64,000 nucleotides of DNA from Deroplatys truncata (taxonomy: Eukaryota; Arthropoda; Insecta; Mantodea; Mantidae): NCBI GenBank assembly GCA_030765065.1, contig CM060985.1:177632096-177696095 (forward strand), given 5' to 3'. The notes under the pieces are model-generated. The model saw only the letters and a program-made list of their open reading frames with translations. It did not search any database and was not told the origin of the DNA. Of the stretch, positions 1 through 64,000 are shown piece by piece; position 1 is the stretch's first letter; every line of letters begins with the position of its first letter. A program made the position numbers and the translations under genes.

Positions 1-460
1 GTCAAATGTTTAACAACTGGACGCTATATGCTGGCCTTAAAATTCCATACTGTTTCCATGACATCGCGAGAAACAGCTGAATGTTGACAAGACTCCAAGA
101 CACTACCAAGTAATGAACAATTCGAACCATTAGTAACAGATATAACTTATTTGTAGTAAATTGTGTCTTTTAGAAAGATCTAAGTTTCTGGTCTACTACG
201 TTTACGTCTATCGCTTAAGGTTTACTAGTTATACATGATTATATGAAATTCCTTCCAAATAGCGAGGACTTCAGATACTTCCCAGCAAATTCAGGAATAC
301 ATTTTATTTGTCACGTATATATCTTTATATACATGACATTTAATCAACATCGTTAGAACTATTTTTAGAACATCAAAATGCTCGAAATGTGCTTTATGTA
401 AAGGCTAGTTGAATTGCGGGAATTTTGTTGAAAATGATAGTGGTAGTGGTCGTATTTATT
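1..460 (-). repeat. Family T repeat, diverged subfamily 2, cut by window edge
   Basis: The block matches other subfamily-2 copies at 38065-38960, 59585-60245 and 62945-63230 through shared words such as CCATGACATCGCGAGAAACA and GTTTACTAGTTATA. It is read on the minus strand if the ACTTTCTCTACT end is taken as 5'. The left end lies outside the window and similarity fades near 460. No coding capacity is seen. Confidence 0.7.
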
Positions 461-524
461 AAGTATTGAGTATTACATTAATTACATAACACAGTCACAT
501 GGGTCAAAAGACCGTACATGCTCT

Positions 525-1075
525 CTAGAAAAATACCTGGTCTGTATACGTCACTTGCAGTATCAACCAGAAAACAATTATTTTTTTTATAATCACCGCA
601 CTATACACATACAACCTAAGCCATGCTATTCCAGTCCTCTGTTTTATACTCAATTCCAAAATATATGTTTCCTTACCCCATCTAATTTTTATTTCATTTT
701 GTAGTTCCAATGTTGGTCTTTGTCTACATTCAGATTCTATTTTCTGCCTGTTTATATCGCATAGTCGTCTTTTGACCTTTCCCACGGTACTGTGTGTATT
801 TTTATTACCCCTTTGCCAGATATCATTTAAGCCAATTTTTGATAATTCGCGTTGCAACCCCGCCGCCCACCATTTTGGATGCTCTATGTTGTTCATTTGA
901 TGAGGATAACATATTGCTCTCAGGGTTGTTTGATCACCTTTAATTATTCGCAGCCAGTACCTAACTACGTTTAGTTTAGCAAATACAGCATCTTCCCAGC
1001 ATCCTACCTCCAAACGCGTATTTCCCGTCAAATCTCGGTATTGAATTTTTGTGTGGAAGTAAAAATTTATACAAT
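525..1075 (-). pseudogene. Non-LTR retrotransposon C-terminal fragment
   Basis: The minus strand has a 168-codon open frame (1031 to 525) that matches the tail of non-LTR retrotransposon reverse transcriptases. It has the RYWLRI motif that follows the RT core, then a basic stretch ending in GIAWLRL. The 28336-28698 fragment carries the same segments (KYWLRLM just upstream, then GMAWFRL), so both are pieces of one LINE family. The C-terminal CCHC knuckle seen at 28412-28490 is absent because the frame runs into unrelated AT-rich sequence after GIAWLRL. RT catalytic motifs are not present upstream. It is a short dead 3'-biased fragment; the family assignment is from motif recognition, with no database search done. 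Confidence 0.6.
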
Positions 1076-2457
1076 GTGGTCATTATTGTTTAATAACATA
1101 ACTAAGAAGGTTAAGAAAAATTCGTCATAATTCTATTATCCCCTTATTTCTAAGGAGAAAGGGTTTTATTGATTTACACAGAAAACTACGCTGTGTGGAT
1201 ACGAGTGGGATTTCTCGGGTGGTTACGGACGTGGCCCGCATTCGTGAAGTCCCAGGATCGATCTCCGACATCCGTACACAATGCCCCATGGGCTTTTCGT
1301 GGTGGCAGACGAATACTGGAGTAGTTTATCTTCTACTATGAATCTCCTTTCTCGCACTTCCTGCACACGTCATCTTCCTTGTTATCTGTTTCGGGTTGTA
1401 AGACTAGGCGACGGTGTTTCGAGGGTTCTGCCTGAGGGTGGCTTGCGCTCTTTAAAGGCTTCTTCCCTGGCTATGGTACCGCTGAGTTAGGTCTCCCCTC
1501 ATCGTGGGACTCCGCTCTGGGGGACCCTGGAGGTTGGTGGCTTGTAGGATGGGACCAAGTGGCGTCGGGTGATTTCTATCTGGAAACATTAGGGACCCCG
1601 TCCATGCTTGCGCACGTCGGCTTCCGGATCTTCTCGCCCTTCGGGTCTCTCCCGCCATCCTTCCCTCCCAGGGTTCACGTTGGAAGCATAAGGGGCCGAC
1701 TGGCATGCGTGCCGTGCTCGACCCCGTTTCCGGGAGCTCCCCTCCGTTCTACCTTACTTTATCTTTTACGTTGGGTGGAACAGTTTTAAAATAAGAATTT
1801 TCCAACAAAAAAAAACCCGAGAAAGGAGGATTTGAAACTGGTAACGTTAAAATAGCACTGCTTTTTTACAAATATTTTAAAAGTATTTAGTGTTAGTCTT
1901 TTCTCGCTACTCTGCATTCCCTTGAGTATTTTAAAGTTCCTTAGGCCTCTTTTGAATGGTTTGCTCAGCTTTATACGGGTCTTTAGATACTCGGCCTCTG
2001 CCGCCAGTCGGTTGTCTGCGCATTCCAATACTTTCAAGCGAGTTTATCAGCAGTGCGTATGGCGGAAGACTAGCGAAACGTAAGTGGAAGGGGTGAATGT
2101 CAACAGTTTCGAGGTCGCCATAGTGAAGTGGAACTTTTATCGTACCTTTCCAGTATTTACATTTAAAACTTCTTTCTCTTGCGTCTCGTAAACTCGCAAT
2201 ATGCTGATAGGTATCTCAAATAATTGGAACTGTTTATATAGCGTAGAGTGTCTCCGCTTGTCCCACCTTATTGCACGATGTTCTGAATTTTATTACGTAA
2301 GTTTCTGGTTAAATGTAAAACAACTTTCTTACAAATGTAGAGTATAAAAACTTGGTGGTGTATAGCAGTGGGTTTTATTTGAAGTTGCAGCTTTCCCCAT
2401 CCAGAAGTCAGATCTTTCAGGGGATCATATAGACAAGTTTGAGTTTAAAATCTCTAC
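1076..2457. other. Unassigned intergenic stretch with GC-rich core
   Basis: No recognisable gene. The part from about 1190 to 1760 is clearly more GC-rich than its surroundings and has short overlapping frames on both strands without known motifs. A word near 1250 (GGATCGATCTCC) is only loosely like a Pol III B box. The GC-rich block could be an old retroelement leader, but I cannot place it. From 1790 to 2457 the sequence is AT-rich and featureless to me. Confidence 0.4.
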
Positions 2458-2459
2458 TA

Positions 2460-3737
2460 CGAGGGGCACTGTTTATATTTTGAGCCTAATAATTAAAACA
2501 AAGTAATTTATAATTGAAAACTGCTTTATTGTTTTTAAAAACTTTCTCCTTTATGATCAATGCACTTTTGTATCCGTTTGAACCATTTGTCAAAGCATTT
2601 ATTCCAGTCTTCTTGAGACACCTCCAAAACATGGTTTTTGAAGGCATCAATGGCTTCTTCTGCCAACGAAAATCATTGACCACGCAATTTATTCTTGAGG
2701 TTCGGGAACAAAAGGAAGTCATTGGGTGTAAAATAAGGACCGAATGGCGGATGACACATCAATTCGATTTTTTGAGCCTTCAAATACTCTGTTGTTAGAC
2801 GAGATGTGTGTGCGCTCGCATTGTCTTGATGAAGAACGATCCTACGGCTCTTGTTGGTTTTCCTTACTTCACCGAAGACTTCCGGGAAAAAATGGTTGTG
2901 TACCATTCGGCATTGACCATTTTACGTTCCTCTAAAGGCACTATTACCACATGGCCAATTTCGCTGCAAAAGCAGGCGACCATTTGCTTCGAAGTGCTTC
3001 GAGTGCGAACAACTTTTGTTGGATTTGCTTCATCTTGAAACACCCATACAGTCGACTGCTGTTTACGTTCCGGGTCATACGCATAGATCCATGATTCGTC
3101 ACCTGTTACAGTCTTATATATGTCTTTTGAGGCACCATCATTGTATTTCTTGAGCATTTTTGTACACCAATCGACACGAGCATCTTTTTGAGATTGCGTC
3201 AAATTATGTGGGATCCAACAAGAGCAAACCTTTTTACGGCTAAATAATCATGCAATATTTTATATATGCTGGTGGAACTAATACCTAGGGTTACCTCAAT
3301 CTCACTATATGTTGCATAACGATCTTTCATTACTAGTTTTTGCACAGCATCAATGTTTTCTGGCACAACTGATTTTGGACGACCTTCACGAACTTCATCA
3401 TTAAGCAAACGGCGGCCACGATTATACCAGCGTTTCACAGTGGCAAAGAATGGAACTTCGTCGCCAAATGTGGAAGTTAGTTGATCGATGCACTCTTGTT
3501 TTGATAATCCACGTCGAAAGTCGTAATAAATTATTGCACGAACATTTTCACGAGCTAACTCCATGTTTTTGTTGACACACAATTTTCAAGTTAGTGTAAA
3601 CAAAACAAGTGACGCTCTATTCACAAAATGTTTCAAGTAGATTATGGTAAAAAATGCCAAGCTTTCTATTGGAAACGTCGGATGGAACCTACAACATTCA
3701 GGTTTGCCAAGGGTCAGAGTATAAATAGTGCCCCTCG
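2460..3737 (-). mobile_element. mariner element copy 1 (DD34D), 1278 bp
   Basis: A full-length mariner-type transposon. It starts CGAGGGGCACT and ends AGTGCCCCTCG, so the termini are inverted repeats, and the pair continues inward as TTTATA. TA dinucleotides flank it at 2458-2459 and 3738-3739, the standard Tc1/mariner target duplication. Its length of 1278 bp is typical for mariners. The internal transposase reads on the minus strand and is broken. A second, closely similar copy lies in opposite orientation at 4550-5823. Confidence 0.9.
2486..3564 (-). pseudogene. mariner transposase, frameshifted
   Basis: Degraded gene for a mariner transposase, which would bind its own terminal repeats and cut and paste the element in the nucleus. 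Translation starts at the ATG at 3564 (MELAREN). The N-terminal paired helix-turn-helix is in 3199-3564. The first catalytic aspartate is in TGDESW (frame 2864-3202), the second in HQDNASAH and the third in PNDFLLFP, both in frame 2673-2906. I count 34 residues between the last two, the DD34D spacing of mariner. The C-terminus continues in a fourth frame to 2486. Frameshifts near 3200, 2895 and 2700 break the gene, so it is inactive. All three catalytic aspartates survive. Confidence 0.88.
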
Positions 3738-3739
3738 TA

Positions 3740-4089
3740 AAGTCAACACACACAAAGGTAATTAACATGTGTACGTAGTTACAGCAAAAAAGTTAAGCTG
3801 TATTATATTCTGGAATTCCTTACATCACATTTCGAATATAAAATTGGCATTAATTGTGAATGCTTCTGGTGGATAAGCCACAATTTTGAATTTAGCCTTC
3901 CCTTCCACCTGAAAATTTCTAGCACTTGAAAAACACGCTTGAACGTCTACATGTTATAATTTGGAAAACTACCTACAAACAGCTTTGTTTATATTGTACA
4001 AGATCAAAATGAAGCGCATCTTGTCGCATTATTTTCTGAACCAATTTGTTTTCTGTGCTGTGTTTAGTTGTTCTACATAGGCCACGGCG

Positions 4090-4126
<37 letters not shown>

Positions 4127-4547
4127 CAAGATGGCTTAACTCTTCAGCTGAGGTTGGACGAGGAGGGAGAGTCCTGCTGCGATCATCCTGCCCTTTCGCT
4201 ACTGCAGTGAAGTAATTATCGTCTTACTTCACTTGTTTACGCCAACGGTAGTGATCAAAACTGTTGATATGCTGTTTTCTGAAGTGCTCTCCAATTCTTG
4301 ATTTCTTGTTACTTGGGTAGAATTCTAAGAAATGCTTAGGCTGTAGCAAGAGGGATACCCAAAACGATACAGGCTTTAATAGCACAACTTTTCCATTACA
4401 GGTAAAGGTTGTTCATATTGTTTACAGCAGTAAATTAAAACTAATCATCTCAAAATTACAATAAGAAAAACAGACGTCGGAAACGCATGCGTGTAAGGTA
4501 AAGGCCGATGAATCTGAAGACTAGTTATTAGCAAGCATTATGTACTT
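3740..4547. other. Spacer between the two mariner copies
   Basis: No gene is recognised in this spacer. It holds a (TC)n microsatellite at 4092-4120 and otherwise unremarkable AT-rich sequence. Confidence 0.5.
4092..4120. repeat. (TC)n microsatellite
   Basis: An uninterrupted run of TC dinucleotides of about 29 bp. Confidence 0.95.
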
Positions 4548-4549
4548 TA

Positions 4550-5823
4550 CAAGGGGCACTATTTATATTTTGAGCCTTGGCAACCCTGAATGTTGCAGGT
4601 GCCATCTGATGCTTCCAATGCAAAGTTTGACATTTTTTTACGATAATCTACTTCAAACATTTTGCCAATAGAGCTTCATTTGTTTTGTTTACACTAACTT
4701 GAAAATTGTGTGTCAACAAAAACATGGAGTTAGCTCATGAAAATATTCGTGCAACGATTTATTACGAATTTTGATGTAGATTATTAAGACAAGAGCGCAT
4801 CGATCAACTAACTTCCACATTTGGCGACGAAGCTCCATCCTTTGCCACTGTGAAAGGCTGGTATAACGAATTTAATCGTGGCCGCCGTTCGCTCAATGAT
4901 GAAGTTCGTGAAGGTCATCCAAAATAAGTTGTGCCAAAAAACGTTGATGCTGTGCAAAAACTAATAATGAAGATCCTCATGCAGCATATTGTGATATTGA
5001 GGGAATCCTAAGTATTAGTTGCACCAGCATATATAAAATATTGCATGATTATTTAGTCGTGAAAAAGGTTTGCTCTCGTTGGGTCCCACATAATTTGACG
5101 CAATCTCAAAAAGATGCTCGTGTTGATTGGTGTACAAAAATGCTCAAGAAATACAATGGTGGTGCCTTAAAAGACATGTATAAGGTTGTAACAGGTGACG
5201 AATCATGGATCTATGCGTATGAGCCGGAACGTAAACAACAGTCGACTGTATAGGTGATTCAAGATGAAGCAAATCCAACAAAAGTTGTTCGCACTCGAAG
5301 CACTTCGAAGCAAATGGTCGCCTGCTTTTTCAGCAAAACTGGTCATGTGGCAACAGTGCCTTTAGAGGTACGTAAGACGGTCAATGCCAAATAATACCAA
5401 ACCACTTGTTTGCCGGAGTCTTCGGTGAAGTAAGGAAAACCAACAGGAACCGTAGGATCGTTCTTCATGAAGACAATGCGAGCGCACACACATCTCGTGT
5501 ATTTGAAGGCTCAAAAAATTGAATTGATGCGTCATCCGACATACAGTCCTAAATTGGCACCTGGTGACTTCTTTTTGTTCCCGAACATCAAGAATAAATT
5601 GCGTTACAACGATTTTCGTTGGCAGAAGAAGCGGTTGATGACTTCAAAAACTATGTTTTGTATGTGTCTCAAGAAGACTGGAATAAATGCTTGACAAATC
5701 GTTCAAACAGATGCAAAAGTGTACTGATCATAAAGGAGAATGTTTTGAAAAATAATAAAGCTTTTTCAATCAGGAATTACTTTGTTTTAATTATTAGGCT
5801 CAAAATGTAAATCGTGACCCTCG
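4550..5823 (+). mobile_element. mariner element copy 2 (DD34D), 1274 bp
   Basis: Second copy of the same mariner as 2460-3737, in the opposite orientation. It begins CAAGGGGCACTATTTATA and ends with the inverse, GACCCTCG, with a few substitutions in each terminus. TA dinucleotides flank it at 4548-4549 and 5824-5825. The transposase inside reads on the plus strand and is decayed. About 22 bp of flank (AGCAAGCATTATGTA plus TTTAC, one base different) occurs on both sides just outside the element, so it sits between two copies of a short direct repeat. Confidence 0.88.
4724..5795 (+). pseudogene. mariner transposase, multiple stops
   Basis: Same transposase as in copy 1. It starts at the ATG at 4724 (MELAHEN) and meets a stop after the fifteenth codon or so (TTTTGA in the first helix-turn-helix). 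Further stops and frameshifts follow. The best-preserved part is 5041-5253, with NLTQSQKDARVDW and the first catalytic motif TGDESW. The second catalytic motif is damaged: the DNA near 5472 encodes the EDNAS-like context but in a shifted frame. The third is recognisable around YSPKLAPGDFF in 5467-5694, where the usual SPDLAP reads SPKLAP. The gene is dead. Confidence 0.85.
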
Positions 5824-5825
5824 TA

Positions 5826-6494
5826 TATAAGCAAGCATTATGTAGTTTACAACCATTTTATAGGAATTTAGGCTTATAGGGAGCCGTTTAAATTTTCTGT
5901 ATGACATACATTAAAATATTGTATGGCTGTAACAATTAGATAGAACTAAACTATAAGGTTTATAGTGTCTAATAACACTAACATTTCTATCTATAAATGT
6001 TGATAATTTTTTGCTTTTTTTTCACAGACGAGTATATCCTTAAGCAGACACTAATGACTAGAGGGCATAACAACTATTCACTTCTCTCCTTGAAAGGGAA
6101 TACATGCAAGTGGTTATGTTGTTTATCGGTTCAACACGCCAGGTATTAACAATAAAATGCAGGGAAACAAACTAATATATCAAGACGCTCTCACGTATGT
6201 CAGCTGTAGATGCCGAATTATTTCATGGTTTACTTCCTACATTTTATAATGCATGAAATGTATTCAACAATTATGAAACATTGACTCGTGCCGTAATCAT
6301 AACGATTATTCACTTGTTGCATACTATTACTTCTATATTGTAGCACCTTACTCCAAGGGATGACTAGCCCCGAAGGGTGGCGTACACGTAGGGCTGTATG
6401 CTCAGATGGTAAGTGTGGGTTGCAGGTAGGGTATAGACGGGTGCGTTATAGGGCAAGGCGTCAGATTAAAGGTCCAGGGGTGGCGTATATAAAA
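5826..6494. other. Unassigned intergenic stretch
   Basis: AT-rich sequence with no gene, tandem repeat or SINE I can support. The right-hand 130 bp (6355-6490) is more GC-rich and has an open frame on the plus strand without known motifs. Confidence 0.4.
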
Positions 6495-7430
6495 CATGTA
6501 TTGCACTCACATGGCTTTCCCTACTCTTGTACAAACTATTTTTACAAACTCTTATTCTCCATCTATTTCATATTAATCGAGATAAACATTTGCAGAAACG
6601 ACATTTTTACATGCAAAGAGAATTACATTTTACACATAGCGACCAGTTCTAAAAATATTTGACTATCGCTTAAGGCGTACTATGTTCCCCTTGTTTTGTA
6701 TTTGCCAAGGCAATATATAAATACAGTAGCCTTTAAGCATAGACATATATCTTAATAGCTGGTTGCTAGGTGCAGCACCATTTTCTTTGCCATAGATTAA
6801 TACTCTTTGCATATCCAAGACAAAAAAATGAATAATGAATTCCCATGTGAGAATATAAGTATTGAAAAATTTAAGGGAATAACAATCAATATTTTGATAA
6901 TGGTTCACTCAACAACAAAAAAGTGTATGACATAAATTGTGTATTTTAATGCTATATACATTTTTTGTGTAGTAAAATTTTGTCTATCTCTTATGGTTTA
7001 CCAGTTATGCAATAGTCGTTCACAATGAAGAATAATTTTGGAGACATTCCCAGAAATTTCGAGATATACATTTAATTTGTTATGAAAATAGCTTAAACAT
7101 ATGATATTTTAATCAAAATCGTTAGAGCCATTTTTGAGAAAATTAAAATTTTCGAAAAATGTTCCATGTAAAGGGTAATCTGGGTTGGGGGGATTTTGTT
7201 GAAAACCTTCATGTCGCATCTCTGGAAGATACTGAACCTAAATACCAAGTTTGGTGCTTATCCGACTGTTCGTTTGTGAGTTATGCTGTTCACAGACAGA
7301 CACATGTTTCCAAAAATGCTTTTTGTGGATTCAGGGGGTCTCAAAACATGTATTTCCGGTGAAATCTCGGTATGGAATTTTTGGGTGGAATACAATACTT
7401 CCCTTACTTACTATACGTAGTAGAGAAAGT
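6495..7430 (-). repeat. Family T repeat, near full length
   Basis: Nearly complete T copy, minus strand. The stem-loop end is at the left (around 6505) and the ACTTTCTCTACTACG terminus at the right (7413-7430). Between them lies the shared core with TTATGGTTTACCAGTTATGC, GTTCCATGTAAAGGGTAATC and the CACACATGT microsatellite seed. It belongs to a subfamily with a ~150-bp segment (TGTTCCCCTTGTTTTG onward) also seen at 7990-8100, 23690-23830 and 63420-63550. Confidence 0.85.
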
Positions 7431-7835
7431 AACTGGCGTTGTATTCATGCTTAATGTATATGGTTGCCCTTAGGGGGGAAGGTGTAGTGTGTCGGATAGC
7501 CTGATGCTTAGAGCGAGGGAGAACTTAACTTTAGTGAATCTTGTCTGTACGTAGATGTATAAGAGTTACAAACAATTAACTTAATTATGTTGGGGTGTGA
7601 AGCACCCCTTGTTGCTCAGAGCTTCACTGTTGACTCCGGAGAGATGGTAACCTCGATTCGCGGTCAAATACTTATTCGATTGCAGACAGAGCAGATCGTG
7701 TCTTACAAAGACGTGCCTTCAAGGTTGCAACATTTTATCAGCTATTACCAATACTAACGTAATTCTTGATTGTCTGTTCGAACCTCACTACATTATTCAT
7801 TAAAACACCACATTTAAATGGGAAAGAAAACTAAA
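7431..7835. other. Unassigned intergenic stretch
   Basis: No gene seen. A GTAACCTCGATTCGCGG word at about 7646 is vaguely Pol III B-box-like, but no matching A box supports a SINE. A short GGGGTGT/GCACCCC hairpin is at about 7592. Confidence 0.35.
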
Positions 7836-8698
7836 AATCTGATGTGTTACACTCACATGACTTTCTCTACTCTTGTACAAACTATTTTTACAAACGCTTA
7901 TTCTCCATCTACTTCATGTTAATCGAGATAAACATTTGCAGACTCTATCTTATTGCTAATTTTCTTGTAGATGTAAGGGGAATATATATTTACAAGGGCA
8001 ATATAGAAAAACAGTAGGCTTTAAGCACATACATATAACTTAATAGCTGGTTGCTAGGTGCAGCACCATTCCCTTTGCCACAGATTAATGCTCTTTGCAT
8101 ATCCAAGACAAAAAAATGAATAACGAGTTCCCATTTAAGAAAATAAGTATTGAAAAATTTATGGGAATAACAAGCAATATCTCGAAAATGGTTCACTCAA
8201 CAAAAAAAATGTATATGACATATATTGTGTATTTTAACGCGGTCTACATCTCTTATGGTTTACGAGTTATGCAAAAGTCGTTCACAATAAAGAATACTTT
8301 TGGAGACATTCTCAGGAAATTCAAGATATACATTTTATTTTTCATAAAAATATCTTAAACATATGATACTTCAATCAAAATCGTTAAAGCCATTTTTGAG
8401 AAAATTAAAATTTTTAAAATATTCCATGTAAAGGGAACTCTGGGGTGGGGGGATTTTCTTCAAAACCTTCGTGTCGCATCCTGAAGTTACTGAACCTAAA
8501 TACCAAGTTTGGTGTTTATCCGACTGTTCGTTTCTGAGTTATGCTGTTCACAGACACACACACGGACATGTTTCCAAAAATGCTTTTTTGGATTAAGGGG
8601 GTCTCAAAACATGTATTTCCGGTGAAATCTCGGTATCGAATTTTTGGGTGGAATACAATACTTCCCCTACTTACTATACGTAGTAGAGAAAGTAAAAA
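7836..8698 (-). repeat. Family T repeat, near full length
   Basis: A well-preserved T copy. The 3' stem-loop end (GATGTGTTACACTCACAT on this strand) is at 7841 and the inverse ACTTTCTC terminus at 8677-8693, followed by AAAAA. It is shorter than the copy at 6495 because it lacks part of the 3' internal segment. Confidence 0.87.
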
Positions 8699-8839
8699 TG
8701 CAAATCAGCTAATGGTAAGTGGGGTAAACCCCATATTCCATCCAAAATAAGGACGTGGATATTTCAAAGGAAATATATCTTTTTAGGCACTCTGAACCAC
8801 AATAAAAATCAATTTGAGGTTTATATTGTTGCTTCACGT

Positions 8840-9699
8840 ATAGTACAATGTTTCCGGTAGTCTTTGCCCCAAGTTTACTTACCGGTGGCCTTCGCCCCAA
8901 CGATTAAGAATCACGTTTGTATTCTATTTTTCTTTAAATATTATAAATATTTAGGTTTGCCTCGGCTGCGTCAGTACTAACTTGTAGAAACATGTGTCTC
9001 TTAGCAGGGAGTGATGCGGCTAAAGAATGTAGGTTTACACAAATTATAATTTTTACTTCACTCCTTTTATTAATCCTTCCCATGATTAAATAACACTTCA
9101 CTGATATAGAGAGCTGTGAGATTATATACTGATTACTTGCACTTTTTAACACGTAAACGTTTTAATATCCTCGCCGTAATGAATTTTCGTCTCACATGGA
9201 GACGTATTAAATTCCTTGAGGACGCGTCTCGCGTCCGGTTAGGAAGGCTGCCTACCAGAACTGGCATCTACCGCCCGAATTTACAAATTTCATCTCTTTC
9301 AAGTCTCTGGTTGGCTAATCCTACTCCAATAGAATAAGCTTATTTAACTTTCAGGTTTTCTGGTTGTTGATTGGCTATTTATAAACTTTCTAAAAGATTA
9401 CAATATTGGTGCTCCAAGAATTACTAGTAGCAATTCCTTATTGCCTCAAGGTTACCTCACTGTTACCACATTGTTAGCAACATTTGACCTATATTCTCAC
9501 AGATCCTATATTGTTAAATTACTTAATACATGTACATAACTATTTAATATGTACACAATAATATAAACTTATACAATGACTGTAAGATACACCTTGTGTA
9601 TATTGTTACATACACATATTGCTTTAAGGCAGGCTGTTATTGAATTTATATATTAGATAATTAGACTGAAATCATTTTAGTGTTAAAAATACTGCCTCA
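8840..9699 (-). repeat. Family S repeat (LTR-like)
   Basis: S copy on the minus strand. Its diagnostic end, read as TTGAGGCAGTATTTTTAACA, lies at 9680-9699. Other shared words are CAATAACAGCCTGCCTTAAAG, the paired TAGCCAATCA blocks and GCAGCCGAGGCAAACC. The distal end carries two GCCCCAAG/GCCCCAAC words with CCGGTGGCC, as in the copies at 12284 and 47854. AATAAA-type signals are present but no coding capacity. Confidence 0.75.
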
Positions 9700-9779
9700 A
9701 ATTATAAAAAAAACAGTTCAGTGTTTGTGCGTGAGTGTATGTGACTGTGAACATTATAACTAAAAGAAAAAAAGTACAT

Positions 9780-10425
9780 ACCTTGGTATTTAAGTTCAGT
9801 ATTCTTCATAGATGCAACATAAGGACTTTCAAAAAAATCCCTCTATCCCCAACTACGCAACAGTGAAACATTTTTCTAAATTTGGCATTTTCTAAAACGT
9901 GCCTCTAATAATTTCGATTGTAATACCACATTATAAAGATATTTACTTGACACATAAAATATGTGTCTTGAATCTTCTGGCAATAGCCTGTGAAGTCCTC
10001 TTCATTCGGAAGGAATTCTGTATAATCTTATATAACTGGTAAACGTTAAGCGATAAACGGTAACGTACCACACAAAAATAAATATTACTTTAAAACACAA
10101 TTTGTTTCTAATAATTTTTTTGTGTCATCAACCATTTCCAAGTTATCCGTTATTTATAGTTCGAGTGGTTCAACACTTAAGACTCCATTCGATTGTCAGT
10201 TATTTTTGTGACGTCATGGATCCAGTATGAAGTTTTAAGATGAGTATATGGCGGCCAGTTCTAAGACATTTGACTACCGCTGTTCCTTTTGTACCTATAA
10301 CGAAATCTGTAACGCAGATGCTTCCAGAAAGGTTTATATCGATTAAAATGAAGTGGGTTTAAACATAAACTTGTATACCTAGCAATAGAAGGTAGGGAAA
10401 ATCATGTGAATGGAGTACATCATTG
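9780..10425 (+). repeat. Family T repeat, diverged subfamily 2 fragment
   Basis: It follows the T core in order: GGTATTTAAGTTCAGTATTCT, then ATAACTGGTAAACGTTAAGCG, then a degraded tail ending ATCATGTGAATGGAGTACATC at 10400-10422. The 5' terminus with ACTTTCTC is missing, so it is a 5'-truncated copy directly upstream of another T copy. Confidence 0.6.
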
Positions 10426-10430
10426 TTATT

Positions 10431-11115
10431 TTTACCTTCTCTACTACGTATAGTAAGTAGGGGAAGTATTGTACTCCACCCAAAAATTTGATACCGAGAT
10501 TTCACCGGAAGTATATGATTTGAGGCCCCCTGAATCCAAAAAAAGCATTTTTGTAAACATGTCCGTGTGTGTGTGTCTGTGAAGAGCATAACTCAGAAAC
10601 GAACAGTCGGATAAACACCAAATATGTATAAGATATTTTCGTGACAAATAAAATGTATATTTTGAATTTTCTGGGAATGTCTCCGAAAGTATTCTTCATT
10701 GTGAACGACTTTTGCATAACTGGTAAACCATAAGAGATAGACAAACTTTTACTACACAAAAAATGTAGATCGCATTAAAATACATAATTTATGTCATATA
10801 CATTTGTTTGTTGAGTGAACCATTTTCGAGATATTGCTTGTTATTCCCTTAAATTTTCCAATACTTATTTTCTCAAATGGAAATTCGTATTCATTGTTTT
10901 TGTCCTGGTAATGCTAAGGGAATGGAATACTCCACATAGCAACCAGTTCTTAAAAAATTTGACTATCACTTAAAGCCTACCATATTCCCCTTGCATCTAC
11001 AAGAAAATTAGCAATAAGATTAATATCTCGATTAACAAAAGAATATGCAGAATAAGCCTTTGTAAAAATATGTTGTACAAGAGTAGAAAAAGTCATGTGA
11101 GTGTAACACATCAGA
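10431..11115 (+). repeat. Family T repeat with internal deletion
   Basis: It starts ACCTTCTCTACTACGTATAG after a T run and ends GTGTAACACATCAGA before another T run. About 180 bp of the core between GGATAAACACCAAA and ATATTTTCGTGACAAAT is missing compared with 43275-44185. Confidence 0.85.
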
Positions 11116-11124
11116 CTTTTTTTT

Positions 11125-11362
11125 AAGTTTAACGTGTATTGACTGCTTAGCTCATAACGAGGATGAATCAAATGGTGAAATTATGCTCCAACGAACTCGG
11201 GATATATAGATCTTAAAGTTACTCGATATTCATCTTTAAGGATAAGGGAAAACCCCTGAAGAACTTATCGAAATAACTCGTCCAACGCGGGATTCGAACT
11301 TGGGAACTCTTGAATGCGAGGCAGACATACTACTCCAGTACCGCAGAGGAGCGTTCCTCAAA
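11125..11362 (-). repeat. tRNA-derived SINE
   Basis: On the minus strand a tRNA-like head has an A-box-like TACTGGAGTAGTATG and a B box AAGTTCGAATCCCGC at about 11300. It is followed by an unrelated body with GGGGTTTTCCCTTATCC. This is the structure of an insect tRNA-derived SINE. It could also be a decayed tRNA pseudogene, but the attached body argues for a SINE. No target duplication was identified. Confidence 0.55.
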
Positions 11363-12283
11363 ACTTAGGATAAACACCGGACCGTAGATTCACTGACAGT
11401 AAATAACGTAGAATCACAGGGAAAAGGTTGCGCTAGACAACCATTGCCTACTCTAATCAGGCAACACACCAAAAATGCTGAATATCACAAAGTCTCTTCA
11501 AATATAAGCGGATCAATCCATAAACTGATTGCTGGCATTCAAATATATTTGAAACTAAAGCCTAATGCCTTTGCCTCTGACATAGGATATTTAAAATAAA
11601 TTTAATTTCAAAACACGCTGGCAAGGATTAAGAAAAAACGCAGTAAAATTCAAATAAATATACAGTAGATATCGGAGTACATCCCAGCGCATACAAAACA
11701 GTCAGATACATGCATATTGAGGTACAGTCAGTGGAATAATTACCATTCATAATATAGTCCAATATTTCACTCTGGCAATTTTAAAGGAATTTTGTAATCA
11801 ATATAATTGCTAACTAACAATTACATCTACCCACATTATATTAGCTTCAACCAGAAGAGAAGTTATAACCAGATTAAGGATCCATTAAGTTAAGAGTGAA
11901 GTAAAGTATACTGTGTATCGAGTAGAGTGGAGCGAGGTGCCGCATTGGGGTGTTGTTTACCTGTGAGGCCGTGTACTAGTCAGCCACGATATGGGTGCGC
12001 TTTGAGGAGGGTGCCACTGATTTTGTTCACAATGCTTAAGGCACAATGAATACAGTACTTCATTTACAGGCCTCAGGTCACAGCCTCGCTAGTAAATGTA
12101 TTGTGAATGTTTTCTTTATTTGATACTTTGTCCATTTATTCTATAACTGTAAGTTCCTCTTCCCACGAACGCACTCATATCGTGGCCGACTAGTACTCTC
12201 TCTTCCTTTTATGCATTTGAGAAGAGATTTTTTTTTGTTTCACGTATGGAAAAGCCGATTTTAATGGAGTTGTATTGGAGTTG
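11363..12283. other. Unassigned stretch containing a small inverted-repeat element
   Basis: AT-rich and without genes except for the candidate MITE at 11971-12198. The region 11900-12100 is more GC-rich. Confidence 0.4.
11971..12198. mobile_element. Candidate MITE with ~33-bp terminal inverted repeats
   Basis: The left arm GTACTAGTCAGCCACGATAT (from 11973) and the right arm ending ATATCGTGGCCGACTAGTAC (to 12196) are inverse with one mismatch, and the match continues a few bases inward (GGGTGCGC against GAACGCACTC). The 228-bp size and lack of coding fit a MITE. I see no clear target duplication, so the superfamily is unknown. Confidence 0.55.
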
Positions 12284-13097
12284 TATTATATTTCAACCGT
12301 TGGGGAGCCGAACTTGTAGTAGTTGCAACCCCACGTATAGTAAACAGTCTCCGGTAGCCTTTGCCCCAAATGTACTTTCAGGTGGCCTTTGTCCCAAGTT
12401 TAAAAAATTATTAACTTTGTAATTTTGACTGTTTCTTTGAATATTATACTTACACAGATTATAATTTTACTTCACTCCTTTTTATTAATGCTTGACACGA
12501 TTTAAATACCACTTCACTGATATAGAGAGAGAGAGCTGCGAGATTTTTTTTTATTAAATACTTGTACTTTTTAACACATAAACTCCTTTTTTCTCACACT
12601 AATACGTATTAAATTTCTTGAGGACACCTAGTAACGCTGTCTGCAACCAACTGACTTGATTTCAACCGCCTAAACTTGTAAATTTCTGTATTTCAAGTCT
12701 CCGATTGGCTATTCCTAATCCAATAGAATACCTTCCTTTAACTAAAGCTTTTTCTGGTTGTTGATTGGCTATTTTTATAAACTGTCGCTAAAATTACATT
12801 ATTGCTTCCAAAAATCACAAGTAACATTTATACTCTCAAATTCATTATTGCCTCATTCTTGCCCCATTGTTAGCAACGTTTAACCTATTATTCTCACAGC
12901 TCCTACATTATTAAATTACGTAATGCATTCACATAACATTATTACACATGAATACAATAATATAAACATATACAATGACTGTAATATACACTTTTTGTAT
13001 ATTGTTACATACACATTTCTTTAACGCGGGCTGTTATTGAATTTATATATTTATATAATTAGACTGAAATCATTTAAGTGTTAAAAACACTGCCTCA
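12284..13097 (-). repeat. Family S repeat (LTR-like)
   Basis: S copy on the minus strand. The TGAGGCAGTGTTTTTAACAC end is at 13078-13097. The distal end reads GTTGGGGAGCCGAAC, then GTAGTAGTTGCAACCCCACG, then two GCCCCAA words. Two TGTCAAG/AATAAA-like signals lie near 12490. The same order of blocks occurs at 17052 and 47854. No reading frame of note. Confidence 0.75.
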
Positions 13098-14120
13098 CTT
13101 TACAGCAGCTTCAAGTAGCATTCTACTGCCCTTCACAGGTGGAGTGTGCTGCATGTAGTAAGTAGAAGGTGTGTGTATCTGTTTACCTTTTCGCGCAAGC
13201 AGTTGCATCCTGTTTTACACGCACAGTTCTTCAGTTATTACACTTACTCTTCTTCACCACCAGTGGTAGTGGTGGTACTTTTATTCCGAAAAGTTTCGGT
13301 ATTATATAGTAAAATACAACAATTGCATGGACCTCATTGCCAAACATTCCTTTCTTATCCCTATAATCTAACTCTGTGTGTATATATTAATATATACCGG
13401 CCGAGTCTTCTAAACCTGCGGATTGAGAAGCTACGCAGTCCTGGTGTTGTATAGACTATACCGTAAACACTGTCTGTCCTTAGCATCAGGTTGTATCGAC
13501 TTGGACCGAAGTGATTGCTTTGCCGCTATACGTGCAGTGACTTGCACTCGTAACGCAAGGTGTGCGCGTTGGCCTTCAGTGGTACCAGGTTCAATTACTG
13601 CCACTTGAAGGTACCTTTTATGTTTAGTAAATTTAACGAGAACTGGTAGTTTGGCATGAAAGTGTCGTGTCACTTAATTATGTTTACTTATGTGGATTTC
13701 ATTAAAACATAAATTGTTACTTGTTAGAATATGCAAATCCACTTTCTAGTGCATTCGAAAAGAAATCATAGTTTGTTAGAATGTTCTCGAAACATGAACA
13801 GAAATGAATAAAAAAATTCTCATTCATTTACAGGCGCGATTTGAACTTCTGACCTCCACTATAACTTTCCAGCATGCGCTACTAGAGCGCGTTAACAACA
13901 AGCACCACCGTAGCCCTAATCAGCGGGCTGGTGAATGCGGTGTCAGAATGCATTTCTCATCGTCTATAAAATGCAAGGTTGCGTGTTACCAATCCGTAGG
14001 ATGAGAAGACTCACGTGGTATATACACACAGCGCTCCGACCTTTAAGAACTCTCTCTTAGTACCGTCCCCACGTCTTCCGTTCTCCAAGGCAAGTAACCC
14101 CTTTGCCGAATCTTAGGCAA
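13098..14120. other. Unassigned stretch with tRNA-like traces
   Basis: No gene is recognised. GGTTCAATTACTGCCA at about 13591 resembles a Pol III B box, but no A box could be matched with confidence. A second tRNA-like trace is annotated separately at 13804-13915. Confidence 0.35.
13804..13915 (-). repeat. Possible tRNA-derived SINE remnant
   Basis: On the minus strand, TAGCGCATGCTGG resembles an A box and AGAAGTTCAAATCGCGCC a B box, about 30 bp apart. An A/T-rich tail (AATGAATGAG, then a T run) follows. Too short and diverged to be a functional tRNA gene. Confidence 0.4.
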
Positions 14121-15790
14121 AAAATCTGATCTGTTACACTCACATGGCTTTCTCTATCCTTGTACAAACTATTTTTACAAACGTTTATTCTCCATATGCT
14201 TCATGTTAATCGAGATGTTAATCTTATTGCTAATTTTCTTGTAGATGCAAGGGGAATATGGTAGTATTTAAGCGACAGTCAAATGTTTTAAGAGCTGGTT
14301 GCTATGTGGTGTATTCCATTCTCTTTGCATTACCAGGACTAAAAAAATGATTAACGAATTCCCATTTGAGAAAAACTGTGTTGGAAAATTTTAGGGAATA
14401 ACAAGGAATATCTCGAAAATGGTTCAGTCAACAACAAAAAATGTATATCACATAAATTGTGTATTTTAACGCGATCTACATATTTGTGTAGTAAAATTTT
14501 GTCTATCTCTTATGGTTTACCAGTTATCCAAAAGTTTTTCACAATAAAGAATACTTTTGGAAACATTCCCACAAAATTCGAGATATACGTTTCATTGTCA
14601 TAAAAATATCTTAAACGTACGACATTTTAATGAAACTCGTTAGAGCCGTTTTTGAGAAAATTAAAACTTTCGAAAAATGTTCCATGTAAAATGTAATCTG
14701 GGATTGGGGGATTTTCTTGAAAACCTTCGTGTCGCATTTCTGGAAGATACTGAACCTAAATACCAAGTTTGGTGTTTATCTGACTGTTCGTTTTTGAGTT
14801 GTGTTGTTTAGACGGACAGAAACACACGGACATGTTTCCAAAAATGTTTTTTTTTAATTCCTCTACTAGGTATAGTAAGTAGGGGAAGTATTGTATTCCA
14901 CACAAAAATTCGATACCGATATTTCAGGTAAATACATGTTTTGAGACCCCTGAATCCAAAAAAAAGCATTTTTGGAAACATTTCCGTGTGTGTCTTAGTG
15001 TGTGTGTCTGTCTGTGAGCAGCATAACTCAGAAACGAACAGTCGGATAAACACCAAACTTGGTATTTAGGTTCAGTATCTTCCAGAGATGCGACACAAAG
15101 ATTTTCAAGAAAATGCCCTAACCCCAGATTACCTTTTACATGGAACATTTTTCGAAAATTTTAATTTTCTCAAAAACGGCTGTAACGATTTTGATTAAAA
15201 TTTCGTATATTTGAGATATTTTAATTTCAAATGAAATTTATATCTCGAATTTTGTGGGAATGTCTCCAAAAGTATTGTTCATTGTGAATAACTTTTGGAT
15301 AACTGGTAAACCATAAGAGATAGACAAGATTTTACTACACAAATAATGTAGATCGCGTTAAAATACACAATTTATATCATATACATTTTTTGGTTGAGTG
15401 AACCATTTTCAAGATAACATGCTTGTTGTTCCCTTAAATTTTCCAATACTTAAACTTTTTCTTAAAGGGAATGCGTTATTAATTTTTTTTGTCCTGGTAA
15501 TGCAAAAGAGAATGGAATACTCCACATAGCAACCAGCTTTTAAAATATTTGACTATTGCTTAAAGCCTACCAACTCCCCTTGCATCTACAAGAAAATTAG
15601 CAATAAGATTAAAATCTCGATTAACATGAAGCATATGGAGAATAAGCGTTTGTAAAAATAGTTTGTACAAAGGTAGAGAAAGTCATGTGAGTGTAACAGA
15701 TCAGATTTTTTTTTTTTGGATTCAGGAGGCATCAAAACTTGTATATCCGGTGAAATCTGAACATCGTATTTTTGTGTGGAATCCAGTAAG
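14121..15790 (-). repeat. Composite T: outer copy holding an inverted inner T copy
   Basis: The outer copy (minus strand) runs 14121-14855 and resumes at 15706-15790 with GGATTCAGGAGGC, CATCAAAAC and TATCCGGTGAAATC, the normal continuation of T after its internal T run. An inner T copy in the opposite orientation (14856-15705) lies exactly within that T run, which now appears as T9 on the left and T12 on the right. The two copies form an inverted repeat of about 0.7 kb arms. The same arrangement at the same internal site is present at 42553-44295. Confidence 0.8.
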
Positions 15791-16670
15791 TTCTGGTTTT
15801 ACTCAGTATGTAGTTTAGCTGGTGGGAAGGGTACACAGTATGCTGAAGTCGTGCCGCGCGTAACCGTACTGTGGAAAACAGCTAACGGTCATTCATTGTC
15901 CCACGTCTTTAACCCTCGTCTCATACTAAATAGCTAAACCCCTACCTGGATGCCAAAGGAATCCTCCACTCACAGCTTAAACATCACCCAGCAGACAGTA
16001 TATAGGTATCTTCAATGAAACATATAAATGTGCAATGAAAATTTACCTCTATCAACAAGAACTAGATATAAGAGTAACTTTTGCTAGAATAGTTTATAGA
16101 AGAGTGAGTGGAGAGTGTAAAACAGCAGATATTTTCCACGATATTGCAAAGCGTATTGTGCCAACTGAAATTGCATTTTAATTTGAACCTTCATGTTGTA
16201 ATGCTTTGGGACTACGTTGGAGTCTAAATAATGCGCGTAACTAAACCAATTAATATTAAACAAATTTATACGAGAGCCCTGGCCTTCACATTCGATTGAT
16301 TCCAGCAATAGCGTTATTATTAATATGGCTTACCCATTTAATATGATATACAAGCAGTGATATTTTAAACAAGATCTGTTTGCTGAATTTGATTGTTCCA
16401 AATGGATCTGTAGGAACGTGTTACCAGGCAAATAAATCCAATTTTATGGCCCATCTTTTAACTATAATATAATGCGCTTCATTTTATCAGAACTGACGTC
16501 ATTAAAATGCTGCTGCAGAATTTTATTTCATTTCACATCATCCCAGGCAATAACTTGTAATTATTTGCTTATTTTGCTGCCCTGGATGCTATGATAATTC
16601 TGCTGGTTTGTATAGCAACGGAATCGTGCCAACGCTTCTGGTTTCCTGTTCTGTTTGTACTTATTCTAAC
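15791..16670. other. Unassigned intergenic stretch
   Basis: I see no gene, SINE or tandem array here. A minus-strand frame at 16084-16308 has no recognisable motif. Confidence 0.4.
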
Positions 16671-16671
16671 A

Positions 16672-17045
16672 CTGCGTAGAGACGGTATTGCATTCCACAC
16701 AAAAATTCGATACCGAGTATTCACCGGAAATACATGTTTTGAGGTGGCATGAATACAAATAAAACACTTTTGGAAACATGTCAATGTGTGTGTTTGCTCG
16801 TGAAAAGCATAAAACTCAAAAACGATGGATAAATACCAAACTTACTATTTGAGTTTAATGAAACATCCGTCGGAAATGTTGATTTTCTCAAAAATGTGTC
16901 ATGGATTTTTATGAAAATATAGATTTAAAATATTTTTATAGGAAATGAAATGTATATTTTGTATTTCTTTGAAATATCACCAAACGTCCTCTTTATTCTC
17001 AACGACTTTCGCACTAGTCGAACCTAAGAAATGTTACTACAACAA
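16672..17045 (+). repeat. Family T repeat, 5' fragment, diverged
   Basis: It begins near the T 5' end with TTGCATTCCACACAAAAATT, then ATTCACCGGAAATACATG, then AACAGC-like and AAATGTATATTTTG words in T order. It stops at an S repeat that begins at 17052. Confidence 0.65.
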
Positions 17046-17051
17046 AAATGT

Positions 17052-17850
17052 TGAGGCAGTATCTTTAAATGATTCTAGTCAAATTATATAACATGTAAAT
17101 TGAATAACAGCCCCCCTTGAAGCAATATGTGTATGTAATAGTTTTTAAAATCTTTGTAACAGTCATTGCATATGCTTATATTATTGTAAACATGTTCAAT
17201 AATGCTATGTGAATGCATTACGTAATTTAATAATGTAGGAGCTGTGAGAAAAATAGGTTTAAAGTTGCTAACAATGAGGTAACAATCAGTCAATAATGAG
17301 TAAGAAAGTTTAAATGCTACTAGTCATTATTAGTGCAGCATTAATGTAAATTTTGAGACAGTTTAAAAAATAGCCAATCAACAAACAGAAAAAAGATTTA
17401 TTAAATGAAGGTATTCCATTGGAGTAGGATTAGCCAATCAGAGACTTGAAATACAGAAATTTATAAGTTTAGACGCTTGAAATCAATTCAGTTGCCTCCA
17501 AACAGTGCTCATAAGACGCGAGATATGTTCTCGAGAAATTAAAAACGTATTCGTGTGAGACGAAAATAGTACACGTGTTAAAAACTACAAGTGTTAAATA
17601 AAAGAATCTCACAGCTCTCTATATCAGTGAAGTGATATTTAATTTGTGTCAAGGATTAATAAAAAAGGGAGTGACTTAAAACTTACAATCTGTGTAAGCC
17701 TACATTCTTGTCGCATCACGCCCTGCCAAGATATCCATGTCTCTAAAATAATACTGACGCAGCCGAGGCAAACATAAATATTTAATATTTAAAGAACCAG
17801 TTTAATTAAAAAGTTAATATTTTTTTTTAAACTTGGGGCAAACAATGTAA
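17052..17850 (+). repeat. Family S repeat (LTR-like)
   Basis: It starts TTGAGGCAGTATCTTTAAAT and carries all S blocks in order: AATAACAGCCCCCCTTGAAG, GGAGCTGTGAG, GCTAACAATGAGGTAAC, two AGCCAATCA words, CACAGCTCTCTATATCAGTG, GGATTAATAAAAAAGG and GCAGCCGAGGCAAACAT. It ends at ACTTGGGGCAAAC. TATA-like and AATAAA-like words fit an LTR, but a solo-LTR identity is not proven. Confidence 0.75.
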
Positions 17851-17919
17851 CAAAACTCCTACTTCAAATCGGCTTTTCATATGTTGCAGCAAACAACGTA
17901 AAGACAATACCTTTCTCAA

Positions 17920-18256
17920 TGTTGATCTTGCTGAAACACACAATTTATGCCATACATTCCTTTTTTGTGCCGTGAACCATCTCCGAGATGCTCCTTGTGA
18001 TTTGTTTGAATTTTCCATTACTTATGCTTTTTGTAAAATGGTAATTTGTTATTGATTTTTTATGTTCATAGCAACCAGCTCTTAAAACATTTGACTATCC
18101 TTAAAGCCTACCATATTCCCCTTGCACCTACAGGAAAATTAGCAATAAGATTAACATTTCGATTAACATGAAGTAGATGGAGAATAAGCGTTTGCAAATA
18201 CAGTTTGTACAAGAGCAGAGAACGTTATGCGAGTGCAACACGTCAGAGTTTTAGAA
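17920..18256 (+). repeat. Family T repeat, 3' fragment
   Basis: It covers the 3' half of T from ACACAATTTATGCCATACAT to GCAGAGAACGTTATGCGAG and the end AACACGTCAGA. The 5' half is missing and a SINE follows immediately. Confidence 0.75.
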
Positions 18257-18264
18257 AAAGGTCC

Positions 18265-18565
18265 CTATCTCTGTCTGTGTGGTTGAGCTTTTCTTAAAGG
18301 ATGTTCTTTAACTACTTTGGTTCTTGGCGTCCCATTCGATGTTAGGCATGAAAGACCAAACATTTTACTTATACCTCTTTTTCTGCCCCTTGACGTTCTG
18401 TTACATGCCGCAAATATACGGCAGGGGACCACCGGCTTTACTTTCCTTCCGAAGAATGTCATGATAACTATTTTCACAGCCGTAAAAGTCAACCTACCTC
18501 CGCCGGGTTTGAACCCGCAAAGTCCGCAACTAGATTTTACAACGGTACCGATAGACCACGGACTG
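18265..18565 (-). repeat. SINE-A, tRNA-derived
   Basis: One of three related SINEs (others at 49513-49803 and 62645-62935). On the minus strand the head has GGTCTATCGGTACC (A-box position) and GCGGGTTCAAACCCGG (B box). The body carries CTTCGGAAGGAAAGTAAAGC, CCGGTGGTCCC and the end GGTCTTTCATGCC. It lies between a T 3' end and a subfamily-2 T copy. Confidence 0.78.
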
Positions 18566-19220
18566 TCTTATGAACAGCATAAATCAAGAACGAAAAGTCT
18601 AATAAACATCTAACTTGGTATCGAGGCTTAGTATCTTCCAAATATGCAACATGATGATTTTCAAGTAAATCCTCCCACCCAAAACTACGTCTTACATGGA
18701 ACATCTTTCGATTTGTGATTTTCTCAAAGATGTCTCTAACAATTTTGAACAAAATATCATACATTAAAGATATTCACATGACAAATAAAATGTGTATCTC
18801 GAATTTTCAAGGAAAATCCTTTGAAATTTTCTTCATTTGGAAAGTATATTATATAACCTCGTATAACTCATAAACTTTAAGCAACACATGAAAACGCACT
18901 ACACAAAAAATTTAGATCGCTTTAAAACATTTTATTTCAAACAATGTTCTTGTGGCTTTAGCCATTTCCGATATTACCGCTATTAATTATTCTAATTACT
19001 CCCTACTTTGTCATACCTTTGAAGACCTGTCGACATTCACTTGTTTCTCGCGATTGCATGGAAACTGTATGAAATATTAAAGGCCAGCATATAGCTTCCA
19101 GTTCCTTAAGCATTTAAGTGTCACTGTTCTGTTTGTATCTATGAAAAAATGTGCAATGTAGCTATTTCTGGAAAGGTTTGTTTGAATAAAAATATAGTCC
19201 ATAGGAAAATAAGAGTCAGT
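18566..19220 (+). repeat. Family T repeat, diverged subfamily 2
   Basis: It runs from GAACAGCATAAATCAAGAAC through CTTACATGGAACATCTTTCG to GTTTCTCGCGATTGCATGG and the degraded 3' end near 19220. The 5' terminal ~130 bp with ACTTTCTC is missing. Confidence 0.7.
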
Positions 19221-19261
19221 AAGAATAGTTTGTATACCCTTTCTTTCTCCTTATGTTCTCC

Positions 19262-19490
19262 ATCAATCCGGACGAGATGGCGTTGCAGTAACCTATGCGA
19301 CTTGCATCGGGAGGTCCCAAATCAAGCTCCCGGGCTGACCGATCTGACGGAATGATTTTCAAGGTTTTCTTCGGTGGCTAGGCCAATACTGGTTTGAAGA
19401 ATTTGACCGGCAAATTTTACTATTATCCCGTTCATCACCTCATTTCATTTCGTACTTTTTCACCGCCGCACCAGTTATTAGGCTGGTCAC
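19262..19490 (+). repeat. SINE-B-like element, 5' part, upstream of the satellite
   Basis: This flank aligns, with substantial divergence, to SINE-B at 53272-53648. Shared pieces are a B-box-like GGTCCCAAATCAAGCTCCC, GGTTTTCTTCGG (GGTTTTCTCCGAG in SINE-B), TTCATCACCTCATTTCATTT and CACCAG..TAGGCTGGTCACC leading into CATCCTGG. The 5' half is weaker than the 3' half. The element continues into the 76-bp array, and its far 3' end appears after the array at 22366-22420. Confidence 0.6.
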
Positions 19491-22365
19491 CATCCTGGAT
19501 ATCCTATGATCCAGAGTTTATTTGCTAGTCGACAGGCTACTGACCCAAGACACTGGACTGATCACACATGCTGGAAATGCTATGAACAAGAGTTTGCTTG
19601 CTCCTCGACAGGCTACTGACCCAAGACACTGGACTGATCACACATCCTGGATATGCTATGAACAAGAGTTTGCTTGCTCCTCGACAGGCTACTGACCCAA
19701 GACACTGGACTGATCACACATCCTGGATATGCTATGAACAAGAGTTTGCTTGCTCCTCGACAGGCTACTGACCCAAGACATTGGGCTGATCACACATCCT
19801 GGATATGCTATGAACAAGAGTTTGCTTGCTCCTAGACAGGCTACTGACCCAAGACACTGGACTGATCACACATGCTGGATATGCTATGAACAAGAGTTTG
19901 CTTGCTCCTCGACAGGCTACTGACCCAAGACATTGGGCTGATCACACATCCTGCATATCCTATGATCTAGAGTTTGCTTGCTCCTCGACAGGCTACTGAC
20001 CCAAGACATTGGGCTGATCACACATCCTGGATATGCTATGCTCCAGAGTTTGCTTGCTCCTCGACAGGCTACTGACCCAAGACATTGGGCTGATCACACA
20101 TCCTGGATATCCTATGATCCAGAGTTTATTTGCTAGTCGACAGGCTACTGACCCAAGACACTGGACTGATCACACATGCTGGATATGCTATGAACAAGAG
20201 TTTGCTTGCTCCTCGACAGGCTACTGACCCAAGACACTGGACTGATCACACATCCTGGATATGCTAGGAACAAGAGTTGGCTTGCTCCTCGACAGGCTAC
20301 TGACACAACACATTGGCCTGCTCACACATCCTGGATATGCTATGATTCAGATTTTGCTTGCTCCTAGACAGATACTGACACAAGACAATGGGCTGATCAC
20401 ACATCCTGGATATGCTATGGTCAAGCGTTTGCTTGCTCCTCGACCGGCTACTGACCCAAGACATTGAACTGATCACCCATCCTGGATATGCTATGATCTA
20501 GAGTTTGCTTGCTCTTCCAAAGACTACTGACACCAGACATTGGTCTGATCACACATCCTGGATATGCTATGATCTAGAGTTTGCTTTCTCTTCCACAGAC
20601 TACTGACACAAGACATTCGGCAGATCACACATCCTGGATATGCTATGATCAAGAGTTTGCTTGCTCTTCCACAGACTACTGACACAAGACATTGGGCTGA
20701 TCACACATCCTGGATATGCTATGATCAAGAGTTTGATTGCTGCTCGACAGGCTACTGGCACAAGAATTTGGACTGATCTCACAACCTGGATATACTATGA
20801 ACCAGAGTTTGCTTGCTGCTCCACAGGCTACTGACACAAGACATTGGACTGATCACACATCCTGTATATGCTATGATCAAGAGTTTGCTTGCTGCTCGAC
20901 AGGCTACTGACACAAGAATTTGGACTGATCACACATCCTGGATATACTATGAACCAGAGTTTGCTTGCTGTTTGACAGGCTACTGACACAAGAATTTGGA
21001 CTGATCACACATCCTGGATGTGCTATGATCAAGAGTTTGCTTGTTCTTCCACAGGTTACTGACACAAGGCATTGGGCTGATCACACATTCTGGATATGCT
21101 ATGGTCTAGAGTTTGCTTCCTGCTCGACAGTCTACTGACACAATGCACTGGGCTGATCACACATCTCTGGATATGCTATTATCAAGAGTTTGCTTGCTCT
21201 TCCACAGGCTACTGACACAAGAATTTGGGCTGATCACGCATTCTGGATATGCTATGAACCAGAGTTTGCTTGCTCCTCGACAGGCTACTGACCCAAGTTA
21301 TTGGGCTGATCACACATCCTGTATATGGTATGAACCAGAGTTTGCTTGCTCCTCGACAGGCTACTGACCCAAGGCATTGGGCTGATCACACATCCTGGAT
21401 ATGCTATGATCAAGAGTTTGCTTGCTGCTCGACAGGCTACTGACACAAGAATTTGGACTGATCACACATCCTGGATATACTATGAACCAGAGTTTGCCTG
21501 CTGCTCGACCGGCTACTGACACAAGGCATTGGCTGATTACACATCCTGGATATGCTATGATCAAGAGTTTGCTTGCTGCTCGACAGGCTACTGGCACAAG
21601 AATTTGGACTGATCACACAACCTGGATATACTATGAACCAGAGTTTGCTTGCTGCTCGACAGGCTACTGACAAAAGGCATTGGGCTGATCACACATCCTG
21701 GATATGCTATGACAAGAGTTTGCTTGCTGCTCGGTAGGCTACTGACACAAGAATTTGGACTGATCACACATCCTGGATATACTATGATCCAGAGTTTGCT
21801 TGCACCTCAACAGACCACTGACCCAAGTTATTGGGCTGATCACACATCCTGGATATCCTATGATCTAGAGTTTGCTTACTCCTCGACAGGTTACTGAAAC
21901 AAGACATTGGGCTGATCACACATCCTGGATATCCTATGATCTAGAGTTTGCTTGCTCCTCGACAGGCTACTGACACAAGACATTGGGTTGATCACACATC
22001 CTGGATATCCTATGATCTAGAGCTTGCTTGCTCCTCGACAGGCTACTGACCCAAGATATTGGACTGATCACACATCCTGCATATCCTATGATCTAGAGTT
22101 TGCTTGCTCCTCGACAGGCTACTGACCCAAGATATTGGGCTGATCACACATCCTGGATATCCTATGATCTAGAGTTTGCTTGCTCCTCGACAGGCTACTG
22201 ACCCAAGATATTGGGCTGATCACACATCCTGGATATCCTATGATCTGGAGTTTGCTTGCTCCTCGACAGGCTACTGACCCAAGATATTGAGCTGATCACA
22301 CATCCTGCATATCCTATGATCTAGAGTTTGCTTGCTCCTCGACAGGCTACTGACCCAAGTTTTTG
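19484..22365 (+). repeat. 76-bp satellite array, about 38 units
   Basis: Direct tandem repeat with a 76-bp period (for example successive GACACTGGACTGATCACACA at 19549 and 19625). Every unit has TGATCACACATCCTGGATAT, then GAGTTTGCTTGCT and CAGGCTACTGAC. Unit types are clustered. Those with CTCCTCGACAGG and CCCAAGA dominate 19.5-20.5 kb and 21.8-22.36 kb. Units with CTCTTCCACAG occupy 20.5-20.7 kb. Between 20.7 and 21.8 kb, GATATGCTATGATCAAG and GATATACTATGAACCAG units alternate in a 152-bp dimer pattern. Frames through it are period artefacts because 76 is not divisible by three. The unit matches the 3' segment of SINE-B. Confidence 0.97.
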
Positions 22366-22420
22366 GCTTATAAGTTCTTGCGGGTGTAGTCCTTCAAAGT
22401 AGAGAGCAATCCGTTAATGG
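22366..22420 (+). repeat. SINE-B-like element, 3' end after the satellite
   Basis: After the last unit the sequence reads GGCTTATAAGTTCTTGCGGG, then TGTAGTCCTTCAAAGTAG. SINE-B at 53272-53648 (minus strand) has GCTTGTAAGTCCTGCGGGG, then TGTAAGTCCTACATAAG at the same place after CTGACCCCAGG. The array is thus bracketed by the two ends of one SINE-like element. Confidence 0.72.
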
Positions 22421-23055
22421 AGAAGTAGAAGTTCTCCCTAAATCGTCTCAGGACTTCAAGACAGAACACCGCATTCGCAGCTGTATCAGCAGAGAAAATC
22501 TCCGTTTGGATAACTTCTTCAGAACCCGAACAGCGGCGTTATTGCTAGTTAATAGCCAAACAGAACGATTATCAGCTTCAGCCTATGTACGCTCAGCTCT
22601 AAACCGCTTGCGTTTTTGCGGCAGCTTTCCAAAGTTTGAGATAAACGTTTACTCAGACGTGCTGTCCTGCACACTTGCCATTGAAATCGCAATATAAGCG
22701 ACACGCAATAATTGATAAAAGCTTACAAACATTTTTTATGATCACATAACTAATTTGTGGTACTGAAAAATATTGTTGCTATGGATCTGAAGTTGACATT
22801 CTCACATACAATGTGCTTGTCATACAACAGATGAAATCTCAATGCTGAAAGAAATGACCAAAGCTACTAGTGCGGAAAGTAAAACCATCATAATGCAAAC
22901 ACTAAGTTATTCTAAGTTAAAAAATCAATTCCAACATTTAACTTCATCATAGCTTTCAATATCGAAAGTTTCAACAATTGACTTCCTGGACTCATAAATT
23001 TACTGTTTCTTACAAGGAAATACCCAATAAATTCTTCACGTTGATATCTACATCT
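22421..23055. other. Unassigned intergenic stretch
   Basis: A 63-codon plus-strand frame at 22506-22697 has no recognised motif. No repeat from the other families is seen. Confidence 0.4.
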
Positions 23056-24215
23056 CTTTACTTTCTCTACTACGTATAGTGACTAGGGGAAGTATTGTAT
23101 TCCACCCGAAAATTCGATACAGAGATTTCACCGCAAATATATGTTTTTAAACCCCCTAAATCCAAAAAAGCATTTTTAAAAACATGTCCGTGTGTGTGTC
23201 TTTGAACAGCATAATTCAGAAACGAACAGTCCGATAAACACCAAACTTGGTATTTAGGTTCAGTATCTTCCAGAGATGCAACTCGAAGGTTTTCAAGAAA
23301 ATCCCCCCAACCAAGATTACCCTTTACATGGAACCTTTTTGGAAAATTTTAATTTTCTCAAAAATGGCTCTAACGATTTTAATTAAAATGTCATATGTTT
23401 AAGATATTTTTATGACAAATATAATGTACACCTTGAATTTTCTGAGCATAATTCCAAAAGTATTCATTGACAACGACTTCTGCATAACTGGTAAACCATA
23501 AGAGATAGACAAACCTTTACAACACAAAAAATGTAAATCGCGTTAAAATACACAATTTATGTCATATCAAATTTTTTGAGTGAACCATTTTGAAGATATT
23601 GCTTGTTATTCCCTTAAATTTTTCAGAACTTATATTCTCGAATGGGAATTCGTTATTAATTTTTTGACTGGAATATGCAAAGAGCATTAATATGTGGCAA
23701 AGAGAATGGTGCTGCACCTAGCAACCAGCTATTAAGAGATATGTCTATGCTTAAAGGCTACTGTATTTCGATATTGTCCTTGCAAATACAAAACAAGGGC
23801 AACATAGTACGCCTTAAGTGATAGTCAAATATTTTTAAAATTGGTCGCTGTGTGTAAAATATAATTCTCTTTGCATGTCAAGAGATCGTTTCTGCAATTG
23901 TTTATCTCGATTAATATGAAATAGATGGAGGATAAGAGTTTGTAAAAATAGTCTGTACAAGAGTAGAGAAAGTCATGTGAGTGTAACACATCACATTTGT
24001 TTTCTCCAGGTAATGCAAGAGAATGGAATACTCCACATAGCAACCAGCTCTTAAAATATTTGACTATCGCTTAAAGCCTACCAATTCCCCTTGCATCTAC
24101 AAGAAAATTAGCAATAAGATTAACATCTCGATTAACATGAAGCATATGGAGAATAAGCGTTTGTAATAATAGTTTGTACAAGAGTAGAGAAAGTTATCTG
24201 AGTGTAACACATCAG
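23056..24215 (+). repeat. Family T repeat plus a second T 3' tail
   Basis: It starts ACTTTCTCTACTACGTATAG (23061) and reaches a complete 3' end GTGAGTGTAACACATCACA at about 23990. Then, without its 5' half, another T tail begins CTCCAGGTAATGCAAGAG and runs to GTGTAACACATCAGATG at about 24213. The join falls at the position of the T run that precedes GTCCTGGTAATGC in ordinary copies. This suggests insertion of the first copy into that T run of a now truncated second copy. Confidence 0.78.
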
Positions 24216-24469
24216 ATGTTTCTTTTAACCATTTGTAGAATAAAGTATGTTTCAACCCTTACCTCTGTTTTGATTTCTTCGGAATTAACTCGTCATATCC
24301 ACTCCTCCAAGCCTCATTGATTTGCACATCATTGGACACGTTATTTATTGTTTTTTCCATCCATACATCTAAAAGCAAGGGCATTTATAGTCTGCTTACA
24401 CATAGTACGAGGCGATCTGGCACTTCTACGCGCGGAGTGTTTATGGGAGCAAGTGGGGAAGAATGGTCG

Positions 24470-25030
24470 TTCTTGAATCTGCATTGGATTGTGATTGCTT
24501 CAATAGCGGCAATTTTGTTTGTTAACACAAGCATCCATCCAAAAGTGGGCTTCGTCGCTGAAGATGATTTTTCGATAAAAATCCGGGTCAGCTTCTAATT
24601 GATCCATAGCCCAGTCAACGAATTCACGGCGCATCCTATGGTTGTTGGGGTTTAGTTCTTAAGTTAACACCGTTTTGTAAGCATGAAACGTCAAGTCCAG
24701 ATGCAGAATTCGCCAAGTTGTAGTCGGCGAAAGCCCCAATTCTTGCCCTCGACGAGTAATTGATTTGTTTCCGCTCTCGCGAACACTCTCACGAACGGCG
24801 CCTATGTTTTCGTTGGAGTGCTTACGTCGTTTATGTGCAGGCGTTCCTTGATCGGTGACAGAACCACTTCTTTCAAATTTATCGATCAAACGCCGAATCG
24901 TTCTCTCACAGGGACGATTATGCACACCGTAAACTTCACGCAATACACGGAAGGTTTGGCGAACAGATGATCCATTTTGATAATAAATTTTCACAATTTC
25001 TACGCGTTGCTGAATGCTGTAGCGTTCCAT
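24470..25030 (-). pseudogene. DDE transposase (Tc1/mariner superfamily), N-terminal half
   Basis: Starts at the ATG at 25030 (MERYSIQQRVEIVK). The N-terminal helix-turn-helix region has the CERTIRRLIDKFERSGSV signature common in insect transposases of this group, then NIGAVRESV and GLSPTTTWRILH. An in-frame TAA near 24660 interrupts YKTVLT and ELNPNNHR. Beyond it come IFSDEAHF, which carries the first catalytic aspartate, and NKQNCRY. A further stop replaces the expected tryptophan after NKQNCRY, and similarity ends soon after. The second and third catalytic residues are missing, so the gene is truncated. The subfamily is uncertain. Confidence 0.75.
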
Positions 25031-25159
25031 GGATATTTGTCAATAACAACTGTAACCACGTGAAAAAACTGACTGCTGTAACTCAATAACTACGGCGGCT
25101 ATCACATGTTAAAATAGTGCACTCTTGTTGAAAGATCATATATATACTTCCATATACAA

Positions 25160-25330
25160 GCTGGATCATTTAACTTGAGACTGTACATTATCAGCAGAAC
25201 TATGCGTTGTAGAAATAAATACCTTGAATAAAATTTTCTTGAAATTATGTGGGAAAGTAAATTCTATTAGTTGTGTTTTATTTGTAGGATGTTGTGATGG
25301 TAATTTTAGGATCAAATTAATTTTTTAAGC
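25160..25330 (+). repeat. Repeat shared with 60515-60680
   Basis: About 165 bp is shared, with divergence, with 60515-60680: AGACTGTACA, GTTGTAGAAATAAAT, TTTCTTGAAATTATG..GG, GTGTTTTATTTG and GATCAAATTAATTTTTT. In the second copy it is the tail of a subfamily-2 T fragment and is interrupted by another T insertion in the T run. Confidence 0.6.
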
Positions 25331-26294
25331 GGCATCCTACAATTAGGGTAAAATTAAATTGGTTGTAAATTCCAAGGTTCAACCGTGACGTCGAGTCTCA
25401 AGCGTGAACTTCGTTACATTTTCTCGGGGCGTAATTGACCTATTGCAATGCTATAAAGGTATTTTTAACGTTACTTTACTATATCGACTGCGTAAAAAAT
25501 AATACCGGTTTTCCATCTAAAAATTACAAGTTTATGTTGAGAATAATATTTGCTTATATATTTAATGACCTATATAATCTACTTTGAGGTCTTCCATTGC
25601 CTTCATGTCTGTGAATGTCGCTTTTTAATTCCTATTCTGGTTTCGGCGATATCCGCGGTGCAAGTTATAGATGAGTCACCTTGCATATAAATATCTCAAC
25701 TGATAGAAATACCCAAAGTACAAAAAATGGTACACCATACACATTTGGTAAAGGCACAACGGAATCTCGGAAATTGACAAAAGAAACTCTTTGCTGGATT
25801 CGTATCAAGCGCTTATCAAACTAGTATCGCAGTGTACTATAATTTCATGTCTTATAGTTCGAGATAATGCGTAATGAAGTTCATAAATTTAACATTGGCG
25901 GGATAGGACACTTAGATTCCCCTTGGGAAACCCGATACATGTGTTGAAGAGAGCATACGAGAGAGTTGTGGTCGAGCCATTGTGGGCGTGGGAACAAGCA
26001 CAAGTTCCGGACGACAAAGAGAGTTTGTGAAAATATTTCTCTCAACAAAAGGAGCTCAAGTCGCCAGTAAATTTCCTTTGTAGGTATGACAGACGTGCTT
26101 GGCTGTTCATAGCCATAGCTTAGAACTACCCAATACAGTTTCAGCGAGTCGTACCAAATCTTTCATAGAAACTAAACCTGAGAAAGGTTAGCATGAAAAG
26201 ACCGAGACAAATGGCTCGATTACCGTCGACCGCACACTCTGAACATGACGTTTTTCGTGGTTTTGCCTGATCGGTAGGCGGGGTGGTTTCTCAT
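25331..26294. other. Unassigned intergenic stretch
   Basis: No gene or family repeat recognised. A slightly GC-richer portion at 25900-26100 has no known motif. Confidence 0.4.
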
Positions 26295-26384
26295 CTACAA
26301 GGTGGTTCAAGTCTGAACAGGACGGATATGTTTTAGAAAATACTGTAATAGAAATGACAACTTCTGCATGTTATCCTTCAAAGT

Positions 26385-27015
26385 AGTCCCCATTGGCTTC
26401 TATACATTTTTTCCAGCGTTTTGGCAACTGCTCTATTCTCTTTTCCCAAAAGGTTTTTTGGTTGAGTGCGTACCCATTCTTAAACAAATATGATCACTAA
26501 GTTGTCCTCAAATCTCATTCCCTTTAAGTCACTTTTAAGTCTCTCAAATAACAAAAAAATCACTTGGGGCTATATTTGGGCTGTAAGCTGGGTAAGGAAG
26601 GAGGTGCCACTTCAGCTTCCTGGTGGTTTCAATGGTTTTTCTGTCAGTGTGAGGCCTCGCATTGTCTTGAAGGAAGGAAATTCGATTTCCTCCTGCTTTC
26701 CTCCTGGACTGCAGCTTATTGTTTAGTTCTTCCAACGAAATGTTCAGGTAATACGCTTATTATTCCGTATAAGTATGTTAAAACGGACACAATTAGATGG
26801 AGTGATTGCTGTTCACGGTCGACGATTATGCGACGTGTTCTCCACTCTCTGTTTCCTCTCTGAAGGCTTTGCACCATTTTAACACTGGAGTGACATGCTT
26901 CTACAAACTGTTTTTCGAGTCTCTGAGGAATTTCTGATGGTTGAACTGCTTATGGAGTAAGAAATGTGATAATATTGCGTTGTTCCACGCTAATCGACAG
27001 TTTCTGCTCACTCAT
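26385..27015 (-). pseudogene. mariner transposase with internal deletion
   Basis: Start at the ATG at 27015 (MSEQKLSISVEQR), followed by a decayed helix-turn-helix (ITFLTP, then PSEIPQRLEKQF). After only about 100 codons the sequence jumps to the catalytic half at 26544-26735: FLQDNARPHT with the second aspartate and YSPNIAPSDFFV with the third, 34 residues between them (DD34D). The segment that should hold the first aspartate (the TGDESW region) is deleted. The C-terminal LPKRWKKCIEANGDYFEG is present in another frame at about 26385-26440. It belongs to the SETMAR-like mariners but differs from the copies at 2-6 kb. I did not find convincing terminal repeats. Confidence 0.8.
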
Positions 27016-27110
27016 CTCTCTTGTAGAGCTTAGACAAGAACACGTTCACAACTACCTGAGCGTGAGAGGAGGGGAAGCAACTTCCCCCTTCCAAGGTCAC
27101 TAATGTGCTA

Positions 27111-28100
27111 GGTGTGGTTTTACAGTTTTAATATAATTATTCGCATTCATATTTACACCACCTTCTACCACGATCTCCTTTAAATCGTTTCCCTTTCATC
27201 TCGTTGCTTTCTCATTTTTCAAGTGTGCTTCTAGGTTTTGTGGCGTTTGGCGGTGCAGTACAGGTGGTGTGAATGCTTGCTCAAATGAAATACTACTCCC
27301 CGTGCACAGTATAGTGCTGCTTGGACGACGGGTCGTTCATTGTCCTCTATAGGCAGTTCCAGAAAAGGGATGGGTGTTCGAGCCTGCAAATGTAAGGCGT
27401 CTCTTCACTTTATCCCATCCTGCTGAGATAGATCTATGTAGATCACAGTGCGCGAGGGTGCCCCCTCCTTTGTGTAACCTATAGCTATACGGTTATGACG
27501 AAAATATCGAGAGAAATGGCCTTAGAGTAACGTATGAAGCACGGGTTTCGTAGATGTGAAATTCGAATACCGCCTACCTTGACATTCTATTTATTTTCTC
27601 ATTTGGTTATCATGGGTTGGTAGGTGAATGCTAGTGTAATCCCTATGGTATTATATATTTCCTGACAATAATGTTGTATCCCCATTTCTTTTAATCTGTT
27701 CTCTTTCAATTTACAATGTTACAGAACCACGCGAAGGCGATTTGTGCGAAAACTTTTCAATGTACCTCAAATTGCTTCCAGCCAGGTCATCAAGCGCTGC
27801 AACTACAACGTTTCGATGGCTTACATTGTCTTCGTCTACAGGGAAACTGAACTTAGGGGGATGCAATTCATCTTGAGCGCGGTAAAAATTTCTAAAGTAT
27901 CAGAACCAATCGTACTTCAGCTCTAGATTGCCATCGCCCCCAGCACACTTATACATAGTATTGGAACTTTTCGCTCTCAATTCAGTTTCCCTTAGGCGTA
28001 GAATATATTACCATAGTTGATGACAAGTCGTCCGGTATTTCATTCAAACTTATGGGTGGAATGCAATACTTCACCTACCTACTAGGTATATGATAGAGAA
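27111..28100. other. Unassigned intergenic stretch
   Basis: No gene found. GGGTGTTCGAGCCTGC at about 27370 resembles a Pol III B box within a moderately GC-rich segment (27300-27480) that could be an old SINE; I could not match an A box. Near 28050 (GGGTGGAATGCAATACTTC) there is a T-like terminal fragment of about 60 bp, ending AGAGAAATTAGATGG at the LINE tail. Confidence 0.4.
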
Positions 28101-28101
28101 A

Positions 28102-29480
28102 TTAGATGGATGGATAGATAAGGTATCTTTATCAGTTTCAAATTACTTCACAAGTACTTAGTCATAGGCCATTGAGCCTACATGCATAATTAAGATGCAA
28201 GTAGGGGGACAAAAAAAAGAAAAAATACAAGAAGAAGGAGAATAGAAATAAATTAACTTTGACTAATTGAACAAATTTGATTCATTGTCGCGCACTTTAG
28301 CCAATAAGTTGCCCATATTTTTCCAGTTCTTCTGGTCAGCCAGTACATCCCAGCATGCCAATCTCTTTCTTGAGGGACTTAGAATGTTTCTTTGAGTTTA
28401 ATTGTTCGCTGGTTCTCCCACTGTGCACATTCCGCCAAAATATGTACCCAGTCCTCATCCATATCACAGAATGGGCAGATTCTCCAGCCAGAATCGTCAG
28501 TATTTTTGTGCCCTCCAGCCCCCCCAGTCTAAACCATGCCATTCCTGATCTTTCCTTTCTTCCTAAATTAAGTATATATGCCTCTTTACAGCAATTCAAT
28601 TTTATTTCATTTGCTAGACTTTGAGAAGGTTTAATTTTACAATCCAATTCTATTTCCTGTTGTTTGATGTCTGTTACCCTTTTTTGACACCTTTCCATAT
28701 GTTTTTGTCATTTGTTTCAGCTCTTTTACCATACTGACCCCATTCCTATTCTCCTCAAGCCTCTTTCCAAATCAGCTGCCCAAAACTTAGGAGACAGGTT
28801 TTCTCGCTGTTATTTATAACACTTGGATCGTAGTTTTGAGTTATCCCCCTGCATCAGCCTCAGCCAGTACTTCACTGCTCTTATTTTACAGTGTATTGTG
28901 TCTTCATGACATCCCACCTCCCACAATACCCCCGAATTTGATGTGCCTTGTGAAACTCCAAGAACTCTTTTCCAAAATGCTACCTACGTTTTATTTACAT
29001 GCTCTTTTCCATCCCCAGATTTCACTTCCGTATAACAAAATCGGCCTTATCATAGAGTTATACATCATTTATAATGTATCTACAGGCAAATCAGGTATCC
29101 GCGAGAGGGTACGTAATAATTCATTTAACTGCTCTTGTGCATTATAGTTAGTTACTGATAGTTGTTTGTTCCATTTTCATCTCATATTAAACATTCCTTC
29201 TAAATAGGAGAAATGTTTAATGTTTTGTAGTTCTAGCCCCTTGTAATACCATTTTTCATTCCTGCCATACAGATAGCTATTTTTGAAAGCCATGGTTTTC
29301 GTTTTATTACTGTTTACCACCAAACCTCACTGTTTACAATATCCTTCTAATCTATTAATATTTTTCTGTAAGCCTTCTATCCTGACAAAATTGTCATGTC
29401 ATCCGCGTATAAAAGTACAGGAATGCAGACATGGTCTACTTTTGGGCCATTTATTTCCTCTGCTATATCGTTAGAGAAAG
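28102..29480 (-). pseudogene. Non-LTR retrotransposon 3' end (RT to CCHC knuckle)
   Basis: 5'-truncated LINE on the minus strand. The reverse transcriptase catalytic motif LLYADDMTILSG is encoded at about 29380-29415, with YADD at 29398-29409, followed after a frameshift by NSNKTKTMAF. RAVKYWLRLM lies near 28860. The C-terminal knuckle CPFC..D.DWVHILAEC (CxxC, H, C) is at 28412-28490, near the end of the protein. Many stops and frameshifts are present, so it is dead. The 3' UTR ends at about 28102 in a short ATCC/ATCT repeat, a common LINE tail form. The RT element would copy its RNA by target-primed reverse transcription. It is the same family as the 525-1031 fragment. Confidence 0.8.
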
Positions 29481-29999
29481 TAAGAGTAGATAAGACTTAA
29501 TCCAGAGGGCACAAGTGTACGTCAGTAGAATTACTGAATTACTAAAGCATATGCAAATTATTTGTGTTTCACTTGTGCTGTGCAGGAAAAACAGACATAT
29601 ATTACAGAAACGCTGAGTCACAATAGGAATGTAACAGTTATTTTCGCGTAAGAGTTGCAACAGTTACAATACGTTAACGGTTACCAGTAACGATTATAAC
29701 TGTAACTATGTTACAATATGAACAATGTCGATACATACCTACTTTATTTGATGAAATCTAAAAGGAAGGTTCTTCAGCTGTGTGAACACTTTAATTACTA
29801 CTGTGGTTTTTAATTGCAACATTTATTCGCACCTACTACTGCATTCCTGTATATACACACAGCTTGTACAGGTGGACTCGTTCACATTTCGGTTGGACCG
29901 TTCCGCGGCGGGTTGCGGGACCGAAGCCTCCCGCGGTCAGAAAAATAGCCCCGAAGCCTCCCGGACCTTTAAAGATCCATAATTACATAGCCCTCAAGC
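29481..29999. other. Unassigned stretch with a GTAAC-rich patch and GC-rich insert
   Basis: At 29630-29712 there is a cluster of GTAACAGTTA-like words, the same word that dominates the minisatellite at 31.5-34.7 kb. At 29890-29980 a GC-rich patch contains CCGAAGCCTCCCG twice, 31 bp apart. No gene is recognised. Confidence 0.5.
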
Positions 30000-30099
30000 C
30001 CTCAATTGTTACATACACATATTGCTTCAAGGCGCGCTGTTATTGAATTTATATTATATAATTAGACTGAAATTATTTAAGTGTTAAAAATACTGCCTA
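30000..30099 (-). repeat. Family S repeat, terminal fragment
   Basis: About 90 bp of the diagnostic end of S on the minus strand: TTTTAGGCAGTATTTTTAAC, CAATAACAGCGCGCCTTGAAG and ATATGTGTATGTAACAA. The rest of S is missing. Confidence 0.75.
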
Positions 30100-30111
30100 A
30101 AATGTGCGCGG

Positions 30112-30949
30112 ATTTGATGCGTACACTTTACTTTTTAACGTTCCCCATAAATAAAAATCGCATGGAGATAGGTCAGGGGAGTGAGGTGGCCACAATCCTC
30201 GAATAATTATTCTGTCATCATATGCACTTCACAATTCATTCACAGAATTCGCAACAGTGTACACTGTAGCTGAATCCTGCTGAAAGTAGCCACACAATGT
30301 TTCATTTCTTGTTAGTTGCCGAAAATTTTACATAAACGTGTGAATCAACTCCTGTGTCTGAAAATTTTGGACCGATAATTCAATCACTACGTACCAAAAC
30401 CCAACTTTTGCAGCGTGGTGAGGAACTTCATCAATAATGTGGGGATTTTTGATATCTATTGTTCTGAGTGGAAACGCAACCTTAATAATAAAACCTCGCT
30501 TCATCAGTGAAGAACGTTAAAAGTGGGTTCATGTCGCCATTATGAACGGACTGCAATAATTAACCCTACTTACAGGATCTTGTGGTTGTAAAGCATCAAC
30601 TACACTTACCTTGTACGGCTCAAGTTTCAGAAGTTGCGTTGCCACAAAATCTGATGTCTTGGAAATGTTAACCTCTTGTGCTAAACGTCTCAGTGATTTT
30701 TGGGGTGGGTGCTGTACCCGAGTCCCTGCTTCATCAAACTTCTCTTTTGTCAGCACACGGCGTTGTTGAAACGCTTCTTGATCAAAAAAGATCCTGTACG
30801 CCTGACTTTATTGACAACGTCATGTATAGTTGACCTGCTAGGAATTCCAACATGAGAAAATGAAATTCTCTACGACACCTTTTTGCAGAAGAGTGTTTTA
30901 AATATGCATCATACAAAACAGTACGTTGTTCTAAAGTTTGCTCAGCCAT
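30112..30949 (-). pseudogene. DDE transposase (Tc1/mariner superfamily, DUF4817-like head)
   Basis: Starts at the ATG at 30949 (MAEQTLEQRTVLYDAY), a head typical of the DUF4817-type helix-turn-helix of insect transposases. The next frame (30529-30756) has LTKEKFDEAGTRV, QKSLRRLAQEVNISKTS and LLKLEPYKV. FFTDEARFYY follows with the first catalytic aspartate, then YFQQDSATVYTV with the second and HSPDLSPCDFYLWG with the third. I count about 38 residues between the last two, including one stop codon. At least two frameshifts and several stops are present. The C-terminus is cut near the S fragment at 30099. It is related to the 54543-55869 element. Confidence 0.8.
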
Positions 30950-31514
30950 TATTAATGGACAATTAATCACCAAGAGACAACACAATTTTACTCAAAACAC
31001 GCTCACGGACGTCTTTCCCTTATGACAGACCCAACTCGACTGACGCGTCAGCGGTAGCTACAGCGCTACTCTCCTGCGGCAGGCGCGACACTCTTCACGT
31101 AGTCCAATGCCGCCTGCGAACGGCCGGCCGATCTACGAACGCACGGTATAAACTTCACGTGATGCAGATATATCAAGGGAAAATACATAGCTGTTGTTAA
31201 GCAAACATGATCTCGCAGGTCATTGGATAAAACATGGTAATGACATTCTAAAGGGTGATGTTGCTAGAGAACGGAAACATTAGCGCCCAAACTCACAATA
31301 TTATCTATCACAAAAGTCACACATAATCTCACTTACGTTTATGACAATATTTATGTAGCAAAGCCCATAATTAATAGGAATTTTTCTCGGCAAATAAATA
31401 TATTAGATCGACAATGCTACTCACGATCTGTTGATACCTCCTAAACGAGTTGAGATAACTAGTCACTGATATGGAATACCAACGCACATGCAATGAATGA
31501 AATCACCCAAACTC
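30950..31514. other. Unassigned stretch upstream of minisatellite
   Basis: GC-rich at 31000-31160 (probably the upstream part of the transposase element) and AT-rich thereafter. Terminal inverted repeats for the 30.1-30.9 kb transposase could not be identified. Confidence 0.4.
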
Positions 31515-34500
31515 GTTAACCGTGTTCGTTGCTTTTGTAATTGTTAGCGGAATAACTAGTTACTTTGGTAGATGTTATTGTACCTGGTTATTTTGTATTC
31601 ATTACTTTCCTAACCTTTAATGGGTAAGTGGTCACTATTTTAGTTACTTTGTTAACCGTATTCGGTAATTAGCTATTTTGCATTTGTTATACATTTGTAA
31701 CAGTTACGGGGTCACAGTTAGTTTACATTCGTTGCTTTTGTAGCCGTCATTGGATAACTACTTATTCTGTATTCATTACTTTGGTAACTATCAATGGATA
31801 ACTAATTATTGTTTTAGTTACTTATGCAACGGTTACTGGGTAACTAGTATATGCGTTACTTCTGGAGCCATTATTGTGTAACTAGTTACTTTATATTCTC
31901 AATTTTTGTAATAGTTATTGGCTGACAGTTACTTTAAATTCGTTACTTTTGTGAAACTTACTGGGTAACTATTTATGTTTTAGTCATTACTTTTGTAAGT
32001 ATTAAAGGATAATGATACCTTTGTTTATTAAATTCGTAACAGTCATTACGTAACTAGTTATTTTTGTATTCTTTATATTTGTTATTATTATTGGAATATT
32101 TTGTATTCCTTACTTCTGTAACTACCAATGGATTAGCAGATACGCCTTAGTTACTTTGGCAAACGTTATTGGGTAATCAGTTACTTTGTATTCGTTACTC
32201 TTGTAACAGTTATTGGGTAACTAATTACTGCGGTTTTTACTTTAATAGGTATTATTGGGTAACCCGTTACTTTGTATTCGTTACCTTTGTAACAGTTATT
32301 GGGTAACTAATTACTGCTTCTGTTGCTTTGGTATGTGCTATCGGGTAACCCGTTACTTTGTATTCGTTACCTTTGAAACAGTTATTGGGTAACTAATTAC
32401 TGCTTCTGTTGCTTTGATATGTGCTATCGGGTAACCCGTTACTTTGTATTCGTTACCTTTGTAACAGTTATTGGGTAACTAATTACTGCTTCTGTTGCTT
32501 TGATATGTGCTATCGGGTAACCCGTTACTTTGTATTCGTTACCTTTGAAACAGTTATTGGGTAACTAATTACTGCTTCTGTTGCTTTGATATGTGCTATC
32601 GGGTAACCCGTTACTTTGTATTCGTTACCTTTGTAACAGTTATTGGGTAACTAATTACTGCTTCTGTTGCTTTGATATGTGCTATCGGGTAACCCGTTAC
32701 TTTATATTCGTTACCTTTGTAACAGTTATTGGGTAACTAATTACTGCGGTTTTTACTTTAATAGGTGTTATTGGGTAACCCGTTACTTTGTATTCGTTAG
32801 CTTTGTAACAGTTATTGGGTAACTAATTACTGCGGTTTTTACTTTAATAGGTGTTATTGGGTAACCCGTTACTTTGTATTCGTTACCTTTGTAACAGTTA
32901 TTGGGTAACTAATTACTGCTTCTGTTGCTTTGATATGTGCTATTGGGTAACCCGTTACTTTGTATTCGTTACCTTTGTAACAGTTATTGGATAACTAATT
33001 ACTGCTTTTGTTGGTTTGCTGGGGGTTACTGGGTAACCCGTTACTTTGTATTCGTTACTTTTGTGACAGTTATTGGGTAACTTGTTTCGTATTCGTTACC
33101 TTTGTAACATTTATTGGGTAACTTGATATTTCGTATTCGTTACCTTTGTAACAGTTATTGGGTAACGTGTTATTTCGTATTCGTTACTTTTGTAACATTT
33201 ACTGGGTAACGTGTTATTTCGTATTCGTTACTTTTGTAACATTTACTGGGTAACGTGTTATTTCGTATTCGTTACTTTTGTAACAGTTATTGGGTAACTT
33301 GATATTTCGTATTCGTTACTTTTGTAACAGTTATTGGGTAACTTGATATTTCGTATTCGTTACCTTTGTAACAGTTATTGGGTAACGTGTTATTTCGTAT
33401 TCGTTACCTTTGTAACAGTTATTGGGTAACGTGTTATTTCGTATTCGTTACCTTTGTAACATTTACTGGGTAACGTGTTATTTCGTATTCGTTACTTTTG
33501 TAACAGTTATTGGGTAACTTGTTTCGTATTCTTTACCTTTTGTAATAGTTATTGGGTAACTTATTATTCCGTATTCGTTACCTTTGTAACAGTTATTGGG
33601 TAACTTGATATTTCGTATTCGTTACCCTTGTAACAGTTATTGGGTAAGTTATTATTCCGTAATCGTTACCTTTGTAACGGTTATTGGGTAACTTGATATT
33701 TCGTATTCGTTACCTTTGTAACAGTTACTGGGTAACTTGTTATTCCGTATTCGTTACCTTTGTAACAGTTATTGGGTAACTTGATATTTTGTATTCGTTA
33801 CCTTTGTAACAGTTATTGGGTAACTTGATATTTCGTATTCGTTACCTTTGTAATAGTTATTGGATAACTTGATATTTCGTATTCGTTACCTTTGTAACAG
33901 TTATTGGGTAACTTATTATTCCGTATTCGTTACCTTTGTAACAGTTATTGGATAACCAGTTACTTTTCGTTCGTTACCTTTGTAACAGTTATTGGATAAC
34001 CAGTTACTTTTCGTTCGTTACCTTTGTAACAGTTATTGGATAACCAGTTACTTTTCGTTGGTTACTTTTGTAACGTTATTGGTAACCAGTTACTTTTCGT
34101 TCGTTACTTTTGTAACAGTTATTGGGTAACTTATTATTCCGTATTCGTTACCTTTGTAAGAGTTATTGGGTAACTTGATATTTCGTATTCGTTACCTTTG
34201 TAACAGTTATTGGATAACCAGTTACTTTTCGTTCGTTACCTTTGTAACAGTTATTGGATAACCAGTTACTTTTCGTTGGTTACTTTTGTAACGTTATTGG
34301 TAACCAGTTACTTTTCGTTCGTTACTTTTGTAACAGTTATTGGGTAACTTAGTATTTCGTATTAGTTACCTTTGTAACAGTTATTGGGTAACTTGATATT
34401 TCGTATTTGTTACTTTGGTAGGTGTTATTGGGTAACCAGTTACTTTGTGTTCGTTATTTTTGTAAACGTCATTAGGTAACTCGTTACTTTTGTATTCGTT

Positions 34501-34705
34501 ACATTTGTAACCGTTGTTGGTATACTTCGTATTTATTACTTTTGTAACTATTAATGGATAATCGGTCACTGCCTTCGTTACTTTGGTAACGTTATTGTGT
34601 AACTGGCTAGTTTGCACTCGTTATTGGGCAACGGGTTACTTTGTGTTCGTTGCTTCTGTACCCGTTGTGTTTAAGGTAACCGTTACAATGTAACCGTTTC
34701 GTTAT
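31515..34705. repeat. GTAAC-rich minisatellite, 44-bp and 86-bp units
   Basis: Tandem array of about 3.2 kb. The basic unit is about 44 bp, built from GTTATTGGGTAACTTGATAT, TTCGTATTCGTTAC and CTTTGTAACA. From about 32160 to 33000 the period is 86 bp, a dimer in which the second half is ACTGCTTCTGTTGC, TTTGATATGTGC and TATCGGGTAACCC. From 33050 to 34440 the 44-bp form and a variant with AACCAGTTACTTTTCGTTCG dominate. The ends (31.5-32.1 and 34.45-34.7 kb) are degenerate. GGTAAC and GTTACC occur in inverse within each unit, so units can form small hairpins. Frames within it are repeat artefacts. Confidence 0.96.
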
Positions 34706-35444
34706 TTTGTGTCAATACCTCAGTCACAATAAATGTGTAAACAAACCAATATTTCGTGTGGTGTAGATTCCTACTTATAAAAGAATAAACTTGGATTTAA
34801 ATAAAGATTGGTGACCCAGAAAACGATATATTCGTTTGTTACATCAGAGACACCTCGAGCAGAGACGCCCCTAAGGTCTTTGCTCCCAACACCTGACATC
34901 AGGTGAAAGGGAAATGAACTACCGATGCGGCCAGTGACGTCACGACGGGGAGTCGCACCGTGTGCTACAGAAGCCCCCGCCCTCTCACCCACCCACGCAC
35001 GTTGACTCCGCGTCATGCACGGGAGCATGGGGCATTAATGCGAGTAAAGCTGATGCATATAATAGTTTACAATAGCAGTAATCTGTAGGTATGGCTTTTT
35101 TACTCTCTACTACTTACCTGAGCATGACCAGGTAAAGGAAAGGAAACCTCGCACCTCGACCCAGCCCGGATCTTTTCTGCATACCGTCCTAGGGGGATGA
35201 ATGAACCGCAGGAGGCTATAGGCCGCCAACAAAGACGCGCAGAAGACCCGAACGGACACACTATTGTGTTGTTAACTATTTCTGTAATGTTATTTGTTAT
35301 TGGTTGGAATTTTCACATAATTTTTCTTTATTTTACAGTTTCATGTGCCTTTAACTACAATGGCAACGTTTAGAATATACTGTTAACTCACGACAAAGAT
35401 ATTGTCAATGGAATTCGGTGTTTCTTTGGGCTTTGTACATTAAT
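34706..35444. other. Unassigned stretch with LTR/PBS-like segment
   Basis: At 34770-34826 two AATAAA-like words (AGAATAAACTTGG and TTTAAATAAAG) are followed by ATTGGTGACCCAGAA, a form seen at primer-binding sites just after LTRs of Gypsy-type retrotransposons. The next 230 bp are GC-rich with no coding frame I recognise. A second GC-rich segment is at 35120-35260. This could be the remnant of an LTR element, but no matching LTR or protein was found. Confidence 0.35.
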
Positions 35445-35582
35445 TCACACATACATTCATACTTACAAACTCTGGGGAGGATAGGGAATAAACTTTGGTA
35501 GAGAAAACTTCCCACCCTGCAGTCGGGAATCGAACACGTGACACCTCGCAGGTGCTCTGACTACACTACTGTCCAGTCTTCA
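35445..35582 (-). repeat. tRNA-derived SINE
   Basis: On the minus strand GGACAGTAGTGTAGTC is at the A-box position and CGTGTTCGATTCCCGAC is a good B box, about 35 bp apart, followed by a body and a TGTATGAATGTATGTG tail. Unlike SINE-A and SINE-B in sequence. Confidence 0.6.
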
Positions 35583-35599
35583 AATACATATGTTTCTCA

Positions 35600-35855
35600 A
35601 GAGAAATTGTTATTGGTTTCTTTTTTTCCCCTTTTGATCATGCAAAGAGAACGGAATCTTAAAGCCATCATATAGCCTCAGACTCTTAAAGGATTTGACT
35701 CGCTTACATCATACTGTACTCCATAATCCACTTGTAAGAAAATATGCAATAGCACAGTTTATGCAATTGTTTACCTCGAATAATAATGTTTGTGATAATA
35801 GCTTTTTGAAGAATGGGTATAGAAAGTCGTGTGCATTTAACGCCTCAAACATTAT
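35600..35855 (+). repeat. Family T repeat, subfamily-2 3' fragment
   Basis: Degraded T tail starting at a T run and ATGCAAAGAGAACGG, running through AAGAAAATATGCAATAGCAC to GAAAGTCGTGTGCATTTAAC. The same beginning (CATGCAAAAAGTATTG) reappears at about 36684, after the next T copy. Confidence 0.6.
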
Positions 35856-35856
35856 T

Positions 35857-36675
35857 ACTTTTTCAACTACGTATAGCAAGTAGGGGAAGTATTGTATTCC
35901 ACTCAAAAATTCCATACCGATATTTCACCAGAAATACATGTTTTGAGACTCCCTGAATCCAAAAAAAGCATTTTTGGGAACATGTCTGTGTGTGTGTGTC
36001 TGTATGTCTGTGAACAGAACACCAAACTTGGTATTTAGGTGCAGTATCTTCCAGAGATGCGACACGAAGGTTTTCAAGAAAATCCCCTCACCCCAGATTA
36101 CCCTTTACATGGAAAATTTTTCGGAAATTCTAATTTTCTCAAAAATGGCTGTAACGATTTTGATTAAAATATCATATGTTTAAGATATTTTCATGACAAA
36201 TCAAATGTATATCTCGAATTTTCTGGGAACGTCTCCAAAAGTATTCTTCATTGTGAAAGACTTTGCATAACTGGTAAACCATAAGAGATAGACAAAATGT
36301 TTCGACACAAAAGTGTAGATCGCGTTAAAATACACAATTTATGTCATATACATTTTTCTTGTTGCGTGAACCATTTTCGAGATATTGCTTGTTATTCCCT
36401 TAAATTTTCGAATACTTATACTTTTTCTCAAATTCATTATTCATTTTTTTTTGTCCTGGTAATGCAAAGAGAATGGAATACTCCACATAGCAACCAGTTC
36501 TTAAAACATTTGACTATCGCTTAAAACCTACCATATTCCCCTTGCATCTACAAGAAAATTAGCAATAAGATTAACATCTCGATTAACATGAAGCATATGG
36601 AGAATAAGCGTTTGTAAAAATAGTTTGTACAAGAGTAGAGAAAGTCACGTGAGTGTAACACATCATATTTTTTTT
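35857..36675 (+). repeat. Family T repeat, near full length
   Basis: Starts ACTTTTTCAACTACGTATAG, has the GTGTGTGTGTGTCTG microsatellite, the full core and the end GAAAGTCACGTGAGTG, then TAACACATCAT and a T run. About 40 bp of the core near AACGAACAGTCGGATAA are missing. Confidence 0.87.
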
Positions 36676-36856
36676 CTAGTAGTCATGCAAAAAGTATTGA
36701 ACTTCAAAGCCATCACTTTGCGATCCACTTTTTACAAATCTGCCCACTGTATCTTACAAGAAATGAGAACTTGAAGGTATACCCGGATTATCAAGAAATA
36801 AATGTGGCCTACCACACTCGGAAGGTGCCGCCTCGTTAGCTTAATATCGGATTGGA

Positions 36857-36961
36857 TATTTAATACCACCACCCAAGGTTCCACCCTATGTCTAAAGCAA
36901 TAATAAATTGAAAAATAGATAGTTGTAGCGAATACTCTGCCATCTATCCACAAACAATAAA
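36857..36961 (+). repeat. 105-bp repeat shared with 39509-39615
   Basis: TATTTAATACCACCACCCAA, then TTCCACCCTATGTCTAAAGC and CGAATACTCTGCCATCTATC are almost identical to 39509-39615 in the same orientation. Function and class unknown. Confidence 0.8.
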
Positions 36962-37199
36962 GACAATTAGATTGGAGGCGCAATAATGTCATTTGCCCGG
37001 CACAGAAGCATAGGTACAGTTGCTATGCACATGCATCTGTGGACACGTGACGAAGCAGTATGGTATAGTACAGTGATGAGACGCAGAATGCTAACTGTCC
37101 GCCATACACCAGCCACAAGGTATCTCTTAACAGATCCTTCTCAATATGACCACGTAGATAGACAACTTTATTTGTACACTTTTATACACAGTTCTTTTT

Positions 37200-38060
37200 T
37201 ACAATATTCCACATATAATCTAACTTAACCTATGTATAAATTTCCTTGCCAGCTATGCTGCTCCTTTTGCCTGGCACCCTGACCTTCTGGCTCATCTGAG
37301 CATTCCTTGCTACCCTTAAGCCCTATTGCCCATCTTCTCCTTCCTCCGTTTGCCTTTCTACCTTTCTTAACTCTCTTACTTTTCTAATCCATTTATCTTT
37401 TACTTTCTTTAAGAACTCCCCCATATTCTTATTTTGCTTTTCTTCTTTTCTTGTTAACATTTTAATTGCTACTATTTTGCCATCCATTTTTCCCATTTTT
37501 CCTCCCATACTTCCTGTCTCCATTGTGCTAATTCTTTGCATTCTGTCACATAATGCTCTGTGCTTTCATTACCTCCGCATAATTCACATATTCCGGTCTT
37601 TTTTTTTGGGGGGGGGGCTTCTTAGCCCTCTCAGATACATTGGTCCTGTTCTCATCCATGCAAACGCTTGCTTTTCTGCTCTATTACAATAATCCACACA
37701 TCCTTCTCTTCCCCATTTTCTTTTTACTAATCTATAGAACCATAGTGGTTTTTATTCTCTAAGTTTCCCCAACACTCTCGTCTTTCTATATCCTCCACTC
37801 TGTTTCTTACTGTTATTTCTTTCTCCTGTTCTCCAAATATCTCCCATTCCTATCTTCTCCATAATGTTTTCTACCCTTGTCCATCAGCTATTTTTATTTT
37901 TCATACTCCTTTGTTGTTCCATGCATATCTTTAAAATTTCCTCTTCATCTTTATTCTGTCATCTAAACCAAAATTTTAATATCCTTTCCAGTATCACTGC
38001 CTTTCTTCTTGTTCTTCCTAATTCCACTAATGCTACTAGCGACGTAAAGTAACAAATAGA
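37200..38060 (-). pseudogene. Non-LTR retrotransposon C-terminus (CCHC knuckle)
   Basis: Third LINE C-terminal fragment. In order on the minus strand it encodes RRKAVILERILKFWFR, IMEKIGMGDIW, RAEKQAFAWMRTG and the knuckle CELCGGNESTEHYVTEC followed by WRQEVWEEKWEKW. The latter is a CxxC..H..C motif like that at 28412-28490 but clearly diverged from it, so this is a related, different LINE family. A 72-codon lysine-rich frame (37323-37541) is a shifted frame of the tail. A run of ten Cs on the minus strand (37608-37617) marks one frameshift site. The YADD region is missing; the copy is 5'-truncated. Confidence 0.72.
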
Positions 38061-38064
38061 AAAA

Positions 38065-38960
38065 TTCTCCTATTACATTCACATGACTTTCTGTACTCTA
38101 TCGTTTATTCGTGGATATAAAAATTATTCTTACGAAAGTTTATTTTCCTATTCGAGATGAACCATTCTGGAAATAGCAGCATTACACATTTCGTTATAGA
38201 TACAAAGAGAACAGCGATAGTCAAATGTTTAACAACTGAACGCTATATCTGGCCTTAAAATTCCATACTGTTTCCATGACATCGCGAGAAACAACTGAAT
38301 ATTGACTTTAAAATAATGACACAGTATCGACGAATTCGAAATATTAATAACAAATATCTCGGATATAGCTTATGCTACAAAAGAACTCATTTCAAATAAA
38401 TTAAGTGTTTTAAAGAGATCTACATTTTTTTATGTGGTGCGTTTTCGTATATACCTTAAAGTTTACGAGTTGTGCAAGATTATACAAAATTTCTTCAGAC
38501 TGAATAGGAAGTGACAGGCTATTTTCAGAAAATCCAAGATATGCATTTAATATATGATGTAAATATCTTTTATGTAGTATATTTTATTTAAGATCGTTAG
38601 ACATTTTTTAGAAAATAAAGATTTCGAAAATGTTTCAATGCAAAGTGCAGTTTCGGTTGGGGATTTACTATAAAATCTTAGTTACTGAATGTAAATGCCA
38701 AGTTTGGTATTTATCAGAATTTGCGTTTTTGAGTTACGCTGTTCACACACCACAGACACGCACACGGACAGTTTTCTAAAAACGTTTCTTTTGTATCAAG
38801 GACCCTCAAAACATGTGTTTGCGGTTTGATGTTGGTATCTTGGGTTGAATGCAATACTTGTTCTGCTTACTATGCAAGTTTTCTAAAGGTATTTGCTAAA
38901 GGAGTAAGTAGAGGTCATGTAAGTGTAGCACATCAGCTATTTTTAATCGAGTCGAAGGGT
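38065..38960 (-). repeat. Family T repeat, diverged subfamily 2, near full length
   Basis: It starts at the 3' end (CACATGACTTTCTGTACTCT on this strand) and shows GATAGTCAAATGTTTAACAAC and CCATGACATCGCGAGAAACA as at 1-90. It runs through GAGTTACGCTGTTCACAC to a degraded 5' end near 38880. A further T-like end (GTAGAGGTCATGTAAGTGTA) follows at 38907-38935. Confidence 0.72.
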
Positions 38961-39425
38961 AACGTGAACCTACTTAGAAAGTGTATTAAGGGAATTAAAT
39001 TATATATAGTTTTATTAATGCCATTTTAAGTGACACACAGCCGGAGCTGGAGTACAAGCCTGGCCTTAATGGCTCTTAAACAGGTGTTGAATGTTTTACG
39101 TGACTCGGGGCTGATACTGCAGCACGCCCGCCCGGCCGGCCGCCACTAATGGCACACCGTACATTAACCTGCAGCGCGATCTTTCGTCAACTCCATTACC
39201 TGCTCCTTTATGAATATCCCTGGGGATGTAGCTAAGCAAAACACAAGAACAAGCTGGCCCTGCTACTCATGCTTTATTATCAACGTTATTTATAGCACAA
39301 GTGCTCTGTCCAGGTTCACAAGCCCGTACTTCTAGCTCCATTACAATTTTTGTGGTTCTGCTTCCAACAGTATAACATTTACACTTATTTATGGAGCACT
39401 ATTAGCCTTGCTACGTATAAACCGG
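38961..39425. other. Unassigned stretch with GC-rich core
   Basis: No gene is recognised. The part at 39110-39200 is GC-rich with a CCGCCCGGCCGGCCGCC core and is followed by balanced, non-repetitive sequence to 39330. It matches none of the repeat families here and could be unique DNA. Confidence 0.4.
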
Positions 39426-39502
39426 ATGTGCTGCCCTCACATGACTTTCTCTACTCTTGTACAAACTATTTTACAAACGTTTATTCTCCATATGCTTTGT
39501 TA
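39426..39502 (-). repeat. Family T repeat, 3' end fragment
   Basis: Only the 3' ~75 bp of T on the minus strand: CTCACATGACTTTCTCTACT, CTTGTACAAAC and TTTATTCTCCATATGC. Confidence 0.8.
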
Positions 39503-39508
39503 ACCCAG

Positions 39509-39615
39509 TTATTTAATACCACCACCCAAGATTCCACCCTATGTCTAAAGCAATAATAAATTGAAAATTACATAGTAGTAGCGAATACTCTGCCATCTAT
39601 CCACAAATAATAAAG
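39509..39615 (+). repeat. 105-bp repeat shared with 36857-36961
   Basis: Second copy of the repeat described at 36857-36961, with the same orientation and nearly the same sequence. It abuts a T fragment here. Confidence 0.8.
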
Positions 39616-40089
39616 GTTTTTTAAAATGTTTTATGGTCGCCCAGGTAGGTATGGAACATTGTAAATGAAACGTTGGGCAGGAAAGGCAGCTGCAAGTTAA
39701 ACAAATTAATAAGTGGATTTTAGCAGCACAGGGAGTTGGTAAAAGTAACAGCTTGTATGAAAGTGAGCTGATGAGTGAAGGAGACAGAGACATTTAGAAG
39801 TTCCCTAGAATGTGCTTAGCAGCATAAGTAGTTGGAAAAAGTGTCAGCTTCTAAGAGAGACAGAACCGATGAGTGAAACAGACAAGAGATATCTTGGAAA
39901 TCCCAAATACAGGATGTAAGATAAATGTACGGCACAAATTGCAGAACACATTCCTCACACGTAGACGAAGAAATTATGTTATATGAACATGGGTCTGGAA
40001 ATGTTTTGTGACCATGTTACTACTCATTTTCTCCAACTCATTAATCATGGGAAACACACAAGAGTAGAACGTATCAGCATACACATGCA

Positions 40090-41454
40090 ACTCTTTCTCA
40101 CATGCCAGGAAATTGGTCCACCTCTGCCTATCTACCTGTCACCGAATCTGTTATTTATAAGCCGACGGACATTAGCACTAAAATGAGGAGGTGATCCATC
40201 GTGCATGAAGTACATGTTTTGTCACACAGGTAAAGGCCCATCTGCTAACAGATCAGCTGGGACATTCTCTACTAAATTATGATAACTTTGTCCGTTTAGC
40301 CTGGGTAGAAGAACGTAAGGCCCCACCAAACAGTCACCAACAATGCCGTCCCAAACAATGACAAAAAATATTTTTAATGACTTGCTTCCACAGTTGCGTG
40401 AGGTTACATGCCGATTGTGATATTTTATAATCTGATCTCGTTGAAATGATTCCTCATCTGCGAACAGCACCGTTGCACTAAAATTAGAGTTGACACTTTG
40501 TTGCATAAACCATTCGCAAAAGCGTACCGTGCAGGAAAATCAGCTGCTGATAGTGTGGCGAGCACATGTCAGATTGGTAGGCCCTACGTTGATTCAAGCC
40601 TTCGTAAGAACTAGTGTGGTACACCTGATTATGTCTGTATACTGGAAGGCTTGACTCAAATGTTGGTCCTACTGATTTAGTTAGTTAATGAGATGTTTGG
40701 AATGCTCCAGTAGATTGGAGTTTTAACAAGAAGTTGGGGTGGGGATAATGTAATGTTAGTGTGTTTCGGTCTTTTCTCTTGTCTTCTCTTCGCTAGTGGG
40801 TTTGTGTACAGTCAGAGAAACACGCGAGTGTGCTCGGCCTTCATCGATCTCGTGGCGGGACATGGCTGCATAGGTATCCTGGAGGTTAGAAGTGCTTAGA
40901 GAATCTTAGTAATAAACTGTGTTATTGGTAAGTTTAATCCTTTTCATTATGCCTCCCGTACTATGTTTCCAGGTCCTCGATATCGCACAGCCAAACAAGT
41001 GGTGTTAGTTCTTACGTCCCCTTTGTCCGGCTGAACTATGAGGCTAGAAGTTCGTAATGGTTTTGGTATATCCGTGATAATAGTGCCTGCACACGCTGTA
41101 AATCGAATGGATACAGCCGGACCTCGTGTAACACTCGCTAGACAGTCATGTGGTCAACATTCATTGTTGCAGCTACTTGTCTTGTACTGACAACATGGTC
41201 GTCAACTGCCTGTAGAATTGCTGTCTCCCGTTGTGGTGTCCTCGTGCTTCTAGGCCTTACCCGGTTGCGAGTATCAGCTTAAATGCCTCATACTCCCTAA
41301 GACGACGATCAATGGCTTCAAAAGTTTTCCTGTCGAGGTACCTTTGTCCTGGAAATCTCTGCCGGTACAAACGTTGAGCTCAAGCGCCATTGCCGTCTGC
41401 TAATCCATACATAAAATGGGCGTCTACCATCTCTGCATTTGTGTACACTGTCAT
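40090..41454 (-). pseudogene. Tc1/mariner-like transposase, interrupted and C-truncated
   Basis: Start at the ATG at 41454 (MTVYTNAEMVDAHFMYGLA), the N-terminal helix-turn-helix family common in insect transposons, followed by QRLYRQRFPGQRYLD. Further on, LYPFDLQRVQA is split from LSAADFPA by the 40556-41080 insertion. The frame 40222-40506 has SATVLFADEESF with the first catalytic aspartate and IVGDCLVGPYVL. Next comes YFMHDGSPPHFSAN with the second, and IGRGGPISWH. The sequence then passes straight into the left terminal repeat, so the SPDL..D region with the third catalytic residue and the C-terminus are deleted. Several stops and frameshifts add to the damage. Confidence 0.82.
40556..41080 (+). 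mobile_element. 525-bp insertion in the transposase, with TAGTG duplication
   Basis: The transposase reading VQA..LSAADFPA is broken here and resumes after this block. TAGTG (with a preceding A, ATAGTG) lies on both sides at 40550-40555 and 41080-41085. A 5-6 bp duplication suits an LTR-type element. AATAAA is at about 40908. The ends TGGCGAGC and GTGATAA are not the usual TG..CA, so the class is open. An imperfect inverted repeat (40578-40603 with 40645-40671) is near its left end. Confidence 0.6.
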
Positions 41455-41827
41455 TGCACGAGCCAAGTCTGTGTTCAGCTCTACTAGTACGTAGTAACCC
41501 GTGTGCTTGCCAAGGTCGTGCTGCTCACTGGAACAGTTGATGTTACCTGTAAACAAGCAATGGCGTAAGTCGCATGGCAACAGGGACATGTAAAACAAAA
41601 CACTGGCGGTGCACCTACGATAATGATAACGTAACCAATGGTGCATGTTCCCCATTATTATAACGTTCAGTTCGTGTGTGTTTCCCATAATTAATGAGTT
41701 GGAGAAAATTAGTTGTAACATGGAAACAAAGCGTTGCCAGATCCATGTTCGTATAACACAATTTCTTCGTCTACGTGTGAGGAATGTGTCCTGCAGTTTG
41801 TGCCGTACATTTTTTTTGCATCCTGTA

Positions 41828-42170
41828 TATCATAGAAGAGTGAGACAAGACATATGAATGATTGAACTCTCATACAACGCCTTGTGAAGCGCCAGTAAAA
41901 ATAAATCTTTCAATTATTTTTGAACGTGCGCATCAGTTATTTTCATATAAACAGGGGAACGCTTTCCACATTGTGAGTTTGATTCTTAGGCAGGAAGATC
42001 CTGAACTTGGGTGAGCTGTGTGAAGGTTAGGGGATATTAGAGCTGTGAAGAACATGCGTGTGCTCCGTGCTCGTGAACCCAGGATGTGTGTAACACACAC
42101 GTACACAGACATGGTGACGTAATGAAACAAAAGTGGCGCGCATTTATAGACACAGTGTTTAAAAATAAAT
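41828..42170. other. Unassigned intergenic stretch
   Basis: No recognisable gene or repeat. Contains a CGTGAACCCAGGATGTG word without a matching A box. Confidence 0.4.
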
Positions 42171-42185
42171 GCAGCCTACCCTATA

Positions 42186-42540
42186 TTAGTGGCCGTGTTC
42201 CGATTCGGTTTCGATTTCTGATGAAGTTGGAGATGAGAATAAGGAAGATATTCCAAAGCATGACGAAGAGTCGCTCCTGTCTTTCAAATATATCACAATT
42301 CTCTCAAGTATATCAGGAACGCTTCCTTCGTTCTCCCAAAAAATCAATTTTGCCCACATGTCTGCAGAAACCTTCCCTGTCACTTCTGAAATGGCTTTAA
42401 GGGTGACTTCATGCAGCTTCTGTAGTGAAAGGTGACTGCCACATTGTTTTTTCTTACCACTGGCTTCATTTTAGCCCAGGAAGGCTCAATGGGGTAGAGA
42501 TCACACACGTAAGGTAACACGCAATTGACTTTATGCCCCA
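42186..42540 (-). pseudogene. DDE endonuclease-type transposase, C-terminal fragment
   Basis: Minus strand encodes HKVNCVLPYVCDLYPIEPSW, then AKMKPVVRKNNVAV, the region around the third catalytic residue (the E of xPIE) in DDE endonuclease-like insect transposases. After a frameshift near 42430 it continues as LKAISEVTGKVSADMWAKL and an acidic, serine-rich tail to a stop at 42186. The N-terminal and middle parts are absent. Fragments of the same kind of protein lie at 47480-49032 (N-terminal) and 51400-51545 (middle). Confidence 0.68.
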
Positions 42541-42552
42541 ATGACTCCAAAA

Positions 42553-44295
42553 AAAATCTGATGTGTTACACTCACATGATTTTCCCTACTCTTGTACAAA
42601 CTATTTTTACAAAAGCTTATTCTCCATATGCTTCATGTTAATCGAGATGTTAACCTTATTGCTAATTTTCTTGTAGATGTAAGGGGAATTGGTAGGCTTT
42701 AAGCGATAGTCAAATCAATTAAAAGCTGGTTGCTATGTAGAGAATTCCATTCTCTTTGCATTACCAGGACAAAAAAAATGAATAACGAATTTAAGAAAAA
42801 GTATAATTATTGGAAAATTTAAGGGAATAACAAGCAATATGTCAAAAACGGTTCACTCAACTAAAAAATGTATATAATAGAAATTGTGTATTTTAACGCG
42901 ATCTACATTTTTTGTGTAGTAAACGTTTGTCCATCTCTTATGGTTTACCAGTTAAGCAAAAGTCGTTCACAATGAATACTTTTGGGGACATTCCCAGAAA
43001 ATTCGAGACATACATTTCATTTGTCATGAAAATATCTTAAACATATTATATTTTAATCCAAATCGTTAGAGCCATTTTTGAGAAATATAAAATTTTCGAA
43101 AAATGTTCTATGTAAAGGGTAATCTGGGATGAGGGAATTTTCTTGAAAACCTTTGTGTCGTATCTCTGGAAGATACTAAACCTAAATATCACATTTGGTT
43201 TTTATCCGACTGTTCGTTTCTGAGTTATGCTGTTCACAGACACACACGGACATGTTTCCAAAAATGATTTTTTTACTTTCTCTACTACGTATAGTAAGTA
43301 GGGGAAGTATTGCATTCCACCCAAAAATTCGATACCGAGATTTCACTGGAAATACATGTTTTGAGACCCACTGAATCCAAAAAAAAGGATTTTTGGAAAC
43401 ATGTCCATGTGTGTGTCTGTGTGTGTGTGTCTGTGTGTGTGTGTGTGTGTCTGTGTGTGTGTGTCTGTGTGTGTGTGTGTCTGTGTGTCTGTGAACAGCA
43501 TAACTCAAAAACGAACAGTCGGATAAACACCAAACTTGGTATTTATGTTCAGTATCTTCCAGAGATGCGACACGAAGGTTTTCAAGAAAATCCCCCCACC
43601 CCAGACTACCCTTTACATGGAACATTTTTCGAAAATTTTAATTTTCTCAAAAATGGCTCTAACGATTTTGATGAAAATATTATATGTTTAAGATAATGTC
43701 ATGAGAAATAAAATGTATATCTCGAATTTTCTGGGAATGTCTCCAAAAGTATTCTTTATTGTGAACGACTTTTGCATAACTGGTAAACCGTAAGAGATAG
43801 ACAGAATTTTACTTCACAAAAAATGTAGATCGCGTTAAAATACACAATTTATGTCATATACATTTTTTTTGTTGAGTGAACCGTTTTCGAGATATTGCTT
43901 GTGATTTCCTTAAATTTTTCAATACTTATACTTTTTCTCAAATTCGTTATTCATATTTTTTATGTCCTGGACATGCAAAGAGAATGAAATGCGCCACATA
44001 GCAACCAGCGATAAAATATTTGACTATCGCTTAAAAGCTACCATATTCCCCTTGCATCTACAAGAAAATTATCAATAAGATTGACATCTCGATATCTCGA
44101 TTAACATGAACCATATGGAGAATAGGCGTTTGTAAGATTAGATTGTACAAGAGTAGAGAAAGTCATGTGAGTGTAACACATCAGATTTTTTTTAATTCAG
44201 GGGGTCTCAAAATATGTATTTCCGGTGACATCTCGGTATCGAATTTTTGGGTGGAATGCAATAGTCCCCTACTTACTATACGTAGTAGAGAAAGT
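42553..44295 (-). repeat. Composite T: outer copy holding an inverted inner T copy
   Basis: The outer T copy (minus strand) covers 42553-43274, breaks in a run of seven Ts after CCAAAAATGA, and resumes at 44194 with AATTCAGGGGGTCTCAAAA, ending GTAGTAGAGAAAGT at 44295. Inside the T run sits a complete T copy of 911 bp (43275-44185) in the opposite orientation, from ACTTTCTCTACTACGTATAG to GTGAGTGTAACACATCAGA. It is flanked by T7 and T8. This best-preserved inner copy is the reference I used for family T. Confidence 0.88.
43408..43493. repeat. (GTGTGTCT)n-like microsatellite inside family T
   Basis: An expanded GT/CT-rich microsatellite of about 86 bp at the place where other T copies have only GTGTGTGTCTGTG. 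Frames across it on both strands are artefacts. Confidence 0.95.
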
Positions 44296-44299
44296 AAAA

Positions 44300-44717
44300 A
44301 GTATCAATTTTTGTATAACGTCTTTGCAAGTTTGTTTGTTTAATGATTTTATACAGTTCCGGTCTACGCATAGATGAACTGCGTGGAATGTTCTTAGATT
44401 GCAACCATCAAAATATGAAGATTATGGGAGCTTGGATTATGCTGTTTAACGATGTGATATGATTTATATTCTGGCACCACTACAGATGAAGGTTGAAGAT
44501 TTGGTGGTAGATTTTCAACATTTTGTCCATTAATTTACCCCAGTGACATTTATGGCTTTATAAGCAACAAGCGTATCTTCTACGTAGCCATCGAAACAGC
44601 TAGCATGCACCTTTATAACTCTATTACCACAATTAAAATTTTTTTCTGAATGCTCATTTCATCAGCAATCTGCAAGCATTTCCTAAATGTGATTTTACTC
44701 CACCCAAGCTTCATCAA
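44300..44717. other. Unassigned intergenic stretch
   Basis: Short AT-rich spacer. No gene or family repeat is seen. Confidence 0.45.
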
Positions 44718-45152
44718 TACAGGGTGAATCACCTAAAACTTGCACCACAAAATTGAAACTGCTATTGATGTGCAGTTTTCACAGCATTGATTGGTATTCA
44801 GGGGTTCGTACATTTAGCCTATAAAAATATTTTAATAACACTGAAAAGGTGTACTTTTTGAGCAAACATACAATTTTTAAAATGGAACAATGCCTAGTTA
44901 CATTAACAGAATAAAGGTAGGGTAAATTAGAATGTCAATGGTCTTTGTTGCAGGATTCTAGTGCAAGTGGTTTACGAGAAATCGTATTTTTAAAGTTTCC
45001 ACCCCGACAATTGTTTGTCCCATTCAACCTGCTTAGTTACTAGGTACGATGTTGTTATGTTTGTTTGCATTGTGTTTTCTGTTCATTGATTGCATTGCAA
45101 CTTGCTGGTCAGTTAGTTTGTGACAGTTCAAGCAGTAAGTCGTGAGTGGAAG

Positions 45153-46186
45153 ATGGGGTTTACTAATGCAGAAAAAGCCGACATGCTCATTCATGATGTA
45201 TGGAGAGGGTAGGAAGAATGCAGTTCATTCCTCTACGATGTATGCGGAAACGTATCCCAATAGACGTCAAACATCTTGGCAATTATTTATCAACCTCTTC
45301 AACCAATTACGTGAGAGTGGTACTGTAACACCTAGAAAACGTAACAGAAACAAACGAGTGACTGGAGAAGAGGCAGAAATTAATGTTTTGGCTGCCGTTG
45401 CAGTAGATCCGCAAATTAGTTTCCACACAATCGCACGAGGACGTGGCATAAGTCAGGCAAGTGTACTGCGCATTCTCCATCGACATGGTTCCATCCCTAT
45501 CACATCTCTCTCCATCAAGAGCTGCATGGAAACGATTTTGAGATTTGTGCTAACTTTTGTACATGCATTAAGACATGATACTCCAGATTCATCCTGTATC
45601 TTGTTTAGCGATGAGGCAACATTTACTATTCGTGGCCAGGTAAACCGCAGAAGCATGCACTATTGGTTTGTTGACAATCCCCGTTGGCTTCGTCAGTTGG
45701 AACGTCAGTGTCCATGGAGTTTAAACGTGTGGTGTGATATTGAACCACCAGCTCATAGGCCCTTTGTTCGTAGAAGGAACAATGAACTCGCACAAGTATC
45801 GCAGTCTCCTGACAGTCCATCTGCCATAGGTGCTAGAAGACGTTCCTATGCAGACTAGCAGGAACCTGTGGTACCAACATGACGAAGTGCGTACTACAAC
45901 TTTTCTAAACGGATTGTTTCCAAATCGATGGATTGGACGAAAGGGATCTGCACCTTGGCCGGCCCGTTCACCGGATCTGACCCCTTTATATGTTTTTCTG
46001 TGGGAAAGGCTGAAAGACACTGTCCACAAGGATGTACCAACTACACCAGACGATATGAAACGACATATTACTGCTGCCTGCTCTGAAATTTCCGCAGAAA
46101 TGCTAGAACGTGTGCAGCAGTCTTTCTATAGCAAACTGGAAGTGTGTGGTGAAGCTGCCGGTGGTCATTTTGAACACAACCTTTGA
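45153..46186 (+). pseudogene. Tc1/mariner-like transposase, third catalytic residue lost
   Basis: Start at the ATG at 45153 (MGFTNAEKADMLI), then a frameshift into a long frame (to 45858). That frame has YPNRRQTSWQLF, LRESGTVTPRKRNR, EINVLAAVAVDPQIS and GISQASVLRILHRH: helix-turn-helix segments in the usual order. CILFSDEATF carries the first catalytic aspartate, followed by MHYWFVDNPRWLRQ and SLNVWCDI. A further shift leads to WYQHDE with the second aspartate and PARSPDLTPLYVFLW, where the usual aspartate after PL is tyrosine. The C-terminus runs to GGHFEHNL and a stop at 46186. The segment after SLNVWCDI is shortened by roughly 30 codons. It is inactive by residue loss and frameshifts. Confidence 0.85.
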
Positions 46187-46400
46187 AGAGCTATGTTCTC
46201 TTTACTTGTAAGAATCCACAGAAGTATTGTAATTCCCTTTTGTTTTACTTTAGTTTGTGCTACCACAGGTTGTACAAGTGTCGGTGCGTAAAGGTTTCAA
46301 AATGAGATTTCTCGTAAACCACTTGCACTAGTATCTTGCAACAAACGCCACTGACATTCTAATTTACTCTACCTTTATTCTGTTGCATTGTTCCATTTAA

Positions 46401-47236
46401 AAAAATCTTGTGTTACACTCACATGACTTTCTCTACTCTTGTACAAACTATTTTTACAAACGCTTATTCTCCATATGCTTCATGTTAATCGAAATATCGA
46501 GGTTTTAATCTTATTGCTAATTTTCTTGTAGATGCAAGGGGAATTGGTAGGCTTTAGGCGATAGTCAAATATTTATGAGCTGGTTGCTATGTGGAGTATT
46601 CCATTTTCTTTGCATTACCAGGACAAAAAAATCAATACCGAATGTGAGATAAATTATAAGTATTGGAAAATTTAAAGGAATAACAAGCAATATCTCGAAA
46701 ATGGTTCACTCAACAAAAAAACGTATAGGACATCAATTGTGTATTTTATCGCGATCTACATTTTTATGTAGTAAAATTATGTCTATCTCTTATGGTTTAC
46801 CAGTTATGCAAAAGTCATTCACAATGAAGAATACTTTTGGAGACATTCTCAGAAAATTCGATATGTACTTTTCATTTGTCATGAATATATCTTAAACATA
46901 TTATATTTTAATCAAAATCTTTAGTGCCATTTTTGAGAAACCTACAATTTTCGAAAAATCTTACATGTAAAGGGTAATATGGGGTGGGGAAATTTTCTTG
47001 AAAACCTTCATGTCGCATCTCTGGAAGATACTGAACCTAAATACCAAGTTTGGTGTTTATCCGACTGTTCGTTTCTGAGTTATGCTGTTCACAAACACAC
47101 ACTCGGACATGTTTCCAAAATGTTTTTTTATTGGATTCAAGGGGTCTCAAAACATGCATTTCCGGTGAAGTTTTGGTATAGAATTTTTGGGTGGAGTACA
47201 ATACTTCCCCTACTTACTATACGTAGCAGAGAAAGT
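46401..47236 (-). repeat. Family T repeat inserted in a transposon TIR
   Basis: Near-complete T copy on the minus strand, from TTGTGTTACACTCACATGAC to GTAGCAGAGAAAGT. On the left it follows CATTTAAAAAAATC and on the right GAATTTATGTTTGCTC resumes the right TIR of the surrounding element. The insertion point was an A/T run and no duplication longer than a few bases is visible. Confidence 0.87.
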
Positions 47237-47479
47237 AAGAATTTATGTTTGCTCAAAAAATGCACCTTCCCAATATTATTTATATCTGTTTTTGGACTAA
47301 ATGTACGAGGCCGTGATTACCAATCAATGCTGTGAAAACTTCACATTAATAGTACCTTCCATTTCCGAAATATTTGCGGTAGACGTTTTAGGTGATTTAT
47401 CCTGCATACACAATATTCTGTCCGCTTTCTTTCGTTTCTATTATGGTGTTGAGCTAATCATTTTGCAGTGAAACAATGC

Positions 47480-49032
47480 TTGATCTTTCAATTAGTACCT
47501 TTCTTTTCCTTTTACGCGTTTTCCACTTAAAATCACACTTTTTAGTGACACGCAAGAAAAAGACTGTCCCCTAAGAAAATGTGTTCTCTCTTCCACAACG
47601 GGCAGCAATTTCCTTACAGTCGGGACACACTTTTCTTGAACATAGAAATCACGTGTTATTCTTCGTATGACAGCATCAATGTCAGCGATTTGCACAACAC
47701 TGTCTTCTGGCCTGGTTTTTCTTCTTTTCCCAGGAGTGATCAATTGACTGCTTTCTTCCCTTGACCGCAACTCTTTCTTCTCCTTGCGAATTCGTTTATT
47801 CTTGAAACGGAAACACCAGTATAAAATGCAGCACGTTGGCTAGCTGCTGACACTTGAAGCAGTATTTTTAATACTTAAATGATATCAGTCTAATTATATA
47901 ATATAATATTTAATAACAGCCCACCTTTAAAGCAATATGTACATAATATATAAAGTATATGTAACAGTCATGGTATTATTTTATATTATTATGTATATGT
48001 ATAAAAATGTTATGTGAATGTATTACGTAGTTTAACAATGTAGGAGCTGTGAGAATAGAAGCAAGATACTTTCCGTGGCAAACAGAATTACAAAGTAAAA
48101 TCCGACAGTTGCTAACAATGAGGTAACCTTGAAACAACAATAAATTCAAAAGTTTAATAAAGGCTACTAGTAATTCTTGGAACAATACTAATCTAATAAT
48201 TTAAACAGTTTATAAATAGCCAATCAAAACCAGAAAAAGCTTAAGTTAAATAAAAATATTCTATTGGAGTAGGCTTAGCCAATCAGAGACTTAAAATAGA
48301 GAAAATGTACAGATTCAGGAGGAAGACGCTACAAGGAAGCGTACCCAAGCAGTCAGATTTTATACGGGTTCAGTGTGAGACATAAAATAATTCATTGCGG
48401 TGAGATTAATATAAAGTTTACGTGTTCAAAAGTGCAACAGCAATAATCTCACAGCTCTACAGTAGGATATATCGGTGAGTGTTATTTGATCTTGTGAAGG
48501 AGTAATAAACAAAGTACAATAAAATTATAATTTGTGTAAGCCTTGTTCTTTAGCCGTACCAGCCCTGTTAATAGATACGTGGTTTAGAAATTACTACTGA
48601 CGAAGCCGAGGCATACATACTATATATTGTTTAAATAAACATTAAAATAAAAACAATTGATTCTTACCATGGGGCGAAGGCTACCAGTAAAGTAAATGTG
48701 GGGCGAAGGCCACCGGAAACTTTGTATCGTACGCGGGGCAAACACTCCTATAAACATATCTCCCGTAAATGGGCACCCATTACGTGCGTGGTCTAAAATA
48801 GCTTTAAAATTGGTACCTATACGTGGGCAAACGCTAAAACAATCAAAGAAGCCCTTCAAGTTTGACTACCATACAAGGGGCTGTAACTACTACAAGTTTG
48901 GCTCTCCAACAGTGACTTAAACTACGTGACACCGGATGCAAATACTGTTTTTTAAGCTTCTTCATCACAAATATCTATAAAGATTCTTGCCCTTCAGAAC
49001 GCACTACCTTGCATTTCTTCATCTCAGACATG
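47480..49032 (-). pseudogene. DDE endonuclease-type transposase, 5' part split by family S
   Basis: N-terminal start at the ATG at 49032: MSEMKKCKVVRSEGQESL, stop, then IFVMKKLK and LHPVS, running to about 48933. The frame resumes beyond the S insertion at 47847 with AASQRAAFYTGVSVSRINKR, then PGKRRKTRPEDSV, IDAVIRRITRDFYVQEK and VPTVRKLLPVVEE. The last fades near 47500 after HFLRGQSF. This is the N-terminal helix-turn-helix half of the DDE endonuclease-like family also seen at 42186 and 51400. The catalytic half is absent. The 1073-bp S element lies at 47854-48926 with TGACAC repeated on both sides. Confidence 0.75.
47854..48926 (+). repeat. Family S repeat, longest copy, with 6-bp target duplication
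   Basis: Starts TTGAAGCAGTATTTTTAATA and ends GACTTAAACTACG. TGACAC lies immediately on both sides (47848-47853 and 48927-48932). Its right 270 bp have repeated words built on GGGGCGAAGGC(C/T)ACC and CG(C/T)GGGCAAACGC, followed by GGCTGTAACTACTACAAG and TTTGGCTCTCCAACAG. AATAAA-type words are present. No coding frame and no terminal inverted repeats. A 5-6 bp duplication without inverted repeats fits a solo LTR or a related retro-element, but the ends are not TG..CA. Confidence 0.78.
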
Positions 49033-49497
49033 GTGAGAAGAACAGCAGAATCAAAACTTCTAATTACTTGGATACACTAAACAAACTAGGCTATGTGATT
49101 ACTGCAATTGAATGCTGACTAAGACCCTATTGTTCGCTGCATAGTTGTACTCAGATTGCATTTTCTACGTTCTGCACACCTTACCCCGCGGGACTGCCGA
49201 GCCCAGCACACAACTATACATAACTCGTTCATTTCTTCCAGCGCAACTCGTTCGACAAATATACTGAGCTATGATCGAACTTCTGATTTAAATGCCCTCT
49301 CGCGGCAAAAGGGTATTTACACGTTCAAGTGTTTACATCATAGTGGAGTTGTCACGCGTATTGTTTCAGGAATGACAATAGCCTATGCCATGTTACTGCG
49401 TTTTCGACTTCGTTTTTACCCACTGTTACGGTAAAGATTTGTTTTACTACACTAAGATAAATAAATTAAGTTTTATAGTTTATTTCATCCTTATACC
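49033..49497. other. Unassigned intergenic stretch
   Basis: Upstream side of the split transposase. A 92-codon plus-strand frame (49156-49434) has no motif I recognise. Confidence 0.4.
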
Positions 49498-49512
49498 TAA
49501 GTATACAGGGTT

Positions 49513-49803
49513 GTCGTCCTCCGTGGACAAGTGGTACCGTGCTAGCCTCTAGTTACCAAGGTCGCGGGATCAAACCCCGTGGAGGGCGATATATTTTTTC
49601 GGGCGTAAAGATCCTTAGCATGGCTTCCTTCGGAAGGGAAGTATAGCCGGTGGTCTCGTGTCGTAGATTTAAGCACGTAAAGAACCTCAAGCCTTATAAA
49701 GAGGGCTCTGAGGAAAATTACCGGTCTTTCACGCCCGATATAGAATGGGATGCTAAGGACCATAGTAGTTAAAGAGCGTCCATAAATAAAACCAAATTTA
49801 ATT
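49513..49803 (+). repeat. SINE-A, tRNA-derived, with 15-bp target duplication
   Basis: Complete copy, about 291 bp. tRNA-like head with GTGGACAAGTGGTACC (A box) and GCGGGATCAAACCCCG (B box). The body includes CTTCCTTCGGAAGGGAAGTA, AGCCGGTGGTC, GAGGGCTCTGAGGAAAATTA and GGTCTTTCACGCC, and the tail CATAAATAAAACC. TAAGTATACAG(G/A)GTT lies on both sides (49498-49512 and 49804-49818), a direct repeat expected from LINE-driven integration. The duplicated target is the left end of the small transposon at 49812. Confidence 0.9.
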
Positions 49804-49811
49804 TAAGTATA

Positions 49812-50305
49812 CAGAGTTATTCAAAAAGAAGGAAAGGCTTAAAATATTTATTTCTAATGAACGATAATAGATAGCGACACATACGATGCATATTAAATAC
49901 AGGAAATTTCAAAGATTTAAGTCCCACCTATTACTATCATTCAGTGGCTACAGCAGCGCAGTGTTTGTTTACAAGAAAATGGCGACTGCAAAGGAAAATT
50001 TGTCTTGTGTGCTGGATTATGCAAAGAGTGAATCCATTGTTTCACTTCAGCGTGCATTTCCTTGTAAGTTCAACAAAAAGCCACCTCGTCATAAAAAATT
50101 TACAATTGATACAATAAATTCGTAGAAGATGGTTGCGTATACAAACGGAAAAGTACTGGTCGTCCACGCATAACAAATGATACTCATTTTGAACACACAA
50201 TATAACATTTTTAAATTTATTCAGTGATGTATTGCATGTGTCGCCATCTATTGTCGTTCACTAGAAATAAATATTTGAAGTCTGTTCCTTTTTGTAATAA
50301 CCCTA
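49812..50305 (+). mobile_element. Small Tc1/mariner-like deletion derivative, ~494 bp
   Basis: Left CAGAGTTATTCAAAAAG and right, inverse, TAGGGTTATTACAAAAAG. The match continues through AAATATTTATTTCTA, TGAACGA and ATAGATGGCGACACAT for about 100 bp. TA flanks both sides. Inside, from the ATG at 49979, a plus-strand remnant encodes MATAKENLSCVLDYAKSES and FNKKPPRH, then RKSTGRPRITND. This is the first helix-turn-helix of a DUF4817-type transposase, and the rest of the gene has been deleted. Confidence 0.8.
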
Positions 50306-50519
50306 TATATATGAAGGTATGTTACAAAATATCTATCATAAAGATTTCGCATACCCGCTTTCGTACCATAATTAATAGCGCAAACTGAAGTGGTTGCAAG
50401 TGGGTGCAATAGAAGGAAAAATTATCGAGTAAACATGTATCCGCATACAAGCCGCGTTTAGGGTTTCTTATTGCGAATGAGTGGTTATGAGCCTCCACTG
50501 ACGTGAATTCCTTGGGGAT

Positions 50520-50885
50520 GTTCTCCTTAAGCAACGTCGGAGTATGTGTTACATGCATGATGGAGCACCGACTCAATTTGTTGCTACTTAAAGAAAACAT
50601 CTAACGTGGAAATATGGTTCAATATGGAAAGGTCGAGAAGGACCTGTACCTTCGTCTCCACGATCACCTGATCTCAATTCTTTGAACTTTTCTGCAAGGG
50701 ATTGCTTCAAAAGTATATTTTACAGCACTCTCGTGGATATCATTGAAGTACTGGAGCAGAGAATTGTACGTGCTTACGAGATGATCTGGGAGTGTTTGAA
50801 AGAATTCGAAACTCACTACAGGGACGAGTGCAGTATTGGCAAGGACGACACTTTGAACACCTCCTTTAAGAGTGTGCAGCATTAG
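50520..50885 (+). pseudogene. Tc1/mariner-like transposase, C-terminal fragment
   Basis: Encodes RRSMCYMHDGAPTQFVAT with the second catalytic aspartate, then GREGPVPSSPRSPDLNSLNF. The usual SPDLNPLDF has become SPDLNSLNF, so the third aspartate is replaced by asparagine. Then come YSTLVDIIEVLEQRIVRAYE and a decayed C-terminus to the stop at 50883. The N-terminus and first catalytic residue are missing and the context upstream is not recognisable. Confidence 0.7.
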
Positions 50886-51399
50886 TAACATGTAACATAC
50901 TAAAGTAGAATTGTATTCCTTGTTAAGTTAAGTTATGGGTGAATTTTGAGGTAACTTAGAATGGTACGTATTAAACCAAAACTCTACGTTTCGAAGTCAT
51001 TTGTACTAATTAGGACGATGTTGTTTTGCAATTTCTCGCACATGGTTCTTTGTAGACCAACATTTTTGCTTCTACTATCGTATAATTTCAAACCTTTCAG
51101 TTGTGCTATTAATTATCATACATCCTGTATACTTCAAGGCAACAATTTCAATAACGGTTATTCTTAAAGTCCAGAAAAACACCCTCTTCCTATTATTTAG
51201 ACTGACGATTCGGGTAAACCAATACCAGTCTATAAGTTTTATCTGACACAATTCTAAACGAAACGGTTGTATGAAGATTCCATTACATAAAGGTTCATAT
51301 ATGATAACCTGGCATGCCAGACATGCCAAAAATGGTTTCATATTAGGGCATATTTAATGTTTCAGTCAAAAAAATGGTGGTGGTTAGTATAAAGAGATT
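50886..51399. other. Unassigned intergenic stretch
   Basis: Nothing recognisable; short frames on both strands have no motifs. Confidence 0.4.
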
Positions 51400-51545
51400 A
51401 GTAATGTGATGTTTAGGGAATGGTTTACCGATCTCCTTCAGAGAATGGAAGAAGGGTGTGTGATAGTAATGGACAATGCGAGCTATCACTCTAGGATTAA
51501 AGAAGGCATCCTCAATACATATTCTAGGAAAACCTTGTGTCACAC
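51400..51545 (+). pseudogene. DDE endonuclease-type transposase, middle fragment
   Basis: Encodes FREWFTDLLQRMEEGCVIV, then MDNASYHSRIKEGIL. The MDNASYHS motif holds the second catalytic aspartate in DDE endonuclease-like insect transposases. Similarity ends after about 45 codons. The same protein family supplies the fragments at 42186-42540 and 47480-49032, which cover its C- and N-terminal parts. Confidence 0.7.
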
Positions 51546-52795
51546 CTTCAAAGTGAGAATACGCCTCATAATCAACATACATAATAATCGAATATTGTAA
51601 AACAGTCAACAAAGCTTATTATTATTATTAGTAGTAGTAGTAGTTGTAGTAATTCATTCTTGCCTTTCACTTGTACCACACAACTCCATTATCACGCGAA
51701 CTTGATCTATGTATGAGGAAGGAAACAACGCTAGTGGATTAAACAGACTTAGCGTTCTCTTTGGGTCTGGTCAATCTGGGCATTCGAACAGGAAATGAGA
51801 CATATGGACGTGACATTTCATGTGAAATCAAACAGAAAGAAACCTCGAATTTTTAGTTTTGCGTTGTAATTTTTCCTATTAATAAAGGTTACAAAGAAAA
51901 GCATATTCATCAAATATCAGCATCAAACACCCAACGCCTTTCATGTTATTGGACGATAAATATATCGTAATAATTGATTTTTTCGCTTTTCAAGTGCGCA
52001 CAATTCCGAGAGCTTTTATTTCCGAATATTGTATTAAATCCCATTTTCTAGATAAAAGCCCGCATTTCCTTACAGCATATACTGATTATTTGTACAATAT
52101 TTAGAAAAAATTATATATAGTTTTTACTTATTTAAAGCGTTTAAATGTTTACAAAAATAAATTTTACATTGAGATTAATCCACAGTGTCATTAAGAGAAT
52201 CGAACGAACTTGGTACAGTGGGTATGTTAAGTGTTCGTAGTTATAACACAAAAAGTGAATAAACACAGAAAATTACTGGTTGAGGGACGATGATCATCAA
52301 GCGCTCTGTGAATCTGTGAGGAAATACGCGCAACTACATACCGCATAGTAAGCATTCTCATTGTTTACCCATGCACAGAAGCTTGCTTGATCTTTAGTTC
52401 AAAATAACGTGCGAGAGCGACCATTAATTATTTTGGACGAAATCTTATTAGTAACCATTACAGTAAAATAATTGATTGTGTTTAAATTACAGAATTATGC
52501 CATACATAATAAAGTAATTTTTCTTAATCCGTAACCGTCTACACTTGAAAAAATAGAAATTTCTACACTTAAATAAAAATAAGAACAAAATGTTTACCCA
52601 TGCGTGTGAAATTAAAGTTTAGGGAATCAAAACAAAGTTCGATATAAACAATTAGAAGTTTGAGAGTTATAACATCTTGAAGTTGGAGATTTTAGGAAGA
52701 TACGATAAAGTTTAACAATTTAGTTGCAAAACTATGATCATCTAAATTCTAAGTGTTTGCATAAAACGTTGTATCGTCCTTGTCTACAAACACAA
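51546..52795. other. Unassigned AT-rich stretch
   Basis: About 1.2 kb of AT-rich sequence. It contains the ATT/GTA trinucleotide run at 51616-51651 and nothing else I can support. Confidence 0.45.
51616..51651. repeat. (ATT)n(GTA)n microsatellite
   Basis: Compound trinucleotide run: TTATTATTATTA followed by GTAGTAGTAGTAGTTGTAG. Confidence 0.9.
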
Positions 52796-54005
52796 GAAAT
52801 CTGATGTTTTGCACTCACACGACTTTCTTTACTCTTATACAAACTATTTTTACAAACGATTATTCTCAATCTACTTCATGTTAATCGAGATAAAAATTTG
52901 CACAAACTATCTTATTGCTAACTTTCTTGTAGATGCAAGGAGGATTGGTAGGCTTTAAGCGATAGTCAAATATTTTAAGAGCTTGTTCCTATGTGGAGCA
53001 TTTCACTCTCTTTGTATGTCCAGGATATAAAAAATAATAACGAATTCCCATTTGAGGAAACGTATAAGTATTGGGAAATTTACTCCACAAAAAATGTGTA
53101 TGACAAATTATGTGTTTTAACAACATCTAGACTTTTTGTTAGTAACATTTTGTCTTATCTCTTACACCTTACCAGTTATGCGAAAGTCATTCAGTATGAA
53201 GGTGACTTTTGGGGACATTCCCAGAAAATTCAAGATATACATTTCATTTGCAATGAAAATACCTAAAACATTCATTCATTATCTGTTTACCCTCCTCTTA
53301 TGTAGGACTTACACCCCGCAGGACTTACAAGCGGGTGCCTGGGGTCAGAGGCCCGCCGAGGAGCAGACACTCATGGATCAGACAGAGCAACCAGGATGGG
53401 TGATCAGCCCGATGCCTGGTATGGGATGAAGGAAGTAGATGAAACGAAATATTGGTGAAATGGATGAAAGGAAAGGTGATGATGGAGCTGTTGGTGGAAT
53501 GAATGGCGAGAGAAACCGGAGAACTCGGAGAAAACCCGCCCAGACGCCGCTTCGTCCACCACAAATCTCACATGCAGGTCCCTGGGATTGAACCCTGGCC
53601 GCCTCGGTGGGAGGCGAGCGGTCAAACCACTCGGCCACGGCGCCGCCTACCTTAAACATATGATATTTTAATCAAAATTTTTAGAGCCATTTTTGAGGAA
53701 ATCAAGATTTTCGAAAAATGTTTCATGTAAAGGGTAGTTTCGGAAGGAGGTTTTCTTGAAGATCTGTGTGTCGTATTCTTGGAAAATACTAAACTAAAAT
53801 ACCAAGTTTGTTATTTAACAAACTTTTAGTTTTTGAGTTATGATGTTCACAAACATACAGACACACACGCGGACATGTTTTCAAAAGTCCTTATTTGGAT
53901 TCAGGGCACCTCAAAACATGTATTTCCGGCAAAATCTCGGTGTCGAATTTTTGGATGGAAAGCAACACTTCCCCTAATTACTTTTCGTAATAGAGAAAGT
54001 AAAAA
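52796..54005 (-). repeat. Family T repeat interrupted by SINE-B
   Basis: T copy on the minus strand from GATGTTTTGCACTCACACGA (about 52800) to GTAATAGAGAAAGTAAAAA (about 54003). The core is broken at 53271 by SINE-B and resumes at CCTTAAACATATGATATTTT (53650). It is diverged from the reference copy. Confidence 0.82.
53272..53648 (-). repeat. SINE-B, tRNA-derived, with 11-bp target duplication
   Basis: Complete SINE, about 377 bp, read on the minus strand. The head is like a class II (Leu/Ser-type) tRNA: GGCCGAGTGGTTTGACCGC (A box) and AGGGTTCAATCCCAGGG (B box). The body has GGGTTTTCTCCGAGTTCTCC, then a pyrimidine-rich part, GGGCTGATCACCCATCCTGG, GCTCCTCGGCGGGCCTCTGAC and GCTTGTAAGTCCTGCGGGG. 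ACCTAAAACAT (53261-53271) and ACCTTAAACAT (53649-53659) flank it. Its 3' segment of about 77 bp is homologous to the satellite unit at 19.5-22.4 kb. Confidence 0.9.
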
Positions 54006-54540
54006 TTTCGTTTCGTTTAAGAAATGCAAGGCCGATTTTCCTTCTGTTTCGAACGATTTGAAATGAAAGGTGCCGTACTCGTTCGGTGTGCCAAACAGAA
54101 TGGTCTGAGAGAGTACACCCAAGTCGCCCGTATGCAGGAATTCATTTGCGTTCAAAGGCATCGTACAAAATAGTTACCAAAATTAGTTTGATGAATAGCT
54201 TGAGTTAGCTTCGCTATAATTATAACACGTGCCGGGGGAGGGAAAATGGGTTAATACAGAAAAAGTGCGTGCATGTAAATAAGGAAAATAACTTTGCTAG
54301 CCACTTTAACATTCGTACATCTGGAACACAGCCCAGCTAATAACTGCAAACGTGGTTGTATTATTGAATTAACCCACTTCAGAGGTAGGAATCGATACAT
54401 ATAGGCTTAATTTGTGGCATCTTAAAGCAGGAGATAAGCAACCCGCAGAACGTTGAACCAGAGACGACCAAAAAGTCGGGTGATCATTCATTCTCAGCTT
54501 AGGGTAACCTAGAGCGGCAACCCAATACTGCCATACATTA
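54006..54540. other. Unassigned intergenic stretch
   Basis: A minus-strand frame at 53901-54161 runs partly in the T repeat and has no recognised motif. The rest is AT-rich. Confidence 0.4.
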
Positions 54541-54542
54541 TA

Positions 54543-55869
54543 CAGGGTTATTTATGAAGAATGGACACATTTTTTGTATAATTATTCTGTTATAAATTCA
54601 CCCAATGCCGGAATTTTAGCACCAATTTAAGCCGAATGTTTTGGAGTTTCGACTGCCTGTCACTGGATGTGCAGATTTTAATGTTTTATACCTAATTGTT
54701 AGTTTTATTGTCGAGAAATGTTTTAGAGATTTTGTTTTAGTCAACGTGAAAATGGAGTACACATTAAATGAACGACTCTTCCTTGTAAAGCAATACTGAA
54801 TTACGAATTTATTTACAGCTAGTCAAAGGGCATACCAGAGAGAATTTGGTGTTCGGAATCCTCCCCAAAGAACTCACAATATTGGGACTGGTAGACACAT
54901 TGGAAACAACTGGATCTCTGGTGAGTGAAAAATGCAAAACTCGTTCATCTAGACTTCCCACGGTTGTTGTTGACGTAAGAGCACGACTAGATCTGTCACC
55001 AAAATTGATTAAGGCGTTTGTCGCAGGAGACAGGGTATAGCTACTCAATGTGCCAGAGAGCTGTGAAAAGTGCAGGCCTAAACCCGTATAGGATTAGAGT
55101 TCTCCATCATTTACAGGAACCAGATAAGGATAGACGACTGAATTATTGTCGTTGGTTTCAGGCGTTCATTGTGCAAAATCCTCCCATATTGTACATTACA
55201 TGGTTCACAGATGAAGCATGGTTCCGTTTAACTAGCTATTGAACTCAAACAATTCACGCTATTGGGCCAGCGAAAATCCACATGTTATTCTTGAAGCACC
55301 TATGCACGCGATTAAAATCGGAGTTTGGTGCGCAATATCCGCAGAGAGAAAAGTGGGACCAATTTTTTTAAAACAATGTGAACACTGCAGGGTATTGACG
55401 GTTTTCATGGAGTTTGCTGAGCAACTAGACGATGTAGAGGTGAGTCAAGGATATTTTCAGCAGGACGGCGCTACATGTCATACATCAAATGGATCCTTGA
55501 CACTAATTGCAAGTTTCTTTGACGACCGGATAATTTCCAAGAACCTGCGGCCACCGAGATCGCCGGAATTCTTTGTATGGGATCACTTAAAAGATGAGGT
55601 TTATCCCACACATTGGACGATCTGAAGCACAACATTACACAGGAGATTCAAGCTATTGACAACAGAGTCCTCCAACGAGTGGCCAGGAACATGGAACGAC
55701 GTGTTAAGTTGTGCCTTATGAAGGATTGTGGACAGTTTCAACATTTACTGTAAAGGTAAATAATCTCCCAAAATTCCTCGGCATTACAGGTATAATAATT
55801 TGTCGCTAGCATAATTCATTTTAAAATAATTAAGGAAATAAATGTGTCAGTTCTTCATAAATCACCCTG
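54543..55869 (+). mobile_element. Tc1/mariner-like element, 1327 bp
   Basis: Ends CAGGGTTATTTATGAAGAAT and, inverse, CAGGGTGATTTATGAAGAAC, with GACACATTT following in both. TA lies on both sides (54541-54542 and 55870-55871). Transposase on the plus strand at 54752-55753. The CAGGGTKATTTAT terminus is close to those of the derivative at 49812 and the elements at 39910 and 44720. Confidence 0.9.
54752..55753 (+). pseudogene. Tc1/mariner-like transposase, nearly full length, inactive
   Basis: From the ATG at 54752 (MEYTLNERLFLVKQY) to the TAA at 55751-55753 (QFQHLL). Order of parts: AYQREFGVRNPP helix-turn-helix, ETTGSLVSEK, LSQETGYSYSMCQRAVKSAG second helix-turn-helix and LNPYRIRVLHHLQEPDKDRR. 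First aspartate in ITWFTDEAWFRL, then YWASENPHVILEAPMHA and KIGVWCAIS; second aspartate in GYFQQDGATCH. In LRPPRSPEFFVWDHLKDEVY a few codons (expected DLTPPD) are deleted, which removes the third catalytic aspartate. There are stops soon after the start, near 55241 and elsewhere, and several frameshifts. Relatively little decay otherwise. Confidence 0.86.
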
Positions 55870-55871
55870 TA

Positions 55872-56354
55872 TAGCCAGCATATATATGAATTTGTTGCTG
55901 TTAGAGAAGGTCATGTGAGTGTAAGACATCATTTTATTCCATAGAGTATAACTGTATCGCTAATCCATTCTAGTTGCTCTTAAAGTACCTTTTTTCTTCA
56001 TCCCCAGGATGCTAAAGCAAATGGATGAACAGAAACAGAAAGAAAGCATAAAAATGCATGCACTCAAGGGAGCTGTTTTCTGCCGCTCTTGTGCTGCAGA
56101 CAATCCATGTGAATCATTTAGGAAGGGAGGAAAGGAAACTGGAAGTTCGTGTCCCTCTCAGTCTATGCGTTGTACTGTCCCCTGCTAATGCATCGTTATT
56201 TTCAATTGCTCCTATCTCGTAAAACAAAACTAGGCATCGATGTGTTGAAGCATGTAGTGTACAATAGTGCAATACACAAAATCAATTAGGAACATAATTT
56301 CAATTTATCTACAGGCTAAAGTAGATGTGCCCCACGTATGGTGTCAACTTCAAG
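55872..56354. other. Unassigned stretch with a short T end
   Basis: At 55896-55930, AGAGAAGGTCATGTGAGTGT, then AAGACATCAT is a 35-bp T 3' end. The rest has no recognised feature. A short open frame from ATG at 56010 lacks motifs. Confidence 0.5.
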
Positions 56355-56356
56355 TA

Positions 56357-57224
56357 CGAGGGCCGATCAGCAAAGACTGAGAGTGACTTTTTCCTGTAGC
56401 TTCCGTCATAGTTTCGTATCTGCAACATAAATATTTGAAAACAGCGGGTTTTTATGTATAATGTCGGTAGGCGGCAGCACTCTCGTATCGATAGGTTGGT
56501 AGTAATGCCCTATTTGGTACACCCTACGTGCATTTCGCATACCAGACAATGTAGGTGATGCATTTTTTAAATCGATTATCACCGGTGATGAGTCATGGCT
56601 GCATCATTATGATCCTGAAGGAAAACAAGCCAGCACAGTGTGGAAATCACCAGGTTTTCCAACACCAAAAAAGGCAAAAGTTGTTCCATCTGCAGGGAAA
56701 GTGATGGTGATCACATTTTTTTGACTGAAATGGAATGATTTACCAGCATGCAGTTCCCCTCTCACTAATGTTACAGCAGCATACTACACGTCAGTGTTGG
56801 CTACACTGAGGAAGCACATTGCAAAGAAACGACCAGAGCTTTCTCGGACTGGGTGGCAACTTCATCATGACAATGCACGACCTCACGTAGCAAATCAAGT
56901 CATGCAGTTTCTGGCTCGATTCAACATTACCTGTGTACCACATCCACGTTATAGCCCAGATCTTGCACCCTGTGACTTTTCTTTATTCCCCTCACTAAAG
57001 ACAAAGCTTGGGGGTATTCGATTTGAGAATTCTGAAGCAGTGCTCAAGAAAAGTGAAGCGATTCTCAAGGACGTGACAAAGAATGGTCTGCAGCACGTGT
57101 TCAAGAACTGGCAGAGACGTTGAGTAGGAGGGGACTGCTTTGAAAAAGATCATGTAAACATTGAATTGGAGTAATAAACATCTATGAAAAAAAATCAGTC
57201 TCAGTTTTTTTTGATCAGCCCTCG
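56357..57224 (+). mobile_element. mariner element, internally deleted, 868 bp
   Basis: Termini CGAGGGCCGATCAGCAAAGA and, inverse, CGAGGGCTGATCAAAAAAAA, then ACTGAGA in both. TA is present on the left (56355-56356); the right flank reads CAGTA, so that TA is mutated or lost. The element lacks about 400 bp compared with a normal mariner, mainly the N-terminal part of the gene. Confidence 0.83.
56580..57123 (+). pseudogene. mariner transposase, catalytic half preserved
   Basis: Catalytic half only. ITGDESWLHHYDPEGKQ carries the first aspartate, then STVWKSPGFPTPKKAK, a stop after VMVITFF, and an open frame 56794-57123. That frame has HHDNARPHVANQVM (second aspartate) and YSPDLAPCDFSLFP (third aspartate), 34 residues apart, the DD34D form. 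It ends at GLQHVFKNWQRR. The N-terminal DNA-binding part is deleted. It is a different mariner lineage from the 2-6 kb pair (shares the CGAGGG terminus). Confidence 0.85.
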
Positions 57225-57229
57225 CAGTA

Positions 57230-58183
57230 TATTGTCTTTACGTTGGAGTTGTTTGCACCACGCTTGGGAAGCCAACTTGAAGTACTTATTGTCTTTAGGA
57301 GTTTATTTATTTAACTCCTTATGGACGTCAATTTGAAGTAGATATTGTTTGTTGTTAGTTGTTTGCACCACGCTTTGGGCATTAATTTGAAGAAGATTGT
57401 TTGTTACGTAATATGCCACTACGTATGTAAAGCTATTTGGAGATATATTTTGTTGTTACGCTCGAAGTTTAGAAAAATATTATTAATGTTTGTTTTTGCC
57501 TAGGCTGCTTCAGTATTACTTTAGAGACACGTTTCTCTTAATCAGGGCGTGGTGCGACAAGAATGTAGACTTACACAGATTTTAAGTTTTATATTCACTT
57601 CTTTTTATTAATCCTTGACACAAATTAAATAGCACTTCACCGATATTAAGAGATGTGAAATTGTTTAATTTAATATTTGCGTATACTTAATTTTTGCTAC
57701 ACATGAATACGTAATATTTCTTTAGAGAATACATCTTCCAACCGGTCACTACCAAGGTCTGAAGGCAACTGAACATATTTTAACCGTCCAAATCCGTAAA
57801 CTTCTGTATTTCAAGTCTCTGATTGGCTAATCCTAGTCCAATAGAATACCTGCATTTAATTAAACATTTTCTGGCTGTTGATTGGCTATTTTTAAACTGT
57901 CACAAAATTTACGTTATTGCTGGCCTATTCATAACATTTAAACTTTAAAACTCATTATTGTCCCAAGGTTACCTCATTGTTAGCAACTTTAAACTTATTA
58001 TTCTCACAGCTCTTACATTATAAAATTATATAATGCGTTCACATAACATTATTGAACATGTTTACAATAATATAAGCATTTGCAATGACTGTTACATACA
58101 TATTGCTTCAAGGCGGGCTGTTATTGAATTTACATATTATATAATTTAATTGAAATTATTAAAGTGTTAAAAATACTGCCTCA
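57230..58183 (-). repeat. Family S repeat (LTR-like)
   Basis: S copy on the minus strand, with TTGAGGCAGTATTTTTAACAC at 58163-58183 and the S blocks in order. The distal 200 bp differ from the other copies. They hold GTTGTTTGCACCACGCTT twice (about 57249 and 57358), each followed after ~15 bp by AA(C/T)TTGAAG, in place of the GCCCCACG words. Confidence 0.72.
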
Positions 58184-58248
58184 AGGCTGATAACAAATCT
58201 TATTTATACCGGCTTACTAGTGGTTTATGAAGCATAAATATTCTTATA

Positions 58249-59368
58249 CGAGGGCCATACAGAAAATAAATTTTCCTATTTTTTTAAAACAAAGAAGGCG
58301 TAGCTACATAAGAAACTATATTGTTAACAGGTACAGCACAGTTTGAGCTATTTTTCGACATAGTCACCAGAAGAATTGAGACACTTTTCATATAGCGGGG
58401 TCTACTTGTATTCCTGTGTCGTAGAAGTCTGCCGCCTGTGAATGACACCAGCGTGTCACAATCGTGTTCAGCTCTTCGTCGTCGTCAAAACGCTGACCGG
58501 AGGACAGGCATTTCATGAGGTGCAAGAAACGATGGAAATCGCTGGAAACAAGGTCAGGACTGTGTGTTGGATGATCAAACAGCTCCCAAACGAACTCCTG
58601 CAGAACAGTTGCTGTGTGCTGAGCCTTATATGGACGAGCTTTGTCGTAGAGAAGCAAACCACCTGCACTAAACATTCCACGCCTCTTGTTTTGAACGGCA
58701 GATCGCAATTCCCGCAGTGTTTCACAGTAACTGTCAGTGTTCACTATTTCACCTCTGGGCAGGAAGTCAATGAGCAGGATGCCCTTCCCGTCCCAGAACA
58801 CCGTGAACTCACTTTCTGTACCGACACAGTCTGTTTGAATTTCGTCTTGACCGGAGATCCACAGCGTGACGCTAATGGATGGACTGTTTCGAGGTTTCCG
58901 GGGTAAAGGGCGACAACCATGTCTCGTCGCCGTCATCATGATACCACTGCTGAAATGCCAATGCTGCTACTAAGCGTTTCGTTTTGTGCTCGGGTGTCAG
59001 GATTTTCGGCATCCACCTGTCACACATTTTCCTGAACAGCAGGTGCTTGGTGAGAAGTTCATGCAACAAGGCTGCTGAGCTCCGTAATCGTGAAGCGACG
59101 GTTCTCCACGATGCGCTGCCGCATCAGCTCAACAACGTCTACTGCTGTTTTCATCGTGGACACTATGACGGCTCGTAGTCGGTGGGAGAACGAATAAGAG
59201 CCGTCATTTCGGACCACTGCTGCCGCGCTACTGGCACCAGGCGGGACCTATCCAGCCGCCATATGATTGATACGGGATAAATCTGTTACGCATGCGCAAT
59301 TTTCCCGGCGAAATACGTTCACTTTAATGGAAACAAAATCGGAAATCTTGCTTTCTGAATGCCCCTCG
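58249..59368 (-). mobile_element. mariner element, 1120 bp
   Basis: Termini CGAGGGCCATACAGAAAATA and, inverse, CGAGGGGCATTCAGAAAGCA. TA lies on both sides (58247-58248, 59369-59370). The transposase is on the minus strand. The element is about 160 bp shorter than a standard mariner. Confidence 0.88.
58348..59154 (-). pseudogene. mariner transposase (SETMAR-like), frameshifted
   Basis: ATG at 59154 (MKTAVDVVELMRQRIVENRR), then a shifted frame 58872-59069 with CDRWMPKILTPEHKTKR and YHDDGDETWLSPFTPETSKQ, which holds the first catalytic aspartate. Frame 58388-58939 has FTVFWDGKGILLIDFLPRGE, then GGLLLYDKARPY (second aspartate; the usual HDNARPH has become YDKARPY), and HSPDLVSSDFHRFLHL with the third. 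A final shift gives YEKCLNSSGDYVEK and the stop at 58348. The N-terminal helix-turn-helix region is shortened, which explains the reduced element length. Confidence 0.86.
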
Positions 59369-59397
59369 TATTACAGGTGTTCGCGCTCTCGTAACAT

Positions 59398-59556
59398 TTT
59401 TACATTCTCTACTACGTACCTATAGTAAGTAGGTGAAGTACTGCATTCCACCCAAAAATTCGATACCGAGATTTCACCGGAAATACATGTTATGAGACCC
59501 CTGAATCCAAAAAAAGCATTTTTGGAAACATGTCCGTGTGTGTGTCTGTGAACAGC
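59398..59556 (+). repeat. Family T repeat, 5' fragment
   Basis: First ~160 bp of T: ACATTCTCTACTACG after a T run, TCGATACCGAGATTTCACCG, to GTGTGTCTGTGAACAGCA. Confidence 0.85.
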
Positions 59557-59584
59557 AAAGAAAGTGTGGATGCATAAACCTTTC

Positions 59585-60245
59585 TCTTGATTATTCAAAA
59601 GTGATAGTCAAATATTTAAGAACTGGATGCTATATGCTGACCTAAAGTTCCACACTGTTTCCATGACATCGCTAGAAACAACTGAAAGTTGAAAGGACTG
59701 AAACATAATGACCAAGTAATGAGCAATTAAACCTTAACTAATATGTCAGAAATGGATTATACCATAAAAACTTATTTTAAATGAGTTATGTGTTTTAGAT
59801 AGATCTACATTATGTACTATGTGTTCACCTATCTCTGAACATTTACCAGTTATACAAGAATATACAAAATTCCTTCAAAATGAAGTGGACTTCGCGGCTA
59901 TTCCCAGAAAATTCAACATATACATTGTATTGATCATGTAAAATAGTATATAGTATTTTAATAAATGTCGTTATAGCCATTTTTATAAAATAGAAATTTT
60001 CGAAAAATCTTGCATGTAAAAGGTAGTCCAGAGTAGGGAAAGTTTCTTGAAAATCTCTGTGTCGCATCCTTGGAAATTACAGAACTTAAATACCAAGTTT
60101 GGTGTGGATTCAACTTTTCGTTTTTGAGTTATGCTGTTCTTAGGCACACACAAGGACCTTTTTCTAAATGTGTCTTTTGGATTCAGCGGGCCTCAAAACA
60201 TGTATTTCTGGTGAAATCTTGATAATTTTTGGGTGGAGTACAGTG
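59585..60245 (-). repeat. Family T repeat, diverged subfamily 2
   Basis: Runs from AGTCAAATATTTAAGAACTG through CCATGACATCGCTAGAAACA and GAGTTATGCTGTTCTTAGG to GGATTCAGCGGGCC, then ATTTTTGGGTGGAGTACA. Both tips are truncated. Confidence 0.75.
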
Positions 60246-60409
60246 GCTAACTAGGCCATTCAGAGAGCTCACCTGAGATGTTTTCCTTAGCACTGACAGA
60301 AAAAGAACTCTTGACCACTGTCGCAAGCCACCCGGCCCAAGCTGCAAAAACAACCGAACGCCAAGTTCGGGAAATAATGGAAATACCGTGAAAAAGCTTG
60401 CGGTCAGCA

Positions 60410-60680
60410 CAGTCGTTTCTCGCGATGTCATGATAAGGTATGGAGTTTTAAAGCCAGCGTGTAGTTTTTAGTTCTGTAATATTTGACTTTGTCTATTACC
60501 TTTGTGTCTTTAACGAAATGTACAGGTTTAATTTGAGGCTGTACAATGTCTCCAAAACTAATAGTTGTAGAAATAAATGTAATTAATAAAAGTTTCTTGA
60601 TATTATGGGGGAAAGTAAATGCCATTAGACGTGTTTTATTTGGAGGACGTTGTGACGATCATTGTAGGGTCAATTTAATT
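60410..60680 (+). repeat. Family T subfamily-2 3' fragment plus shared tail
   Basis: Starts GTTTCTCGCGATGTCATGAT, inverse to the neighbouring copy at 59585, and continues into the ~165-bp tail shared with 25160-25330. It ends in CAATTTAATTTTT, where the next T copy begins. Confidence 0.65.
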
Positions 60681-60682
60681 TT

Positions 60683-61556
60683 TACTTTCTGTACTACGTA
60701 TAGTAAGTAGGGAAGTATTGTATTCCACCCAAAAATTCGATACCAAGATTTCACCGGAATATATGTTTTGAGACCCCCTGAATCCAAAAAAAGCATTTTT
60801 GGAAACATGTCCGTGTGTGTGTTTCTCTCTGTGAACAGCATAATTCAGAAACGAACAGTCGGGTAAACATCAAACTTGGTGTTTAGATTCAGTATCTTCC
60901 AGACATGCGACACAAAGGTTTTCCAGAAAATCCTCCCACCCCAGATTACCCTTTACATGGAACATTTTTCGAAAATTTTAATTTTCTCAGAAATGGCTCT
61001 AACGATGTTGATTAAAATATCATATATTTAAGATACTTTCATGACAAATAAAATGTATATCTTGAATTTTCTGGGAATGTCTCCAATGTATTCTTCATTA
61101 AGAACGACTTTTGCATAACTGGTAAACCATAAGAGATAGAAAAATTTAACTACACAAAAATGTAGATCGTGTTAAAATACACAGTTTATGTCATATACAT
61201 TTTTATTGTCGAGTGAACCATTTTCGAGATATTGCTTGTTATTCTCATACTTTTTCTGAAAATAGAGTTCGTTATTCATTTTTTTATGTCCTGGACATGG
61301 AAAGAGAATGGAATACTCGACATAGCCACTAGCGCTTAAAATATTTGATTATCGCTTAAAGCCTAGCAATTCCCCTTGCACCTACAAGAAAATTAGCAAT
61401 AAGATTAACATCTCGATTAATATGAAGTATATGGAGAATAATCGTTTGTAAAAATAGTTTGTACAAGAGTAGAGAAAGTCATGTGAGAGTAACACATCAG
61501 ATTTTGTTATGTTGGAATGTAATACCTGCTCTACCTATGTACGTGGTAGAGAAAGT
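60683..61556 (+). repeat. Family T repeat, near full length
   Basis: Starts ACTTTCTGTACTACGTATAG after a T run. Has GTGTGTGTGTTTCTCTCTGTG, the full core, and ends GAAAGTCATGTGAGAGTAAC, then ACATCAGATTTTG (about 61505). About 50 bp more (TTGGAATGTAATACC, then ACGTGGTAGAGAAAGTA) look like the 5' end of another T copy in inverse orientation. Confidence 0.88.
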
Positions 61557-62644
61557 AGGGGCACTCGACAAATTCGAGACGACTTATCGTAAATTTGTCT
61601 CCGTGTATCAAACTAACAGTATACAAGCTGGGTTTCTTTTTTGTGATATAAAAGGCCCATTCCCTTTTGGCTTTTCTCGATTTCTGCTTTCAATTAAGCA
61701 AACATACTTTGAGATTATCAAAAGTGAGATATTTTGAATGTGGGCACCACCACAAACATATTTATTTATTTATTTATTATTTATATACACTCGAGTCATA
61801 AAGTTTCCCTGGCAACGTGCCACTGCTTGTCAACGAAATTAATACTCGTATGACAAATCAGATAAATAAGAAACGACGTTTTATAGTATTCGTTCTTCAA
61901 GGCAGGTTCATTAATCAGATATTTTGACTCTCTCTTAAAGTACTGCTAGCAACAAAATACACAAATGTTTCACTGTTTATGACTGAATCAAGATTTTATT
62001 TTTTCCATTTCTGTTTTACAGGTAAGCTGTACTTTGACTACTATTTCGTGTTTAAGTTGCAATACAGGTAAGTTTATCATATGATTCGTTATTTCTGGTA
62101 ATAAAGCTAAATGTAATCCAAAACACCGTTACGTGTTTTTTGCCCTTTTATTTGATAACTTGTTTTTTTTTATTGTAGAGCAATTTCTTGTGTTAGAAGT
62201 GCATACACCCATTAATGTTACTTTCTCCTTCTGTCCAGTCCTATCCGTTTGCATGAAACAATTCTAACGCTGCAAGTATTGAGTTGACCCTTTATGTGAG
62301 GGTTTTTTAAGTGCATTTTTCGATTCACTTAACATTTGGTTGAAATTTGCAGAGTGGAATATTAAACGTTCTTCCATTGGCGGATGATTTAATTTTTATA
62401 AGGAGATAGGCTGCAGGAAGCAAAATTACAGTTGTGCAAAATATGTCAAGAATGTAACACTAAAATTTCTAAGATTATAACAAAAGTAATGCCAATGGCA
62501 CTCCATGAAGGTACCTTGTAAAAAGGAAATTCTATTAGAGCATAACATCTTTGAACAAGTGTCACATTTCCAGAAGGTTGGCTGCAATGTAACTTAGGAT
62601 CAAGATGAAAATATAAAAAAAAATTCTTGTTTCATTAAAAAATT
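61557..62644. other. Unassigned AT-rich stretch
   Basis: No gene or family repeat recognised. Contains a (TTTA)n run at 61758-61786. A plus-strand frame at 61459-61737 overlaps the T end and has no motif. Confidence 0.45.
61758..61786. repeat. (TTTA)n microsatellite
   Basis: TTTA repeated about seven times, slightly imperfect. Confidence 0.92.
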
Positions 62645-62935
62645 AAACTGAGTTTTATTTATGGACGCCCTTCAATTGCTATAGTTTTTAGAGTCCCACT
62701 CTATATTGAATTTGAAAACCGGAAATTTTCCTCAGAGGCCTCTTTATCAGGTTTGAGGTTCTTTTATGTGGCGTAAATCTACTACACGGGACCAGCGGCT
62801 TTACTTCCCTTCCGAAGGAAGTCATGCCAAGAATTTTTACCTCCGAAAAAATCCATCGTCCTCAGCCGGGTTTAAACCCTTGACCTCGGGAAACAAGGCT
62901 AGCACGATTCCACTAGGCCACGAAGTACGACATGG
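62645..62935 (-). repeat. SINE-A, tRNA-derived
   Basis: Minus-strand copy: CGTGGCCTAGTGGAATCGTG (A box), AGGGTTTAAACCCGG (B box). The body has CTTCCTTCGGAAGGGAAGTA and AAGCCGCTGGTCCC, and the tail CATAAATAAAACTC. It resembles 49513-49803 along its length. No clear target duplication was seen. Confidence 0.85.
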
Positions 62936-62944
62936 TTACATCAT

Positions 62945-63230
62945 ATGACTTTCTCTACCCTCTAACGTTTGTTTGGGGGTATATAAATTATTATTATTCT
63001 AAAGTTTACTTTTCTATCTACTTCATTTAATCGAGATAAACGTTCTTGGAAATGGCTATACATATTTCGTTATAGTTACAAAAGGAATAACGACAGTGAA
63101 ATGTTTTAGAATGGACCCTTAATTCTATAGTGTTTCTATGACATCGCGAGAAACAACTGAAAATTGACAAAACTGTAAAAGAATGGTAAGTGTTGCACAG
63201 TTTGAAACACTAATAACACATATCGAACCT
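62945..63230 (-). repeat. Family T repeat, subfamily-2 3' fragment
   Basis: From CATATGACTTTCTCTACCCT, then TTCATTTAATCGAGATAAAC, to CTATGACATCGCGAGAAACA and TGAAACACTAATAACACATA. It follows SINE-A and precedes another T copy in the same orientation. Confidence 0.72.
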
Positions 63231-63235
63231 TAAAA

Positions 63236-64000
63236 ATTCTGTGTTACACTCACATGACTTTCTCTACTCTTGTACAAAAAACTATTTTTACAAATTCTTA
63301 TTCTCCGTCTGTTTCATATTAATCGAGATAAACATTTTCAGAAGAGATTTTTTGACGTGCAAAGACAATTACATTTTACACATAGCGACCAGTTCTAAAA
63401 ATATTTGACTATCGCTTAAGGCGTACTATGTTCCCCTTGTTTTGTATTTGCAAGCGCAATATAGAAATACAGTAGCCTTTAAGCATAGACAATTCTCTTA
63501 ATAGCTGGTTGCTAGGTGCAACACCATTCTCTTTGCCACAGATTAATACTCTTTGCATATCCAAGTCAAAAACATGAATAACGAGCTCCCATTTGAGAAA
63601 ATAAGTATTGAAAAATTTAAGGGAATAACAAGAAATATCTCGAAAATGGTTCACTCAACAAAAAAATGTAGGACATAAATTGTATATTTTAACGCGATCT
63701 ACATTTTCTGTGTAGTAAAATCTTGTCTATCTCTTATGGTTTACCAGTTACGCAAAAGTCGTTCACAATGAAGAATACTTTTGGGGACATTACCAGCAAA
63801 TTCAAGATATACACTTTATTTGTCGAAAATACGTTAAATATATGATATTTTAATCAAAATCGTTAGAGCTATTTTTGAGAAAATTAAAAATTTTCGAAAA
63901 ATGTTCCATGTAAAGGGTAATCTGGGGTGTTGGAATTTCGTTGAAAACCTTCGTGTCGAATCTCTGGAAGATACTGAACCTAAATACCAAGTTTGGTGTT
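63236..64000 (-). repeat. Family T repeat, cut by window edge
   Basis: From GTGTTACACTCACATGACTT to ACCTAAATACCAAGTTTGG at the window end. Belongs to the subfamily with the TGTTCCCCTTGTTTTG segment, like 6495-7430. The 5' end of the element lies outside. Confidence 0.87.

Follow-up and report, generated by a model that had tools for sequence, protein, structure and literature searches.

A 76-bp satellite array inside a SINE insertion of the mantis Deroplatys truncata and its probable origin by amplification in place

The growth of satellites out of SINE sequence is in itself an already known process, as witnessed by the SINE-derived satellites (sSats) described in squamates (Vassetzky et al. 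2023, PMC10702118) and by the Haber-Louis model of minisatellite birth, in which repeats of 5-10 bp flanking a motif start a duplication that is followed by expansion (PMC6947457). Whether sSats are restricted to squamates is left uncertain by the squamate report (PMC10702118). Tandem repeats inside SINE copies have also been recorded for mouse B1 (1998) and as Alu-derived minisatellites (Jurka and Gentles 2006) (PMC9659126, PMC6947457), and (GTCY)n microsatellites of Helicoverpa zea have been attributed to HzSINE1 (PMC9659126). A literature search by title found no report of a SINE-derived satellite in arthropods, which leaves such an absence unproven.

Here, we describe a 76-bp satellite array in a stretch of 64,000 nucleotides, hereafter the window, from the mantis D. 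truncata (GCA_030765065.1, contig CM060985.1, positions 177,632,096 to 177,696,095), together with its relatives in the 4.29-Gb assembly (818 contigs), which holds at least two related SINE families, SINE-A and SINE-B. An earlier interpretation made from the letters of the window, the sequence-only reading, had already drawn attention to the array, and its claims are taken up where the results bear on them.

The window array and its parent family

At 19477-22359, TRF delimits a 76-bp unit in 38.0 copies, with 89% matches, and an alignment of the form head-(unit)n-tail, likewise with 38 units, gives 19268-22428 for the element in its entirety, in agreement with the unit length and the approximately 38 copies originally reported. 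The components of the insertion are listed in Table 1. The head is tRNA-SINE-like, and a GGTTCAAAC-type motif that may be a Pol III B box was seen by eye; ARAGORN detected no tRNA and Rfam, at the gathering threshold, no match within the window. Aligned with the SINE-A majority sequence, the left flank of the array scores 177 (maximum of 28 in 300 shuffles) and the right flank 77 (maximum of 25 in 1000 shuffles), which bears out the proposal that SINE flanks bracket the array. The target-site duplication is imperfect, with 12 of its 14 bases alike, and its own-flank score of 9.0 is attained in 8 of 1190 pairs of swapped flanks, with 0 of 68 when one flank is taken from the window. Since SINE ends lie on both sides and a target-site duplication lies outside them, the array most likely sits within a single SINE insertion.

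Table 1. Components of the array-bearing insertion and the SINE-B copy of the window
Feature	Position in window	Strand	Basis
Target-site duplication, left copy GTTCTCCATCAATC	19255..19268	+	Flank comparison, swapped-flank score
SINE-A head and body	19269..19479	+	Model alignment, starting at 19268; 22% diverged from SINE-A model
Left seed-repeat copy, decayed: CCAGTTATT (model CCAGGCATT)	Closes the head/body part at 19479	+	Sequence reading
38 tandem units of ~76 bp, single register	19480..22364	+	TRF, model alignment; ends by sequence reading
SINE-A 3' region after the amplified segment (GGCTTATAAGTTCTTGCGGGTGT..CAATCCGTTAA)	22365..22417	+	Model alignment
Decayed simple 3' tail GGAGAAGTAGAA	22418..22430	+	Compared with AAG-rich tails of other SINE-A copies
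Target-site duplication, right copy GTTCTCCCTAAATC	22431..22444	+	Flank comparison, swapped-flank score
SINE-B, single segment, AATG-tailed, not array parent	53272..53648; also delimited as 53264-53652	-	Sequence comparison

The sequence-only reading had named SINE-B as the source family. The window majority unit does resemble the SINE-B consensus segment, as that reading had noticed (local score of 63, where 2000 shuffles gave at most 27), but several gaps are needed to align the two, whereas 73 of its 76 positions are identical to the single segment of SINE-A, a separate family (40 scored of 713 first-look candidates). The two families have their 3' half in common, with 82% alignment over ~200 bp of the 3' parts, and SINE-B carries a diverged version of the 76-bp segment at the equivalent place. 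The SINE-A model used throughout is hand-made and 358 bp long, its unit being identical to the one that 30 single copies give by majority, and ~65 bp of it follow the amplified segment. The amplified segment is consequently not the very 3' end of the SINE.

SINE-B is young, the best-matching 30 fetched copies being 94.5-98.3% identical to their own consensus, and an exact-anchor pattern finds its single-segment form at 5850 genomic places; the window copy is nested in an interspersed repeat of a different kind, of which the window contains about a dozen copies. The sequence-only reading had suggested a search for SINE-B copies with tandem 3' segments; a multi-unit SINE-B pattern, which would miss other breakpoints, returned one genomic match, by eye a SINE-A copy. 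SINE-B is rejected as the parent on two grounds: the unit is nearer to SINE-A, and no clear multi-unit copy of SINE-B came to light.

Altogether, the data support the view that the window array arose when a segment of a SINE was amplified where it stood, the two SINE halves still lying on either side. This central proposal of the sequence-only reading draws its support from the SINE ends, the target-site duplication, the 259 single-unit and 52 multi-unit places described below, and variants specific to individual loci. The window array would then represent the old and heterogeneous outcome of amplification at one insertion.

Other features were seen in the window: a second tandem array at 32150-34651, with a 44/86-bp period and GTTACTTTTGTAACAG-like units, a fragment at 58388-58963 (-) resembling Transposase_1 (PF01359, E = 4e-12), and a fragment at 45139-45855 (+) that weakly resembles DUF4817, below the cut-off.

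Single-unit and multi-unit copies across the genome

The rarity that the sequence-only reading had implied is not what the genome holds, as the array proves to be one of many. With exact anchors, a head-unit-unit pattern matches 52 genomic places and a head-single segment-tail pattern 259, both reversed-pattern controls giving 0; multi-unit copies therefore make up 52 of 311 scored places and single-unit copies are about five times commoner, with the reservation that exact anchors miss diverged copies, such as the window's own, in the single and multi classes alike. A DNA search with the right array end locates the unit at many places (40 scored of 1617 candidates), and at least 35 array loci, the window included, were taken from its rows. 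Patterns and search together yield at least 86 multi-unit loci, of which the 34 joined to the 52 pattern loci were hand-picked among the matches listed, 16 of them without parsing.

SINE ends accompany most of these arrays. Among 17 other multi-unit loci parsed from the DNA search, both SINE ends were recognised at 11, one end at 5 and none at 1, the last being the C3:26.5 Mb locus, for which neither end lies in the fetched part. The sequence-only reading had regarded a satellite widespread without SINE flanks as an argument against itself; the satellite is widespread, yet with a SINE end at 16 of the 17 parsed loci. Three arrays, at C3:26.5, C7:299.0 and C12:20.7 Mb, have a visible left edge and no head that could be recognised.

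SINE-A copies were inserted by retroposition, as seen from their target-site duplications and AAG-rich 3' tails. The own flanks exceed the 95th percentile of swapped flanks at 8 of 17 multi-unit loci (p = 2e-8) and 8 of 18 single-unit loci (p = 4e-7), and the AAG-rich tails were found in other SINE-A copies, so that the family shows both the target-site duplication and the simple 3' tail of tRNA-derived SINEs.

The sizes of the arrays are unevenly distributed. At the 52 pattern loci, at least four head-to-tail units are present in 47 and at least six in 39, most of these running beyond the fetched end, and four other loci combine seven units with at least a partial tail. Arrays of two to five units account for nine loci (two units at two loci, three at three, four at two and five at two), and all three 3-unit loci as well as one 4-unit locus end without a full tail. 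So few short arrays are not obviously expected from stepwise growth, and this counts against a reading by amplification in situ.

The arrays also differ from single copies in chromosomal position. Of the 86 multi-unit loci, 62 fall in the terminal 15% of the chromosome (36 of 52 for the pattern loci). For single-unit copies the figure is 13 of 51 (Fisher p = 1.5e-7), counted among those of the 259 that carry one particular allele and for which a list across all chromosomes was obtainable. On C16 (707 Mb), 0 of 29 multi-unit loci lie strictly between 108.1 and 632.1 Mb, as compared with five of eight single copies. C5 is an exception, since nine of its ten multi-unit loci are internal, at 132-154 of 211 Mb. 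When C1-C7 are taken alone, the end bias is not significant for 16 pattern loci against 96 single copies (p = 0.20) and reaches p = 0.03 with the added arrays (24 loci). Another multi-unit locus occurs within 2 Mb of 39 of the 86 multi-unit loci and of 4 of the 51 single copies, a comparison uncorrected for unequal locus numbers. The end bias of the arrays may reflect crossovers.

Two regional observations can be added. The nine clustered SINE-A loci at C5:132-154 Mb may mark a misplaced or fused chromosome arm. Near 611, 638 and 672 Mb, C16 contains clustered nuclear copies of mitochondrial COX1, several of them in near-regular repeats, the genome having 99 COX1 matches in total (96 scored of 991 candidates).

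A short direct repeat as candidate seed and the rival origins

In the SINE-A model, the segment is delimited by AGGCATTGG, a 9-bp direct repeat whose two copies lie exactly 76 bp apart at the segment ends, and the unit junctions of the arrays join segment end to segment start via this repeat. At the 52 pattern loci, the first unit junction is set by the pattern itself; in the arrays recovered by the DNA search, on which no register was imposed, 76 is the predominant spacing, with irregular stretches in arrays L053, L054 and L065. Comparing the seed-repeat allele in the head with that of the first internal junction provided no significant crossover map (p = 0.34, for the 50 of 52 loci that were usable, two with another base being omitted).

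Among the exact direct repeats of the model, AGGCATTGG ranks second in length after TGTAAGTCCT, of 10 bp and at a distance of 16. This longest repeat has itself been amplified: a triple GTAAGTCCT pattern gives 63 matches, at 28 places with three or more copies, including an array of ~750 bp with a period of roughly 15 bp at C16:53995776-53996530 and a short array at C7:234.115 Mb. A single one of these matches was viewed as letters, and the SINE membership of the rest is presumed. Such amplification supports direct repeats as start points. Repeat length alone is not predictive, since the longer and closer repeat TGTAAGTCCT, present in both families, grew far less often. The counterpart of the seed in the SINE-B consensus is CCAGGCA, of 7 bp and at a distance of 77; as SINE-B is younger than SINE-A, the contrast between the families does not isolate an effect of the repeat.

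These findings lead to a model of recurrent in situ amplification started by the short repeat AGGCATTGG and continued by unequal exchange, to which we assign a probability of roughly 0.8. The starting state would be a retroposed SINE-A copy, with a tRNA-like head and a body in which the 76-bp segment lies between two AGGCATTGG copies. Mispairing of the two short repeats, by replication slippage or unequal exchange, would produce the initial duplication in situ; with a pair of 76-bp units in place, unequal exchange and conversion could expand and homogenise the array, and expansion may proceed faster where recombination is more frequent.

The relationships among units bear directly on this model. 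In a set of 679 units drawn from 68 loci, 61% have their closest relative within their own locus, a share that falls to 2.1% with shuffled labels, and the mean distance between units is 0.081 within loci and 0.118 between loci. First units stand further from the rest of their own array (0.097) than middle units do (0.080; 61 loci, p = 0.0005). This set comprises one fetched stretch per locus and units with at least 65 readable positions; L047 and L051, of two units each, were set aside, the C12 array being represented by L055 rather than L054 and the C3 array by L050 rather than L067/L068. By eye, ten arrays display no clear periodicity that would indicate a higher-order unit structure.

Variants shared between loci point in the other direction. 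As majority base, 72A is found at 31 of the 68 array loci and in 4 of the 30 single copies (p = 0.003); the corresponding counts are 10 and 0 for 12A (p = 0.03) and 15 and 2 for 67A (p = 0.08). These 30 single copies were selected and over-represent one head allele. The excess of 12A is less sure than these figures suggest, because by eye 12A occurs in 4 of 51 listed single copies, as compared with 6 of 52 first units and 8 of 52 second units. At 14 of the 15 loci where 67A is in the majority, 72A is so as well. Sharing of the three variants exceeds what independent origins would lead one to expect and counts against full independence of the arrays; some degree of shared ancestry or of exchange between arrays is likely.

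Exchange is the essence of one alternative, in which amplification in situ was followed by the transfer of units from one array locus to another, through spread or conversion, as a shared satellite library concentrated near chromosome ends. The 72A excess, the joint majority of 67A and 72A in 14 of the 68 loci and the proximity of multi-unit loci to one another, with locus numbers uncorrected, are what such a library would leave behind. Given that 61% of units have their nearest relative in their own locus and that no array of foreign units has been demonstrated, we regard a library of this kind as improbable, though worth keeping in mind.

Shared ancestry would take another form if a SINE-A lineage already containing two or more units had been retroposed to many sites, with array lengths changing later. 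SVA is a VNTR-type SINE/retroposon of this sort. A lineage of this type would account for the single register of the arrays, the recurrence of 72A, 67A and 12A at many loci, 67A and 72A together, and the rarity of loci with two to five units (9 of 52). It fits poorly with the grouping of units by locus, with the presence of 12A in unit 2 at just 8 of 52 loci, with an end bias that single-unit copies do not have in common, and with the heads: in a tree of 56 multi-unit and 29 single-unit copies, built from rows with at least 120 head positions, the labels change 24 times, against 24.1 when shuffled, and no multi-unit clade was seen among the 85 heads, multi-unit heads being scattered among single-unit ones in a tree that is weak and has almost no resolution. 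Retroposition of an already multi-unit lineage is accordingly an unlikely origin, and one multi-unit founder for all arrays is not favoured, with 12A at so few second units and the heads so dispersed.

That the satellite came first and was later captured by a SINE is very unlikely: the arrays are abundant and three of them have an edge with no recognisable SINE head, but single-unit places outnumber multi-unit ones (259 to 52), SINE-B holds a diverged segment in the same position, and a SINE end accompanies nearly all parsed arrays. An assembly artefact is less credible still, for although assemblies can mis-size tandem arrays, the units of the window array are heterogeneous (89% matches) and SINE ends and target-site duplications recur at several loci.

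Returning to in situ amplification from the short repeat, one may tentatively go further and propose that the seed is built into the family, the 9-bp repeat making each dispersed SINE-A copy a potential start of the 76-bp satellite. About one sixth of the scored copies would have been amplified, and the local recombination rate rather than the sequence would decide which. Runaway growth after the first duplication could then leave few intermediates. This extension is doubtful on present data; if it were true, the genome would amount to a replicated natural experiment on satellite birth.

Comparison with known systems

With unexpanded copies counted, a candidate seed defined, many loci available and a regional bias recorded, the step from dispersed repeat to satellite could become measurable, beyond single examples. 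Three things together make for a clean case: a host among the arthropods, many arrays with SINE halves on both sides, and single-unit controls that were counted.

In both squamate sSats (PMC10702118) and the SINE-A arrays, the units are SINE parts, of ~70-290 nt in squamates and, in SINE-A, of 76 bp out of 358 bp. Squamate arrays have a few to hundreds of units at many loci per genome, and the SINE-A arrays are similar, the four or more head-to-tail units of an sSat being represented by 38 in the window. Terminal units continue into the SINE in both systems, and at the window SINE sequence extends beyond both array ends; a subtelomeric preference is likewise common to both, holding for SINE-A overall, with C5 and C1-C7 taken alone as exceptions. 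The two differ in that squamate sSats mostly keep one SINE end, both ends being a minor variant (PMC10702118), while both are present at 11 of 17 parsed SINE-A loci. The terms 'direct repeat' and 'microhomology' do not occur in the main text of PMC10702118, whereas the amplified segment of the SINE-A model has a 9-bp repeat at its two ends. The host is here an arthropod, and the number of single-unit copies was determined to serve as a control, two further differences from the squamate work as presented in PMC10702118. The genome itself attests to an arthropod host by 141 matches to PF00379, a cuticle family that marks arthropods, as against 0 in 14 control genomes, those among them that are named being prokaryotes.

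The B1- and Alu-derived repeats consist of units just a few bases long, (GGCAGA)n and (CGGGAGGC)n (PMC9659126, PMC6947457), unlike the 76-bp unit of SINE-A. The HzSINE1 case resembles ours as an insect tandem repeat linked to an element named SINE, and differs in being a microsatellite and in concerning an element labelled MITE-like, class II (PMC9659126). As in the Haber-Louis model (PMC6947457), short flanking repeats would provide the start, and the unexpanded SINE-A sequence indeed carries a direct repeat of 5-10 bp, AGGCATTGG, at both unit ends. Unlike in the summary of that model (PMC6947457), the SINE-A seed belongs to a dispersed family, whose model sequence contains it, and the same start can recur at many loci.
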